64,000 nucleotides of DNA from positions 1-64,000 of the forward strand of contig JAFDKH010000001.1 of assembly GCA_019307065.1 (NCBI GenBank), read 5' to 3'. This DNA is from Deltaproteobacteria bacterium. Lineage in GTDB: Bacteria; Myxococcota; B64-G9. Below the pieces are notes generated by a model that worked only from the letters and a program-made list of their open reading frames with translations, searched no databases and was not told the origin of the DNA. Positions within the stretch are counted from its first letter, which is position 1. Each line of letters opens with the position of its first letter. Positions 1-64,000 of the stretch are shown here, piece by piece. A program made the position numbers and the translations under genes.

Positions 1-1
1 T

Positions 2-787
2 GCCTTGTTCGAAATTGCTCTGTGTGTGGCCTTGTACCTGTCGACTCTGTTTGTCGAATTTACCCCGGCGGCCTTTGAATGGCTCGGCTGGAAACGCTGG
101 CGCAAGCTTGTCGGAACGATGACAGTCACCTTGACGATTTTCGGCCTGCTCTTGTCGACCCTGCACCAGTCGACCCTGGGGGCAATGTTCGCGGTCACGC
201 CCACAAAACTGCACCCCTTGTGGTACAGCTCATACATACCAATACACTTTTTCGTCTCGGCGGTGGCGGCCGGAATTTCAATGGTGATTTTCGAGGGCTT
301 TCTCTCGCACAAGGCCTTCCACGACCAGGTTGAAATCAGCACCGAGAAATTCGACAATTTGACCATCGGATTGGCCAAAGCCGGCGCAATCGTTCTGGCG
401 CTCTACTTTGTAATAAAGGTAATGGCTATTGCGCTGGAACAAAAATGGCATTATCTGGCTACCCCATACGGAACACTTTACCTGGTAGAGCTTCTGGGCT
501 TTGTTGCCTTGCCTTGTTACTTGTTCTTAATCGGCTACCGGGAAAGAAGAACCGGCTTAATCAGAGTTTCGGCATTGCTTACCGTAATTGGAATCATTTT
601 TAATCGCCTAAACGTTTCGATCTTCGCCTTCAATTGGCAGCTGCCGGCAGAACAGCGCTACACTCCTCACTGGATGGAAATCTGGGTAACCCTGGCCATT
701 GTAACCGCCGGAGTAGTCGCTTTTCGCTGGATTGTAAAACGCATGCCCATTCTGTACGAACACCCCGAATGGCGCGGCATGCACTAG
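2..787 (+). CDS. NrfD/HmcC/HybB-type polytopic quinone-interacting membrane subunit (5' truncated by window edge)
   Basis: Open reading frame continues to the window start; hydrophobic helices and motifs such as LHPLWYSSYIPIHFFVSAVAAGISMVIFE typical of NrfD-family proteins; followed by an HmcD-like small protein. Confidence 0.8.
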   Translation, partial: ALFEIALCVALYLSTLFVEFTPAAFEWLGWKRWRKLVGTMTVTLTIFGLLLSTLHQSTLGAMFAVTPTKLHPLWYSSYIPIHFFVSAVAAGISMVIFEGFLSHKAFHDQVEISTEKFDNLTIGLAKAGAIVLALYFVIKVMAIALEQKWHYLATPYGTLYLVELLGFVALPCYLFLIGYRERRTGLIRVSALLTVIGIIFNRLNVSIFAFNWQLPAEQRYTPHWMEIWVTLAIVTAGVVAFRWIVKRMPILYEHPEWRGMH

Positions 788-801
788 GTCAGGAGGAAGC
801 C

Positions 802-921
802 ATGCATACCTTTCAAGAATTTCTGACATCGACCAAAGGTCTTTGCTACATCCTGGCGGCTGTTTTCATGGTCGGCTTCATTCCCTTTTTCCTTTTCTTG
901 ACCGACAGAGAAAAGAAATAA
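802..921 (+). CDS. Small single-TM protein, HmcD-like subunit of an Hmc-type complex
   Basis: 39 aa MHTFQEFLTSTKGLCYILAAVFMVGFIPFFLFLTDREKK; RBS aggagg just upstream of ATG at 802; position directly after the NrfD-like gene. Confidence 0.6.
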   Translation: MHTFQEFLTSTKGLCYILAAVFMVGFIPFFLFLTDREKK

Positions 922-946
922 CGGCCTAGCGGGCGCCCCGGTTCAA

Positions 947-1825
947 ATGAAAACATTTCTCGATTGTCTACCTTGTTTTCTCAAGCAAACCTTGCAGGCT
1001 TGCCGCATGATAACTTCTGACTTGGCGGTTCACCAGCGAGTTATGAAAAGGGTGCTTCGCAAGACTAGCGAGTGGTCGTTTGATCGCACACCTCCGGAAA
1101 TGGGTCAGGAGATTCACCGGATTATCAGACAAGAAACGGGTGATCCAGACCCGTATCTGGAGATCAAGAAACACTCAAATAGATTTGCGCTGGCTTTACT
1201 TCCGGGATTGAGAAAAAGAATTGAAGATGACAAGGACGCCTTTGCAACATCCGTCCGGATAGCGATCGCCGGCAATATCATGGATTTCGCTATTTCAAGC
1301 GAGCTGAGCGAGTCTGACGTTATTGATACAATTGAGGAGACGATTAATTGCCATCTGGCAAAAGACAACATCGACGAGCTGCGATCCGCAGTCAGGGCGG
1401 CCGGGACCATTCTTTATATCGCCGACAATGCCGGTGAAATTGCCCTTGACCGCTTGCTGCTCGAGCAACTTCCAATTGACAAAGTCATCTTGAGTGTCCG
1501 CGGTTCTCCGGTCATTAATGACGCCACGCTCGAGGATGCCGAAGCCGTCGGAATCACCGAACTTGTCTCCGTCATAGACAATGGCACAGATGTGCCCGGG
1601 ACGATTTTGAAAAAATGCTCGGCAAGTTTCCAGGAACATTTTCTAAGGGCTGATGTAGTCATCGCAAAGGGACAGGGTAACTACGAAACCTTGTCGGCCC
1701 AGAGCCGCGAGATCTTTTTCCTGCTCAGGGCCAAATGCCCGATCATTGCCCGAGATATTGGCTGTCAAGTGGGGGACAGCATTGCTTTTTGCAGTACGCT
1801 TGATCGGGCCGGCCCCCGGGCTTAG
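947..1825 (+). CDS. DUF89/ARMT1-like domain protein
   Basis: DCLPCF N-terminus, GNIMDF, YIADNAGEIALDRLLLE, KGQGNYETL motifs characteristic of the DUF89 family. Confidence 0.8.
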   Translation: MKTFLDCLPCFLKQTLQACRMITSDLAVHQRVMKRVLRKTSEWSFDRTPPEMGQEIHRIIRQETGDPDPYLEIKKHSNRFALALLPGLRKRIEDDKDAFATSVRIAIAGNIMDFAISSELSESDVIDTIEETINCHLAKDNIDELRSAVRAAGTILYIADNAGEIALDRLLLEQLPIDKVILSVRGSPVINDATLEDAEAVGITELVSVIDNGTDVPGTILKKCSASFQEHFLRADVVIAKGQGNYETLSAQSREIFFLLRAKCPIIARDIGCQVGDSIAFCSTLDRAGPRA

Positions 1826-1845
1826 ATCCGATAAATTCTATCCAA

Positions 1846-2229
1846 TCAAGAAGTCAGCTTCTTGACCAACTCGAGTAACTTTGTCTGGTCGATAGGTTTC
1901 TGAATATACCCATCCGGAGCGGACACCTGTTTCCGGCTGGAAATGAATTTCTCAAAAGTAGAGTCTACTCCGGTGATCATGATGATCGGAACATGCTTGC
2001 GTTCGTCGCTCTCTTTCATGTCGCGATAGAGCCGAACTCCGCTTTTTTCCGGCATGGAAACATCAAGGGTGATCAAATCCGGCAGGCCCTGGGCCATTGC
2101 GTCCAACGCCTGTTGGCCATCATTGGCCGTCTTGACCAGGTAACCGTTATCCTCGAGCATGGCGGTTATGTATTCGCGAACATCAGGTTCGTCATCGACA
2201 ACCAGGATTGTTTTTTTTTCGTCGGCCAT
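1846..2229 (-). CDS. Stand-alone CheY-like response regulator
   Basis: ILVVDDEPDV, LDVSMP, IITG-type Thr and IQKPI Lys; start overlaps the stop of the upstream kinase gene. Confidence 0.9.
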   Translation of the reverse strand: MADEKKTILVVDDEPDVREYITAMLEDNGYLVKTANDGQQALDAMAQGLPDLITLDVSMPEKSGVRLYRDMKESDERKHVPIIMITGVDSTFEKFISSRKQVSAPDGYIQKPIDQTKLLELVKKLTS

Positions 2230-3668
2230 TAGACACTCCTCTTCGTTTTTTGCTGCTCTGTATTTGTTTCAGAACAACCTCTCGGTAACTGAATTTTAAA
2301 AATCGTCCCCTTATTTGGCTCGGATTCCAGGACTATGCTGCCTCGATGGGCTTTGGCAATCTTGTCGGCGATGAACAACCCCAGGCCGGTACCTTCCTGT
2401 CCCTTAGATGAGAAGAACAGACTAAAGGCCTTTTCTCTGGTTTCCCGATCCATGCCGATTCCATTGTCGCTGATTGCGATCTGAACCTGCTCGGGAGTAC
2501 TGCTGGCCTTGATAACAACCTGGTGTTCGGGTTTTTTCTTGTCGACCCGGCAGGCATCCACCGAGTTCTCCAACAAATTAATAAGCAATGAGCGCAGAGC
2601 GGCCGGGTCGGCTTCGAGTTCTAAAACTTCCAGCTCAACCTCGAAAGACACTTTTACATCCAGGTCGTCTGCCTTGGCCTTGATCACCGCCAGAACTTCT
2701 TCAATCAAGTTGTGGATAGAAATGATTTCGCTGTTGAGTTGTCTCTCCTTGGCATAATAGAGGATATTGAGGACCATGTTGCGAATTCGGTCAACGTTGC
2801 GCTGAACCATCTTCCAGCCTTTTCTGGTACGCTGCTCGTTGTTCTTGTCCAGCCCGGTGTTAACCAGATACATACCCCCATCCAGGCCGGTCAGCAGACC
2901 CTTGATCCCATGCGAAACGGAACTGATCAGCAATCCGATCGATTCCAGCTGAGACTGCAACTCGCGAATCGGGGTTATGTTGGTGCTCATCTCCATGACG
3001 TGCGCGATCTTCCCATCCGCGCCCAGTAAAGGCGCTGTATAGACCAAAACGTTTTGTTCGCCGCTCTTTGATGAGACTACTTCTTCGCTGCGGTGTACCT
3101 GGCCGTCATCGAAAGACCTTTGCACTGGACAGTCCAGGCACTCCTCATCGCGATGCTTGTATATCTCGAAGCATTTACACCCCAAATGACTCCCGAAATT
3201 CTCTCGAAAACTCCGGTTGGCTTCGACAATATTGAGATCTTTGTCCTGAATCGAGATGTAGCAAGGTACATCTTCGAACAGAAGCCGGTAGCGCTCCTGG
3301 CTCTCCTTGACTTGTTTAAGCAACAGTTTAATTTCGGTAATGTCGGTAGACATCTCCAGCACGGCCCGAATCTGGCCGTCTTCATCGCGAATCGGGGTTG
3401 TATAGGTAATCACGGAAACCTGGCGGCCGTCGAGGCAGGTGACTATTTCCTCGCTATGGTGACTTTGACCGTCGCGAAAAGTCTGATCGACTGGGCATAT
3501 TTCACACTTTTCCGAGCGTTGCTTGTAAACCTGATAGCAGTAACGATTCTCGTAATCTCCAAAATCGTCGCGGAAGCGCCGGTTAGCCTCGATGATGCGA
3601 AAATCTCTGTCCTGGACGCTGCAATAGCCCGGCAGCGCCTCAAAGAATCGCTGGTATGGGTGAGTCAT
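2229..3668 (-). CDS. Two-PAS-domain sensor histidine kinase with Cys-rich PAS motifs
   Basis: Two PAS repeats each with C-x10-C-x2-CP, SHGIKGLL H-box-like segment, HATPase motifs (LLENSVDAC, DNGIGMD, GTGLGLFI). Confidence 0.9.
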   Translation of the reverse strand: MTHPYQRFFEALPGYCSVQDRDFRIIEANRRFRDDFGDYENRYCYQVYKQRSEKCEICPVDQTFRDGQSHHSEEIVTCLDGRQVSVITYTTPIRDEDGQIRAVLEMSTDITEIKLLLKQVKESQERYRLLFEDVPCYISIQDKDLNIVEANRSFRENFGSHLGCKCFEIYKHRDEECLDCPVQRSFDDGQVHRSEEVVSSKSGEQNVLVYTAPLLGADGKIAHVMEMSTNITPIRELQSQLESIGLLISSVSHGIKGLLTGLDGGMYLVNTGLDKNNEQRTRKGWKMVQRNVDRIRNMVLNILYYAKERQLNSEIISIHNLIEEVLAVIKAKADDLDVKVSFEVELEVLELEADPAALRSLLINLLENSVDACRVDKKKPEHQVVIKASSTPEQVQIAISDNGIGMDRETREKAFSLFFSSKGQEGTGLGLFIADKIAKAHRGSIVLESEPNKGTIFKIQLPRGCSETNTEQQKTKRSV

Positions 3669-3705
3669 CCACTACCCCCTCGACTATTTCAAACGGAATA
3701 GGTAC

Positions 3706-5445
3706 CTATTCCTTGCCAAGTTCGAGAATCTTTCTGACGTTCAACAAAAGACCATCTTCATTGATCGGCTTGTCCAGATAGCCCTCGGGCCGCATGATAT
3801 CCTTGTCGTAGATCAATTTTCGCAGCTCCGGCCGGCCGGTGATGATACACACCTTTATACCTTTCAGATCAGAATTGGTTCGCATGGTTTCATAGACTTT
3901 GCCGCCATCTGTTCCCGGCATGGACAAATCGAGAGTCATCAGGTCGGGTTTTTCCTGGCGGGCCAACTCGATCCCGCGCTCGCCATCCGAAGCGGTCAGT
4001 ACTTTGGCTCCATTGTCTCCGAGCACGGCCGAGAGAAATTCAAGTACGTCGGGTTCGTCATCAACAACCAGAATCGTATAACCCTGCAAGCTGGGCGCTT
4101 CGGCAACAGCAGCGACTTGATCGACGGCCGGTTCTTCGGCCTTTTTCTCGATAACCAGCGCATCGGCCACGAGATTGACCAACTGGGTAACTTTCATATC
4201 CAGCTTGTAGTGCTTGATCAAATCGTTGAGACCGTCCTCGCAGTTGTGGCAAGAGGTCACTACAAAATCGGCCCCGGTTGCCTTGAGTTGTTCGGCCTTG
4301 ATCTTGGCTGATTTTAGACGACTGGGCGTATACTCGGACATCGACATGGCCCCGCCACCGCCGGTGCAACAGTAGTTTTCGGCCCGGTTCGGGTACATTT
4401 CCTTGAAGTCGGAAACCACCTCATTCAACAGTTCGCGCGGCTCTTCGAAAAGGCCGCAGCTGCGAGCGTTGTTGCACGAGTCATGAAATGTATACGATCC
4501 CAAGTTTTTTGATTTATCGACCTTGATACGCCCCTCTTTGATGTAGCGCTGCATGGTAATTACTGAGCTTTCCATCTCGAAATCGACATCATAGCCGGCC
4601 CAGTTGGGCCCCTCACAGCGCGTGGATCGATAGCCGTGGCCACACTCGGAAATAACCAACTTTTTACCATTCAATTCTTTGACTTTGTCATAGACCCGGC
4701 GGGCTACGGCTCCGCCAAGCTCATCGTCGCCCGAGAACAAGCCGAAGTTGGTCATGTCCCAACCTTCGGTAGGCATTGTGTAGTTCTCGCCGGCCGCCCA
4801 GAAAATCTTGGCCGCATTCGAGATCGTGCGCGGATCGTATTTCACTTCACGAGGATTTATCGTATAGACAACATCGGCGTTTTGCTTATCAATCGGAATG
4901 GCCGCAGCCGGATCGCCGACTTCGTCGACAAGCTCCTCGGACATCCACTCCAGGGTTTCGAGGTAATCTTCCTGGAGGACTCCCATCTGATTGCCGAGTT
5001 CCCACTGATCTTTTGAAACCGCGTATACGCCTTCGGGCATGATACCGACATGAACCAGCAGGCCGCGGGCCATGCGGTTGAAGGATGCAAAATCAACACC
5101 CATCGGACAATTGATTGAGCAGCGTCGGCAATTTGTACATTTTCCGAAAACGATATCTTTCAACTCCTCCAGATCTTCGTCGGTGTAGACACTGCCGGCC
5201 TTGACCCACCAGGGAAAGACCCGTCCGGTCCAGTCGTAGTGCCGCTTGAACAACTTGCGAATACGATCGGCCTTATAGGCCGGGGCAAAGGTCGGGTCGC
5301 CGGGATTGGCCAAAACATAGTGACAGGCGTCGGTGCACATCCCGCAGTGCACACACGCGGCCAGCGAGCCGACAAACTGGCGGTTGAGCTTCTGTCCCAT
5401 TCTCTCAATGACTTTCTGCGCTTTTTGCGATCTTTGCTTTGCCAT
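3706..5445 (-). CDS. HmcF/heterodisulfide-reductase-like Fe-S protein (two 4Fe-4S sites plus CCG domains) with a C-terminal receiver domain
   Basis: CVHCGMCTDACH and CTNCRRCSINCP clusters; CCG-type motifs FHDSCNNARSCG and YCCTGGGGAM; C-terminal ILVVDDEPDV...LDLSMPG...IITG...LDKPI receiver. Confidence 0.88.
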   Translation of the reverse strand: MAKQRSQKAQKVIERMGQKLNRQFVGSLAACVHCGMCTDACHYVLANPGDPTFAPAYKADRIRKLFKRHYDWTGRVFPWWVKAGSVYTDEDLEELKDIVFGKCTNCRRCSINCPMGVDFASFNRMARGLLVHVGIMPEGVYAVSKDQWELGNQMGVLQEDYLETLEWMSEELVDEVGDPAAAIPIDKQNADVVYTINPREVKYDPRTISNAAKIFWAAGENYTMPTEGWDMTNFGLFSGDDELGGAVARRVYDKVKELNGKKLVISECGHGYRSTRCEGPNWAGYDVDFEMESSVITMQRYIKEGRIKVDKSKNLGSYTFHDSCNNARSCGLFEEPRELLNEVVSDFKEMYPNRAENYCCTGGGGAMSMSEYTPSRLKSAKIKAEQLKATGADFVVTSCHNCEDGLNDLIKHYKLDMKVTQLVNLVADALVIEKKAEEPAVDQVAAVAEAPSLQGYTILVVDDEPDVLEFLSAVLGDNGAKVLTASDGERGIELARQEKPDLMTLDLSMPGTDGGKVYETMRTNSDLKGIKVCIITGRPELRKLIYDKDIMRPEGYLDKPINEDGLLLNVRKILELGKE

Positions 5446-5469
5446 AGCTGATCCCTTTCCTGGCTTGCC

Positions 5470-6144
5470 TTATTTACTCTTGCGTACCATCGGGTAAATG
5501 CCCCGATAACCCATTGACTTGCCGAACCAGTAGCGCGTGAATGGGTAATACAGGTAGTGCGAAATCTTTGAAAAAGGCACATAGATCAAAAAGAAGGCCG
5601 TCAAAATAAAATAGACCAGCATAATCGTTTCACCGTTTTCCAGGCTGTTGGGTACCGCCAGGAATGCAAAGAAAAACCATGAGGTCAGCAGAATCAGCGA
5701 AAAATAGTCGTCCGGCGAACTGATCTTGCGCATTATTGGTGAGGCAGCCCGGCGGACGATACGCATCAGGCCAACGAAACAGGCAGCCCCAATCGAGATT
5801 TGCAAACCGATTACGATGAACTGATAAGTAAGCAACTGCGGCAAATAGGGGATCACAAAAGACAAGCCGATGGCCGCCACGACCCCTAGATGAAAAATCA
5901 CGAATTGTAGATACAAGAAGAGTTTTTTACGCGTACTTTCCATGGCCCAGGGCATGGCCACATTGAGCCAGGAGTAGACAATCCCCTTGGCCCTGGTTGT
6001 GCCCGGCAGGCCGGTCTTGGGCTGCCGCTCTTTGCCGCCCTTGAAGCGAAAAAGCCAGATCAAACGGATTGTATAAACAATTGCCATAATACCCAGAGCT
6101 ACTTCTTGAAGGGTGTGCTCGGCAAAATGAAGGGTCTCACTCAT
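5470..6144 (-). CDS. HmcE/NarI-like cytochrome b membrane subunit
   Basis: ~224 aa with about 5 TM segments, located directly upstream of the HmcF-like gene; resembles nitrate reductase gamma/HmcE family. Confidence 0.75.
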   Translation of the reverse strand: MSETLHFAEHTLQEVALGIMAIVYTIRLIWLFRFKGGKERQPKTGLPGTTRAKGIVYSWLNVAMPWAMESTRKKLFLYLQFVIFHLGVVAAIGLSFVIPYLPQLLTYQFIVIGLQISIGAACFVGLMRIVRRAASPIMRKISSPDDYFSLILLTSWFFFAFLAVPNSLENGETIMLVYFILTAFFLIYVPFSKISHYLYYPFTRYWFGKSMGYRGIYPMVRKSK

Positions 6145-6161
6145 TTAGGGTGCCTCCGATC

Positions 6162-6692
6162 TCAAGTCAGAGCTTCCAGGCGGGCCTGGAAAGGCATCAT
6201 GTCCCGGGGATCCGGCAGACAGAAAAAAACTTCTTTTAGTTTTGTCTGCCCCTTGACGTGCTGGTTGACTACAGCCAAGGTGACTTTGGCACACATGTCC
6301 GGGGCAACCCCGTAAAAGCCGGAACCCATAGCCGGTAAAGCCAGTTTTTCAACGCCGTGTTTTTCGGCTGTTTCTAAGACATTTTGCGCAGTCGTACGTA
6401 ACTTGCCTTCGGTGTCATCCTCTTGAAAGACCGGACCAACAGCGTGGATTATGTTTTTAGCCTTGAGTTTGCCTGCCTCGCTAACTAGAACCTGACCAAC
6501 TTCGGGCTTATCGAGTTTATCGAGTGCCTCCTGGATTTTCGGCCCGCCGCGCACCGCGATAGCATTGCCAATGCCGGTCCCGAGTTGCAAATCCGGCCGG
6601 GCATAAAAAACGAAGGCATCCACATCGATCAGGGTGATGTCGTCGCGCACCAGGCTTATCTTCGTATGGTTCACGGTTTTTTCGGTTGTCAT
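6162..6692 (-). CDS. Macro domain (ADP-ribose binding/hydrolase-like) protein
   Basis: VDAFVFYA, GTGIGNAIAVRGG, HAVGPVF, ALPAMGSGFYG motifs; ATG at 6692 preceded by GGGAGGCG. Confidence 0.8.
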   Translation of the reverse strand: MTTEKTVNHTKISLVRDDITLIDVDAFVFYARPDLQLGTGIGNAIAVRGGPKIQEALDKLDKPEVGQVLVSEAGKLKAKNIIHAVGPVFQEDDTEGKLRTTAQNVLETAEKHGVEKLALPAMGSGFYGVAPDMCAKVTLAVVNQHVKGQTKLKEVFFCLPDPRDMMPFQARLEALT

Positions 6693-6718
6693 TCTTTCGC
6701 CTCCCGGGTCATGTTTGT

Positions 6719-7189
6719 TCAGCACTTGCCTTTCGGCCTGGCAATCTCACCATAAACTTCCTTTTCTGATTCAACGCGCGGCCAGTATTTGTCAGCCAGT
6801 TCGGCCAAGGAAAATTCTGATAATGCATTTGTGACTCGTTGGTTGATGCGTTCATACAGCCAGCGACACTCGCATTCGTCGGACAACATGCATAGCTCTG
6901 GTTGACCGACACACTCGACGACGTTAATCGGACCGATCGCGGCTTCGACAATCTGGTCGACCATGATTTGTGAAGCCGGCCTGGCCAGCATGTAACCACC
7001 GCCTTTCCCGCTGACTCCGACAATCAGCGAGGCATTTTTCAAGCTAATCGCCAGCTGTTCCATATAGCGCCGCGACATACTGGTCTCTTCAGCGATACTG
7101 CTCAGACTGACAACTTGGCTACCGTTGGTCTGTCTGACAATCGAGACCATCATTCTCAAGGCGTATCTGGCTCGTCTGGAAAGTTTCAT
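6719..7189 (-). CDS. Rrf2-family transcriptional regulator with Cys cluster
   Basis: MKLSRRARYALRMM start, wHTH, VGVSGKGGGYMLARP, and VECVGQPELCMLSDECECRW Cys motif. Confidence 0.9.
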   Translation of the reverse strand: MKLSRRARYALRMMVSIVRQTNGSQVVSLSSIAEETSMSRRYMEQLAISLKNASLIVGVSGKGGGYMLARPASQIMVDQIVEAAIGPINVVECVGQPELCMLSDECECRWLYERINQRVTNALSEFSLAELADKYWPRVESEKEVYGEIARPKGKC

Positions 7190-7223
7190 GTTTGTACAAT
7201 CATTTCCCTGAGTAGCATGTCGC

Positions 7224-7249
7224 TATACTCCTACTAAAACAATCGGAGT
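7224..7249. promoter_or_regulatory. Operator-like dyad, copy 1 (tatactcctactaaaacaatcggagt)
   Basis: 26 bp element with ACTCC...GGAGT half-sites, upstream of the Rrf2 gene starting at 7189. Confidence 0.6.
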
Positions 7250-7261
7250 CGGTGTAGTTCT

Positions 7262-7289
7262 TATATTCCTATTATATCAATCGGAGTAT
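7262..7289. promoter_or_regulatory. Operator-like dyad, copy 2 (tatattcctattatatcaatcggagtat)
   Basis: 22 of 26 positions identical to copy 1, offset 38 bp; ATAyTCC-AT...AT-GGAGTAT dyad resembling IscR type 1/Rrf2 sites. Confidence 0.6.
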
Positions 7290-7382
7290 GATGTAAAGAG
7301 AAAACTCAAGCAGCCTGTAACTGCTTGATAAATAACATCAACCAGGACGACTAATCAGGGTTCACTCGAGATTTTTATTAGA

Positions 7383-7808
7383 TTATTGCTGATTGTGGTC
7401 GTGTCGTTTATCCGCTAAATCCTGCAAGCTGTAGCCATACAACACATCTGTTATTCTGTCGTTAATGTCTTGATACAACCAGCGGCACTCGCATCCGGTA
7501 GACAACATGCAAAGATCCGGTTGGGACAGACACTCGACTATGTTGATCGGCCCGATAGCCGCCTCGACGATTTGTCCGACTTTGATATCGGCAGCCGGCC
7601 TGGCGAGCATATAGCCACCGGTCTTACCGCTTTTGCCGACAATCAAAGACACATTCTTTAGCGCAATCGCCAGCTGTTCCAGGTAGCGCCGAGACAAATC
7701 CGTCAATTTGGCCACCTGGGTCAGGCTAATTCTCTTTTTTTCTTTTGTCTGCCTTGCAATCGCAACCATCATTCTAAGCGCATATCTAGCTCGTCTGGAC
7801 AATTTCAT
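7383..7808 (-). CDS. Rrf2-family transcriptional regulator (paralog of 6719..7189)
   Basis: Near-identical N-terminus MKLSRRARYALRMMVAIARQT and VECLSQPDLCMLSTGCECRW Cys motif. Confidence 0.9.
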   Translation of the reverse strand: MKLSRRARYALRMMVAIARQTKEKKRISLTQVAKLTDLSRRYLEQLAIALKNVSLIVGKSGKTGGYMLARPAADIKVGQIVEAAIGPINIVECLSQPDLCMLSTGCECRWLYQDINDRITDVLYGYSLQDLADKRHDHNQQ

Positions 7809-7856
7809 TGCGGGAGTCTCTCGTTGTACAAGATGTGTATGGTTAGATAGCGAAGT

Positions 7857-9341
7857 TTATTCAAGCAACGGCACAGTCATGCCATGATGGAAGACCCAGG
7901 CAATCAACACCGCCACAGGAATAACAAACAAGAACAGAGCCACAAAATAGACCCCGATCATCTTTCCGAAACGTGACTCTGCCAGCTTCTTGAAATCGGT
8001 GATTATTCCAATGCTAAGAAAGGTTAGCATGAAAAACAGCTTGCGCATTCCTTTCTCTACGGGTAACGCGCCGATCTTGGCTTCGTCTGCATGATCGGGC
8101 AACAGAAACAGGATTGCCAAGTAAGCAAACCAGGTAAAAAAGTAACCCAACACAAATTTTGGAAACCTGTGCCAGATTTCAGATTTGGGGACGGTCTCGC
8201 CCGGCACCCGATCTATTCGGTAAATCCAAACCAGCGCAAGTACAAAGGCCCACAACCCGATAAACATATCAATCCAGATTTTGGTCATGATTGCGGCGGT
8301 AGTGATATAACCCTCGCCCCATTGCACCCCGTCCCGCTCGAGTTTCTTGTTGCACATCAACTCGTCCATGACCGCCCCGGCGGCCGCATCGGCACCGTCG
8401 GTTTTAACCGCCATGCCCATAGCGGCCCCGGCCACAATCGGCTCGTCGAGCATCACGGCCGTGAAGACCGGCGGCAGAATGACCAGTTCGATGACTGCAT
8501 AGACCACCACCAGGGCGGATACCATAACCGGGATGATCGGTTTGGCCCTGACCGCCCCTCCGGTAGCCACCGCGGCAGACACACCACAAATAGAGATGGC
8601 CGAGGCCAACACCGCGGCGACCTTGCGCGGCATGCTGAAAAGCTTGCGGGCAATCAAGTATATCCCGGGCCAAAATATGAGGTAGGCGACTATGGTTGCG
8701 GCGGCCCCGGTGATGGCCAGTTCAAAAACAAACCCGGACGCCTTCAGCGCCATGTAGCCGACCTTGACGCCCAGAAAAACAATCGCAGTTTTGATGAACC
8801 ACTCCGGCTTGGCGGCCGTACTCAGGTACCTGGCAAAGCTCTTGAAAAAGTTTCCGATGATCAGTCCGACCATCAGGGCCATTATGAATGATGCCCCGCC
8901 CCCCAAGGAAAGGCTGTAATCCAGGCCAAACTTTTCGCGTTCGGTCATATTGCTGGCAAAAAATGCATGATGCCCGAAAATCCAGATCACATAGGTAATC
9001 ACAAAAATGCAAGTCCAGCCGCCAATGAATTTCTTCACGTCCCAGCGCATGCAATAAGCGCCGATCGCAGTTGGTATAGTAAAGGCTACATAGGTAACCA
9101 GAATACTTCCGAACATCCCCAGATCTTGATATCCCTTGCCAAGCGGTTTTACGGAATTCATCAGGCCTTCGGCCCCGATCCATTTCGAGGGATAAGCTAC
9201 CCAACCCACGAGATCGAGACCAAAAATAGACAACAAACCAAGAAAGAAGAAGGTGAATCCAAGCCAGACAGACCACCAATCTTCTTGTTGCAACATGCCG
9301 GAATACCATCTTCTGTTTTCCAAACTAGGCATCGAGGACAT
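7857..9341 (-). CDS. YeiH-like putative sulfate exporter family membrane protein (UPF0324 type)
   Basis: Polytopic; PEWFIKTAIVFLGVKVGYMAL, AISICGVSAAVATGGAVRAKP; internal ATG at 9341 with upstream AAGGGG preferred over 9428. Confidence 0.75.
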   Translation of the reverse strand: MSSMPSLENRRWYSGMLQQEDWWSVWLGFTFFFLGLLSIFGLDLVGWVAYPSKWIGAEGLMNSVKPLGKGYQDLGMFGSILVTYVAFTIPTAIGAYCMRWDVKKFIGGWTCIFVITYVIWIFGHHAFFASNMTEREKFGLDYSLSLGGGASFIMALMVGLIIGNFFKSFARYLSTAAKPEWFIKTAIVFLGVKVGYMALKASGFVFELAITGAAATIVAYLIFWPGIYLIARKLFSMPRKVAAVLASAISICGVSAAVATGGAVRAKPIIPVMVSALVVVYAVIELVILPPVFTAVMLDEPIVAGAAMGMAVKTDGADAAAGAVMDELMCNKKLERDGVQWGEGYITTAAIMTKIWIDMFIGLWAFVLALVWIYRIDRVPGETVPKSEIWHRFPKFVLGYFFTWFAYLAILFLLPDHADEAKIGALPVEKGMRKLFFMLTFLSIGIITDFKKLAESRFGKMIGVYFVALFLFVIPVAVLIAWVFHHGMTVPLLE

Positions 9342-9358
9342 GGTTTCCCCTTGTTTCT

Positions 9359-9622
9359 TTATTTTGTTCCCTTGATATTTATCGTCACGACCCTGTTGAA
9401 GTAGTGGTTTGAATACTGCCTGATCCACTCCGGTATTACGACATTGTCAAAATTCATACGAATTGCCAGGGTTTGCTCTCCCGCAAATTGCTCACTTGCC
9501 CTCACTATTTTCGCAAGCTCTAAGTCGAGATCTTTGAGAGTCTTCGCGCTTGCAGTTAGGGACCCGTTTTGTGCGATCCACAACTTGCCGTCGTGGATTA
9601 ATCTTAGCTCAATCGTTTTCAA
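9359..9622 (-). CDS. Hypothetical protein, 87 aa
   Basis: ORF tightly linked to the YeiH-like gene and overlapping the next upstream ORF by 4 bp. Confidence 0.55.
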   Translation of the reverse strand: MKTIELRLIHDGKLWIAQNGSLTASAKTLKDLDLELAKIVRASEQFAGEQTLAIRMNFDNVVIPEWIRQYSNHYFNRVVTINIKGTK

Positions 9623-9885
9623 TTCAAGATATACTTGTTAATAAGAAGTGCGAAAATAACCAGTAAAATTATTGCTGCGCCAAACGACCCGAGAACGATT
9701 TTTGTCTCAATCGGCTCCCATGGTTCGGCGCCTTCTAAGATATCTTCCGATTCATAGCCATCCCCTGACAAACTGCCTTGCTCTTGAGGGCTGTCGACAT
9801 CACCTGTTTGATCGGGCTGCTTATCGTCCGGTTTATGATCATCCACCATTTTCATTTTCCTTTTTTCAATATTCAAAGACTTCAA
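9619..9885 (-). CDS. Small protein with acidic N-terminus and one C-terminal TM segment
   Basis: 88 aa with IVLGSFGAAIILLVIFALLINKYILN; same strand and spacing as downstream genes. Confidence 0.5.
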   Translation of the reverse strand: MKSLNIEKRKMKMVDDHKPDDKQPDQTGDVDSPQEQGSLSGDGYESEDILEGAEPWEPIETKIVLGSFGAAIILLVIFALLINKYILN

Positions 9886-9933
9886 TGTCTAACGCAAAGT
9901 CTAGCTAAATGACACAAACCAGCGCAAGAGGTT

Positions 9934-10728
9934 TCAAGTAAGTCCATCGTTCAACGAACCGCTACGATAACCACCGAGATCGAGCGCAACAAATGAATAA
10001 CCAAGCTCTTTGAGTCGCTCAACAACCCGGCTGCGCATGTCGCCAGCGGCCAGACGTTCGATATCTTCTAAAGCAACCTCTATTCGCACGATTGTCCCGT
10101 GATCACGCGCCCGGACCTGCACGAATCCAAGCGAGTGCAGGAACTGTTCGGCCTGGCCGATTCGCTCGAGGCGCTCTTTGGTAATCTCCTGACCGTATGG
10201 TATCCGGGCGGCCAGACAAGAGGCCGAGGGCTTGGACCAAGAGGCTAAACCCCGTGCTCTGGCCAGCTTGCGGATAACCTCTTTAGCTATGCCCAGCTCG
10301 ACAAACGGGGACTCGATCTCGAGTTCTTTGACTGCCTGCATACCGGGGCGATAGTCACCGAGATCGTCGAAATTCGAGCCTTCTAGAACGTGTTTTAGAC
10401 CTTCGTCTTTTGCTATAGCAACCAGCCGGGCAAAACGGTCATGCTTGCATAGATAGCAACGATCTACTGGGTTTTCGACAAATCCGGGCAGGGATAATTC
10501 ATCCAAGGTAACTACTTTGTGCCTGGCACCCAGCCCGCTGGCGATTGCCTTGGCTTGCTCGAGCTCGTCTAACGAATGCAACACCGAATCAACGGTAACA
10601 GCCAGAACTTCGTCACCCAGGGCATCATAGGCGGCCGCCAGCAGCAGGCTGCTGTCTACTCCTCCGGAAAAGGCCACCAGGGCGCTTTTTTTCAATTTAA
10701 TGTGCGCTGTGAGTTGCTCGTAATCCAT
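9934..10728 (-). CDS. larE: ATP-dependent sacrificial sulfur transferase LarE-like (PP-loop)
   Basis: ALVAFSGGVDSSLLLAAA PP-loop; EGSNFDDLGDYRPG; CYLCK; SASCLAARIPYG. Confidence 0.9.
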   Translation of the reverse strand: MDYEQLTAHIKLKKSALVAFSGGVDSSLLLAAAYDALGDEVLAVTVDSVLHSLDELEQAKAIASGLGARHKVVTLDELSLPGFVENPVDRCYLCKHDRFARLVAIAKDEGLKHVLEGSNFDDLGDYRPGMQAVKELEIESPFVELGIAKEVIRKLARARGLASWSKPSASCLAARIPYGQEITKERLERIGQAEQFLHSLGFVQVRARDHGTIVRIEVALEDIERLAAGDMRSRVVERLKELGYSFVALDLGGYRSGSLNDGLT

Positions 10729-10740
10729 CTCGCTCCCGCT

Positions 10741-10983
10741 TCAGCCTCCGCCGGCCATCAGAACAAATCGCAAGTCGTCGTTTTCTCGTAGAACAGTGTC
10801 CCAGGCTTGCTTCTTGCCGTTGATAACCACGGCCACCCGACGCATGTCTTCAACCTTGTAGCCAAACGACTCTAAAAGCACACGAATGGTCGTTTTTTCT
10901 ACTATCTCGACTTCCCGGGTTTGTTCCGGCCAGGGCCTCTTGATCGGTCCGAAAAAACTGGCTTTGATTTTCATGGCTTTCAT
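10741..10983 (-). CDS. ThiS/MoaD-like sulfur-carrier (beta-grasp) protein
   Basis: 80 aa ending in ...LRFVLMAGGG, VVINGKKQAWDTVLRENDDLRF typical of ThiS/MoaD; directly upstream of larE. Confidence 0.75.
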   Translation of the reverse strand: MKAMKIKASFFGPIKRPWPEQTREVEIVEKTTIRVLLESFGYKVEDMRRVAVVINGKKQAWDTVLRENDDLRFVLMAGGG

Positions 10984-11068
10984 CCTCCATCTGTATATTT
11001 AAATGGCATGCTATCGATAAACATACAAGGCCCGCTAAAAACCACAATACACAGCCATTTAAAATCAA

Positions 11069-11530
11069 TCATGATTTGTTCCACAAGTCTGAAGGAAGCA
11101 TTCGTATGAGTTCATCAACCAAGTCCGCTAAGGCTTGTTCGTTCTCTCTTTTGCTGAGTGCTTGATTCTCCAAACTCATAGTTTGAGACGCTTGGGCAAG
11201 ACGCTGGGTCGCGACTTTTTTCGCCTGTTGGGCAACAGTCGCTTCCAGGCTTGTGCGTGGCACGAATCCGTATACGAATACACAATCGAGATTGTCTGCG
11301 ATCCGGCGCATGGTCTTGGTGGTGACCGAGCCCGCCCGCTCTTCTTTCTCGACCCGAGACACAGCCTGCTGAGCAACACCGAGTCGATTAGCCAATTGCC
11401 TGGCAGTCATTCCCAGTGCGTTACGGATAGCCCGAATCCAACCTTTAGGAGGTGCCGTAACCTCAAGTAGGGGACGAAGACGCTGGAGCGAGGCATCAAG
11501 TTGTTCTCTAATTAGTTTCTTCTTGTTCAT
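11069..11530 (-). CDS. Helix-turn-helix 'mobile mystery protein A' family regulator
   Basis: MNKKKLIREQLDASLQRL...PPKGWIRAIRNALGMTARQLANRLGVAQQAVSRVEKEE; ATG at 11530 with AAGGAAG RBS. Confidence 0.8.
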   Translation of the reverse strand: MNKKKLIREQLDASLQRLRPLLEVTAPPKGWIRAIRNALGMTARQLANRLGVAQQAVSRVEKEERAGSVTTKTMRRIADNLDCVFVYGFVPRTSLEATVAQQAKKVATQRLAQASQTMSLENQALSKRENEQALADLVDELIRMLPSDLWNKS

Positions 11531-11585
11531 GATCTCGCTTCCTTGAGCTTCTGGTGGCAATACATTCTGCCTAATGCCAAATAGT

Positions 11586-11667
11586 ACAACATATATATTG
11601 TAAGATAGTCAAGAAAATACAATGTATATATTGTAAATAAATCTACTAGTCACAACATTTATATTGT
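11586..11667. promoter_or_regulatory. Array of three 16-bp near-palindromes (acaacatatatattgt / acaatgtatatattgt / acaacatttatattgt)
   Basis: Copies at 11586-11601, 11619-11634, 11652-11667; both intervals exactly 33 bp; immediately upstream of the HTH gene. Confidence 0.85.
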
Positions 11668-11783
11668 TTTTTAGCCTTTTTGTCAGGCTCTACATCCAGG
11701 CTATTTACTAGTCCTGCCAGTGCATTATTCTATTAGGTGAGATTGAGACGGCGGCTTATATTAGTTTCAACGAGGAAAAAAGA

Positions 11784-13040
11784 GTGCTTGACCATATTAC
11801 AGGTATTGCCGTTGAGTCGTTCTATTTACTGGCCGCGATGGCGCCTTATCTTTTCTTGGGCATTATTGTAGCCGGCCTGATGCACGTTTTGATGCCGGTT
11901 GAAACCGTTACTCGGCACTTTGGCCGGCCGGGGATCGGCTCGGTCTTGCGTGCATCGGCCCTGGGTGTTCCCTTGCCCCTGTGCTCGTGTGGAGTGGTCC
12001 CGGTCGCGGCTTCTTTAAAGAAGAGTGGGGCTTCTTCCGGCGCGGTAGTCGGGTTCCTGGTGACGACCCCCACCTCCGGGGTCGATTCGATTCTGGCGAC
12101 CTATTCCTTGCTGGGGGCTGGATTTGCGGTCATTCGAGTAGTCATTTCGTTCATCCTCGGCTTAGGCGCCGGGATCGCGGCCAGCTTTGTGCGATCTGGG
12201 AAAAATGAACCGGCGGCCCAGATTGCAGAAAACCCTCAACCCCACCCACGTGAAAATAAAAACTGGATTGCAAATGGGTTGGGCTATGGGTTTGGAGAGT
12301 TACTGGGTGGGATCGCCAAGCCACTGGCGATCGGCACTTTGCTGGGTGGACTAATCAGTTACCTGGTGCCTCCCGGAATTTTAGAAAAATATGTCGGTCA
12401 GGGCATGCTGTCCTACTTGGTCATGTTGGCAGTCGGCATACCCTTGTATGTGTGTGCCTCGGGTTCGATTCCCTTAGCCGCCGCCTTGATGGCGAAAGGC
12501 ATAAGCCCCGGGGCGGCGATGATCTTCTTGCTGGTCGGCCCGGCAACCAACGCGGCTACGATTTCGGTTGTTTCGAACATGCTCGGCCGACGAATACTGG
12601 CAATCTACCTGGCATTCCTAACTGTCGGAGCCCTGGGCGCCGGTTTCGTCACGGATGCCTTCTTCAGCTGGTTTCCGGCCTTGTTGCCGGGAGTTGTGTC
12701 CGGTCACTCACACAACATGCAAAGCTTGAATGCCTTTGAGCTGGTCAGCGGCAGCCTGCTGGGTCTGCTGACCATTTACCATCTCATGCTAAGAACGGCA
12801 GCCTGGTTCAAGCGCCGTAAAAGCCCGGCCCAGGACGGATTCGTCTTACGCGTCGATGACATGACCTGTCAACACTGCGCCGCCACGATAACCAAGGCGG
12901 TCACTGATTTGCCCGGTGTGGGCTCGATAAACACCGACCCGGCCACAAAGCTGGTTTGGCTCGATCTCGATGACAGCGCAGATGAAGATCTCGTTGTCCA
13001 GGCCATCGTGGATGCCGGCTTTCATCCCAAAAAAACCTGA
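11784..13040 (+). CDS. SO_0444/DUF318-type permease (putative metal efflux) with C-terminal HMA domain
   Basis: GVPLPLCSCGVVPVAASLKKSGAS, VGIPLYVCASGSIPLA; C-term VDDMTCQHCAATITKAV HMA motif; GTG start. Confidence 0.85.
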   Translation: MLDHITGIAVESFYLLAAMAPYLFLGIIVAGLMHVLMPVETVTRHFGRPGIGSVLRASALGVPLPLCSCGVVPVAASLKKSGASSGAVVGFLVTTPTSGVDSILATYSLLGAGFAVIRVVISFILGLGAGIAASFVRSGKNEPAAQIAENPQPHPRENKNWIANGLGYGFGELLGGIAKPLAIGTLLGGLISYLVPPGILEKYVGQGMLSYLVMLAVGIPLYVCASGSIPLAAALMAKGISPGAAMIFLLVGPATNAATISVVSNMLGRRILAIYLAFLTVGALGAGFVTDAFFSWFPALLPGVVSGHSHNMQSLNAFELVSGSLLGLLTIYHLMLRTAAWFKRRKSPAQDGFVLRVDDMTCQHCAATITKAVTDLPGVGSINTDPATKLVWLDLDDSADEDLVVQAIVDAGFHPKKT

Positions 13041-13067
13041 GACTGCATTGAAATCAGTCATTCCGGC

Positions 13068-13691
13068 TTATTTTCTGGTTGCTAACACCCCGATCTGCAA
13101 CTCCATCTGCAGCGCCTTGCGCTTTTTCTTGCCGAGTACAGTCTGTGGTTTCTGAACCGGGACATCGTCAACAGGGGGGGGCTTGCTCGCATTTTTTGTA
13201 TCTTTAAAAACAAGCTGTTCGGTCAGGCTGGATTCCCGCCGGAAGAACCCCTCGGTGTGAAAAGTGTCGGCCAGATTCAACAGGCTATAGTCCAGGTGAT
13301 GGCATAACTCGTGCAGTAATGTGCGCAAGAAAGTCTTGAAGGCGACGACTTTTTTCTGTTTAGCGGTTCGCATCCAGACCGTAAGCTGGGCCGTCTCGCC
13401 CTCCTCGCGAACAAACAGTCCGTGCAGCTCGCCCTCGGCATCACTCGGCCGCTTGAGCAAGACCTTTACATTTACTTTCTCGACTTTAAGATCCTTGCAA
13501 ATCTGCCGACACAAGCGATTGACTGCCTGCTGTACTTCAATCCGGCGTTCAGACTGCAGGGCCTGATCGAGATCGGCCGCAAAAGACTGTAACTTTCGAA
13601 CGTTGTTCAGCCGAATTTCGGAAACTTTATCGCTCAAGCGATAGATCGCTTTTTGATTGGCGGTCAGGCGTTGGTAATAGGGAAACGGCAT
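13068..13691 (-). CDS. SprT-like zinc metallopeptidase-fold protein
   Basis: TLLHELCHHLDY (HExxH). Confidence 0.65.
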   Translation of the reverse strand: MPFPYYQRLTANQKAIYRLSDKVSEIRLNNVRKLQSFAADLDQALQSERRIEVQQAVNRLCRQICKDLKVEKVNVKVLLKRPSDAEGELHGLFVREEGETAQLTVWMRTAKQKKVVAFKTFLRTLLHELCHHLDYSLLNLADTFHTEGFFRRESSLTEQLVFKDTKNASKPPPVDDVPVQKPQTVLGKKKRKALQMELQIGVLATRK

Positions 13692-13756
13692 TGTTGTGTT
13701 ACGCTCTTTTTAGTCCTGATTCAACCACTCCGACCGGAGTGGATCGGTCAGACCGA

Positions 13757-13963
13757 TCACCCGCCGCCCGAGTGCGAATGGCCGCAGCTGCTACTGCTTT
13801 TCGGTTTCGAGTGGCCGGAGCCACTGGCCAAAGATGGCAAACGAGTCATTATGGCTTTTGCCTTGCAGTGCGGGCATTCGCTCAGGTCATCGCGCTCGGA
13901 GTACGAGCGCAGGAGTTCGTAGTACTTTTTGCACTTGTTACACAAATACTCATACATCGGCAT
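13757..13963 (-). CDS. FmdB-family zinc-ribbon regulatory protein
   Basis: MPMYEYLCNKCKKYYELL...CPHCKAKAIMTRLPS; C-terminal GHSHSGGG. Confidence 0.85.
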   Translation of the reverse strand: MPMYEYLCNKCKKYYELLRSYSERDDLSECPHCKAKAIMTRLPSLASGSGHSKPKSSSSCGHSHSGGG

Positions 13964-13989
13964 GAATCTATCCTCCAATAATCTCAGAT

Positions 13990-14580
13990 CTAAATTATAT
14001 CCTTTCCCCCGGTAACTTCAAGCAACCTGGCCCGCAGCCTGGCTCTAGTTCTTTTAAGTCTGGATTTGATTCCGTCAATGCTAAGGCCGAATTTATCCGC
14101 CAACTCAGACAGCGAAACTTCTTGTCCTTCATGCAGCAAGAAAAGCTCGCGGTTGGGCTCTCCAATCTCTTCTAGAACACGCCCCAAGATGTCCAGACGT
14201 TCCGAGATCAATAGCTGAACTTCCTGGCCCGGCTGGCCACTCTCCGACTCGACATCGGCCGGCAAGTCTTCAAGGGCTTTATTGTATTTTGGATTGTTCT
14301 TGCGACCTCTTTGCATCCTCGCGCAGGAGGAATTCACCAGGCGGTACAACCATGTCCTCAAAGAAGCATCGCCTCGAAAACCATCCAGCGACCCGATGAC
14401 TAATTCGACGGTATCCTGGAAAGCATCTTCGGCCTGGGTCGGGTTCTTACAGCGGTATATTGCAGCCTTGTGCATTTCCGAAGAGAAGCACTCAATGATC
14501 TGCTCGGTCAACGAAGCAGCCGGTTGTCCGGATTTCAACATGGCTACGAAACCCGGACAGCTTCTTGTCTTTTTTGGCAT
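13990..14580 (-). CDS. ECF-type RNA polymerase sigma factor
   Basis: Sigma-70 region 2 (AEDAFQDTVELV) and region 4 HTH (SLSELADKFGLSIDGIKSRLKRTRARLRARL). Confidence 0.85.
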   Translation of the reverse strand: MPKKTRSCPGFVAMLKSGQPAASLTEQIIECFSSEMHKAAIYRCKNPTQAEDAFQDTVELVIGSLDGFRGDASLRTWLYRLVNSSCARMQRGRKNNPKYNKALEDLPADVESESGQPGQEVQLLISERLDILGRVLEEIGEPNRELFLLHEGQEVSLSELADKFGLSIDGIKSRLKRTRARLRARLLEVTGGKDII

Positions 14581-14719
14581 GAGTCGATCCCGGACTTGTT
14601 CCTTTGCATTCTAATCTGCAATTTTTATAAAAAAAACCACAAAACAGCGACACTCGCCCGGCTGCTAATGGCTCAGTACTAATAGAAACCAATAACAACT
14701 GAACCACGGGAGGCTCTAA

Positions 14720-15079
14720 ATGGCCAATATTACTAATGTAACAGATAATAACTTCGAAAGCGAAGTCATCGATGCCGACCGGCCGGTTCTGGTCGATTTT
14801 TGGGCCCCCTGGTGCGGTCCTTGCCGGATGCTGACGCCAATCATCGAGGAATTAGCCACTGAGTACAAGGGCAAGCTAAAGGTCGTCAAGCTGAATACGG
14901 AAGATAACACCCAGGTGGCTATGGCTATGACCATTAGATCTATCCCGGCCGTTCTGCTGTTCGACGGACGGGATGTCGTCGATGCCAAAATCGGCGCCCA
15001 GCCCAAGAAGGCCTTCACGAAAATGATCGACAAATACCTGAAGAAGTACAACAAGAAAAAAGCAAAGAAGGTCGCCTAG
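14720..15079 (+). CDS. trxA: Thioredoxin
   Basis: VLVDFWAPWCGPCRMLTPIIEELA, IRSIPAVLLF. Confidence 0.95.
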   Translation: MANITNVTDNNFESEVIDADRPVLVDFWAPWCGPCRMLTPIIEELATEYKGKLKVVKLNTEDNTQVAMAMTIRSIPAVLLFDGRDVVDAKIGAQPKKAFTKMIDKYLKKYNKKKAKKVA

Positions 15080-15097
15080 TCTCCGTCCCAAAACCAC

Positions 15098-15751
15098 CTA
15101 GTGCCAATCTAGTATCGGCCAGTCTCTTTTTTTAGCCAGGCGTCGCAATCTGGGGTCGGGATGCACGACCATCGGGTGACTCACCCGTTCGAGCATCGGC
15201 AGATCGCTGTGGCTATCGGTGTAGAAATAACTGGCATCCAGATCAATGTCGTGCTGGCGGGCGTACTTTTAGGCCAAAACCACTTTACCCTTGCCATAGC
15301 AAGCCGGACCGTCCAGCCGACCGGTCAAAATCCCTCCCTCGCTTTCGAAGCGCGATGAAATGAAAGCATCCAGCTTGAACTGTTGGCTGGCGATCTCGGA
15401 TTCATATGGTGAGGACGAGGTATGCAAAACCAGTCTATGGCCCTTGGCGCGATGATCGGCCAGGACCGCCTCGGCCCCCGGCGCGGCATACCGGGCAACC
15501 TCTCGCTTGTACCAGTCATGGGTGCGTTGCCGAACAATTTCCACTTCGACTCCCTTGACTGTCTGCAGGGCCTTGGTCATAACCTTGTCCATGTCCAGAA
15601 CGCTGAACTTGTAAGCCGCCAGATAAATTGTCCCCTGGATCAACTGCCAAAAAGAAATTCGTCCCTGGCGTCTTTCGGAACGCATCCACAGGCCGCCGCT
15701 ATTAGCGGTCAGCAGGGTTCCGTCAAGATCAAAGAATGCAGCCGGTTTCAC
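15098..15751 (-). pseudogene. HAD-superfamily subfamily IB phosphatase interrupted by an in-frame TAA (15269..15271)
   Basis: MKPAAFFDLDGTLL start; reading through TAA in the same frame gives KYARQHDIDLDASYFYTDSHSDLPMLERVSHPMVVHPDPRLRRLAKKRDWPILDWH, the expected HAD-IB C-terminus. Confidence 0.8.
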
Positions 15752-15757
15752 GGGAGA

Positions 15758-16633
15758 TTAGCCGGCTACTCGGTTGCGGCCGGCTCGCTTGGCTTCGTAA
15801 AGCCTTTCGTCGGCGGCCCGCAGGAAGTTGTTAGGATCGGCGGCCATCGGAGACAATTCAGCACAACCTAAAGAAATGGTCACACGAATTTCGGTCCCGG
15901 CAAATGTGAACTCATGGCGCTCCACCATGCGCCGGGCTTTTTCTGCAATCGTACAGGCAGTCGACAAGGCGGTTTCCGGCAGGGCAATAACAAACTCCTC
16001 ACCGCCGTAGCGCGCCAGCAACTCTTCCCGGCGAACAAGCTTGTTAAGAATGTCGCATGTTTCCTTGAGAATGAAATCTCCTGCCAGGTGACCGTAAGTG
16101 TCGTTGACCTTCTTGAAGTGATCGAGATCCAGCATGATCACGCTCAAGGGCCTTCCAAAGCGAATAGTCCGGGCTATCTCGCGCTCGAGAAAATCTACCA
16201 GGTGGCGCTTGTTAGACACTTGGGTCAGTCCATCGGTTATCGTCATGCGATAGATCTCTTCGTGATACAGTCCTTCGACATTGCCGCCGCTGATGAACTT
16301 GAAAACTACCCCGCCGATTTTTATCAGATCTCCGTGACGCAATCTCTCGCGTTTGATCGGAACGTCGTTGAGATAAGTGCCATTGGTGCTGTTGAGATCC
16401 TCGATATAAATAGCCGGGGCGACCCGCTCAAGTTGGCAATGTGTGCGCGACACGTTTTCATGGTCGATCTGGATTGAATTTGTCGCTTCACGTCCGATTG
16501 TCATCACATCCCGAGAGACGGGATGGTTCTTGCCCAGTGAGGGTCCATATATCTCGATCAGAAAGCTCTCCTGTTGGGTAGATTTTTTCTCTATGTCCGA
16601 TATGTCGGCCTTGCGAGTCTGATCATCAGACAT
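15758..16633 (-). CDS. FHA domain - GGDEF diguanylate cyclase
   Basis: IGREATNSIQIDHENVSRTHCQLE...DLNSTNGTYLND (FHA); DLDHFKKVNDTYGHLAGD and RYGGEEF (GGDEF). Confidence 0.92.
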   Translation of the reverse strand: MSDDQTRKADISDIEKKSTQQESFLIEIYGPSLGKNHPVSRDVMTIGREATNSIQIDHENVSRTHCQLERVAPAIYIEDLNSTNGTYLNDVPIKRERLRHGDLIKIGGVVFKFISGGNVEGLYHEEIYRMTITDGLTQVSNKRHLVDFLEREIARTIRFGRPLSVIMLDLDHFKKVNDTYGHLAGDFILKETCDILNKLVRREELLARYGGEEFVIALPETALSTACTIAEKARRMVERHEFTFAGTEIRVTISLGCAELSPMAADPNNFLRAADERLYEAKRAGRNRVAG

Positions 16634-16789
16634 CGGGCCGCCCCAATTGGAGTTTTTTCCCATGCTTGGGGGATTATAGGAACCCTATCCTGGCTATTCA
16701 AGAAACAAAGGTACCAAATCACCTGTTTTTCGCCTATCTCCGTGACTTTTTTTGACTTTTAACGATACCCGTGGTACCTGATTTTTATT

Positions 16790-18292
16790 GTGCGTCTTTA
16801 CCACGGAACCAACCGTACCCTCAGGCGCCATCACCGGCGCCGAAAAATTAAAAAGGGCTGGATCTTGTTATTGGCAGGTCTTGGCGCTTTGAACGTATAT
16901 CTTATTTTTTTCAAAGGTCTTCCCGGCAGCCAGCAGTCCTCATTAATAAATGAAGAACCAGCAACAAGCTTTGCCACTCGGAAGCAAAACCAGAACAGTG
17001 ATTGTTCGTCCAAGTTTGCCAGTCAGCTGGGCGAAATTAACGGCATTTCAGGAATTCGCGATTCCGGCTCGATTGTATCCGAACCGGGGCCACATAACTC
17101 CAGCCTGCGCTTTGATCTCGAAGAAGCCCAGGCAATTGCCGGCTTGAGATCTCTCGATCAATGGTGTCAGCGCATTTCCGGCTCGATCGAGAATGGTGAC
17201 ACGTTCGTGACCGCCTTGAGTCGTCAGGGGCTCGAACGATCGCAAGTGTTTTCGATTATTGCGTCGCTGCGAAACATAATGGATTTCCGACGTTGCCGTG
17301 CCGGGGAACGCTTTGACATGCTTCGCTCGCCGACCGGCAGAATCGAGCGTTTCACCTATTACAAGTCCCCAATTGTCTCTTACCGGGTGAAGCGTTCTTC
17401 GAAAAAACTGGTCGGTCGACAGGTTAAAGAAAATGCCGAAGTTCAACTGGCCTCAATCGCCATTCGTATAAAGGGTTCTGTGTATGCCTCGCTGGAGCGT
17501 AGTGGCGAGTCGCCGGCGCTGGTATTTGAACTCGTCGACATCTTTGCCTGGGACATCGATTTCTACATTGATACTCATCCGGGCGACACGATTAAGCTGC
17601 TGGTTGAAAAAATCATGGCCAACGACACTTTTGTCCGCTACGGACGCATCCTGGCGGCGGAATACAGTGGTGATATCGGCGATCATCGCGCCTTTTTGTA
17701 TCAAACAGCCAACCAAAGAATCGGTTTTTACGATGAACACGGCGAATCGTTGCGCAAGGCGTTTCTGAAGTCACCTTTGAAGTTTAGCAGAATCTCCTCC
17801 GTCTTCGGTATGCGCGTTCACCCGATTCTCGGTTTTTCAAAGAGACACCTCGGCGTAGACCTGGCCGCTCCGCGGGGAACTCCGATTTGGGCGCCCGGAG
17901 ACGGCACGGTAACTTTTGCCGGCCGCAAAGGCATCAGTGGAAAACTGGTCGTAATTCGGCATGCCAATGGATACGAAACCATCTTCGCCCACTTGCACAG
18001 TATTGCAAAAGGCGTCCGCAAGGGTGCCCGGGTCGACCAGAAGCAAGTCATCGGCACCGTCGGTTCGACCGGCCGCTCAACCGGGCCGCACCTTCACTAT
18101 GGCATGAAGAAAAACGGCAACCACGTAAACCCGTTTGGACAGAAATTTCCGCCGGCCGATCCCGTCCCGAAAGCCCAGCTGTCGGGCTACAAAAATACTA
18201 TCGCTCCCCTGCTCAAGCGCCTTAAAGAAATTTCCGTCCCGCCCGATCCAACAACTGCTTCGATAACGGTCGGCCGCAAGGACGCGGGATGA
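16790..18292 (+). CDS. M23-family peptidoglycan endopeptidase, membrane anchored
   Basis: HLGVDLAAPRGTPIWAPGDGTV...HANGYETIFAHLHSI...GSTGRSTGPHLHYG (LytM/M23). Confidence 0.93.
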   Translation: MRLYHGTNRTLRRHHRRRKIKKGWILLLAGLGALNVYLIFFKGLPGSQQSSLINEEPATSFATRKQNQNSDCSSKFASQLGEINGISGIRDSGSIVSEPGPHNSSLRFDLEEAQAIAGLRSLDQWCQRISGSIENGDTFVTALSRQGLERSQVFSIIASLRNIMDFRRCRAGERFDMLRSPTGRIERFTYYKSPIVSYRVKRSSKKLVGRQVKENAEVQLASIAIRIKGSVYASLERSGESPALVFELVDIFAWDIDFYIDTHPGDTIKLLVEKIMANDTFVRYGRILAAEYSGDIGDHRAFLYQTANQRIGFYDEHGESLRKAFLKSPLKFSRISSVFGMRVHPILGFSKRHLGVDLAAPRGTPIWAPGDGTVTFAGRKGISGKLVVIRHANGYETIFAHLHSIAKGVRKGARVDQKQVIGTVGSTGRSTGPHLHYGMKKNGNHVNPFGQKFPPADPVPKAQLSGYKNTIAPLLKRLKEISVPPDPTTASITVGRKDAG

Positions 18293-19980
18293 TAACCGGC
18301 CTGCTTCAGCTCCTGGGGCTGATTTCGAGTCTAATCTTAGGTCAAGCTGGCCCGATTTCCGATCGGGTTGAAAAAATACTGGGCCAAATGTCTGTCGAAC
18401 AAAAAGTCGGCCAGCTGATGATGGTTGGTTTCGGGGGCAAGCAAATGGGTCCCGAGATTGCCAAACTGTTGATCGAGCATCACATCGGCTCGGTAGCCAT
18501 ATACAGCCGCAACATCACCGGCACCAAGCAGTTGGCCAAGCTGGTCCGCGACGTACGCGAAGTTATGCGCGAAGAAATCCAGCCTTTCGTAGCGATCGAT
18601 CAAGAAGGCGGCAACGTTGTCAGAGTCCGTTCGGACGTGCTGGTTCTGCCCGGGGCCATGGCCCTCGGGGCCACGCGTGATCCGGTCCTGGCCTTTCTGG
18701 CCGGCCAGGCCAATGCAATCGACTTGGGCCTGCTGGGTGTCGACATGAACCTCGCCCCGGTCCTGGATGTAAATCGGAATCCGCGCAATCCGGTCATAAA
18801 CATCCGGGCCTATGGAGATCACCCCAAGCTGGTCACCGAATTGGGCACCAAGTTCATTCAAGGTCAGCAGCAGGCCGGCATGGCTACCGTAGCCAAGCAT
18901 TTTCCAGGCCACGGCACGACCAGCAATGATTCTCACTTCGCCCTGCCGGTAATCAGCCTGAGCCTCGAGCAGCTCAAACAAACCGAACTGATTCCATTTC
19001 GTGCGGCGATCGACACCGGCCTGGACGCCATCATGACCGCCCATGTCCAGGTGCCGGCCGTCGATCCGAGTGGTTCCCCTGCTTCGCTTTCACACGCCGT
19101 CATAAGCGAGCTGTTGCGCAAAGAATTAAAATTCGACGGCCTGGTCATCACCGACGATTTGGAAATGCGCGCAATCGCCGAACGCATGACTTCCGGAGAA
19201 GCCGCCGTGCAGGCCATCTTGGCCGGGGCCGATATCGTTATGGTCATCTGGACAGCGCATAAGAAGCACGAGGTTTACGAGGCATTGCTTCAGGCCGTCA
19301 AGCAAAACAAAATACCGCTGACCCGCATAGACGAATCCGTGCGGAGAATTCTCAGGCTCAAGGCCACCCGCGGGACGCTAGATGCCCTGGTAACAGAGAA
19401 AAGGGAACTATCCAAGTTGTTTCCCAACAAACTGCATGCCCGCCTGGTGCAGACGATTGCCTACCGGGCAGTTACTCTGGTGCGCAACCGCAACTCGATT
19501 GTCCCGCTCTGCGACGGCAAAAATGTACTGGCCGTCGGCCCGCAAAGGATTTTCTTGAACGAACTCAAGCGCCTTTTACCGGGCAGCAGAATTTTGATCA
19601 CCAAAAGAGTTCCCTCTCAGAAACGGCGCCGCGAAGATCTCGAAAAGATCTTCAGCCTGTCGAAAGGCAAGCAGGCGGTAGTGGTCGCAGTAGTCAATGC
19701 CTACCAGGCCTGGCTGGTTCAGCAACTAAAGCGCCGCATCAAGGTCCCGATCGTAGCGGTCTCTTTCAGTTCGCCCTATTTCTTTCGCAACTTCCCCAGC
19801 GTCGACGCCTACATCTGTACTTATTCTTACCTGCCCTCGGCACAAGTTGCCGCCGCCCGCGCAATCAGCGGCCAAATTTCAGTCACCGGCCGGCTGCCGG
19901 TCAAGATCTCGAAACAGTACAAGCGCGGACACGGCCATACCATCAAGCGCAAATCCTGCTCAGCCTCGGCCACCCGCTAA
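18289..19980 (+). CDS. GH3 beta-N-acetylhexosaminidase (NagZ-like), exported
   Basis: VAIDQEGGNVVR, KHFPGHGTTSNDSHFALP, VITDDLEMRAI; overlaps the M23 gene by 4 bp. Confidence 0.9.
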   Translation: MITGLLQLLGLISSLILGQAGPISDRVEKILGQMSVEQKVGQLMMVGFGGKQMGPEIAKLLIEHHIGSVAIYSRNITGTKQLAKLVRDVREVMREEIQPFVAIDQEGGNVVRVRSDVLVLPGAMALGATRDPVLAFLAGQANAIDLGLLGVDMNLAPVLDVNRNPRNPVINIRAYGDHPKLVTELGTKFIQGQQQAGMATVAKHFPGHGTTSNDSHFALPVISLSLEQLKQTELIPFRAAIDTGLDAIMTAHVQVPAVDPSGSPASLSHAVISELLRKELKFDGLVITDDLEMRAIAERMTSGEAAVQAILAGADIVMVIWTAHKKHEVYEALLQAVKQNKIPLTRIDESVRRILRLKATRGTLDALVTEKRELSKLFPNKLHARLVQTIAYRAVTLVRNRNSIVPLCDGKNVLAVGPQRIFLNELKRLLPGSRILITKRVPSQKRRREDLEKIFSLSKGKQAVVVAVVNAYQAWLVQQLKRRIKVPIVAVSFSSPYFFRNFPSVDAYICTYSYLPSAQVAAARAISGQISVTGRLPVKISKQYKRGHGHTIKRKSCSASATR

Positions 19981-20768
19981 AGCTGCTGCAGTAAGTGAGC
20001 TTGCACAATCAAGTGGACCGCTAGATCGTTTTCCGACGCATTCGATTGTACAATCTTGCGGTCTTTCGCACTTCCGGATACGCGAATTTGACCGCTTGCG
20101 CGGGGTTGTCTGGCCAGGCGATCGTCGTAAAATGCCGCGGGTGCCTGTTCTCTCAGGAGTGTCACCAAGCTAGAGAAGTTCTCCGGGCTGGCGGCCTTCA
20201 TCTTGTCGCCCAGGCCTGAATACTGTAGTCGCGACTCACTCAGGAATATTGGATTTTGCCCCGTCCTTTGAAATACGTAAAGCACCTGCTGGCGCTCAAC
20301 CGACTCAACCCGAGATTCTTTGGAAACCTTTTTCGAACGCACCAACCCGCCCGTCATTGCGGTTCTGGTCAAGCTGAATTTCTTCTTCTTGCTGGTGGAC
20401 GCTTTTGTATCGGATATCGAGCAGGTTGCCTGGATCAATGCCAGTATGTCTGCAAAAGGCACCTGGCGCTGTTCCTTGTCCAGGATAACAAAGGACATAC
20501 TCTCGAAGGCAAAAATACGCGGAGTGAACATCTCTTCGGAACCGGAAACCTGACTCGCATCGCAGGCCAGCGCCCCGTGTCCGCGTTCAACAAGTACGGC
20601 CAAGATTTTTTTTGCAAAATCCTCTTCCAAACGCTGGGCCACCACAACCGGCAGCGGACCGGCCAGCCGAAGTCTGAGATCGTACTGGCCTATGTTGAGA
20701 ATTGGGGCCAGGGTGGCCAGCTCCTGATCGAAAGGTCTCGCCCAGCGTGTAACGGCGACGATAAACAT
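19977..20768 (-). CDS. Conserved-looking hypothetical protein
   Basis: 263 aa ORF, convergent with NagZ (stop codons overlap); no domain recognised. Confidence 0.6.
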   Translation of the reverse strand: MFIVAVTRWARPFDQELATLAPILNIGQYDLRLRLAGPLPVVVAQRLEEDFAKKILAVLVERGHGALACDASQVSGSEEMFTPRIFAFESMSFVILDKEQRQVPFADILALIQATCSISDTKASTSKKKKFSLTRTAMTGGLVRSKKVSKESRVESVERQQVLYVFQRTGQNPIFLSESRLQYSGLGDKMKAASPENFSSLVTLLREQAPAAFYDDRLARQPRASGQIRVSGSAKDRKIVQSNASENDLAVHLIVQAHLLQQL

Positions 20769-20944
20769 GGCAAATAGTTACCTCCAAAAAGAGCATTCTT
20801 GACCTTATGATGCACAGCCCATCACGTTGTCTGGGTAGGATTGTATCGTCTGTTTGGTTTTATTAGAAGGGGGCCAAGATCCGCAGCAAATAGCTTATAT
20901 GAGAGACTTGATAATGCCGGGGCCCTTGCAGTAAACTCTGACCC

Positions 20945-22576
20945 ATGAATGTAGATTATTTACCGGCGTTTGCTCTCAAGGGGGATCTGGAAGAAATGCC
21001 CCTGCCGGTCCTGATCGCGCATATCTTGGACGAAAAGTTTAGCGGGGTCTTGCGCATCGAAGCCGAAGATTCCAAGCCCTGGATTTTCTTCGAAGACGGA
21101 TTTCCCGCAGGAGTTCACGCTCCGAAATCTCAGGACTTTCTCGGTACGGTCTTGCGCGAACTCAACATGATCGACGATGCCGCCTTCAACGAATCGTTGA
21201 TGGAGATGGCAAAAACCAAGAAGCTCCAGGGTGAATTTCTGGTCGGCACAGGCTCTTTAGAGGATGAACAACTCGAACGGGCCCTGTCTCTGCAGCTGGC
21301 CCGAAAGTTGTCCCGTCTTTTTTCGCTGAGCAAGGGTACCTACGAATTCTTCGAAGACGAGGAACTGCCTCCGCCGATGGAGCCAATCCGGGTCAACCCA
21401 TTTGCCTTGATCTACAACGGGATAAAGAACTCTTATAAGTCCGACGACTTGAAGAAGGGATTGGCGGCCTTGATTGGCAGATCGTGCAAGGTTACCGGCA
21501 AGTTCGTAGAGCGCAAGGACTTGTTCGAGTTTCCACCCGATGACGTTGCCGATGCCGACCTGCTGCGTGAATTTCGCTTGCCCCAGGAATTCGTACGCTC
21601 GACCAAGAGCGGCCCGACCTCCGGCATGATGATGCTTCTGGCGCTTATGTATTGCGGAATGCTGGAACTGGAAGAAGCTGATTTCGCCACACCGATCAAG
21701 AAGGGTAAAGGCGCACCAGCCAGGCAACCGGCAGCCAGGCGACCGGCTCAAGCGGCTACCCGGCCCACAACCGGCGCCCGGCCGGCCCGCCCGGCTTCGC
21801 CAGGGGCAGTAAGCCCAGGGCCTGGAGCTTCAGCAAAAGGCAAATCAACTGTTTCAGATGAACTGTTAAAGAAAATCAACACCAAGTTCGACCAGGTAAA
21901 AATCGGTAATCACTGGCAAGTTCTCGAGGTCGAAAAAGACGCCGACACCAACCGGATAAAGAAGGCGTTCCTTTCACTGGCAAAAGTGTATCATCCCGAC
22001 CGTGTTTCCGGGGCCGGCGATGAAGAACTCGCCCATCGGATGGATGTCATTTTCGCGCGCCTCAACGAAGCCCATGATACCCTGACAGATCCCAATCTCC
22101 GGGTGGCCTACGACAAGAAAGTCGAATCTCGCGGCAAAGGCGAGCAACGTCCGGAAGAAGCCAAATTTCAATTCGGCAAGGCAATGGTTTTTTTCAAAAA
22201 GAGGGATTACGTCAAGGCCACCGAAGCAGTTCGCTGGGCCGTCGATTTCGATTCGAAAAAGGGTGACTATCGAGCGCTCAAGATATGGCTGGAGTTTCTG
22301 AGGGAAGAAGAAGCCCCGATCCTGGAACGGCGCATTAAGGCCAAAGACAGTCTGATCGATGTCGGCAAGGCATTTCCGGATTCTTTTCTGACTTTCAAGT
22401 TTCTCGCTCAAGTTAGCAAAGATCTCAGAGATGATAAAGGTTATTTCAAAGCCCTCAAGCTGGCCTATCAATGCAACCCCAACGACGTGGATATCGCCCG
22501 CGAGCTGCGGCTTCTCAAGATTCGCAAAGAAAAAGAAGACAAGAAGGGCTGGCTGCGGAAAAAACTCAAGAGATAG
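20945..22576 (+). CDS. PATAN/DUF4388 - DnaJ domain - TPR-like protein
   Basis: N-term FSGVLRIEAEDSKPWIFFEDGFPAGV (DUF4388); J-domain with HPD (AKVYHPDRV); helical C-terminus. Confidence 0.85.
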   Translation: MNVDYLPAFALKGDLEEMPLPVLIAHILDEKFSGVLRIEAEDSKPWIFFEDGFPAGVHAPKSQDFLGTVLRELNMIDDAAFNESLMEMAKTKKLQGEFLVGTGSLEDEQLERALSLQLARKLSRLFSLSKGTYEFFEDEELPPPMEPIRVNPFALIYNGIKNSYKSDDLKKGLAALIGRSCKVTGKFVERKDLFEFPPDDVADADLLREFRLPQEFVRSTKSGPTSGMMMLLALMYCGMLELEEADFATPIKKGKGAPARQPAARRPAQAATRPTTGARPARPASPGAVSPGPGASAKGKSTVSDELLKKINTKFDQVKIGNHWQVLEVEKDADTNRIKKAFLSLAKVYHPDRVSGAGDEELAHRMDVIFARLNEAHDTLTDPNLRVAYDKKVESRGKGEQRPEEAKFQFGKAMVFFKKRDYVKATEAVRWAVDFDSKKGDYRALKIWLEFLREEEAPILERRIKAKDSLIDVGKAFPDSFLTFKFLAQVSKDLRDDKGYFKALKLAYQCNPNDVDIARELRLLKIRKEKEDKKGWLRKKLKR

Positions 22577-22583
22577 GCCGGGC

Positions 22584-23063
22584 ATGGCAGTCTTCCAGAA
22601 CAAAATTCTCTTGGGCTTGATTTTACTCTTGCTGGCCGGCGGCCCGGCCGGCTGCGAACCGGAAGACACTCCCGGCGGAGAGCTGATCGAAATCAAGCTC
22701 ACTCTTTCCGGAAAGAACCCGTCGGGTGACGGTCATTATTTTTTACTGGTCGAAGAGCGCTCCGTGCTCAAGGCCCATGGTCTTTACGATAACGGGCAAA
22801 CCGAAGATATTTCGCTTTCGTTGTTCTGGCTGGTGGACCAAGCCGGAAAAATCGAAATAGATTGTGAAGAAGACGACCTTGTTGGACAACGCCTGATTGT
22901 CGAGGGAATTTCTCCCGGGCTTGTGAATATTACAGCTCAAACCCGTGACACTGAAAACACGCTGATCCCCTGTTCGGTCACACCTGACGGTGGCTGGAGT
23001 TTTCCCGACGGCGGACAGCAATGGCCGCTCGAGAGTAACCCGCTTGTAATCGAAGTGAACTAG
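22584..23063 (+). CDS. Putative lipoprotein
   Basis: Signal peptide with lipobox-like LLLLLAGGPAGCEPED; ATG at 22584 follows the previous gene by 7 bp. Confidence 0.65.
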   Translation: MAVFQNKILLGLILLLLAGGPAGCEPEDTPGGELIEIKLTLSGKNPSGDGHYFLLVEERSVLKAHGLYDNGQTEDISLSLFWLVDQAGKIEIDCEEDDLVGQRLIVEGISPGLVNITAQTRDTENTLIPCSVTPDGGWSFPDGGQQWPLESNPLVIEVN

Positions 23064-23407
23064 CCTTCCTGCAGGAAGACGGCCAGGGCTTCTTTTTCGG
23101 CTTCCGACAAATCAAGGAACTGGATTCCCATGCCTGGTCGATCGGTCGGATCATTTTCATCAGGGTTGCGATTGACCCAGGCCACTTTTCCGCGGGTGCG
23201 AATAGCCATCTGGGTACCGGGTAGGGTGAATGAAATCCAGAAAGTCTCGCCAACCTCCAACAGGAGCTCGGATATAAGGAAAAGGCCCCCTTCACTGGCG
23301 TTGTGGCTATCAAAACTGAGTTCACCACCCATGAAGCCGTCACCCAATTCGATCTCTGCCTCGAGGGGATGGCGGGATGCCTGGCGACCGTTGCGTGTCT
23401 GGTTCAC
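23060..23407 (-). CDS. PilZ domain protein
   Basis: GGLFLISELLLEVGETFWISFTLPG...GKVAWVNRN...GMGIQFLDLS. Confidence 0.8.
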   Translation of the reverse strand: MNQTRNGRQASRHPLEAEIELGDGFMGGELSFDSHNASEGGLFLISELLLEVGETFWISFTLPGTQMAIRTRGKVAWVNRNPDENDPTDRPGMGIQFLDLSEAEKEALAVFLQEG

Positions 23408-23433
23408 AATGGCTCCAGTGAATCAGTTCATAC

Positions 23434-23634
23434 TCAGTCTTCTTTGTCTTCGGGGCGGTAACGTACTTTTCCGGCGGCAATCTCTCTAAGGGCAATTATG
23501 GGCAATTTGTTCTTGGCAGAAACCAAAGGGTTAGCCCCATCGAGAAGTTGGCGGGTTCGCCTGGTAGCCAGCAGAACCAGAGCGAATCTATTGGGAACGT
23601 TTCTCAAACAATCTTCGACCGTCACACGGGCCAT
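23434..23634 (-). CDS. rpoZ: RNA polymerase omega subunit
   Basis: [30 protein letters not shown]. Confidence 0.88.
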
Positions 23635-23719
23635 ATTCAAACCTCCTGAGACCTGCCCTTTGTTAGGAGCGGACGAATATATGGCCTTTAGCCCTAAAAA
23701 ATCAAGACTTTTTTCCAGT

Positions 23720-25171
23720 CTATTTGGCCTGACTGTCTCTGATTTTCTCGGGCTTCAAAAAAAGCCCCTGAATAATCTGCCTGTCGATCCAGCAAACCTT
23801 GTCGAGAGATGTCCCCACAACCCAGACACCCGCCTGGGTCGAGGCGCCAACCTTCAGGTTCCCGATTTCTTTGCCGTTTTCGTCATATAGCTGAATGCTT
23901 TGTTCGGGCTGTTCGAGACCGAATTTGGAAAGTTCAAGCTTGGCTTTCACACCCCCGAATTTCTTTGCCTTGAGACCTCTTAGCCCCCGCAGAAATGTCA
24001 TTACCAGAGGCCGTTTTGCCGGCGCCGAAACCGGAGATACCAGGGACCATGACTCTTTAGGGCCCGGCCTTTTGTCTTTCTGGGGTTTTTTTGCAGTTAT
24101 CTTTTTTTCGAGTACAACCAGCTTTTCACTACTGGCCATTTTTATCTTGAAGACATCGGCCTGGTTGAACTCGAGCGGAGCCTTGGCCTGGAGATCAAAG
24201 GGCTGTTTGTCGAGGTTGCTGATTTGATATCGGCCTATTTCGGCTACAGGTCCGGGGGGCTCAACGCGCCGGGCAAACGACTTGGACCGATTTTCCTCCA
24301 GACTGCCGTGACCAAGCCCAATAGATTTGAGTTGCAGATCGTCACCGACATCCAACTCGATCGTTATTCCGGCTGGGTCCAGGCCATAGGCCTTCATTTG
24401 TGTTTGCCCATCTTCGATAAAAGAGATCGCCCGCAGAGAATGGATCGTGTTCAGAATCTTTGATACCTCTGCCTGGTCGGCCCGATCTACGATGGGTGAG
24501 TTTATCTGCCAAACATCATTTTTCTTCTCAAGCTCAATCTGGCCCTTGGAGTTTATTATCCTCAGTTTTCTAACTTGCCGGGTGTCAATCCTCATAAGCT
24601 GCTTGCGCCTCAGGTCAAAAGTCTTTCTAAGCAAAGATCTTTCCAGCTTTCCCTTGACAACCAGGACGTCTTGTTCTGCTTGTCTTTGAAGATAGAGAAC
24701 ATCAGAAAAAGAGTTCTTCTTGCCGATCAACAATCCCAGCTGGTTGCCCTGGTCGGTCGTCAATTCAATCCTGGCCCGGGGAGGAGCCAGGCCATAGTCG
24801 GCCAGCTCTTGGGTGTCTTGCTTGATTAGGACCCTGACGGTCTCCATTCTCTGAAGAACACCCAGCAGGCTGTTAATCGTTACCGGGTCACCTTCGTCCT
24901 CGACCGGTTCGACCAGGCCCCAGGTCGGCTGTTGTTGGCTGTCTTTTCCTGTCCGAATCAGGACATTTTTACTAGACCCTTGCTGGATTAATAGTCGGGC
25001 TATGCTTTGCTTGTCGAACTTCAATACCAAGCGGGCCTCGACTTGCTGGCGAGCCTGACGATGCCCGGATCGATAGACCCCGTGGTAAGCAAAGAAGCTC
25101 AGCCCGGTCAGGACAACTAATCCAATCATCGCCTTGACCAGGGTCCGCGTACGGTAAGTCATCAGGACCAT
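23720..25171 (-). CDS. DUF4340-type protein
   Basis: N-terminal TM, repeated WGLVEPV / WSLVSPV-type motifs, genomic linkage to GldG-like protein. Confidence 0.7.
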
Positions 25172-26754
25172 CTCCTGATTTGCCAGATAGTAATTCCCAG
25201 CCCAAGGATCAACAGCGGTAAAATGTCGGTCGAGAAAAAAGTAATGAACTTCATCTGCGACTGGCTCAGTCTCAACAGGGAGGCCTCTCGGAAACGTGGA
25301 CGAATGGCAATTTTCTTTTCGGCGTACGTCAACCAGGCCAGAGTGTTCATGATCAGATTGCGGTTAAACGGAAAAACTCGATAGGCCGAATCTGTGACCA
25401 TCAATGAAGAACCAAAGACTGCAATCCGGCCCAAGCCTGTGTTCTTGCTGGCCGCCGACTTCAGCTTGTGTTCCACAACCACGGCCAGGGGGACCGGGCC
25501 GGGCGTATCTGTTTCTTTTGTAAATACAACTTGAACTCCATCGGCAATTGTGTCCGTCTCGCCCCAGGCCCGGGTAGTCGATAAAACCAATTCAGTCGCT
25601 TGTAACTCCCGGGGCATATCGGCCGTAGCGCTGACCGAGCGGGCCAAGGGCAAAACAGCCTGGAGCTGCTGAAGAACAATCATGCCCGACTTGAAAAAAC
25701 GCGAGAAGATCGGGTGCTTTCTAGGATAGCGCCTGGGATCGCTGACTACATAGAGCGGTCTTTGGCCCTTGGGATAAATTACCGTATTATTGCCAATCTG
25801 AATTCCATAGTCTTTAAGCAGGTTATTCAATGAAGAGCTGTCCATGGCGCCCAGAAACGCCAACAGTCGGCCACCCTTTTGAAGAAATTCTTTCAATAGC
25901 AACAGTTCGCCTTCGGCCAAATCTTCCTTGGGACCAACCAGAACAACGGCTTGACAGATCGCCGGCACCCGGGCCTGCTCGAGCAGGGAGATTGTGTCGT
26001 TGTCAAAACCTTCGCCCAGCATGTCTCGAACAAATAAAGAGATGACTTGGCGTGAATCATCTCCGGACAGCGCTTTTTCTCCATGGCCGGTTACAAAACA
26101 GATTCGCTCCCTGTCTCCTTTGGCGGTCGCTTTGAGTAAGGCCGTCGTGATGGCTTCCTCGGGTCCGCTTTGCTCGCTACCCCCCAGCTTGATTCTCTCT
26201 TGCCGGCCTTCATAACTGACAATGATGCGCGGGCCGCCCTGGTGAATTTTATAGCGCTCGACTAGATCCTGGCGCGCAACCGGGTCGGCAAACTCATATA
26301 CAAAGCGGGCCGAGGCCTGCCGGTAGCGTTCGAGATAGTTACGGACTGCTCCATATTCCCGTTCCTTGGGGCCATAAAAGGCAACAACCTCAACATCACT
26401 TTCCAGACCGTTCAATATCTGCAGGGTCTGATCGGACAAGGTGTGGATCTTCTCTTCGGTGAAGTCGATCTGGTAGGGATACTTGTAACAAATGTAATTG
26501 ACCACTACGACCGCCGCGACCGCCATAATCGCGTACAATGTGGCAAAGCCGGTATAGAAAACCGAGCGGCCCTGGAATGTCTGTCGAATCTTGCCGTAGT
26601 TGGTACTCAACCAGAATCCTATCGCCAGGATGCCGAAAACCAGTTTCCCGATGGCAACCCAGGTAATTTTCCAGTCCCACAGAAAAAGAGTCAGCGGCAC
26701 CGAGAGCAACGAGACGAAACCGACTATTCCGAGTATCCGTCCAAATTTGGTCAT
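25162..26754 (-). CDS. GldG-like ABC-type auxiliary membrane protein
   Basis: N-terminal TMs, IHTLSDQTLQILNGLESDVEVVAFYG..., C-terminal TM; downstream of ABC-2 permease. Confidence 0.8.
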   Translation of the reverse strand: MTKFGRILGIVGFVSLLSVPLTLFLWDWKITWVAIGKLVFGILAIGFWLSTNYGKIRQTFQGRSVFYTGFATLYAIMAVAAVVVVNYICYKYPYQIDFTEEKIHTLSDQTLQILNGLESDVEVVAFYGPKEREYGAVRNYLERYRQASARFVYEFADPVARQDLVERYKIHQGGPRIIVSYEGRQERIKLGGSEQSGPEEAITTALLKATAKGDRERICFVTGHGEKALSGDDSRQVISLFVRDMLGEGFDNDTISLLEQARVPAICQAVVLVGPKEDLAEGELLLLKEFLQKGGRLLAFLGAMDSSSLNNLLKDYGIQIGNNTVIYPKGQRPLYVVSDPRRYPRKHPIFSRFFKSGMIVLQQLQAVLPLARSVSATADMPRELQATELVLSTTRAWGETDTIADGVQVVFTKETDTPGPVPLAVVVEHKLKSAASKNTGLGRIAVFGSSLMVTDSAYRVFPFNRNLIMNTLAWLTYAEKKIAIRPRFREASLLRLSQSQMKFITFFSTDILPLLILGLGITIWQIRRWS

Positions 26755-26776
26755 TGGCCTGCTCTCCTATATCAAT

Positions 26777-27556
26777 CTAGCGCCAACGCTGGGCCTCGAG
26801 CGCCCGCTGGGTCATAAAAACGCCCAGACCGGCCAGGGATACGTAATAAACCAGATCCTTCAATTCGATTACTCCCGAGGCAAAACCTTTTATATGCTCG
26901 ATGGCACTCAACCCGGTCAGGATATCCCGGGTAACTCCGCTGTTGTCCGAGGCCGCCCAGCCGACAACCCAAAGCAACAAAAGAGTACAGAAAGTGATCG
27001 CCGCGGCCACTACCTGTGAGCTGGTCAACGACGAAATAAACAATCCAATCCCTGAAAAGGCAGCCCCAGCCAGAAACAATCCCAACAGGCCGGTAAAAAC
27101 CGTGCCCCAGGCCGGGCCGCCCTCGACAGCATAAAACCAGACCAGCAACGGATAGACCATGGCCAGAACCACCATAACCAGGACGACAACCAGGCTGGCT
27201 AGATATTTGCCGGCCGCAATCTGAAACGGTGTGATCGGGTTAGTCATCAACAGCTCGAAGGTCTTGGCACGCCGTTCCTCGGCAATCAGGCGCATAGTCA
27301 TAAACGGGATTACGAAAATAAAAACCACGGCAATGTTGTAAAAAAGTGGTTGCAAAACTACATCGGTAAAATTCAAATACTGCAGTCTCTGGGGCCGCAT
27401 CTGAGTGGCGATCATGATCTGGCGCTGAAAGCCCGCCAGCATCCGCAAGAAGAAAAAACTGGAGATAATCGTAAACACGGTGAAAGCCACATAGGCTACC
27501 GGTGTCGTGAAAATCAGTTGCAGTTCCTTTCTCAGGATAGCGCGTATGTTTCCCAT
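26777..27556 (-). CDS. ABC-2 type permease (GldF-like)
   Basis: Six-TM ABC-2 pattern, PFMTMRLIAEERRAKTFELLMTNPITPFQIAAGKYLA. Confidence 0.88.
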   Translation of the reverse strand: MGNIRAILRKELQLIFTTPVAYVAFTVFTIISSFFFLRMLAGFQRQIMIATQMRPQRLQYLNFTDVVLQPLFYNIAVVFIFVIPFMTMRLIAEERRAKTFELLMTNPITPFQIAAGKYLASLVVVLVMVVLAMVYPLLVWFYAVEGGPAWGTVFTGLLGLFLAGAAFSGIGLFISSLTSSQVVAAAITFCTLLLLWVVGWAASDNSGVTRDILTGLSAIEHIKGFASGVIELKDLVYYVSLAGLGVFMTQRALEAQRWR

Positions 27557-27565
27557 AACCCTCTC

Positions 27566-28273
27566 CTACTGCTGTGTCAGTTCATGAAAAGTCTGTTCCA
27601 GTGAACGATCTTCGGAGGTTAACTGTTCGATGGCTGCATCGGCAACGATTTTACCGCGGTGAATAATCGCCACTCTTGAACATATCTGAGTCACTTCCGG
27701 TAAAATATGAGTAGATAAAATTACGGTGTGTTTTTCAGCCAGTTGCTTAATCAGAGCTCGTATTTCGACAATCTGGTTGGGATCGAGCCCGATAGTCGGC
27801 TCATCCAGAATCAGCACCTCGGGATCCCCCAAGAGTGCCTGAGCCAGACCGATTCTTTGCTTGAATCCTTTCGACAAGTTGCCGATCCTTCTGCCGATGA
27901 CATCCGGCAATCCGCAAGCTCTCGCCACCCGTGCGCATTCTTCGATAATCTTCTTTCGGTGTATTCCCTTTATCCGGGCTACAAAAATCAGGTAGGCGGC
28001 TACATCCATGTCCTCGTAGAGCGGAGGCACTTCCGGCAGATAGCCGACTCTTTTCTTGACTTCGAGGGGTTTTTCGAAGACATCAAAGCCGGCGATGGTG
28101 ACATCTCCGCTACTGGCCGGTAAAGCCCCGGTCAGGATACGCATGGTTGTAGTTTTACCAGCGCCGTTGGGCCCTAAGAAGCCAAGAACCTCGCCCTGTT
28201 CCACCTTGAACCGAATTCCATCGACTGCAACAAGATCACGGAATTTCTTGACCAGATTGGCAACTTCAATCAT
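27566..28273 (-). CDS. ABC transporter ATP-binding protein (GldA-like)
   Basis: Walker A GPNGAGKTT, LSKGFKQRIGLAQALLGDPEVLILDEPTIGLDP. Confidence 0.93.
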   Translation of the reverse strand: MIEVANLVKKFRDLVAVDGIRFKVEQGEVLGFLGPNGAGKTTTMRILTGALPASSGDVTIAGFDVFEKPLEVKKRVGYLPEVPPLYEDMDVAAYLIFVARIKGIHRKKIIEECARVARACGLPDVIGRRIGNLSKGFKQRIGLAQALLGDPEVLILDEPTIGLDPNQIVEIRALIKQLAEKHTVILSTHILPEVTQICSRVAIIHRGKIVADAAIEQLTSEDRSLEQTFHELTQQ

Positions 28274-28401
28274 CTTTTTTTACCCCATAATAACGAAGCC
28301 TTATGCGCCTGCGATACTGCATACTCCCCGGCTTGTCAAGAATCAAGATAGCATAGCAATTGACGGAGCAAGAAGTGATTTGATAGTGTAAGAGTCTTAC
28401 T

Positions 28402-29970
28402 ATGGACGAAGAAAGAAAACTCTATTTACCTTACCTGCTTAGCGCTCTGGAGCGAGCGTCTTTTCAGGGCGAACTGATGTTAATCGAAGGTGATGTCCAG
28501 CGGACCATTTTGTTTCGTATGGGCCGGCCGATTAATGTCATGTCGCGCTTGCAAGAAGAAACCCTGGGCCATATTTTGCTTGACGAGGGCAAGCTTACAG
28601 CCGACGAGTACGCCAATTTGCTCGACATGATGGTGCAGACCAAGCAGCGGGCCGGCGAAATTCTGATTGCCATGGGAATCCTGGGGCCCCAAGAGGTTTT
28701 CAGCGTGCTCGAGTTCCAGACCCGTCGAAAACTCCTGAACTGCTTCAAAATGAAAGATTTCGGTTTTTCACTCGAGGAAAAAGCCATAGCACCCGAAAGG
28801 TTGATTTGTAAGGTAAATCCCTCGGAAGTCATTTTCAGTGGCATCCAGGAAGCCTACTCGGTAGATCGCCTGCTAACAGAGTTTCCGGTGGATGAAGAGA
28901 CGGTTTTTATGGCCCGCACAATTCCGGTCGATCAGCCGATCAAAATGGGTCCGCGTGAGAACAGGATATTCAGAGCAATCGGCACCGGCAATCCGATGGT
29001 CAAACTGATGGGCCTCGAGAAAGATCTCCAAATGCTGCTTGCCGTTCTATACAGTTTGCATTCCCTGGGCCTGATTGAGGCCTCGGGCGTTGGTCGACCC
29101 AGCACGACTGACCTCGAACTGGCCTCTTTGCCAACCGAGCTGCCTGAGATCGAAACTGCAGTTCCTGACCAACCTGCCGATCAAGCGATCGATGAAATCG
29201 TCGAGGAATTTGCCACAGCTGACGATGGTTTTCGACCGCCAACTTTGGTCGATGCCTTGATGTCGAGCGATGTAGATCTCGCCCTTGCAAAAAAAGCTTT
29301 ATCCATGGACCAAGACGACCACTTCAAGCTTTTGGATGTTCCCCGCGATGCCAATGAGCATATGCTCAAAACCGCCTATTTCAGACTACTGCGGGACTTT
29401 CATTTACAAGACATCGACAGCCATTATTCGTCCGAGAAAGAACGTGAAATGGCAGATCGACTGCTCGACAAAGCCACGATTGCCTATCGCGAGTTGTCCG
29501 ACGACGAGACCCGCAAGACCTATTTGAAAACCCGCCAGAAATCGGACGTGCGCGAGGTGCCAAAACGAATCCTGGCCGATGTCGAGGCCCAGAAAGGCCA
29601 GCTGGCAATCGCAGCGCGCCGCTACCTGGACGCCATGGAGTTGTATGATGCCGCGACTGGACTCTACCCTGAAGAACCCAGTTATTACTTCAATTTCGGG
29701 TTGGCCGGATATCTCAAAGCCATGGACGAAACCCCGGCCGAGGAACAACTGCCAGATCTCGTGCGCAAGCCATTCCTGAAGGCCGTGGCCATCAAGCCCA
29801 GTTACGATCAGGCCAGGTTGTATCTGGGTTATATTTCGAAACGCAACGGCGACTTCAGGCGCGCCTTGAAAGAATTTCAGAGCGCCATAGACTGCAACCC
29901 GAGAAACAAACGCGCGGCCTCAGAGATTCGCGTAATGAAAAAACGTCTTGAGTCAAAAGGAAAAAGGTGA
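28402..29970 (+). CDS. PATAN/DUF4388 - degenerate J-domain - TPR protein
   Basis: Same architecture as 20945..22576 but HPD replaced (LLRDFHLQDID); C-terminal TPR-like repeats. Confidence 0.8.
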   Translation: MDEERKLYLPYLLSALERASFQGELMLIEGDVQRTILFRMGRPINVMSRLQEETLGHILLDEGKLTADEYANLLDMMVQTKQRAGEILIAMGILGPQEVFSVLEFQTRRKLLNCFKMKDFGFSLEEKAIAPERLICKVNPSEVIFSGIQEAYSVDRLLTEFPVDEETVFMARTIPVDQPIKMGPRENRIFRAIGTGNPMVKLMGLEKDLQMLLAVLYSLHSLGLIEASGVGRPSTTDLELASLPTELPEIETAVPDQPADQAIDEIVEEFATADDGFRPPTLVDALMSSDVDLALAKKALSMDQDDHFKLLDVPRDANEHMLKTAYFRLLRDFHLQDIDSHYSSEKEREMADRLLDKATIAYRELSDDETRKTYLKTRQKSDVREVPKRILADVEAQKGQLAIAARRYLDAMELYDAATGLYPEEPSYYFNFGLAGYLKAMDETPAEEQLPDLVRKPFLKAVAIKPSYDQARLYLGYISKRNGDFRRALKEFQSAIDCNPRNKRAASEIRVMKKRLESKGKR

Positions 29971-29982
29971 GGTGGCCCTTAA

Positions 29983-30717
29983 ATGACTCCAACTTCCAGG
30001 CAAAAAAAAGTAGCCGTTTTCGAGCCGGTTGAGCATTCACGAACATTGCTGGGTGAAGTGCTCGAGAACCTGAGCTATAAGGTAGAGCTTCACAAATCAG
30101 CAACCAAGATTAGCGGGCGGGCGCGGGGGGATAAGATCGTTGACCTGCTTATCATCAACCTGAGCCTGTTAGGCGAGACTTACCAAGAAGTCACTAAACA
30201 GCTCGAGCAACTCAACCTGGCGGGTGATGAAGTCCCTCCGATTATTTGTCTGACAACTTTGCGAGTTTCACAAGATGCCCGCAACCGGCTCGAGCAACTG
30301 GGCGCCGACATAGTTTTCCTTCAATCGGCGCCGTTTATGGAATTGATGTTTGCGATCAATCGGCTGCTATTCCCAAAAATCCGGGAACTGCGCCAGTATA
30401 CTCGGGTCTACGGTGGTTTTCCAATGCAGTTCTTTTATCAAAACGAGTGGCAAGAGGGGGCGGTTTACAACCTCAGCCATCAGGGCGCCTTTATCCAGTG
30501 CGAAAGCCCGCCTCCCGAGAACACCAGACTGCAGGTTCGATTTATCCTGCCCGGCACGAACAACACTCTCCAGGTCGAGGCCCACGTCAATTGGGCAAAC
30601 GATCCCGGGGCGATTCAAGATCAACTTTCTCCGCATGGCATGGGTGTGAGATTTCTGGTCATGAATCAGGAGGAAAGTACGTCGATCGACTTATTTATCA
30701 GCGAGAGGGCTTCCTGA
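29983..30717 (+). CDS. Pseudo-receiver - PilZ protein
   Basis: KVAVFEPVEHSRTLLGEVLENL receiver-like fold lacking acidic pocket; C-term PilZ (GAVYNLSHQGAFIQCE...HVNWAN...GMGVRFL). Confidence 0.7.
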   Translation: MTPTSRQKKVAVFEPVEHSRTLLGEVLENLSYKVELHKSATKISGRARGDKIVDLLIINLSLLGETYQEVTKQLEQLNLAGDEVPPIICLTTLRVSQDARNRLEQLGADIVFLQSAPFMELMFAINRLLFPKIRELRQYTRVYGGFPMQFFYQNEWQEGAVYNLSHQGAFIQCESPPPENTRLQVRFILPGTNNTLQVEAHVNWANDPGAIQDQLSPHGMGVRFLVMNQEESTSIDLFISERAS

Positions 30718-31405
30718 AGCTGTCCTTTTTCCTAATCGCATCCATCTTGCGCTGAACGTCGCGGCTTCGAGCTTGAACCAACTTCTTGACCAGGTCACGC
30801 ACCTTCTTGCGCTGACGCTCTGATAAAAAAAGAAACTCGACTCCCATACCCTTGGGCTGGCCGGTTTCTTTGAGCCAGGCGACTCTGCAGCGCAGCTTGA
30901 TTCCCAGTAGATATCCCGGGGGTTTCAAACGGCATTCCACTTCGGTGCCGACCGGGAAAAGCTGGCTGGTTCGAATAAATGTACCGCCTTCTCCGATGTC
31001 TTCGGCAAATTCATGAATGAAATCGCGATCTCTACGATATGAGACGACATATGAACAGGGCAGTCTTCGGCTGGTCCGGTCGGTAAAATCAACTTGCTTT
31101 CCCTCGGCGTGGTCGAGTACGAGCTGAAGAGTCCGGTTCTCGTCTGAGGGAAATTCGACCTGCACTCCGGGGGGCAGCGGCGGTTCAACAGAAGCGCGCC
31201 GACGCGAGACTATCTTACCGTGTAGCCTGAAAGATCTCTTCTGGGCCGGAAATTCTATGATGACAGTTATCTGTTCCGAGAGCTCCAGTTTACGCCCGGT
31301 TTCTACAAATAATACCCCCAGCCGACCGCGCCGCTGGAAATCTAAAAGAAGTTTCTCCTTTTTAGGGTACCTCGCTGAAACTTCTTTCTTCCTGGGCATA
31401 GACAT
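30698..31405 (-). CDS. Tandem PilZ-domain protein
   Basis: C-terminal PilZ RRLPCSYVVSYRRD...DIGEGGTFIRTSQLFPVGTEVECRLKPPG...RVAWLKE...GMGVEFLFL preceded by a PilZ-like N-terminal half. Confidence 0.75.
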   Translation of the reverse strand: MSMPRKKEVSARYPKKEKLLLDFQRRGRLGVLFVETGRKLELSEQITVIIEFPAQKRSFRLHGKIVSRRRASVEPPLPPGVQVEFPSDENRTLQLVLDHAEGKQVDFTDRTSRRLPCSYVVSYRRDRDFIHEFAEDIGEGGTFIRTSQLFPVGTEVECRLKPPGYLLGIKLRCRVAWLKETGQPKGMGVEFLFLSERQRKKVRDLVKKLVQARSRDVQRKMDAIRKKDSFRKPSR

Positions 31406-31469
31406 ATCTTACCCGGACGATGGCCGGCCTAGCAAGAGTTTCGCCTGTCCTGCGCACGTCCTTCCGCAC

Positions 31470-31543
31470 GTCATCCCGGCAGGTTTTAGGCCGGGACCCA
31501 GTCTTCGTAATATGGATCCCGGCTTAAGACATGCTGGGATGAC
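31470..31543. repeat. REP/MITE-like imperfect inverted repeat (GTCATCCCGGC...GCTGGGATGAC)
   Basis: gtcatcccggcaggttttaggccgggacccag...tggatcccggcttaagacatgctgggatgac; resembles the dispersed GTCATCCCGG palindromes of many genomes. Confidence 0.8.
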
Positions 31544-31595
31544 AGATTTTATTGTAGCATTAGTGTAGACTGGGCCTTAGCCAGCCGGAGAGAAC

Positions 31596-33152
31596 ATGAA
31601 ACCCGAAAACAAATGGTTCTTAATCGCAATTACTTTAACCTGCTTTTTCGTGATCGGGTCGTGCTCGAAAAAAAACAAAGCCCCCAAGTCAGAACAACAT
31701 CAAAAAATCATCGATTCTTTTGAGCCTTTTCCCGCCGACACTGGTCACCTCGTAGCCGAATATTGGTATTCGGTCTGGCTTCAGGACAAACCGGCCGGTT
31801 TTCATCATGTAATAGTCACTCGCCACAAAACACCTGGCGGGCCCCGTTTTTTGTACAAGAGTCACTCAAAAATGATAATGAGAATCGGCCAGGATCAATC
31901 TGAACTGACCTTTGAGGGCAAGGAACTGGTTAATGCAAGTGGCCAACTACTGCGCCTGGAAGAAACCGAGACCGAGAAGGGGGCCGACTCAATTGTTGTA
32001 TCGGCCGGCAAGGTCGACCAGGAAATGATCACTATTCGCGGACCGGAAGTAAAAAAAACGCAATTCGAACCAGAAGCAATTCGCTCGGAGTCCTATCGTT
32101 TCTTGTTTCTTGAACAAAAGCCAAGCATCAATGACACTAAAAACTATCGAACTTTCAAGACCGACTTGGCCGGTTATGTCGACAATCGCCTGGTTGTCAA
32201 AAAGTTGCCGACCGATGAATCAGGCTTTATTGAAGTCGAACAGACAACGGCCGCCATGCTCGGCGTTGTCGCCAAAATCAAGCTCGACGATCAGCTGGTA
32301 CCCCGTGAAACCGTGACCAGCCTGGGGGCTTTGCGCTTACGCTTCAAACGAGAATCCAGGCCGCTGGATTTTAATCAAAACAATGATGCGCCCGATCTTG
32401 CGCAGCTGACAATCATACCCAGCAATGTAAAATTCAAAGAACCCGCGCGGGTCAAGCGAGTGAAATACAGCATTCAAGGTTTTCCCGGTCAGGTCGACGA
32501 GTCCTGGCTGACTGGACCCGGCCAGTCAGCAGTCTCAAGCTCGGCCAAGGGCAGTTTCGTAATTGAAACGACCCGGCCGGGCAAACCGGAATCAATCTCT
32601 TTTCCGCCGAAAATAACTAATCCGAAACTAGAGCGGTTTTTGGTTTCCACGTCGCTCTCTCAGGTCGACGATCCTGAAATTCAGGCGACTGCCAAGAAAA
32701 TCACGGACGGGTTGAGCGACTCATGGATTGCCGCCAAGAGATTGCGTAACTATGTAAGCAGCTCCATTAACGGGACCAGAAGTCTGTCATTCGCCTCGGC
32801 GGCCGAAGTCTTGCGCCAGAAAAAGGGAGACTGTTCAGAGCAATCTGTTCTGCTGGCCACCCTGGCTCGGGCCGTCGGCATTCCAGCCCGCTGCGTTATG
32901 GGTCTGGTTTACGCCGACGGCTCTTACAATCGGCATATGTGGACAGAAGTCTGGGTCGGTCGCTGGCAGCCGCTTGACGCGGCTATGCAGGTCGACTTCA
33001 TCGGCCCCACCTGGATCCGCCTGGGCGTTCATTTGCTGCAACTATCCAGCGACACTCGCGAAGGAATTGGCGGTTTGCTGGCTTTCGCGGCCGATCTAAA
33101 AATCACAGTCGTCGAATTTGAATCTGACGATAGTTCCACTATTTTGCGATGA
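31596..33152 (+). CDS. Transglutaminase-like lipoprotein
   Basis: Lipobox VIGSCSKK; KKGDCSEQSVLLATLARAVGIPARCVMGLVY...HMWTEVWVGRWQPLD Cys-His-Asp triad. Confidence 0.85.
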   Translation: MKPENKWFLIAITLTCFFVIGSCSKKNKAPKSEQHQKIIDSFEPFPADTGHLVAEYWYSVWLQDKPAGFHHVIVTRHKTPGGPRFLYKSHSKMIMRIGQDQSELTFEGKELVNASGQLLRLEETETEKGADSIVVSAGKVDQEMITIRGPEVKKTQFEPEAIRSESYRFLFLEQKPSINDTKNYRTFKTDLAGYVDNRLVVKKLPTDESGFIEVEQTTAAMLGVVAKIKLDDQLVPRETVTSLGALRLRFKRESRPLDFNQNNDAPDLAQLTIIPSNVKFKEPARVKRVKYSIQGFPGQVDESWLTGPGQSAVSSSAKGSFVIETTRPGKPESISFPPKITNPKLERFLVSTSLSQVDDPEIQATAKKITDGLSDSWIAAKRLRNYVSSSINGTRSLSFASAAEVLRQKKGDCSEQSVLLATLARAVGIPARCVMGLVYADGSYNRHMWTEVWVGRWQPLDAAMQVDFIGPTWIRLGVHLLQLSSDTREGIGGLLAFAADLKITVVEFESDDSSTILR

Positions 33153-35031
33153 GCTTATCGATCTCGTCCAGGGACTGTTCCATGGATAAAAAAGCCTGCT
33201 TGTAGGGTTCCGAGCCACTCATGTCTACTCCGCCGATCTTCAATAGCTGGACTGGATACTTGGACCCACCCGACTTGAGCATCTTCAGGTATTTGTCTCG
33301 GGCCTTGTCATCTTTGGCATAAATATTTTCGGCGATGGCTGTAGCCGCAATAAAACTCGTAGTGTATTGGAACATATAGAAATTGTAATAAAAGTGCGGG
33401 ATATAGGCCCATTCAACAGCATACAGCGGGTGAATTTGGATAATACCATCTTTATCCCCATAGTATTCTTTCAGCAACTTCATGTAGAGCTGATCGAGCT
33501 TGTCGGCCGTTAGCGGCTGCCCTTGCTGGGCCAGGTCATGAATGCTCAACTCGAACTCGGCAAACAATGCTTGCCTGAACACCGTTTGGCGAAAGTTCTC
33601 CAGGTGCTGACCAAGCAGAAACAGCCTTTTATTGCGGTCCTTTTCGTTGGCATAGAGATGCAGTCTCAGCAGGTTTTCGTTTACGGTTGAGGCTACCTCG
33701 GCCACGAAAGTTGGATAGTCGGCCAAAACAAATGGCTGATTCTTGTTGCTCAGATAACTGTGCATGGCGTGCCCATATTCATGCGCCATCGTACTCATGC
33801 TTTCGTAGTCATCGTTGTAATTCAGCAAGATGAACGGGTGAACATCGTAGGCATCCCCGGCGCTGTAGGCTCCACTACGCTTGCCCTTGGTGGGATAGAC
33901 ATCCGACCAGCGCTGAGTAAAAGCCTGCTTCAGGATAGCGATGTAATCTTCGCCCAGGGGGGCCAGGGCTTCGATCAAAATCGCCTGGGCTTTATCGTAA
34001 GAGTACTTCATTTTCACGGTCGGAACGATCGATGCATACAAGTCATGGTAGCCGAGTTCGGGCAGCTTCAATAATTTCTTGCGAACCTTGAGAAATCTCC
34101 ACAACAGGGGTCGCGCTGCACGAATTTGCTTGATCATGTTGGTGTAGATATCGGTCGGTACATTCGTCCGGTCGAGCGAACTGTGCAGGTCGCTTTTGTA
34201 TTTTCGCACCTTGGTATAGTAGCTGTCTCGGCTGACAACCCCGGCCAGTAATGCCGCATAACTCTCGCGGAATTTATTCAGAGCCCCGAAAAAAGCCTGG
34301 AACACTTTCAGGCGGTCGTCCCGGTCGACTTCGGCCCGGTAACTGGTGTACATGGCCGGTGTTAAAGTGACTTTTTCGCCGTTCTTCAAACTGATCTCGG
34401 GGTATGGCAAGTTCAAAGTCGAAATCGCCCGATACACATTCGAAGGCACCGCAGCCAAATTGCCTGCCCGGGCAATCAGTTCCTCCTCTTTTTGCGTAAG
34501 AATATGTTTTCTGCGGCGAGTGATATTGTTCAGGTAATGGCGATAGTTTTTGAGCCGCTTTGATTTCAACATAGTCTTCATTTTTTTTGTCGGAATCCGC
34601 AGGATCTCCGGCTCGACAAAAGAAAGGGCAGCTTCCACCTCTGTGCCTATTTTCTGAATTCTGGACTTTAAAGCCTGTCCCTGGCTGTCGCGCGCATCCT
34701 GGTCGTTATTAGCCATTGCATAAATGTGGAGTCGATAGTGTCGTTTGGTCAGGTTAAACTGACGATCTAAACAACTTGCCAGTTTCTTGATGCTGTTTCC
34801 CAGGCTGCCCTTGCACTTCTGTACGGCCTTGACGTCAGCAGACAATTTCTTCAAATCTTCTTCCCACTTGGCCTTGGAAGAATACAAGTCGGAGAGCTTC
34901 CACTTGTGTTTTTCGTCGATTTGGCTCCGCTCTTTGGTCTTTGGGCTCATTTTTTCCTCTCCTGACACCGTGCCAGCCATAATGGTCACACAAAAAAGCA
35001 ACGTCCCAAACAATCTGTAGCAAACATTCAT
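33139..35031 (-). CDS. pepF: Oligoendopeptidase F-like (M3) peptidase with signal peptide
   Basis: MAHEYGHAMHSYL (HExxH-type HEYGH), FVAEVASTVNE; N-term MNVCYRLFGTLLFCVTIMAGTVSG. Confidence 0.9.
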   Translation of the reverse strand: MNVCYRLFGTLLFCVTIMAGTVSGEEKMSPKTKERSQIDEKHKWKLSDLYSSKAKWEEDLKKLSADVKAVQKCKGSLGNSIKKLASCLDRQFNLTKRHYRLHIYAMANNDQDARDSQGQALKSRIQKIGTEVEAALSFVEPEILRIPTKKMKTMLKSKRLKNYRHYLNNITRRRKHILTQKEEELIARAGNLAAVPSNVYRAISTLNLPYPEISLKNGEKVTLTPAMYTSYRAEVDRDDRLKVFQAFFGALNKFRESYAALLAGVVSRDSYYTKVRKYKSDLHSSLDRTNVPTDIYTNMIKQIRAARPLLWRFLKVRKKLLKLPELGYHDLYASIVPTVKMKYSYDKAQAILIEALAPLGEDYIAILKQAFTQRWSDVYPTKGKRSGAYSAGDAYDVHPFILLNYNDDYESMSTMAHEYGHAMHSYLSNKNQPFVLADYPTFVAEVASTVNENLLRLHLYANEKDRNKRLFLLGQHLENFRQTVFRQALFAEFELSIHDLAQQGQPLTADKLDQLYMKLLKEYYGDKDGIIQIHPLYAVEWAYIPHFYYNFYMFQYTTSFIAATAIAENIYAKDDKARDKYLKMLKSGGSKYPVQLLKIGGVDMSGSEPYKQAFLSMEQSLDEIDKLIAK

Positions 35032-35142
35032 GTAGGTCTCCCTTTCGAGCTGTATTTTCCGCTTTATCTGCCTACACTATTCGATGTTCGATCACAAGCG
35101 CATAAAATGTCTTGGGTCTGCTCGTGATATGGTCGGAAACAA

Positions 35143-35174
35143 AAAAGCGCCGGAAGAATCATCTTCCGGCGCTT
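35143..35174 (-). terminator. Intrinsic terminator for the Cys-rich lipoprotein gene
   Basis: Perfect 13-bp stem AAGCGCCGGAAGA / TCTTCCGGCGCTT with 4-nt loop, followed by T-run in the minus-strand sense. Confidence 0.9.
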
Positions 35175-35222
35175 CATCTCATAGCGGCGCCTGTGCCCTA
35201 GGCAAGCACCAGGAGGAAGCCC

Positions 35223-37847
35223 TTACGGGCGATCATCTTGGTCACACTGGCCAAAGAAGGCCAATTCCACACCGGCGCAGTTGAGGAAGCAGATGTTGTC
35301 ATAGGTATTGCCGTCAAAACCGCAGACCGGGTCATAGTATTCGGGGCAAACACAGTCGGGCTCTAAACAACGGCTTTCGCAGAAACCGGCCTCGTCGCAG
35401 AACTGCTGGCACAAGGTTCCTGGAGGACAATCGTTGTCATCATTGCACTGACCCGTGCTGTTGATGTTTTCGAGACATTCAAGATATGCAGGCGTCTGAA
35501 CAAAGCCACAAGTCTGCTGTCCGCTACCGGTTTGCAGCAATTCGCAGGTAGTCAGCTGCAGGCACTCGTACTCGGGCAGCCAGACGCAAGTGCTGCTGAT
35601 CGGATAAGGCGCACAAATTTCTCCCGAGCAACCGGTCACGATGCACTCCGAGGCAACCGGCACACACTGACCCCAGCAAGGCGGGCAATTGTCGTCCGGA
35701 CCACAGGGCATATCCGGGCAGTATCCGATTTCACAACGGAATCCCTCGGGACAATCGGCATCATCGACGCAGTCCATCTGAGGCAGCGGCATGCAAACAC
35801 CGATATTAGTGCAGCCACCTGTCTCGTCCGAGCAGAATTCGCAGTACATGCCCGGCCCGCATTCTTCGTCACTGAAGCATTCCTGGGGACCGCCGCCGCA
35901 TTCGCCATGGTGTAGAATGAAGGCGCCTTCGCACTCGGCAAAGCAAGCGTTAGAGAAGGTACGAACTTCACAGGGGCCGCCACAGTCGTCGGGGTCGCTC
36001 TGATCGTCACAACCATCATAGCAGATCTCTCCGCAAACCGGGTCCCAGATATCCGGGCAATTGCAGTTGTCAAACACGCAACGTCCGTCAATGCAGCGAC
36101 CAAAGGTGCCTTCGCTCATGCGACAGTCCTCGTCGCTGAAACATTCGGGCTGCTGGTCGGGCACGCAGATGCCGACACAACAATTCGGGTCGCCGGTATC
36201 GTCGCAATTGGGGTCGCACTCCATCATTTCGCAAACGTACCCCGGAGGGCATTCCCAGTTGGCATGGCAATACATCGGCTCGAACACACAGCGTCCTTCG
36301 ACACAGTGTCCGACTTCACCGGAGCCGATGATACAATCAGTGTCGACCTGGCATTCGGGATTAACCGGCACACAGTAGCTTTCGCAACCGGGTAAGCAAT
36401 CGGGGTCGTCAGGATGGCAATCCCAACAAACTGTTACGCATTCCATTCCCGGAGGACAGTAGTCGCCATCTGGGCCGCAAGGAATTTCTTCGAAGACACA
36501 TCTGCCGTCGATGCAGAAACCGATGTCGCCACCGGCAACCCTGCAGTCTTCATCAGTATAGCACTCGGGCTCAAAGCCGGGAACGCAATGACCCACGCAA
36601 ATTGGGTCGCATTCACCGCTGGCCGGGTCGCAATCGGGCGGGCACTCGCCCGTCTCGGAATCACAGCCGGCCTGCCAGCATTCCATGACACACACGAAAC
36701 CCTCGGGGCAATCCTGGTCGGAATCGCATTCCGGCAGGGCCTCGGGAACGCAATGGCCAACACAACCCGGCAGGCAATCGCCGTTCGGATCGGTCGAATC
36801 GCAATCCCAGCAAGCGATTTCGCAGACCAGGCCATCCGGGCAGTCGTCATTGGTCTGGCATTCGAATGCTTCCGGGACGCAGCGCCCGATGCATTCTTCT
36901 TCGCAAATACCGGTAACCGGGTCACATTCCGGCGGGCACTCGCCACTATTGGGATCGCAAGCCATGCCCCAGCATTCCATTACACAGACGAAGCCTTCCG
37001 GGCACGGGTTGTTAGGTCCACATTCGTTCTGCTGAACCGGCACACAACGGCCGACACAGACAGGTTCACACTCGCCTGTAGAGGGATCACAATCTTCGGG
37101 GCATTGGCCGTCGGGATCACAACCGGCCTGCCAACATTCCATTATGCATTCGTATCCTGCGGGACAGGCGTTATTTTCATCGCAAGTCAGATCTTCGAAC
37201 ACACAACGTCCATCGATACACTGCGGAATCTGGTCGGACCAGGGATAGATCATACAATCTTCGTCGGTCTGACATTCGTCTTCGACACAACGGCAGATCG
37301 GACAGCCGTCCGGATCGGTCATGAATCCATTGGCACAGTACAGATCACACACGACGTCCGGGCAATGCGGCTCGCTGCATTCTCCCCGGCAACCAAGCGA
37401 GATGGTAAAGGTGCCGCCGACGCTGCCGTCAATCGTTCCCAGAGCAATCAAGTAACGGCCGTTGTCGGACAGCCCAAAATCGCTGATCAAACCGTCCAGA
37501 TCGGTTTGGCCGGTTTTGTCCAGGGCAATATGACTGCCCCAGATGCCCTTGTTGCTGATCGGTCCATAAAGAATCAAGACCGGATCTTCACCATTGGTCG
37601 ATTTCAAGGTGACGGTCACGCGGGCACCTTGATTGGCATCGAAAACATAGCCGGTCAGCACTTTCTGAGTCGAGAAAGTCTCGTTGATCAGTGCCGATCC
37701 GAAGTCTATCGTGCCACGTACTTCGAGTAGCTCACTCGCATTTTTGTTGAGGATTGGCGGATTGTACTTTGAGTCGCCGGTATAGCTCGAACAGCCGGCT
37801 ATCAGCCCCAGACACAGTAACGCACTGATCCATCTCATCTTTTTCAT
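35223..37847 (-). CDS. Large Cys-rich lipoprotein with antistasin-like, repeated CxxDxDC and Kazal-like modules
   Basis: Lipobox LGLIAGCSS with RBS CAGGAGG before ATG at 37847; antistasin-like CPDVVCDLYCANGFMTDPDGCPICRC; C-term Kazal CVCPEYYDPVCGFDGNTYDNICFLNCAGVELAFFGQC; many ECxxDEDC...CIDGRCVF and CPEGFVCVMECW units. Confidence 0.85.
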   Translation of the reverse strand: MKKMRWISALLCLGLIAGCSSYTGDSKYNPPILNKNASELLEVRGTIDFGSALINETFSTQKVLTGYVFDANQGARVTVTLKSTNGEDPVLILYGPISNKGIWGSHIALDKTGQTDLDGLISDFGLSDNGRYLIALGTIDGSVGGTFTISLGCRGECSEPHCPDVVCDLYCANGFMTDPDGCPICRCVEDECQTDEDCMIYPWSDQIPQCIDGRCVFEDLTCDENNACPAGYECIMECWQAGCDPDGQCPEDCDPSTGECEPVCVGRCVPVQQNECGPNNPCPEGFVCVMECWGMACDPNSGECPPECDPVTGICEEECIGRCVPEAFECQTNDDCPDGLVCEIACWDCDSTDPNGDCLPGCVGHCVPEALPECDSDQDCPEGFVCVMECWQAGCDSETGECPPDCDPASGECDPICVGHCVPGFEPECYTDEDCRVAGGDIGFCIDGRCVFEEIPCGPDGDYCPPGMECVTVCWDCHPDDPDCLPGCESYCVPVNPECQVDTDCIIGSGEVGHCVEGRCVFEPMYCHANWECPPGYVCEMMECDPNCDDTGDPNCCVGICVPDQQPECFSDEDCRMSEGTFGRCIDGRCVFDNCNCPDIWDPVCGEICYDGCDDQSDPDDCGGPCEVRTFSNACFAECEGAFILHHGECGGGPQECFSDEECGPGMYCEFCSDETGGCTNIGVCMPLPQMDCVDDADCPEGFRCEIGYCPDMPCGPDDNCPPCWGQCVPVASECIVTGCSGEICAPYPISSTCVWLPEYECLQLTTCELLQTGSGQQTCGFVQTPAYLECLENINSTGQCNDDNDCPPGTLCQQFCDEAGFCESRCLEPDCVCPEYYDPVCGFDGNTYDNICFLNCAGVELAFFGQCDQDDRP

Positions 37848-37931
37848 GGCTTTCCTCCTGTGGATTGAAATAGAAGTCTTCATAGTGCCAATGATAAGAG
37901 CAAGGGACATGCCAAACGAGCCTCAAACCAG

Positions 37932-37943
37932 GGTATATATACC
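37932..37943. promoter_or_regulatory. 12-bp perfect palindrome GGTATATATACC upstream of the Cys-rich gene
   Basis: Seen directly; about 85 bp upstream of ATG at 37847. Confidence 0.3.
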
Positions 37944-38011
37944 TAAGAGCATGTTATTTGGGGTTATTTTGAAGTTACTAGATTTACAGCCTAGTGATGG
38001 ATATCACACAA

Positions 38012-38031
38012 GTGTCAAGTTTGATTGACAC
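38012..38031. promoter_or_regulatory. Inverted repeat GTGTCAA-gtttga-TTGACAC
   Basis: Perfect 7-bp arms in the intergenic region 37.9-38.16 kb. Confidence 0.3.
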
Positions 38032-38160
38032 CTCACATCACATAAAGCGAGTTTTATCTTTCTTTACAACCACTTATCGTGGGCTGCAAGCTCGACAGCA
38101 GATCGTCAAGTTTACTTTACATGTTTGGAATCAGCCGGCCGGTCGCTTAGTTTGGGTTCG

Positions 38161-40371
38161 CTAATCGATAATGCCGTAGTAACGCGCCATCCAGTACGGC
38201 AGCAACCAGAAGGTTCCCGACGATTCACTATGACCGTTTCCGCGTTGTTCATAGGAATACGGGTTTTCGGCCCAGCGCATGACTTGCCTTTCATCGTAGG
38301 CAAAGACGAACTTGTTCTGCGGCCGGCCCTGCCGGTCATTATATGGATTCTGGTCTTTGTCCCAGCGGTGACTGTGATCGAGGCCCCAATGAATCAAGTT
38401 GAGCGGCAGCTTCTGCAGTGTTTCGATTGAATCACTCAGGTCATATACTTCTTTCCGGGCCAGGGGCGCGTAGATCATATTGAATTCGGGGTTTCTTTCG
38501 GGTCGCTGCACTTGCCACAAGTATTCAAGCCCCTGACACTCGAGTTGCGGGTTGCCGTTTCTCCATAGTTCCAACAAGGCCGGATCGTCTTCGTAGCGCA
38601 TCAGAGTATACATCGCCAAAAAAGACATCTCCTCGCTGTCGTGATTGGTGTGCCACTTCAGATTAGTTTCTTCGATGCAGCTTATGTAGTCTTTGTAGTT
38701 GCGATCATGAACAAGATATTCAAAGGATTCCCTGAAGCGTTCCTGACCGGTCATGCGGTAGGCGGCATGTAGGGCACCTAAGATCATGGCCGAGTTCAGA
38801 CCGGCATCGCCAAACATGGCCGACGGGTTTTCTTCCATCCACTCCGGGTTGAAGAAACCATGCGTAGTCGGTTCGCCATCGATATCCAATAATTTATAGT
38901 CGTTATCGATGATGTAGCCGACGATCCGGCCGATCGTTGCGGCCACGTCCTGCTGTTGTTCTTGATCGGCCACCAGGTCGTAGTAAAGCGAGAGCCCGAA
39001 AATGTGCCCGACGAATTCATCCGAAGACGTGTCACCTTTCCAACACCAGACTTCGTCCGCGGTCAAATGCCATTCACCACCGGCTTGCTGCATGGCTTCG
39101 CATTCATCACCCGCAACAATCGAGCGGGCAAAAAACCCCTCGATCGGAGTTACTTCTTCGAGCTTCATCAGCGCATATGCGGCAACCCGGGCGTTCTCAC
39201 GGGCTTCGGCTTCGTCGGTTACGGCGTAACGGAAACACTGTGAGGCCAAATACATGGCAGTCCATTGACCATCATTGTCATCATCACGGTTGTAAAAAGT
39301 GGTCAAATCGCCGTATTCGCGCAATACATTTGCTGTAGTTGTGTAGCCCAGACGCAGGTGACGCGCCTGGGTGACCTGATCAAAAACTGCCGCTTTGGAA
39401 GCTAAAGTCATGCTGCGCTGTTCGATCTTTGAAACACCCCCGGCGGTCGCCAGCCAGATCGTGCCGTCTGCGGCTCGAGCCAATCCGCGAACATTCTCAT
39501 GCGGAATCCAGTTGATCCCGAAGTAGTAGCGGCGTGACCCGTCAGCATAATAGACGCTGGCACCCTTACTGGTTGCCACCAGCAGATTGCCGCTGCCGTC
39601 GAAATCAATATCGAGTACGTCACCGTAATGTAAACCGTCCGCACCAACGAAGGCAGTCCAGACTGAACTGGCTGAGTCACGTTTTGCCAGGCCGGCGTCT
39701 GTGCCCACCCAGATGGTTGAACCTGGGCCAAGCGTCAGGGCCGTAACCAGATTAGACGGCAGCCCCTCGGCACTGGTGATAAGGCCTGCCGAACTGAAGA
39801 CCCCCTGGGGGGTAGCCGCAAACCAGGTTCCATCGGGCAGATCGCAAATCGCCCCGACCGGTTGATTGATGCTTTCAAAAATGGAATGGAAACTCGTATC
39901 CCAGTAGCCGGCCAGATTCTCACCGGCCAACCACCAGCCGCCTGCAGCGCGCGGTGCGACAAAGGAAGCCAGCGCTCCAACCGGCAAATCAACAACCTGG
40001 CCCCCGATTTCCGCCCCCTGGGGACCGACGACTGCCAGAGTGCCGCTATCATTAAAAGCCAAGTCGCTTATCTGACCCGAAATAGCGAGGGTTACCGGCA
40101 ACCAGGTATTTCCGTCCCATTTTCGAACTCCATCTGCCAAGGCAACGTGACACGTATCTGAAGAATCCAATCCGACGGCATTCACGTCGTCAAGCTGGCC
40201 GACAACCAGGCCGACTTCTTGAATGTAGGCTTGATCCAGATGCACTTCAGGAGGCTCCCACTTGTTGTTACCGGCGTCTCCATCAAGACCGGCGTCAGAT
40301 TTGTCTGATTCGGCATTACAGGCAAATACAAGAAAACAAAGCGCGATTAAACCGAATGGATATTTTTTCAT
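38161..40371 (-). CDS. Lipoprotein with beta-propeller repeats and C-terminal helical (glycosidase-like) region
   Basis: Lipobox CFLVFACNA; two-component-regulator-propeller-like motifs TIWVGTDAGLAKRD, TIWLATAGGVSKIE; C-terminal region only tentatively assigned. Confidence 0.65.
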   Translation of the reverse strand: MKKYPFGLIALCFLVFACNAESDKSDAGLDGDAGNNKWEPPEVHLDQAYIQEVGLVVGQLDDVNAVGLDSSDTCHVALADGVRKWDGNTWLPVTLAISGQISDLAFNDSGTLAVVGPQGAEIGGQVVDLPVGALASFVAPRAAGGWWLAGENLAGYWDTSFHSIFESINQPVGAICDLPDGTWFAATPQGVFSSAGLITSAEGLPSNLVTALTLGPGSTIWVGTDAGLAKRDSASSVWTAFVGADGLHYGDVLDIDFDGSGNLLVATSKGASVYYADGSRRYYFGINWIPHENVRGLARAADGTIWLATAGGVSKIEQRSMTLASKAAVFDQVTQARHLRLGYTTTANVLREYGDLTTFYNRDDDNDGQWTAMYLASQCFRYAVTDEAEARENARVAAYALMKLEEVTPIEGFFARSIVAGDECEAMQQAGGEWHLTADEVWCWKGDTSSDEFVGHIFGLSLYYDLVADQEQQQDVAATIGRIVGYIIDNDYKLLDIDGEPTTHGFFNPEWMEENPSAMFGDAGLNSAMILGALHAAYRMTGQERFRESFEYLVHDRNYKDYISCIEETNLKWHTNHDSEEMSFLAMYTLMRYEDDPALLELWRNGNPQLECQGLEYLWQVQRPERNPEFNMIYAPLARKEVYDLSDSIETLQKLPLNLIHWGLDHSHRWDKDQNPYNDRQGRPQNKFVFAYDERQVMRWAENPYSYEQRGNGHSESSGTFWLLPYWMARYYGIID

Positions 40372-40533
40372 GGGTAGATGCTAGCACACGACCAGACTGC
40401 GAAGACAATATCTCCAAATTGCCACCTAAAGTACGCACTTTCAAGACCGGCCCGGGTCTCATTCTACAGTAATTTCAGGGAATTGAGTTTTTGGCACGCT
40501 ATTCGCTTAATCTCGGGCCTAAGGAGGCTGATC

Positions 40534-41712
40534 ATGCTTTTTATAATTGCGATCACAGTCTGTAGCGGTTTTAGCTTGCTGGCCGCCTTGGCCCTGATTC
40601 GAGTAACCGCCGCCCGTCGAATGAAGCTTTTGCGTTTGGGCACCGAAGCCAACGTTACGGTATTGAAACCGCTATGCGGTGCGGATGACTCTCTGGAAGC
40701 AAACCTGGAAACATTTTTTTTGCAGCGCTACTTGAACTACGAACTGCTCTTTGGCGTCGAAGGCGAAAATGATCCGGCGATTGCGGTAGTTCACAGACTG
40801 CGCCTGCGCTATCCGGACATCCCTTGCAGACTCGTAATTCACAACGGGGCCCGCGGGCTCAACCCCAAGGTCTCCAACATACGCGCCATGCTCGAATCCG
40901 GCTCGCACGATATTATCGTGATTTCAGATTCCAATGTTGCAGTTTCTCCCGACTACCTGCAGAAAATGGTCGCCGAGCTGCTCGAGGACAATGTCGGCCT
41001 GGTTACCAGTCCGATTGCCGGTGTGGGCGAGAAGACATTTGGGGCCTTGCTGGAAAACATGCAGCTCAACAGCCAGATTGCCGGCTGTGTGGCCGCCTCG
41101 AGTCTATTCGGCCGCAGCCTGGTTGTCGGCAAGTCGGTCATGTTTCGCCGTTCGGTATTCGATCGTCTGGGCGGTTTTTCTTCGGTGGCAAATGTGCTGG
41201 CCGAGGACTACGTCATGGGGCGCATGTTCCAATCGGCCGGATACGAGGTGCGCCTGTGTCAGGGTATTGTTCGTAACGTGTGTGCCAAGACCGGCTTTTT
41301 GGCCTTTGTCAAAAGATACTTGCGCTGGTCTGTAATGCGGGCGCGCATCAAGCCGCTGGCCTACCCGTTCGAACCGCTTTGCAACCCGGCCGCCATAGCC
41401 CTGTTGGCTTTGATATCGGGTGCCGCGGGAGCCTGGGTGCTGGTTTGGGCCCTGACATTAATTCTGATCCGTGATGCAATCTGCTGGGTCCGGCTGCGCG
41501 GATTTTCGGGGCTGTTGTCCGTCCTTGTTTTGGCGCCCCTTAAAGACTTGATCATGTTTGGCATCTGGGCCGCCGCCCCGCTGGTCCGCCATATCTCCTG
41601 GCGTTCACACCGTGTGCGAATCAGTGCCGGCACTCGACTTTACGCCAACCGGCCGATGCACATTCCCGAGGTTTCACTCCATGAGGAAGCTCCGGCAGTT
41701 GTGCGCAACTGA
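40534..41712 (+). CDS. GT21-like glycosyltransferase (ceramide glucosyltransferase/HpnI-like)
   Basis: VLKPLCGADDSLEANLETFFLQRYLNYELLFGVE, VISDSNVAVSPDYL, LAEDYVMG, KRYLRWSVMRAR; ATG 40534 with AAGGAGG RBS. Confidence 0.85.
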   Translation: MLFIIAITVCSGFSLLAALALIRVTAARRMKLLRLGTEANVTVLKPLCGADDSLEANLETFFLQRYLNYELLFGVEGENDPAIAVVHRLRLRYPDIPCRLVIHNGARGLNPKVSNIRAMLESGSHDIIVISDSNVAVSPDYLQKMVAELLEDNVGLVTSPIAGVGEKTFGALLENMQLNSQIAGCVAASSLFGRSLVVGKSVMFRRSVFDRLGGFSSVANVLAEDYVMGRMFQSAGYEVRLCQGIVRNVCAKTGFLAFVKRYLRWSVMRARIKPLAYPFEPLCNPAAIALLALISGAAGAWVLVWALTLILIRDAICWVRLRGFSGLLSVLVLAPLKDLIMFGIWAAAPLVRHISWRSHRVRISAGTRLYANRPMHIPEVSLHEEAPAVVRN

Positions 41713-41725
41713 AGCAGACAACCAA

Positions 41726-43447
41726 TTACTTGGCGGACACCCGGCGCGAGACCGCCCGCGCTAGCATGCGCAGTCTCTGCGACCAGGACAAGCGCCAGAA
41801 ATTAGTAGTTATGACGCCCTTTGTGAAATATGTTTTCTGTGAATAGTCGATATTGACCTCGAGCAGGACCGGTTGCTTGCTACGGGTGATCTCGAAAGCC
41901 TCCGCCAGTATCCGCTCGATCTGGGCATCATTTTCAATCTTGAGAAAGTTGCAGTTGGTCGCTTTGGCAAAGTGCTCGACTTCATATGGCGCCAAAACAC
42001 TGCAGGTGTCGCGGTTGAGCGAGGTGCGCTGAAGCTGCACGATTTGGGCCAGCTCGTGATCGCGCAAGACGCAAACCAAGGGAGCCACAGCGTAGGCGCT
42101 GGCGGTCAGGAGCTCCAACCCGGTCATCAACATGGCGCCATCGCCGGCCAGGGCTACTACATCCCGCTCGGGATTGATCAACTTGGCGCCGATCGCTCCC
42201 GGGACCGCATAACCCATACAGGAAAAATCAACCGGACCAATGAAACAGGCCGGGCGATCCAATCTCAAATGCTCCATGGACAGAAAAGTACCGTTACCGC
42301 TATCGGTTGTGTAAATCGTGTCGGGCTTGGCAAGCTTTTGAATAGCCGAGAAAAAGGCGGCCGGACTGACCTTGTCGGCACAGCTTTTCGACTTCATCGC
42401 CTGGCGAACTCGATCATGACCGGCGGCAATTTCGCTTTTCAAGGTTTGCCGGTCGCTGGTCTTGGTAAGCTTTCCAAGCAAGGCTTTTGCAAAAACGCCG
42501 GCATCCGACTCGATGGCCAGGCGGGCCGGGTAGTTTCGGTTGAAAACATCACTGTTGATGTCAACGTGAATCAAATTCTCGGGCGGATTCAATCCGTAAC
42601 TGGCCGTAGCCACTTCACCGAAGCGACAACCAATTGCCAGCAGGCAGTCGCAGCGATTCATTATTGTGCGCACAAAACCGGGAGCCGAGGCACCGAAGCC
42701 GTTCCATAACCAGAGTGGATGGCTTTCTGCGAAAACCCCCTTTCCCTGGATGGTCGTGGTCACCGGTGTATTGAGTGTTTCGGCGATTTCTACAATTGCC
42801 CGGGCCGCGTTTCGGGCGCCGTACCCAAGATACAAAGCCGGATGATCGGCCTCACCAAGCAGGCGCACAGTTTCGGCCAGATCGGAAGCTTTGACAGGCT
42901 CTTCTTCTTGCGGCCGGTCGACATACTCGCTCGGCACTTCCCAGACATCTAAGAAAAAATTGACCGGGACTTCGACTGCGACCGGCCCGGGCGTCCCGGC
43001 TCTCGCCAGAGCGGCCGCCTTACGAATGTGAGTGTACAGCTCGGCGGCTTGCTCGACTTTGAAAACCGCCTTGGTTACCGGCCGCAGAACCGCCAGCTGA
43101 TCTATGTCGTGAAGTTGATAGGCCTTATGGGTGTCCGTGCGAATACCGCTAGTCAGCACCAGCATCGGAATGTTGTCCATAAAAGCTTCGGCCACTCCGG
43201 ACAAACAGTGAGTAACCCCGGCCCCGGGTACGACATTGACCACTCCGATTGAGTTCGATGTGCGCGACACGGCATCGGCCATAAATGAAGCACTTTGTTC
43301 ATCGGTAACCAGAATCGGCTCGATCGTTTCGGATTGCTCCAGGGAATCATACAACTCAATGTTGTGCGTACCGGGAATTCCGAAAGCAAATCGAACACCT
43401 TCTGCCTCTAAAGCGCTGACTACTATTTCTGCTCCGCGTCTTTTCAT
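41726..43447 (-). CDS. Thiamine-pyrophosphate-dependent enzyme, acetolactate synthase large-subunit-like
   Basis: FGIPGTHNIELYDSL, DEQSASFMADAVSR, GDGAMLMTGLELLTA TPP motif. Confidence 0.88.
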   Translation of the reverse strand: MKRRGAEIVVSALEAEGVRFAFGIPGTHNIELYDSLEQSETIEPILVTDEQSASFMADAVSRTSNSIGVVNVVPGAGVTHCLSGVAEAFMDNIPMLVLTSGIRTDTHKAYQLHDIDQLAVLRPVTKAVFKVEQAAELYTHIRKAAALARAGTPGPVAVEVPVNFFLDVWEVPSEYVDRPQEEEPVKASDLAETVRLLGEADHPALYLGYGARNAARAIVEIAETLNTPVTTTIQGKGVFAESHPLWLWNGFGASAPGFVRTIMNRCDCLLAIGCRFGEVATASYGLNPPENLIHVDINSDVFNRNYPARLAIESDAGVFAKALLGKLTKTSDRQTLKSEIAAGHDRVRQAMKSKSCADKVSPAAFFSAIQKLAKPDTIYTTDSGNGTFLSMEHLRLDRPACFIGPVDFSCMGYAVPGAIGAKLINPERDVVALAGDGAMLMTGLELLTASAYAVAPLVCVLRDHELAQIVQLQRTSLNRDTCSVLAPYEVEHFAKATNCNFLKIENDAQIERILAEAFEITRSKQPVLLEVNIDYSQKTYFTKGVITTNFWRLSWSQRLRMLARAVSRRVSAK

Positions 43448-43529
43448 TTCTGCTCCTGAATTATCTTTGAAATCATATTAGTACATAATTCGGGCTTGAC
43501 TTACTTATAAAATCATCTAATTTGAACTG

Positions 43530-44627
43530 ATGAATACAAAAGATTTCAGCCTGTCAATTCCCAGCCGTCAGAAGATTATCAGTGACTTCAAAGCCAAAGG
43601 CGGCAAGATTGCGGCAGTATTTCCAATCCATTATCCGCGGGCCATTTTCAGGGCCTTCGACATTCTGCCGGTCGAAGTCTGGGGACCTCCCGGCGTGGAC
43701 ACCAGCCCGGCGGCCACCCATCTGCAAGTTTACGCATGTTCGATCGTGCACTGCGGCTTGAGTTACCTAATGGCCGGCAAGCTGGATGTGGCCGACCTTT
43801 TCGTCGTCCCGCATGCTTGCGACTCGCTGCAGGGTCTCGGCAGCCTACTGCTGGATTTCGTCAAGCCCGATAAACCGGTGCTGACTTTCTACCTGGCTCG
43901 CGGTGATTTAATACCGGCCACCGATTTCGTTGTGGATGAGATCGCTCAACTGGCCGACAAGCTGGCCGAAATTACAGGCAAACGCCCGACCGACAGCGAA
44001 CTGGCCAAGGCGATCGAAAGAGAAGAAGAAGCCGACCAACAACTCGCAGAACTTTTTTCGGTGCGGCGGTTTCTGCCGGTTTCTGATCGCGAGTTTTATC
44101 AGCTGGTGCGGGCCCGGGAATACCTGCCGGCCGAGCTCTTTTTTAGGCTCGCAAAAGAAATGCTTGACCAAAAACAAGATACAGCCCTGCCCGAGATACC
44201 TCTTTTGATTACGGGTATCTTGCCCGAACCGATGGACATACTCGACCGGATCAATGCCGCCGGCGGCCTACTGGCCGCCGATGATTTGTGCTGCAGCGGC
44301 CGGCGTGTATATCCGCCAGGTAAGAGCGAGCAGCCCTATAGACGCATGGCCGAGAGCTTGCTCTTAGGACCAGCCGACTCGACCAGGGGCAGTCCAATCC
44401 AGGCCCGGATCGATCGCCTGCTGGAATTGGCCCGGTCAGCCTCCGTCAAGGGAGTTATTTTTTACAACGTCAAGTTCTGCGAACCGGAACAGTTCGACTG
44501 GCCTCAGATAAAGCAAGGCCTTGCTTCAGTGGGTCTGCGAACGGTCGAGATCGAAGCAGATATCAGTGAGCAGCTGCCGCACCAGGCAATCACCCGCGTC
44601 GAGGCATTTCTGGAGACTTTGTCATGA
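43530..44627 (+). CDS. 2-hydroxyacyl-CoA dehydratase/benzoyl-CoA reductase subunit family protein
   Basis: [48 protein letters not shown]. Confidence 0.85.
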
Positions 44628-45949
44628 ACATCCTCGGATTGCTGCGCTATCACTTGAGCGTAAATGTCGTCGGCAACACTTTTCTGCGATTCGATCGCTT
44701 CAAGTTCGAACGCAAAATGAAGAGCGCTTCATTTTGGAAGAATGAGTATCTGGCCCCCCCGCTGAACACCTCGGCCTGGCTCAAGGAGCTGATCAGCCGG
44801 CACTACCTCAAGGGCCGCTACGCCAATGACTACGGGCCGGTTGCCTGGGTCACTTCCGGCGGGCCGGTCGAGTTCTTGACCGCCCTGGGCTACTTCGTGA
44901 TCTACCCCGAAAACCACGGGGCCATCTGCGGAATTCGCCGCAAAGCCGAAGACCTTTGTGTCCACGCAGAAAATGCCGGCTACTCGCGCGACATCTGTTC
45001 TTATGCCCGGACCGACTTCGGCTCGGTACTCTCGGGTGAAACCCCGGTCGGCAAACTGCCCAAACCGGACCTGCTGCTGTGTTGTTCCAATATTTGCCAG
45101 ACGGTCCTCTTGTGGTACCGCGTCCTGGCCCACCACTTCAAAGTACCTTTGATCGTTATCGACACTCCCTTCTTGTACGACCAGGCCCAGGATCATCAAA
45201 TTGAATACGTCAAGCGCCAACTGGAAGCCGGCGTCGAAGTAGCCGAACGAGTTGCCCAAAAATCTCTGGCCGAAAAGGATCTGAAACGGGTGGCTGAACT
45301 ATCCAAGGAAGCCTCGCTATTGTGGGCGGAAATAATGGCGACCGGCAAGAATCGCCCGACCCCGATTACGGCCTTCGACGAATTCATTCACATGGCCCCC
45401 ATTGTAGAAATGCGCGGCGAACAGTTCACCGTTGATTACTACCGGGCCATGCTGGCCGAACTCAAAGATCGAGTGGCCAAGGGTATTGGCGCCTTGCGCC
45501 ATGAGAAGAAGCGCATCTTGTGGGACAATCTGCCGATCTGGTACCGCATTCGCAAGTTTTCGGAAATGTTCGGCCAAAGAGGCGTCGCCATGGTCGGCTC
45601 GACTTATACCAACGCCTGGGGCGAGCTAGCCGGAATGATGGATTCCGTTCGACCACTCGAATCGGCCGCGCGGGTCTATCTACACCCGATTTTGAACCGC
45701 GGCACCGGGCATAAACTCGAAACCATCAAGAAAATGGTCAGCGATTACCAGGCCGACGGCATCATTTTGCATTCGGACCGGTCCTGCAAGCCCTATTCAA
45801 TCGGCCAGATGAGTCAATGCGAAGCGCTGGGAAGACAAATGGGCATATCCACCCTGCTGCTCGAAGCCGACCATAACGACCCGCGCGTCTTTTCCGACGA
45901 GCAGGCCGAAACCCGCCTGGATGCTTTTATGGAGCTATTGGGTGTTTGA
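44624..45949 (+). CDS. 2-hydroxyacyl-CoA dehydratase/benzoyl-CoA reductase subunit family protein
   Basis: [61 protein letters not shown] overlap with previous gene. Confidence 0.85.
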
Positions 45950-46101
45950 GGGCTAACCTAAAAACCTATCCCGTTCTGATTGCTATGCTAAAAAATACAG
46001 AATTTTGACTTGACGGGACAGAACAACCTGTTTTATACTAATTATTGATATATTAGCATGAAATTTTGACATCTCAAATAGCTGTATACATTGGTGAATT
46101 T

Positions 46102-47436
46102 ATGAAAATACCCCAAAAACCTCCTGGTGATGCAAGTTACTACAATTTTACTACTGTCAATTCTGCGAATCAATTGAGAATCTTGAAATCTGCAACCGGA
46201 CCCACAGTGGAAGGCAAATACCTGCATTGGGACGAATTGAGACATCGCAAGCCACCCGAATTAGTAAACCACTCAGAATGGTGGATGGGGCTGAAGTTAC
46301 ACAGAAACAGCAACAACAATCGAATCCCCTTGCTTGACAAGAACGGCGATAACTTTTGGTACTTAGTCGTGGATCCGGTTCCAGCCAGGCTGCATGAAAT
46401 TGATCTGGGCGCAGGGGGCCGCATTCAGATGCCCGAGCAAATAACAAACCCGGATACTCGTGACCAATACTATGTCAACTCCTTGATCGAAGAGGCGATC
46501 ACGTCCAGTCAATTGGAGGGCGCCACAACCACCAGGCAAATCGCCAAGGAGATGATCCGAACGAAACGCAAGCCGCAAGACAGAAGCGAACAGATGATCC
46601 TAAACAACTACCTGACCATGAAGCGAATTGGCAACCTCAAGAATGAGCCTCTATCAAAAGAGCTGATTTTAGAGATCCACAGGGTGATTACCGAGAATAC
46701 ACTCGATATTTCGTCGGCTGTCGGACGTTTCAGAAGGGATGACGAGAAGATAGTGGTCGGCCACAATTTGACCGACGAAGTATACCACCAGCCGCCTGAA
46801 GCCAAGCAGCTCGAGAGTCGTATGGATATTCTCTGTGCATTTGCAAACGAAGAAGGGGACCAGGAGTTTGTTCATCCTGTGATCAGAGCAATAATCTTGC
46901 ATTTCTGGCTTGCCTACGACCATCCTTTTGTAGATGGCAATGGAAGAACGGCCCGGGCGTTATTCTACTGGCTAATGGCGCGCAAGAAATATTGGCTATT
47001 CGAGTTTATCTCGATTTCCAACATTATCCTCAAGGCTCACACCAAATACTCAAGGGCGTTTCTACTGACAGAAACAGATGACAACGATCTCACATATTTC
47101 ATTCTCTATCACTTAGACGTCATACAAAAAGCAATTGGAGAGCTCCACGGATACATAAACCAAAAAACGAAGCGATTGAGTCAACTGGAGAGGGAGCTCA
47201 AAGGCTTATCAGAGTTAAACCATCGCCAGCGAGCCATCATCAGCCATGCCCTGCGGCACCCGCACCAGCAATATACATTCTATTCTCATGCTCAGAGCCA
47301 TGGCGTTACTCATCAGACAGCAAGATCCGATCTGAACGATCTGAAAAAGCGGGCATACCTCAAAGCCAGAAAAGTCGGTAGAAGATGGCTGTTTGAAGCA
47401 GTGGCAGGGCTTGAGAATATGTTGGCAATTGGATAG
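46102..47436 (+). CDS. Fic-domain protein (class II, with N-terminal inhibitory helix) and C-terminal winged helix
   Basis: HPFVDGNGRTARALF catalytic motif; SSQLEGA inhibitory motif; C-term HTH region. Confidence 0.93.
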   Translation: MKIPQKPPGDASYYNFTTVNSANQLRILKSATGPTVEGKYLHWDELRHRKPPELVNHSEWWMGLKLHRNSNNNRIPLLDKNGDNFWYLVVDPVPARLHEIDLGAGGRIQMPEQITNPDTRDQYYVNSLIEEAITSSQLEGATTTRQIAKEMIRTKRKPQDRSEQMILNNYLTMKRIGNLKNEPLSKELILEIHRVITENTLDISSAVGRFRRDDEKIVVGHNLTDEVYHQPPEAKQLESRMDILCAFANEEGDQEFVHPVIRAIILHFWLAYDHPFVDGNGRTARALFYWLMARKKYWLFEFISISNIILKAHTKYSRAFLLTETDDNDLTYFILYHLDVIQKAIGELHGYINQKTKRLSQLERELKGLSELNHRQRAIISHALRHPHQQYTFYSHAQSHGVTHQTARSDLNDLKKRAYLKARKVGRRWLFEAVAGLENMLAIG

Positions 47437-47466
47437 TAGGATCACCAAAGGCGGGAGGTAATCAGA

Positions 47467-47859
47467 ATGAAGCGGACGATATTCGGTTTATTGTTGGCAA
47501 GCGTACTGCTGGTCAATGCTACAACGGCAAAGGCGGTCATCACCACCGATGTGGTAGTCGTCCTCGGGGTCGAGCTGTCTCCGGGCGCCAAGCTTCCCGA
47601 TGAAAAACGGCTGCGGCCTCACGACCTTAAAGTATACACGACACCCTCGATGACCTGGAACAACGACAAGCGCCCAATGCGACATTTCGTGGGCAAGCGT
47701 CTGGGAAGCCTACCCTTGCATCGCAAGGGCAGTGAATCGATTTCCATACCGGTCCTGAGCGCCTCAGAGATCGAACAAGTGCGAGCCGCGCTGAAGAAAG
47801 TGGGCATATCCGAGAAGCCGAAGCTGATCCTGGTCGTCCAGCATTCGGGCGGTAAGTGA
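47467..47859 (+). CDS. Exported hypothetical protein
   Basis: 130 aa with signal peptide MKRTIFGLLLASVLLVNATTAKA; upstream gggaggt. Confidence 0.6.
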   Translation: MKRTIFGLLLASVLLVNATTAKAVITTDVVVVLGVELSPGAKLPDEKRLRPHDLKVYTTPSMTWNNDKRPMRHFVGKRLGSLPLHRKGSESISIPVLSASEIEQVRAALKKVGISEKPKLILVVQHSGGK

Positions 47860-47942
47860 GAATCCCAAGAACTAACTTGCCTGTCGAGAGTAGAATCCAT
47901 AAAATGTGACTACCTTCAGAGGCCCGAAAGGTTGGTTGAATA

Positions 47943-49463
47943 TTGGGTTCTTTACTCAATCCCGGTGACCGGCTCGGTCATTTCGAAATTAAGCAGAAGA
48001 TCGGCGCGAGTGCGACCGGAATCGTCTACCTGGCCATGGACAACCAGGCCGGCAACCTGGTTGCCCTCAAACTTCTCAGCCCGCTGATTGCCGCCAAGGC
48101 AGCTGACCAGTTCGATCAGTTCCGCGAACGGGTCCTGCAGATTAAGCAGGTGGCCCATCCCGGGGTCTGTCGCTTGTTCGATGTTGTCCAAGACAAGGGT
48201 TTTGTCTTTCTATCGATGGAATATATCGAGGGCCCGACCCTGAAAAGAGTTATCCGGCTTTCCGGCGCATTGCCGCTTGGGCAGGCAACAAAGCTTATGC
48301 AAAACACCTGCGTGGCTGTAGGCGCCGCTCATGAGAGCGGTTTCGTCCACCGCGATTTGAAACCGTCCAATATCATTTTACGCGGCCAGGTCAAAATCTC
48401 GGTGCTTGATTTCGGTCTCTCGGGGAGTTTGAGCCGCGCAGACATTACTGCTGCAAGCAAAGAGATCGAAACCGTTTTGTATATGTCGCCCGAAGTCAGC
48501 CGCGACGAGACGGCAACATTACTAAGCGACATCTACTCTTTGGGCGCAACGCTTTACGAGTGCGCCACCGGGCGCCCGCCCTTCAAGGGGGCCAACCTGG
48601 CCGAAACGCTCCAGGCAATCAAGGCCGGCCAACCCGTCGCCCCCGGCCAGATCAATTCTGATATCACGCCCTCTTTAGAAAACGTGATTACCAAAGCCAT
48701 GGCTAGCGACCCTAAAGACCGCTTTAAAAATTCGGCCCAGTTCGTCCAGGCCCTGTCTGGGGTCAACCTGGGGGAAGCCGCTGCTTCTTTGCCCTGGGAA
48801 GATTGTGTAACCAACCAGGGACCTTGGCATGGAGATATCGACAAGAGTGTCCAGGCGATTATGGACGATCCCGATTCATCCAAAGTGCTGATGTCGCGCA
48901 TGTCGGACACTACGATTCTCTTTTCCGAAATCGTCGGCATATCCGCATTTTTTGACGAATTCGGGAGCGTCGCGGGGACCGAAAGAATACAAGCTCACAA
49001 CAAACTGGTTTTTCCGGTTGTTGAACGCTACAACGGCAAGGTACTCAAGGCCATGGGTGAAGTAGTTGTCAGCTGTTTCGACACGCCGGCAGAAGGTGTC
49101 GGGGCAGCCATTGGTATTCATCGCGCGCTACAAGACTTCAACAGCTTAGCGGGCGACCAGGATAAAAAAATCAGCATTCGCCTGGGCCTGCATTGTGGAA
49201 AATCTGTATTCAAAGACAGTCAAGCTGCCGGTCAATCGATCAGAATTGCGGCCCAGATAGCAGCCCTGGCAGCTAACAACCAGATCTTGATATCCGAGAT
49301 TGCAAAAAAAACGCTCAACCCCGAACTTCACCCGACCTCACTGCATTCGAGCGCCAACCTGCACGGGCGCGAAGAGGAAATCAGATTGTTTTTGGTCGAA
49401 TTGAACCCGCCAACCGAAGAACCAACCCCGACCGACCGGCCACGTCCGAAGGCCGGTCGCTAG
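47943..49463 (+). CDS. Ser/Thr protein kinase fused to a class III nucleotide-cyclase-like domain
   Basis: VHRDLKPSNIIL, DFGLS, SDIYSLGATLYECATGRPPF kinase motifs; TTILFSEIVGISAFF...KAMGEVVVSCFDTPAEGVGAAIGIHRAL...IRLGLHCG cyclase-like domain. Confidence 0.88.
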   Translation: MGSLLNPGDRLGHFEIKQKIGASATGIVYLAMDNQAGNLVALKLLSPLIAAKAADQFDQFRERVLQIKQVAHPGVCRLFDVVQDKGFVFLSMEYIEGPTLKRVIRLSGALPLGQATKLMQNTCVAVGAAHESGFVHRDLKPSNIILRGQVKISVLDFGLSGSLSRADITAASKEIETVLYMSPEVSRDETATLLSDIYSLGATLYECATGRPPFKGANLAETLQAIKAGQPVAPGQINSDITPSLENVITKAMASDPKDRFKNSAQFVQALSGVNLGEAAASLPWEDCVTNQGPWHGDIDKSVQAIMDDPDSSKVLMSRMSDTTILFSEIVGISAFFDEFGSVAGTERIQAHNKLVFPVVERYNGKVLKAMGEVVVSCFDTPAEGVGAAIGIHRALQDFNSLAGDQDKKISIRLGLHCGKSVFKDSQAAGQSIRIAAQIAALAANNQILISEIAKKTLNPELHPTSLHSSANLHGREEEIRLFLVELNPPTEEPTPTDRPRPKAGR

Positions 49464-49470
49464 GGCAGCC

Positions 49471-50571
49471 TCAGTTCTCAAATATCCCCAGATCCCAACG
49501 CAACAAGGTCCAGTTCATGTCGGCCGACATGTTCAGATCGGAAATTTCGGCGCCATTGGTCTGGAGTACGATGAAATGCGACGCGCCATCGGAACAGTTC
49601 AGGCGCGTGTTGGAGTCGGGCAGTTCTTCAAGATCACAAGTATCGAACCATCTCGCCATCGAGTCATTGGATTGAAGCACCATATAACGGTATTTTCTTT
49701 CCAGTTCGAACCCATCCCAGAGATTACACGGCGATGTACCGCAGCCCGGCGTCGGCGCTTGATATACATGATTCGTACCGTTATCGATCGGCTCAGCGTA
49801 AATTGTCCAGCTTCCGTTAAAAAAATCTCCAGCGTCATCGAGGTCGTTTGTACGGATAATTACCGTCCTGCCCGAATTGGCCTGGCAGACCAGTTCGTCC
49901 CGGTCTGTTAAATTCATGCTTCTGACCATGCAACGCCGGTACCAGGCTACCAGGTCCTGGTCGACTCGCCCGATGAAATAACGGTGGTCTCCGTCGAGTT
50001 CAAAGCCTGAAAACATCTCGCAAACTCTTTTGCCACATCCGGCCTTGGCCGCAATCATTACATCCTGCCCGGTAGAACGATGCAGCACAGACCAGGTTAT
50101 GGCCGGATCGTGCTCCCAGGGCACCGACAAAACGCCATTTCCAAAAAGCTCAACCTGGCTGCCGGCTCTATCACGGCAAACCAATTTGCCGCTTGATAAA
50201 TTCGGCCTCTCGACCCAGCAATTATCGAATGACAGAGTTGTGCCGTTTTCGGTACTCCGCCCCGGGTAGTTGCGATCTTGACCATAACAAAGGTCACTGA
50301 ACTCACAAGGCGCTTTATCGCAAATAGCCGCGGGCCCGACAATTGGAGAATAATCGGAGGTTGCATTTTCAGGTGTACACGCCACAACCAACGGCTGGCC
50401 GGCATCGGGAATCTCACAACCCGGCTGGCTGTCGTCCAGGTCGCAGTCATCCGGCGCTTCGTCGGTCGAAAACCCACCGGCCAAAAAATTGCAGCCGGGA
50501 ACCATGTAAATCGACAGGCAGCCAACCAGCAGGAGTGGCAATAGGCCAAGTCTTCGATATTTTTTCGCCAT
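49471..50571 (-). CDS. Hypothetical lipoprotein
   Basis: Signal peptide MAKKYRRLGLLPLLLVGCLSIYMVPGCN; internal ATG 50571 starts directly after the upstream gene. Confidence 0.65.
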   Translation of the reverse strand: MAKKYRRLGLLPLLLVGCLSIYMVPGCNFLAGGFSTDEAPDDCDLDDSQPGCEIPDAGQPLVVACTPENATSDYSPIVGPAAICDKAPCEFSDLCYGQDRNYPGRSTENGTTLSFDNCWVERPNLSSGKLVCRDRAGSQVELFGNGVLSVPWEHDPAITWSVLHRSTGQDVMIAAKAGCGKRVCEMFSGFELDGDHRYFIGRVDQDLVAWYRRCMVRSMNLTDRDELVCQANSGRTVIIRTNDLDDAGDFFNGSWTIYAEPIDNGTNHVYQAPTPGCGTSPCNLWDGFELERKYRYMVLQSNDSMARWFDTCDLEELPDSNTRLNCSDGASHFIVLQTNGAEISDLNMSADMNWTLLRWDLGIFEN

Positions 50572-50572
50572 C

Positions 50573-51580
50573 TCAAAACCTCCCGAAAACTTCCGCCCCG
50601 GCAAAGCCCGACCCGACTGACGGGCGAAGCTCGATGCCATCTCCTGAAAAGGGATCATCATCGCAAATCGCCAGAATAAGAATTCCTGCCAGAGTAGCCG
50701 CAGCCCCAACTCCTAACAATACGTTTGTCGCCATGGCCAGGTTGTCTATTCGATTGATCTCACTTTCATGCCCAGGAGGGCAGGTTCTGCCGCCACATTC
50801 GTTTTCGAGATCACGATCCAGCGACAGGCTCAGTCCACCGGTCGCAGCCCCGGAGACCAGCAGCGCTCCAGCAACCCCAAGCGATACCCAACCCCAGGTC
50901 CTCAATGAACTAGCGGCGGCCGGTTCTGGGCCCGGGCCGCTGTCGAGAATCACGACCGGCCGGGATTTGACTTCTTGTTCAAAGGGCTTCTTGCCGCTCT
51001 CAACCAACGTTTTATTTGCCACTGGGGCCGGTGGTAAACCTTCGCTGGTCGCAACTGCCAACTCCTGGCTATCTGGTTCAGGTTGTGTAAGCCCAAGGGG
51101 TTTCATGACCGCCGTTAATACATCGACCAAAACAGACGACTCGGAAAACTCGGCGGCTGACGCAGTCGCTGTCTTTTCGCTGACCACTTGACCGGATTCT
51201 GCACTATATAACTTGGCTGCGATTCTTACCTGAGGCCCGAGTCGATTCACCTTGATCTCGAGCACGCCGACTACGCCCAACTTTTTGCACAGGCTACGCA
51301 AACAGGCGGGTTCACTAAAACAACCCCCGTCGATAACCGCTTCTTCGCGTGGATCGGGTGTCACGATTGCCCGCATGGTCGTAAGTTTGTCGATGATGGC
51401 TGTCAGAGTTGCGTCGGCAACTTCGGGCTTGAGACCTTCGGTACTGAATGTGCCGATAGTTATCTTGATCGGCGATGCAGTCTTCGCTGAATCGATCTGT
51501 TCGGGTTCGGGGCTTTGAGCAATTGCGAGTCCGGCGAATACGACAAGAAAAAGGGGCAGTCCTAGCGGTAGTCTTTTCAT
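50573..51580 (-). CDS. Exported/membrane hypothetical protein with N-terminal signal and C-terminal TM hairpin
   Basis: MKRLPLGLPLFLVVFAGLAIA; C-term two hydrophobic segments flanking CGGRTCPPG. Confidence 0.7.
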   Translation of the reverse strand: MKRLPLGLPLFLVVFAGLAIAQSPEPEQIDSAKTASPIKITIGTFSTEGLKPEVADATLTAIIDKLTTMRAIVTPDPREEAVIDGGCFSEPACLRSLCKKLGVVGVLEIKVNRLGPQVRIAAKLYSAESGQVVSEKTATASAAEFSESSVLVDVLTAVMKPLGLTQPEPDSQELAVATSEGLPPAPVANKTLVESGKKPFEQEVKSRPVVILDSGPGPEPAAASSLRTWGWVSLGVAGALLVSGAATGGLSLSLDRDLENECGGRTCPPGHESEINRIDNLAMATNVLLGVGAAATLAGILILAICDDDPFSGDGIELRPSVGSGFAGAEVFGRF

Positions 51581-51699
51581 TTTCGTCCCTCACGTGGCCT
51601 CTGAGAAACTCGAAGATCAAACTGACCCGTTGCTGCATGTTGAGTTTAGCATTTTGTGCCGAAAAATAACAGGAGGGGGTCTTATTCTCTATTTATAAA

Positions 51700-52404
51700 C
51701 TATCTATCCGGCAGTGATCTCAGTTGGCGACAGACAGTATCGGCCGGAACAGATTCGAGCCAGTCTCGAGAAATGCTTGTACGGTCCGGCACTTGTGGCG
51801 AAGTTACCAGACAAATGATCGCCTCAGCCTGGCCGGACAACTTAAAAGCGCCGGGCAGTCCCACTCGATTCCCGCAACTCAAAACAGCGCCGGGATTTAG
51901 CGGGAAAAAGATCTCGTCACCCTGGAGCACGACCAGATCCCAATACAATTCTTCGCCTGGCGGGCAGGTAACCAATACTTTGAAACGATCGCCTGTCATG
52001 AAGGCCTCAGGCTCGTGCTTGATCACTCCCATCCGATCGCGTACCAGCGAAATAGTCAACTCGCCGCCCTTGTAGGCAATCTTTTGAGGCGGTAGCTTAC
52101 CGGCCAGCTGGTCCGGCCAGCCGAACTTTAAGACAATCAACAATATAGCCGCAGCCGCCAAAGAAGCCGTCGCGGTAATCCAGGCCAGACTGAACCAGCC
52201 CGGGCGTTGGGGTTCGAGCTGGATGCGAGGCAAGGGTTTCAGTTCGGCCCCGGCTTGCTTGATTTGCTCCAGACAGGATCGACATACCTCACAATCCTCG
52301 AGATGATTTTCAACCCGGCCCGCTTCAGCGCCGGACAGCTCCTGCAAGTGATACATTTCCAGCCTGAGCCAGCTAAGTGCTTGACTCTTGCACTCACCGT
52401 TCAT
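51700..52404 (-). CDS. Zinc-finger anti-sigma factor-like membrane protein
   Basis: N-term VENHLEDCEVCRSCLEQ (Hx3Cx2C); central TM; 4-bp overlap with ECF sigma gene. Confidence 0.8.
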   Translation of the reverse strand: MNGECKSQALSWLRLEMYHLQELSGAEAGRVENHLEDCEVCRSCLEQIKQAGAELKPLPRIQLEPQRPGWFSLAWITATASLAAAAILLIVLKFGWPDQLAGKLPPQKIAYKGGELTISLVRDRMGVIKHEPEAFMTGDRFKVLVTCPPGEELYWDLVVLQGDEIFFPLNPGAVLSCGNRVGLPGAFKLSGQAEAIICLVTSPQVPDRTSISRDWLESVPADTVCRQLRSLPDR

Positions 52405-52877
52405 GACTCACCTCTCAGGCCGTTTTGAGACAACTCTTTGACCCTGGCCTTGATTTTTTCCAAACGTTTACCAACTGTTTTTCGACTGGTCCCGATAAGC
52501 TTGGCGATTTCGTCCTGCGTCATTTCGTCAAAAAAACGATAGATTAAGATCTCGATGCTTTTCTTGTCGAGGCCCTCAGACAGCTTGACCAACAAATCCA
52601 CCCCGATCGCCTGCTCGTCGCAGCGGATCCTGACCGGGCCCCTCAAGGCAATATCGTGTTCCCGTAGAAGGCGTCTTCGATTTTCTCCATAACGCAAATG
52701 GTTTATGCAGCGATTGGTAACCGCACGATACAGGTAGGGCAGATCGAGTGAAGTTTGGCCTTTTTTGAGCATGTCCACAAAGAGCCCCTGCACGATATCC
52801 TCTGCATCCTGGCGGTTCTGGAGCATCCGCTGACATTTACGTAAAAGCGCCGGGCCGTATCTTTGGTACGCATCCAT
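52401..52877 (-). CDS. ECF-type sigma factor
   Basis: NRQDAEDIVQGLFVDML region 2; MTQDEIAKLIGTSRKTVGKRLEKIKARV region 4. Confidence 0.88.
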   Translation of the reverse strand: MDAYQRYGPALLRKCQRMLQNRQDAEDIVQGLFVDMLKKGQTSLDLPYLYRAVTNRCINHLRYGENRRRLLREHDIALRGPVRIRCDEQAIGVDLLVKLSEGLDKKSIEILIYRFFDEMTQDEIAKLIGTSRKTVGKRLEKIKARVKELSQNGLRGES

Positions 52878-52896
52878 TTATATATTGGCCACTAGT

Positions 52897-53994
52897 TTAT
52901 TGGCACTGGCCCCCGGTCTCGCCGATCGGAAGACAGGCATTCCACAAGGGACATTCCTCGTCGAGCTGACAGCGTCTGCCGTCTAAAAAACACTGCTTGA
53001 GTTGGCCGACACCTTGGCAGTCAGCGCTAATGCAATCATCGTCTTTCAGGCAGACCACCGAAGATTCCATAGCGCCTTCGCCCGGGGAACACTGATGGGG
53101 CAAAATCTGGAACTCGTAATCCTCTCCCAATGTGCGCCAGTCACGGATTTTACAGTCTGTCTGGTTTGGGCAGCCTTGTCCGTCACAACATTGCGAGCAG
53201 ATGCCCTGACAACAGAACCCGCCGGCACATTCATCCGCGCTGATACATCTATCGCCGAGCAAGTGCCGGCCGGCTGGGCCGCAATCCTGATATAGCCAGC
53301 CGGCAAGTCCGGCTTCGAGGCCACACACTTCCAGGCCCGAACAATCAATGTCGTTTCTGCAGCCGCTACAGGCGCGCACTTGAGATCCGTCCATATCCGG
53401 ACGCCACTGCAGGACCGATATACAGCGAGCCTGGGCACACTGATTGTCAAATTCACAAGTGGCTCCCATGGGCCGATCGTTCAATTCGAGCCGCGCACCG
53501 CCACACTCATCACATTTCGATATTTTAATTTGGGCAAGCACGGCCCGCCCAAAACCTTCTTTTACGATAGTGAAGCGGACTTTTACGTACCAGCTCGGAG
53601 TCAACATGCAATATCGAACGGGCTTGTAGTTTTCACTGGGCAACGGGTGGCTATACTCAGTGCTGCCGTCGTCGAGAAAATCCATACTAATGCTGAGAGC
53701 AACTCCGGGGTCGCTGTCGGCCTGCAACTCGAATTCGAAACAATCAGCTTCAGCAGACGTTATCTCGGAGGTTTGATAAATGACTACTGGATCGCCAACC
53801 AGTTCAACTCCATAGTCGGCCCGGTGCCAGGTAGCTACTCGGGCGACATCACCGCTTTCGACAGTCCAGGCACACAAGTCGTTTCCACACCACAGATCGA
53901 ATCCCGGGTCCAGATCAATCGGAGGCCCGCAGGTCCAACCAGGAAAGACCGTCAAAGAAAGCAGGCAGCTACAAATTAGCAAAAAGCGACTCAT
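52897..53994 (-). CDS. Cys-rich lipoprotein
   Basis: Signal peptide MSRFLLICSCLLSLTVFPGWTCG; repeated CxxDxxC motifs. Confidence 0.7.
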   Translation of the reverse strand: MSRFLLICSCLLSLTVFPGWTCGPPIDLDPGFDLWCGNDLCAWTVESGDVARVATWHRADYGVELVGDPVVIYQTSEITSAEADCFEFELQADSDPGVALSISMDFLDDGSTEYSHPLPSENYKPVRYCMLTPSWYVKVRFTIVKEGFGRAVLAQIKISKCDECGGARLELNDRPMGATCEFDNQCAQARCISVLQWRPDMDGSQVRACSGCRNDIDCSGLEVCGLEAGLAGWLYQDCGPAGRHLLGDRCISADECAGGFCCQGICSQCCDGQGCPNQTDCKIRDWRTLGEDYEFQILPHQCSPGEGAMESSVVCLKDDDCISADCQGVGQLKQCFLDGRRCQLDEECPLWNACLPIGETGGQCQ

Positions 53995-54019
53995 TTTCTT
54001 ATCCTCCAAAACCAACCGG

Positions 54020-55699
54020 CTACAGGGCACCCCGAATACCGATCATTCCGCTCAGCCCGCCACTGTCATGGATATCGCCCAGATTATTTCCGATCACCGG
54101 TGCATGCGTGTAGTTCAGCTGGCCGAACACGCCAAAATTATCCAAGATCATGACATTCAGACCGGCCCCAACTTCAATGTGGTAACCCCAATGTACTTGA
54201 TCGTCGACAACCTCAGAGGCCTGAACAGGATCTTTGAAGACCGACGTTCCAAACGAAAGCCCACCGCCGGCCTGCATGTAGGGGTTGAGGATTCCGTCAA
54301 TCAACGGCAGAGTCCCGCGCACATAAAAACCGACATCGTAGGCCGACCATTCGAAAGTCTGAAAACGCTGGTTGTCTTCGAGATCATAGACTTCTTTTTC
54401 ATAGGCCCCACCGCCCATGCTGGAAAAACCTATTATCAACGACAGGTAGCGACTGAAGCTATACATACCGGCCAATGAGAACGAAAAAGTCTCATTGAAG
54501 CGAAACAGCTGTTCGTTGAAGCCAAAGTCTCTCAGGCGCGTGGAGTAGTTGTCGGATATGCCGCGCCGGACACCAAAAGAAAGCTCGAGACCCCAGGTTT
54601 CACGGAAGGCTTCCGGGGGACCCTTTATCCCTATTTCGCCGGGCTCGGCCAGACTGCATTCTTCCAGTACCAATTCGGCTGTCTGATCCTGGCCCAGATC
54701 CAGATCACACTTAAAGACATCCTCTTCGCTACGAACAAAGACACGGTATTGACCCTCGGGAATAGCCAGCCGAATCGCCTGGCCCGCGACCTTGGTCATT
54801 TCGGCAACTACGCTTTGACTTTCCCGGCCGTGGACCAATACATCCCCGGCCAACTGCACAGGCAGTCTCAGGACTGAAGATGCCCGGGCCGGAAAAGTCA
54901 GGACCATGTCACCCTTGCCCTTGAGTTCGGTTTCGAGAGTAACGTGTTGTTTGCCGATTGCCGTGCTGGCAGTCGAAATCAATGTACGATTGTAGGCGTA
55001 GTTATAGGCCTCACTTAACGTCACCCGCCCGTCCGAATCTAAATCAGCCGCCCCGCGCAGGCCAACTACCAGATGATGAGTGAAGAAAGAAGATTTCAGC
55101 GATTCGGCTTCCTGGCTCAATTCTGAAGCCGCCGAGGAAGCCATCACCACCACTCCGGCGGTATTGAGATGATTGACCGAGTTGAAAGAGAAGTCTGCGG
55201 CCGGCTCGACTCCCTTGATCCTCGAGATGGCCCCGGTCTGGCAAGCATCCAGGATTGCGATCGTCAAAGTCGCCGGCATCGATTCCAGCAGGCTGCGCAG
55301 CCTGGTCAGCTCTAGCTCTTCGACTCCCATATTTAATGCGTTGGCTCGGGCGTGCCCTGAATAATAAAGCAAGAACACTGAAGACTCGTCTGAACCTTCG
55401 TGAACGGCCAGCCGGCTCTTGACCTCGGCGATTGCGTCGAGTAGTTGCTGTTGCCCGGGGTCGAGTATCATTGTCGTGTTCTCGACTGAATAACCACCGA
55501 GTTGGGTCAAAACATCCCGGATTCGGCGGGCATCTTGTTGGGCATACCGCAAATCTTCTTGCCCGGGACCGCCCCGATTCGAGCCAATGATCAAGGCGTA
55601 AGCGTTGGGCCTTTGAGTTTGATCGTCTGCCAGGCTTGGACCGACCACGAGCAGGGTAACAATTGCTAATATAATTGAACTCTTTTTTTGGACAAACAC
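54020..55699 (-). CDS. Exported caspase-like (C14) protease domain - EF-hand-like loop - C-terminal outer-membrane beta-barrel-like domain
   Basis: Signal peptide; YYSGHA and DACQTG His/Cys dyad; DLDSDGRVTLSE EF-hand consensus; C-terminal alternating beta pattern ending MIGIRGAL. Confidence 0.85.
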   Translation of the reverse strand: MFVQKKSSIILAIVTLLVVGPSLADDQTQRPNAYALIIGSNRGGPGQEDLRYAQQDARRIRDVLTQLGGYSVENTTMILDPGQQQLLDAIAEVKSRLAVHEGSDESSVFLLYYSGHARANALNMGVEELELTRLRSLLESMPATLTIAILDACQTGAISRIKGVEPAADFSFNSVNHLNTAGVVVMASSAASELSQEAESLKSSFFTHHLVVGLRGAADLDSDGRVTLSEAYNYAYNRTLISTASTAIGKQHVTLETELKGKGDMVLTFPARASSVLRLPVQLAGDVLVHGRESQSVVAEMTKVAGQAIRLAIPEGQYRVFVRSEEDVFKCDLDLGQDQTAELVLEECSLAEPGEIGIKGPPEAFRETWGLELSFGVRRGISDNYSTRLRDFGFNEQLFRFNETFSFSLAGMYSFSRYLSLIIGFSSMGGGAYEKEVYDLEDNQRFQTFEWSAYDVGFYVRGTLPLIDGILNPYMQAGGGLSFGTSVFKDPVQASEVVDDQVHWGYHIEVGAGLNVMILDNFGVFGQLNYTHAPVIGNNLGDIHDSGGLSGMIGIRGAL

Positions 55700-55853
55700 G
55701 GCCTCACCTCCGCGGACGTAAGCGATAACATGCCTCGCGTCTTATATTGGTATAACATCTCAGCGGCCGGGTTTGGGAACCTGTCCGCCCAGACAGGCCG
55801 TCTGCAGTCTCAATTTGTTGTTTTTGCTGGTGTTTGAAGAACTGTCCGGCTGG

Positions 55854-57596
55854 TTATTTATCTTGTTTGGCTCTTTCTTCGTCACGCAGCTCGCGCCGCA
55901 GGACTTTGCCAATCGCCGATTGGGGCAACGAATCTCTGAATTCAACTAACTTGGGCCGCTTGTAGCCAACCATGTTTTCTTTGCAGAAGTCGAATATCTC
56001 TTGCTGGCTGACTTGCTCGCCGGCCTTGATCTGAATAAAGGCTTTGACTACTTCACCGCTTTTTTCGTGTGGCACGCCGACGACCGCAGCCATTTCAACC
56101 TTGGGATGGTTGTAGAGAATCTCCTCGACATCCCGCGGGTAGACGTTGAATCCACCAACTAAGATGAGATCTTTTTTGCGGTCGGTAATGATCAGATAGC
56201 CTTGTTCGTCAAAATGCCCGATGTCACCGGTTAAAAAGAAGCGTTGGCCGGCGACTTGACGAAAAACTTCGGCGGTTTCTTCCGGCCTTTGCCAATACTC
56301 CTTCATTACCTGGGGGCCCGAGACAGCTATTTCTCCATCCTCTCCCTGGGACAACTCGGTCTGGCCGGTATCTGAATCTAGAATCTTGATATCGGTATTG
56401 GGCATTGGAAATCCAACCGAGCCGAATTTGCGTTGTTCGACATTGGTCGGATTCAGGCTGATCACCGGGGAGGTTTCACTCAAGCCGTAACCTTCGAACA
56501 AGACGGCCCCGGTGGCCGCCTCGAATTGCCTGGCCATCTCGACCGGCAACGGGGCGCCCCCGGAACCACAAGCCTGCATTGAGGTCAGATCGAATTGGTT
56601 GAGCAGGGGGTGGTTTGTGAAAGCCACATATATGGTCGGCACCCCAGCCACCACCGTGGCCTGGTATTTTTGAACCGCCTTGAGGGTATCGGTAAACGGT
56701 GGCTTGCCGGCCCGCGGATCCGGTATGCAGATCAAGCGGCTGCCGGTATGACAGGACCACAACATGCACAGGGTCATGCCGAAACTGTGATACCAGGGTA
56801 AAACGCCCAGATAGGTATGGAAGCCGCCCAGGCGCACCGTTTCCGGGGAACCACCCTCTTCGTGCGGATAGCGGACCCACTCCTGGACTACCTTGACATC
56901 GAAGACGAAGTTCGAGTGAGTTAAGGCGGCGCCCTTGGGCACGCCGGTCGTTCCGCCGGTGTAAATAACCAGGGCCAAATCCTCGAGCGGATTGATCTCA
57001 ACTGCCGGGGGCTCGGATTTTGCCGAAACCACTATTTCATCAAAAAAGAAATGTCCCGGATCGTGCTTGTCGGCCGCGGGTATTTTGCCCAACAAGCCGC
57101 CTAGAAAAGCCTTGAGCCCGGGCAGATATGATTTCACTGAGCAGACGACGACGGTTTCTATGTCGGTTCCCTCAGCTGCCTTTTGGGCCATGGGATAGAA
57201 CTGGGGATGATCCATGACGAAGACCGCCTTAGCCCCGGCGTCTTTGAGCTGATAGTTCAATTCCATGGCTTTATAAAGGGGGTTGCAGGTGACGCAAACC
57301 GCACCAGCCTTAAGGATACCGAAGAAGATGGCCGGGTAGTGCGGCAGGTTGGGCAAGAATATGGCTACCCGATCGCCCTTCTTGATCCCGCGTGAGATCA
57401 AGAAGTTGGCAATTCGATCGGCGGTTTCTTTGACCTGGGCGAAGCTGCGAGTCGCTCCCTGGAATATGGTGTATGTGTTTTGGGGCCACTTCCGAGCCGC
57501 CTCGTCGATAAATGTCGTGACCGGCTTTTCGAAATCCGAGATCTCGTGTGCTACGCCTTCGGGCCAGTTGTGTTGGTGCCAGAGTTTCTCTTGCAT
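55854..57596 (-). CDS. Long-chain fatty acid-CoA ligase (FadD-like AMP-binding enzyme)
   Basis: YTGGTTGVPKGAALTHSN, GYGLSETSPV, GWFLTGD-equivalent FFLTGDIGHFD, DRKKDLILVGGFNVYPRDVEE. Confidence 0.93.
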   Translation of the reverse strand: MQEKLWHQHNWPEGVAHEISDFEKPVTTFIDEAARKWPQNTYTIFQGATRSFAQVKETADRIANFLISRGIKKGDRVAIFLPNLPHYPAIFFGILKAGAVCVTCNPLYKAMELNYQLKDAGAKAVFVMDHPQFYPMAQKAAEGTDIETVVVCSVKSYLPGLKAFLGGLLGKIPAADKHDPGHFFFDEIVVSAKSEPPAVEINPLEDLALVIYTGGTTGVPKGAALTHSNFVFDVKVVQEWVRYPHEEGGSPETVRLGGFHTYLGVLPWYHSFGMTLCMLWSCHTGSRLICIPDPRAGKPPFTDTLKAVQKYQATVVAGVPTIYVAFTNHPLLNQFDLTSMQACGSGGAPLPVEMARQFEAATGAVLFEGYGLSETSPVISLNPTNVEQRKFGSVGFPMPNTDIKILDSDTGQTELSQGEDGEIAVSGPQVMKEYWQRPEETAEVFRQVAGQRFFLTGDIGHFDEQGYLIITDRKKDLILVGGFNVYPRDVEEILYNHPKVEMAAVVGVPHEKSGEVVKAFIQIKAGEQVSQQEIFDFCKENMVGYKRPKLVEFRDSLPQSAIGKVLRRELRDEERAKQDK

Positions 57597-57725
57597 GGCT
57601 TGCCCCTTTCGTAAGTCGATTGGGCACAGAAATATCACTGTGCCTAGCCAGCGTCAACGCCGAGGTTTGACTCGGACGACAAGATTTCGTTAGGCTGATA
57701 GACTCCACAATTCAAGGAGTCAAGC

Positions 57726-59705
57726 ATGCTGCCAATCAAGCGAGTCGTACTTTTCAAACACGGAGTCGGCTATTTTCAGCGTCTGGGCTCGGTCGAAGAC
57801 GATCAGCTGATCGAACTCAGTTTTAAAGCCAATCAGATGAACGATGTGCTCAAGAGCCTGACCGTATTAGATTTCAACGGGGGTACTTTTGCCGCCCTGA
57901 GCTACGATTCCGAAGAGCCACTCGAACGGCGCCTGGCGGAACTGACCATGAGCATTCCGGAAAAAGGCGCTATCTCGGCCTTTCTAGATCGACTCAAGGG
58001 TGCCCGGGTTTCGGTCCCGCGCGGCAGCTCCGAATTGATCGGCGCCATAGTCGGAATTGAGGAAGTCAGCCGCACTCAAAACGACGCTGTTATTAAAGAT
58101 GCTCACCTGGCCATACTGGCCGAAGGGGGGCGCCTGGTGCGGGTGCCTTTGCTCGAAGTCGAAGAGCTGCGCTTCCTGGACGAAAGCATTCAACGCGACC
58201 TGCAGACCTTGCTGGATATCCTGATCTCGGGTCTGCGCAAGGATCGCAAACGTCTTTCTATCCAGGCCAAAGGCACCGGAAAAAGAGAAGTATCACTGGC
58301 CTATGTAGTCGAGGCTCCCGTCTGGAAAACCTCCTACCGAATCGTCCTGCCGGCCACCAGTGATGAAGAACCGCTGCTGCAAGGCTGGGCCCTGGTCGAC
58401 AATACGACCGAGGATGATTGGCAAGGAGTTTCCCTGAGCCTGGTGGCCGGTCTGCCGATTTCTTTCATTCATGATTTGTATACTCCGCGCTATCGCCAGC
58501 GTCCGATCGTTGAAGTCCAAGAAGAAGCCGCGGTCGCTCCGCCAATCGTGGAATCCGGCATGCTGATGGACATGGCCGGCGAAGAGCTCGATGACTATGA
58601 TGAGGAGGCCTGCGATGAATTTGCCCCGGCCGCCCCGTCACGTTCACGAATGGCCAAGAAAAGCGCTCGCATGGCGGCTCCGCCCGAGCCAATGGGCGGG
58701 GCAGTCAGTTCTTCGGTCGAAGTCCATACTCGCACTCAAGAGGTCGGCGATCTGTTTGCCTACGAAATCACTCAGCCGGTCGACATTGCCCGCTCGCGCT
58801 CGGCCCTGGTGCCGATCCTGCAGGCCGAAGTAGACATGGAACGGGTTGCGCTTTATAACCCCGAAATCCGCGACAAGAACCCGATGACTGCTTTCAGGAT
58901 CAAGAACAGCTCGGGCCTGACCCTGGAAGGCGGACCGGTCACCGTATTCGAAGGCAACGGTTACGTCGGCGAGGCAATGCTGGACACCATGCGCCAGGAC
59001 GAAGAAAGGATCACGCCCTACTCGGTCGAACTCGGAGTAACCGTCAAACACGATGTAACCTACCATCGGGAAAACTTCACCCGCATAACCAAATCGGGCA
59101 ATCACATTTACAAACACTATCGCCAGTTGATGAAGACAAAATACGAGTTCGCCTCGCGTCTCGATCGCCTGGTCGGCTGTTATCTGGATCACCGCTTCAG
59201 CTACGATGTCCGCGAGGAAACCCCGGACCCGGTTGAAATAACCGACAACTTTTGGCGCTTCAAGATCGAACTGGCCGCCAACAAGCCGACTACTTTCGTG
59301 GTGACCGAAGTCAGTGAACAGTACGAAAGCATCGAAATCCGGGGTATCGTCCTGACTGCCATCCGGCAGATGGTTTCTGAGAAACTGATTTCCGAGGCGG
59401 TCAAGGACGAACTCGAAAAGATCGCCAACAAGGCCGAGGAGCTGACAAAGATCGAAGAAATTATAAGAAAAAAAGAACAGCATGAAGCAAAAATCGAAAA
59501 AGGGCAGAAACGATTGCGTGAAAACCTCAAATCACTCGGCAACACAAGCGAAGAGGCCAAGTTGAGACAGAAATATGTCTCGTCTCTGGCAAGAGAGGAA
59601 GAGCTGATAGAGAGACTGCGCAGCGAGGTAGCCGAACTCAGAAACAAATACGACCAGGAGAAGAAGGCTCTCAAGAGCATGGTCGACCAGTTGAAACTGC
59701 GATAA
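57726..59705 (+). CDS. DUF4139-type protein
   Basis: APVWKTSYRIVLP...LLQGWALVDNTTEDDWQGVSLSLVAGLPISF and C-terminal coiled coil. Confidence 0.75.
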   Translation: MLPIKRVVLFKHGVGYFQRLGSVEDDQLIELSFKANQMNDVLKSLTVLDFNGGTFAALSYDSEEPLERRLAELTMSIPEKGAISAFLDRLKGARVSVPRGSSELIGAIVGIEEVSRTQNDAVIKDAHLAILAEGGRLVRVPLLEVEELRFLDESIQRDLQTLLDILISGLRKDRKRLSIQAKGTGKREVSLAYVVEAPVWKTSYRIVLPATSDEEPLLQGWALVDNTTEDDWQGVSLSLVAGLPISFIHDLYTPRYRQRPIVEVQEEAAVAPPIVESGMLMDMAGEELDDYDEEACDEFAPAAPSRSRMAKKSARMAAPPEPMGGAVSSSVEVHTRTQEVGDLFAYEITQPVDIARSRSALVPILQAEVDMERVALYNPEIRDKNPMTAFRIKNSSGLTLEGGPVTVFEGNGYVGEAMLDTMRQDEERITPYSVELGVTVKHDVTYHRENFTRITKSGNHIYKHYRQLMKTKYEFASRLDRLVGCYLDHRFSYDVREETPDPVEITDNFWRFKIELAANKPTTFVVTEVSEQYESIEIRGIVLTAIRQMVSEKLISEAVKDELEKIANKAEELTKIEEIIRKKEQHEAKIEKGQKRLRENLKSLGNTSEEAKLRQKYVSSLAREEELIERLRSEVAELRNKYDQEKKALKSMVDQLKLR

Positions 59706-59728
59706 AATTCAGCTCCAGGAGCAATATC

Positions 59729-61528
59729 TTGAAAAAACTGCTTAACTGCCTTTTAGGATTAACCCTGGCCTGGGCATTGCCGGCCTCGGCCGAAACCAGC
59801 CCAACCCCGCCCGGTCCGAAAGCCTACGATGCCGCTCCATTTGTAAAAGGCTTTTCGCGACCCTACCAGAAGAACACGGCTCGTAAACTGGGTATCAAAT
59901 CTCTGTCCGACTTACCTTTGTATCAGCTTGACATGGAACTCAACGCCGTGCTGGGCACGCTGAAGATTAAACAAGATGTCAACTTCAAGAACACGACTTC
60001 GAGTGCCTTGAACGATCTGGTGTTTCGCACCTATCCCAATGTCCTCAACGTGTCTTCGGGCAAGGAGCGCAACCTCGAATTCGGCAAGATTACGATTAAT
60101 GGGCAGCCGGGACACGCTCAAGAAATCAATCCGTCGGCCTGGCGAATAACGCTTGCCCAACCGCTATTACCCGGCCAAAGGGTTCTGATTGGTCTGCAAA
60201 TCAATGCAGTCATTCCGCGCATGCAAACCAACCCCGAGTCGGCCGGTTTTACCAACATAATGGCCGAACTGATGGGCAAACAAGGCCGCGAGGGGTACGG
60301 CATCTATGCCCGGCATGAAGGCATTTTCAACCTTGGTTTCTTCTATCCAATCCTGCCGGTTCGCATGGGCCAGGATTGGGACACTGAACTGCCGGCCGGA
60401 ATGGGAGATGTGGCTCATTTCGATGTAGCCAATTATTTAGTCAAATTGCGGGTACCCAAAACCATGCTGGTGGCCTCATCCGGCACTCAAGTCGGCGAAC
60501 AAGCTCTGGGGACCGGACCTCAGGATAAAAAAGAAGTCTACCTGATGGGCGCAGCCTTGAGGCACTTTGCTCTGCAACTATCCACGCGCTACGTGACCAA
60601 GCAAAAGAAGGTCAACGGAATCAATGTACGGGTCTTTGTTCTCCAAGAACGCAAGAACGAAGCCGATAAATTGTTGGGCTATGCTGCCGGGGCTGTCCAG
60701 ACTTTTATGAAACTTTTCGGACACTTTCCATACTCCGAGCTCGATGTAGCCGATGCACCCCTGATTGGCGGTGCGGGGGGCATGGAGTATCCGGGGCTGG
60801 TCACAGTCGCGGTAGCCTTGACCAATCCCCAGACAGGCGGCCCGATGGGTGCCTTAATTGGCAAGCTCATGGAGAGTACTGCCACTGTCGAGTTTGTCCT
60901 GGCTCACGAAGTTGCCCATCAATGGTTTCATGTACTGGTCGGATCGGACTCCAACCGCCACCCTTTTCTGGACGAAGCCCTGGCCAACTACGCCGCGGTC
61001 CTATATTTCGAGAAGAGACACGGCAGTCAGGCTGCGATCAACCAGCTCCAAATGCAGTTAGCCATGCCCTATCAGCTGCATCGTGCTTTCGGCGGACGCG
61101 ACGGCCGAGTCGATCGAGCGGTAAAAGATTTCTCCAACCAACTGGAGTACGCCGCCCTGGTGTATGGCAAAGGCGCTTTGTTTTTTCACTTTTTAAGAAC
61201 GGCGATCGGCAAGAAGACGTTCTTCCGCTGCCTGAAAAACTACATCCGCAATAACGCCTTCCGTCAGGCAGACCCGGCTGACTTGCTCAAAGCCTTTGTG
61301 CAGGGCTCAAAAAAAGGCCGGAAGGTTAAAGCCTTGTATAAAAGATGGATCCATGAACGCCACGCCGATCAGGATCTTGCCAAGCTGAAACTACCCAGCC
61401 TGAACAAGCTACTCGGGCAACTAAAGAATCTGAAGGGGTTTCACAATGTCAAACTGGACGGGGCCATTGATCCGGCGACTCTGCGGCTTTTTCAGCAGGC
61501 TATTAAGCAGATATCCGGCGGACCTTGA
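59729..61528 (+). CDS. M1-family metallopeptidase, exported
   Basis: HEVAHQW-x17-E zinc motif (HEVAHQWFHVLVGSDSNRHPFLDEALANY), GGMEYPG; TTG start with caggag RBS. Confidence 0.9.
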   Translation: MKKLLNCLLGLTLAWALPASAETSPTPPGPKAYDAAPFVKGFSRPYQKNTARKLGIKSLSDLPLYQLDMELNAVLGTLKIKQDVNFKNTTSSALNDLVFRTYPNVLNVSSGKERNLEFGKITINGQPGHAQEINPSAWRITLAQPLLPGQRVLIGLQINAVIPRMQTNPESAGFTNIMAELMGKQGREGYGIYARHEGIFNLGFFYPILPVRMGQDWDTELPAGMGDVAHFDVANYLVKLRVPKTMLVASSGTQVGEQALGTGPQDKKEVYLMGAALRHFALQLSTRYVTKQKKVNGINVRVFVLQERKNEADKLLGYAAGAVQTFMKLFGHFPYSELDVADAPLIGGAGGMEYPGLVTVAVALTNPQTGGPMGALIGKLMESTATVEFVLAHEVAHQWFHVLVGSDSNRHPFLDEALANYAAVLYFEKRHGSQAAINQLQMQLAMPYQLHRAFGGRDGRVDRAVKDFSNQLEYAALVYGKGALFFHFLRTAIGKKTFFRCLKNYIRNNAFRQADPADLLKAFVQGSKKGRKVKALYKRWIHERHADQDLAKLKLPSLNKLLGQLKNLKGFHNVKLDGAIDPATLRLFQQAIKQISGGP

Positions 61529-61536
61529 TAACGTGT

Positions 61537-62289
61537 TTAAATAATATCGTAGCCGCCCTCTTCGAATAAACGCAACGAAAGGGCGATTGTGTGCTCCATG
61601 CAGTTGACAATCAGATCATGTAGAACCTGGGGTCCAACTCGCAGGGCATCATAGTAATGCTGCCGCTCCATCGACGGGATTATTACCGGCAAGTAACCTG
61701 CCTGTAGGATAAAATAGTTCATCGCCAACCGGGCCACCTTGCCAGTTTCGCTATCGAACGGGTAAATGTGCATCAGACGAAAATGAATTTCGGCGGCCTG
61801 CCTAAACGGATGAAATTGTCTGAACCCCTTGGTCTTCATTTCCTTGATGAGCTTGTTCATCTGATAGGAGATGCGACCGGGCGGCAGGATCTCGTGGTAG
61901 TAAGTGCGATGAATTGGAATATCTTTGCGATAGACTCCGCCCTGTCGATTACTGAGACCGTAAGAGATTACCTGGTGCAAGTCTTTAATGTAGGTCAATG
62001 TCGGCATTCGCGTAGAAGTGTCTGCGCTTTTTCTCACCTTTTCGATTGCGTTTTTATGATTGCGAATTCGTTGGTAGACCGGAATGAGAATGCCATCTTC
62101 CAGCGAGGCGTGATCCAGGGCCGCCTTGAGGTCAAAAACATCTAGGACGACTCCCTCCAGGGCGTTTTCGTGATAAATCCAGGATACTTCGAATTTCTCA
62201 TGAAACCGACTCGCTTCTTGCTTGTTTTTGGCAATAATGTCTTTCAGTTCTTTGGTTTGATCGTCTATGTCGAAATAGACTGTACGCAT
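61537..62289 (-). CDS. Fic-fold protein with degenerate catalytic motif
   Basis: RLMHIYPFDSETGKVARL aligns without gaps to RLVxIHPFxDGNGRTARL; ENALEG inhibitory-motif-like segment. Confidence 0.75.
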   Translation of the reverse strand: MRTVYFDIDDQTKELKDIIAKNKQEASRFHEKFEVSWIYHENALEGVVLDVFDLKAALDHASLEDGILIPVYQRIRNHKNAIEKVRKSADTSTRMPTLTYIKDLHQVISYGLSNRQGGVYRKDIPIHRTYYHEILPPGRISYQMNKLIKEMKTKGFRQFHPFRQAAEIHFRLMHIYPFDSETGKVARLAMNYFILQAGYLPVIIPSMERQHYYDALRVGPQVLHDLIVNCMEHTIALSLRLFEEGGYDII

Positions 62290-62444
62290 TATATAGGCTG
62301 CCTGTTCCGAGAATTATTACCAAAAATCCAATTCACCCAAGATGGCCCGGTCCCCTGACAAGGGGTGTGCGCTTACTACCACACCAGGCGGATCTTGTCA
62401 AAAAGAGCCCGGCTCGGCACACATAAGATTTTGTAATTTATGGA

Positions 62445-63794
62445 CTATATCGCTACAAAAAAGGAACTGCAGGCTTGATCAACAAGGCTTTTCTCGAGGG
62501 CCGGTTTCTTGCGCTTGAAATGGGCAACATCGAGGATCAGATTGATAATGTCGCGCGGGTGACAAGAGCGTAACTCCATGTCATATTGATGATAATAGTT
62601 ATCAATGATGTAGCTGACCACTTCGTCCTGATAGCGAATTCCCCTGGCAGCACAAACATCTCTGAATATTCGACGGTATTCCTGTTCGCTAGGGTTGCCC
62701 ACCTCTATCTTGTATTTGATCCGGCGCAAGAAGGCTTCGTCGACTAGTTCCTTGGGGTCTAAGTTGGTTGCGAAAATAATCAACTGGTCGAACGGAATTT
62801 CGAATTTCTTGCCGGTGTGCAAGGTCATGTAATCAACTCTCTTTTCGAGAGGCACAATCCAGCGATTGAGCAGATCAGTCGGGTGAACCCGCTGACGCCC
62901 AAAGTCGTCGATCAACAACATGCCCCCGTTGGCCTTTACCTGGAAGGGTGCCTCGTAGAACTGCGTGTTCTGGTTATAGATCAAGTCGAGGGTTTCCAGG
63001 GTCAGTTCGCCACCCACCACCACCGATGGTCTGCGAGACAACAACCAGCGCCGATCGAATTCCGGGCCGGTTTTCTTCACCAATGGGGCCGCTACATTTT
63101 TACCCCGGATTGGGGGTGGCCGGGCCGGCTCCCGATCCAGGTCGATGACCCGGTGGGCCAGGGGATCGAACACCTTGATCACCTGTCCGTCAACTTCGAT
63201 TGCGTGGGGAATGAAAACCTCGCCCCCCAGAATATCTGCAACGATTTCTGCGACAGTCGTTTTGCCATTGCCCGGAGGACCGTACAGGAAAAGTGAACGG
63301 CTCGAGTTTATCGCCGGTCCGAGTTGTTCGTAGAACCCGCTCGGCAAAACCAGGGTTTTGAAGGCTTCTTTGACGGCTTCGATTCCAACAAAAGGGACAT
63401 CTTGCATCTGTAACCGGATCAACGATGAATACTGTTCTAATGGAATCGGCGCCTTGCCGGTATAGGAAGTCCGTCGGACAGCTTCCCGGGCGACCTCGCG
63501 GCCGCGCTCGGTAAGAACGTAGTCAAAGGAGGCTCGCCCGAAGCCCTTGCCGCCTTTCATGTCGACTAAGCGCTCTTGGGCCACGAATTTGATGACATCT
63601 TCGACCACTCCGGAGAAGGGCAGCCCCATTTCATTGGCCAGCGCGACACCCGACATCAGCCCGCCGTAATACAAGAACCGAAGAGCCAGATCGCTCAAAA
63701 AACCTATGGGCAACCCGGTCTCCTCGACGTTGCGCGGTTGCGGGGGAGCCAGGTCGAGAATGTCTGGTCGCTCCAGGCCGTATGGATTGCTCAT
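62445..63794 (-). CDS. AAA-type ATPase with N-terminal winged-helix-like region
   Basis: GPPGNGKTTVAEIVADIL Walker A, GGMLLIDDFGRQ Walker B, IIFATNLDPKELVDEAFLRRIKYKIEV. Confidence 0.85.
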   Translation of the reverse strand: MSNPYGLERPDILDLAPPQPRNVEETGLPIGFLSDLALRFLYYGGLMSGVALANEMGLPFSGVVEDVIKFVAQERLVDMKGGKGFGRASFDYVLTERGREVAREAVRRTSYTGKAPIPLEQYSSLIRLQMQDVPFVGIEAVKEAFKTLVLPSGFYEQLGPAINSSRSLFLYGPPGNGKTTVAEIVADILGGEVFIPHAIEVDGQVIKVFDPLAHRVIDLDREPARPPPIRGKNVAAPLVKKTGPEFDRRWLLSRRPSVVVGGELTLETLDLIYNQNTQFYEAPFQVKANGGMLLIDDFGRQRVHPTDLLNRWIVPLEKRVDYMTLHTGKKFEIPFDQLIIFATNLDPKELVDEAFLRRIKYKIEVGNPSEQEYRRIFRDVCAARGIRYQDEVVSYIIDNYYHQYDMELRSCHPRDIINLILDVAHFKRKKPALEKSLVDQACSSFFVAI

Positions 63795-63817
63795 GATTTA
63801 CTCCTCGTTAAACTCGA

Positions 63818-64000
63818 TTAACCTTTTACACCACCGGCGGTTAGCCCGCCAACCAAATGGCGCTGCAGCAAAAAGAACAGAGCCACTACCGGCACAGAAA
63901 CAATTATGGCTCCGGCGGCAAAGTGTCCCCATTCGACAGTCGTGGCGGACACGTAGCTATTCAACATGACCGGCAGAGTTGTGGCGGTTTCATCATTCAT
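63818..64000 (-). CDS. Carbohydrate ABC transporter permease C-terminus (truncated by window edge)
   Basis: [60 protein letters not shown], typical MalG-type C-terminus. Confidence 0.85.

Follow-up and report, generated by a model that had tools for sequence, protein, structure and literature searches.

An exported caspase-like protease encoded together with an ECF sigma/anti-sigma pair: a recurrent candidate envelope-signalling module of Myxococcota

In this study, a run of six minus-strand genes was investigated in the window, that is, the whole 64,000-nucleotide stretch of DNA analysed here. The initial annotation had described these genes and their spacings (25, 19, -4, 119 and 1 bp, in order from gene 1 to gene 6), and both proved exact to the base. 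The features are as follows.

55753..55779, minus strand: predicted ECF-type promoter TTCCCA-N16-TGTTA, 53 nt upstream of the caspase start
55699-54020, minus strand: gene 1, caspase, 559 aa
53994-52897, minus strand: gene 2, exported Cys-rich protein, 365 aa
52877-52401, minus strand: gene 3, ECF sigma, 158 aa
52404-51700, minus strand: gene 4, zf-HC2 anti-sigma, 234 aa
51580-50573, minus strand: gene 5, exported protein with a C-terminal TM hairpin, 335 aa
50571-49471, minus strand: gene 6, predicted lipoprotein, 366 aa

Gene 1 is predicted to encode an exported caspase (Peptidase C14) with a C-terminal eight-stranded outer-membrane beta-barrel; Pfam detected both Peptidase_C14 (PF00656, E=1.5e-16) and, above the cut-off, OMP_b-brl (E=1.2e-6). 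In the structure model, which was built from only five sequences and has a mean pLDDT of 64.8, we observed an N-terminal caspase fold matching caspase-6 (3s8e, TM-score 0.65 by target length) and eight beta-strands at 368-558 matching OmpA (9fzc, TM-score 0.68 by target length), the features of a Peptidase C14 caspase fold and of an OmpA/OmpX-type barrel. It is not an EACC1-type caspase (NF047832), scoring 67.2 bits against the curated 140 bits. The catalytic dyad, His116/Cys153 in gene 1, is invariant in all 149 family sequences, an Asp lies two residues ahead of the catalytic Cys in 148 of the 149, and the ends of an EF-hand-like loop (D219-E230) are kept in 148-149 of them. Non-metazoan C14 proteases cleave after Arg/Lys (PMC5756287), and this family knowledge, together with the conserved Asp before the Cys, predicts that the gene 1 caspase cuts after Arg/Lys as well.

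Gene 3 contains Sigma70_r2 (4-63) and r4_2 (99-145), that is, sigma2 and sigma4 only, and scores 66.8 bits with TIGR02937 (cut-off 42.9), which identifies it as an ECF sigma; its gene shares a 4-bp overlap with that of the anti-sigma. The zf-HC2 domain (PF13490) of gene 4 was detected barely above the cut-off (22.8 vs 22.2), with the zinc-finger residues H34/C38/C41 lying within modelled helices at 12-51, and is followed by a single TM at about 72-94, the arrangement of a zf-HC2 (ZAS) membrane anti-sigma. Its periplasmic part is a DUF4384-like beta domain, for which no PDB fold match was found at E below 0.01; at the DUF4384 (PF14326) gathering score of 27 bits gene 4 gave no match, while the paralogue L030 reached 41.2 and L027, L031 and L032 about 20-22. 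The most conserved site of the anti-sigma is Lys112-Gly113, just outside the membrane: K112 and G113 are each present in 26/26 window-type anti-sigmas, and among all 120 anti-sigmas the two positions are K/R in 93% and G in 98%.

Gene 2 comprises a conserved N-terminal domain of ~165 aa followed by Cys-rich repeats. It had been annotated as a Cys-rich lipoprotein, of which the Cys-rich and exported character holds; its signal-peptide Cys lacks a canonical lipobox, leaving a lipoprotein likely but unproven. Pfam recorded zero domain matches in genes 2, 5 and 6. The supposed six-gene unit has to be reduced, for the conserved unit consists of genes 1-4, and neither gene 5 nor gene 6 has a counterpart in the orthologous operons. 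Matches of gene 6 were confined to the source genome among the 13 genomes searched, and genes 5-6 are local, lineage-specific additions. Gene 5, preceded by the 119-bp gap, is an unproven candidate for the same transcript.

The distribution of the caspase was examined with a five-orthologue alignment (A2), the eight own-genome paralogues being too diverged to serve as query for related loci. The source genome harbors 13 caspase copies, 12 of which adjoin an ECF/anti-sigma pair (two of them incomplete or divergent). At caspase loci with adequate flanks, an adjacent sigma and anti-sigma were noticed in 9/9 cases in the own genome, 36/41 in relatives and 45/47 in GTDB, leaving 7 of the 88 non-own loci with no nearby sigma pair. 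The background density of ECF genes is about 1 per 180 kb (just 2 matches in 367 kb of distant flank). Viewed from the anti-sigma, four other genomes contain 42 full-length copies; 35 of these have a listed caspase next to them, and of six exceptions inspected five have a divergent caspase alongside, giving at least 40 of the 42. Because caspase, sigma and anti-sigma are found as a group at 12/13 own-genome caspase loci and at most loci of relatives, the gene set is not a chance assembly. Module-type anti-sigmas are present in 113 of 146 Myxococcota genomes, and up to 21 caspase matches occur in a single genome. In most loci the caspase gene abuts or overlaps the anti-sigma gene, typically by 4 bp, and pairwise distances correlate for caspase-sigma (0.56), caspase-anti-sigma (0.575) and sigma-anti-sigma (0.51), against a permuted maximum of 0.12. 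One 800-aa sequence (L029) looked like an anti-sigma-caspase fusion and was rejected, since a frameshift joins two frames; the real end of the anti-sigma is read in a different frame, and the caspase begins at a start of its own, with a signal peptide.

A bipartite promoter, TTCCCA-N16-WGTT, heads the window-type operons and is conserved in the orthologous operons. TTCCCA-N16-[AT]GTT precedes 12/34 window-type operons, compared with 0-1 at other spacings, and the source genome holds three exact extended sites, one before the window operon and two before lipoprotein genes. Only these exact sites were used, because the pattern with one mismatch allowed gave no more hits than the reversed control (5 vs 7) and both one-mismatch sites were intragenic; a wider regulon on that basis was discarded. 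For the canonical (type 1) modules, no common promoter could be distinguished from coding signal and shuffles, and the TTCCCA-N16-NGTT form appears in only 2 of 94. Gene content, compartment predictions, recurrence, correlated evolution and promoter conservation were all computed here. The initial idea, that the sigma pair, the protease and the exported protein belong to one module, is strongly supported by genome- and phylum-wide co-occurrence, correlated evolution and the operon-head promoter. The neighbourhood search that the initial annotation called for does find caspase and sigma genes together, so the objection it had foreseen, that they might never co-occur, fails.

Several known systems are comparable, Craspase and DdvA being the nearest precedents. 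Craspase/CASP of type III-E CRISPR consists of Csx29 (TPR-CHAT), Csx30 and CASP-sigma (PMC10028731); as in the present set, an ECF sigma is encoded together with a sigma inhibitor and a protease of the caspase clan, and inhibition is relieved by proteolysis, as would be the case here. Craspase, however, is cytoplasmic and RNA-guided, uses CHAT rather than a classical C14 domain, and its Csx30 is no zf-HC2 membrane anti-sigma, whereas the window module has an exported barrel-anchored protease, a transmembrane DUF4384-type anti-sigma and many paralogues; moreover, a scan of 40000-64000 for direct repeats of 22+ bp spaced within 200 bp found none. DdvS-DdvA of Myxococcus xanthus, in the same phylum, likewise ties a zf-HC2-type anti-sigma to a caspase-clan (CHAT) domain. 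The A4 profile matched PDB 8rlz (DdvA domain) and 8rot over the anti-sigma part, including the TM in 8rot, a 991-aa 'CHAT domain-containing protein' that is probably DdvA, going by the shared aligned segment. DdvA joins CHAT and anti-sigma in one polypeptide, unlike the 234-aa gene 4, which has no protease domain and a DUF4384-like periplasmic part, the C14 caspase being encoded by a separate gene and carried on an outer-membrane barrel. RseA-DegS-RseP/sigmaE resembles the module in that its anti-sigma crosses the membrane once, has a periplasmic sensor part and receives a site-1 cut in the periplasm, the latter presumed here; DegS is a PDZ serine protease of the inner membrane encoded outside the operon, in contrast to an operon-encoded, outer-membrane-anchored caspase, one per sigma pair. 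Neighbourhood surveys also place caspase or CHAT genes beside ECF sigma genes in ECF54 and EACC2 (PMC8999054; PMC8195603), but ECF54 has no anti-sigma, and in EACC2 systems the caspase and EACC2 domains are coupled to partners of TRADD-N or TPR type, unlike the window module.

The reading we prefer, to which we give about an even chance, is an autoregulated, self-contained envelope-signalling operon in which a periplasmic caspase cuts the anti-sigma and the sigma drives its own operon. The ECF sigma would be tethered at the inner membrane by the cytoplasmic zf-HC2 domain, and the OmpA-like barrel would anchor the exported caspase in the outer membrane with the protease domain facing the periplasm. 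We infer a surface or envelope signal as the trigger, perhaps dependent on Ca2+ through the EF-hand-like loop, and perhaps with the Cys-rich partner taking part; the caspase would then cut the periplasmic part of the anti-sigma, the most plausible position being just behind Lys112, in the near-invariant Lys-Gly by the membrane. This would be the site-1 cleavage leading to sigma release, and the freed gene 3 sigma would recognize TTCCCA-N16-WGTTA promoters and transcribe a few lipoprotein genes besides its own operon. The Lys-Gly motif may instead be structural and not a cut site: in the gene 4 model it falls where the first strand of the folded domain turns into the second, KG occurs too in L233, a DUF4384-like protein other than an anti-sigma, though not in another such protein (L034), and an anti-sigma without adjacent caspase (L230) retains RIKG.

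Neighbouring genes are the usual targets of ECF sigmas. The caspase might accordingly be an output, an account we hold possible yet doubtful, in which the DUF4384-like domain senses the envelope otherwise, the anti-sigma yields by conformational change or to a housekeeping site-1 protease, and the sigma switches on the outer-membrane-anchored caspase and lipoproteins for surface-protein processing or action on other cells. It agrees with the window-type caspase being the first gene behind the sigma-type promoter, with the other exact sites preceding lipoprotein genes, and with an exported gene coming next after the caspase in 72/129 loci, a figure biased by how that gene was chosen. Against it, the caspase gene touches or overlaps that of the anti-sigma in most loci, its distances track the anti-sigma as closely as the sigma does, which exceeds the expectation for a generic target, and an Arg/Lys-type protease shares a compartment with the near-invariant periplasmic Lys-Gly. 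The caspase could be a protease on the sensor side or an effector under sigma control, and its first position in a sigma-headed operon is compatible with the effector role also.

It is unlikely, in our estimation, that the caspase processes the Cys-rich or lipoprotein partner to release a fragment as the real signal or ligand, with the anti-sigma not a substrate; gene 2 orthologues do lie directly 3' of the caspase in most window-type operons, and lipoproteins follow it in the own-genome paralogue loci, but in canonical loci the partner is very variable while the periplasmic domain of the anti-sigma is constant. C14 and CHAT proteases are suicide devices in some bacteria. The initial annotation had named suicide proteases among the known bacterial C14 types. 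A programmed-death or anti-phage suicide module, suggested by the caspase fold, a weak hit with the PADLOC 'caspase' model and the Craspase precedent for caspase-sigma coupling (PMC10028731), is very improbable because the caspase is exported, outer-membrane-anchored and multi-copy, with up to 21 matches per genome and anti-sigmas in 113/146 genomes ill-suited to such a task, and with no CRISPR-like repeat within 24 kb or further PADLOC match.

Returning to the caspase as sensor-side protease, we tentatively extend it, somewhat short of an even chance, to a Myxococcota cell that runs as many as about twenty caspase-sigma channels in parallel, in each of which an outer-membrane-anchored, Ca2+-responsive caspase would be the dedicated site-1 protease cutting the juxtamembrane Lys-Gly of its own anti-sigma. 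If true, such channels would amount to a class of trans-envelope signalling comparable in scale to TonB/FecR surface signalling, in which the caspase fold serves signalling and not death. What bacterial caspase homologues do is an old open question, mostly framed as cell death. Here gene order, the correlated evolution of the parts and the conserved promoter link a large caspase family to ECF sigma/anti-sigma pairs, and these ties, with the predicted outer-membrane barrel, offer a concrete, testable signalling role for which substrate, cut site, promoter and reporter are all specified. The initial annotation did not recognise the combination as described; consistent with this, no paper in the open-access literature searched connects C14 caspases of Myxococcota with ECF/zf-HC2 anti-sigma pairs, though an ECF group for this family may already exist, and the set looks like an undescribed route from surface signals to genes by proteolysis in this phylum. 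The organisms concerned are known for very large signalling repertoires. Among cultured ones, the family was observed in Pyxidicoccus fallax, where loci L193 and L201 have a complete module, and in Hyalangium versicolor.

The six minus-strand genes that the initial annotation had read as a tightly packed operon (55699 down to 49471) were re-derived with gaps of 25, 19, -4, 119 and 1 bp, and encode a caspase, a Cys-rich exported protein, an ECF sigma factor, a zf-HC2 anti-sigma factor, a hairpin protein and a predicted lipoprotein. Pfam assigned Peptidase_C14 and an outer-membrane barrel to gene 1, sigma2/sigma4 domains to gene 3 and zf-HC2 to gene 4, and returned no match for genes 2, 5 and 6. 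Genes 1 to 4 form the conserved module.

We examined 60 loci from relatives, whose genomes hold up to 21 caspase matches each, and 80 GTDB contigs, mostly labelled Myxococcota, Myxococcales or Deltaproteobacteria, with three labelled Fibrobacter or Chitinivibrionales. The proposed association of caspase and sigma pair was borne out across genomes: considering loci with 2.5 kb of flank on each side, the pair adjoins the caspase at all 9 loci of the own genome, at 36 of 41 from relatives and at 45 of 47 from GTDB, against only two ECF matches across 367 kb of farther flank. When four other genomes were searched with the anti-sigma profile, 35 of the 42 full-length anti-sigmas (E<1e-14) adjoined an already listed caspase; six exceptions were fetched, five adjoining a more diverged caspase and one without any, and the seventh lies at a contig end. 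Full-length anti-sigmas were detected in at least 113 of 146 Myxococcota genomes and at least 57 of 78 genera, with a maximum of at least 18 per genome (no more than 18 candidates being scored in each), and whole modules are present in two cultured species, Pyxidicoccus fallax and Hyalangium versicolor. Six same-family caspases (L080, L082, L094, L107, L154 and L200) have no sigma pair within 3 kb and are possibly orphans dependent on a distant module. A Myxococcota-type module (L187, CAMAWH010000006.1) was also noticed in a MAG titled Klebsiella pneumoniae, probably a mislabelled bin.

Among 155 caspase reading frames, sigma and anti-sigma lie upstream of the caspase in 101 (canonical type) and both downstream in 31 (30 if L081, a different case, is left out), while 23, several at contig ends, miss one or both. 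The window's order (caspase, exported protein, sigma, anti-sigma) was found in about 30 loci of other genera, most of them with orthologues of gene 2, whose matches fall mostly in a conserved domain, about 165 aa long, at the N-terminus. Both types hold the same four parts and differ in whether the sigma pair comes ahead of the caspase and its exported partner or behind them. Genes 5 and 6 have no counterparts in window-type operons of other genera; relatives of gene 5 exist outside such operons, and gene 6 found no match outside its own genome in the 13 genomes searched.

The own genome (6.6 Mb, 471 contigs) harbors 13 caspase matches, which share contigs with sigma and anti-sigma paralogues. 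Gene maps of ten loci run from sigma through anti-sigma to caspase, usually followed by a lipoprotein gene; at an eleventh, L029, the contig end falls inside the sigma gene. With the window included, 12 of the 13 caspases have a sigma pair, the exception being L034, at a contig end. An apparent anti-sigma/caspase fusion at L029:104-2506 (contig C404) was rejected as spurious, since a frameshift, either a sequencing error or a real mutation, breaks the anti-sigma. The more distant module caspases of L033 and L037 end in a transmembrane hairpin, similar to that of window gene 5, in place of the beta-barrel; the anti-sigma-like protein of L037 has an ECF reading frame ahead of it and no recognisable zinc finger.

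Pairwise distances in 120 triples correlated at 0.56 (caspase-sigma), 0.575 (caspase-anti-sigma) and 0.51 (sigma-anti-sigma), with a maximum of 0.12 in 300 permutations, so that the caspase tracks the pair as tightly as its members track each other. Shared species history contributes part of this correlation, which persists among the own-genome paralogues (0.63 and 0.55, n=11).

Upstream of window-type caspases, TTCCCA-N16-[AT]GTT was found in 12 of 34 sequences, while the other spacings between 8 and 25 gave 0-1 occurrences each. The window copy is followed by a Shine-Dalgarno-like GGAGG and a GTG start:

55779-55753, minus strand, predicted promoter (motif match)

A motif search upstream of the internal sigma gene did not recover this motif. 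The extended form TTCCCA-N14-GATGTTA (13 fixed bases) has three exact sites in the own genome against about 0.2 expected, one heading the window operon and two lying 31 and 42 nt upstream of lipoprotein genes (contigs C70 and C344); in the relative G003 the single site lies upstream of the orthologous operon. Module L035, a distant paralogue, has a similar site upstream of its sigma gene (C418:1631-1657), which hints at cross-talk between modules.

Among 149 unique caspase sequences, His116 and Cys153 are conserved in all, the GTDB members having been retrieved by patterns including one or other residue and 70-odd whole-genome-search sequences being free of such selection. An Asp two positions N-terminal to the Cys is kept in 148, and the end residues of an EF-hand-like loop (D219...E230) in 148 and 149. 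In Foldseek searches (TM-scores by target) the N-terminal part of the predicted structure matched caspase-6 (0.65), and its eight-stranded C-terminal part matched barrels of the OmpA type (9fzc, 0.68). Domains N-terminal to an outer-membrane barrel are periplasmic, and by this general rule the protease domain would lie in the periplasm.

The anti-sigma model (mean pLDDT 87.4) displays zinc-finger helices, a transmembrane segment (72-94) and a periplasmic beta domain related, via paralogues, to DUF4384. Its best-conserved site is Lys112-Gly113, 18 residues past the membrane: both residues occur in 26/26 window-type anti-sigmas, and across 120 anti-sigmas these positions hold K in 90%, R in 3% and G in 98%, compared with about 78-80% for the zinc ligands. 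Because of this conservation, and because non-metazoan C14 proteases cleave after Arg/Lys (PMC5756287; PMC6426788), Lys112-Gly113 was picked as the candidate cut site. Against this, the pair sits in a strand turn of the model and is present in a DUF4384-like protein of L233 that is not an anti-sigma, though absent from that of L034.

The analysis shows the module, its recurrence, the predicted compartments and the promoter, and these fit an autoregulated envelope pathway, in which the caspase would act as an operon-encoded, outer-membrane-anchored site-1 protease of the anti-sigma; cleavage, its site, the signal and a Ca2+ dependence are what we infer. The main rival reading makes the caspase an effector, the output of the sigma factor. 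For proteolytic control there is a parallel in Craspase, whose CHAT protease cleaves Csx30, the inhibitor of CASP-sigma (PMC10028731), and ECF54 and EACC2 neighbourhoods bring ECF sigmas together with CHAT or caspase genes. Hits of the anti-sigma profile also include the anti-sigma domain of Myxococcus DdvA (8rlz) and, across the same residues, a 991-aa CHAT protein (8rot), so Myxococcota apparently contain a fusion of anti-sigma and CHAT. In none of these systems is a DUF4384-type membrane anti-sigma paired, as here, with a C14 caspase that is encoded separately and anchored by a barrel, and no system matching this one was found in the open-access papers searched.

In the surroundings of the operon, a Ser/Thr protein kinase with a fused nucleotide-cyclase domain (47943-49463, plus strand) is convergent with its last gene, 7 bp separating the stop codons. 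A further sigma-70-family (ECF-like) gene lies at 13990-14580 (minus strand), with no neighbour recognised by the anti-sigma profile. A Fic-domain gene (46066-47436, plus strand) sits in the window's lowest-G+C stretch (0.479) and was possibly acquired.
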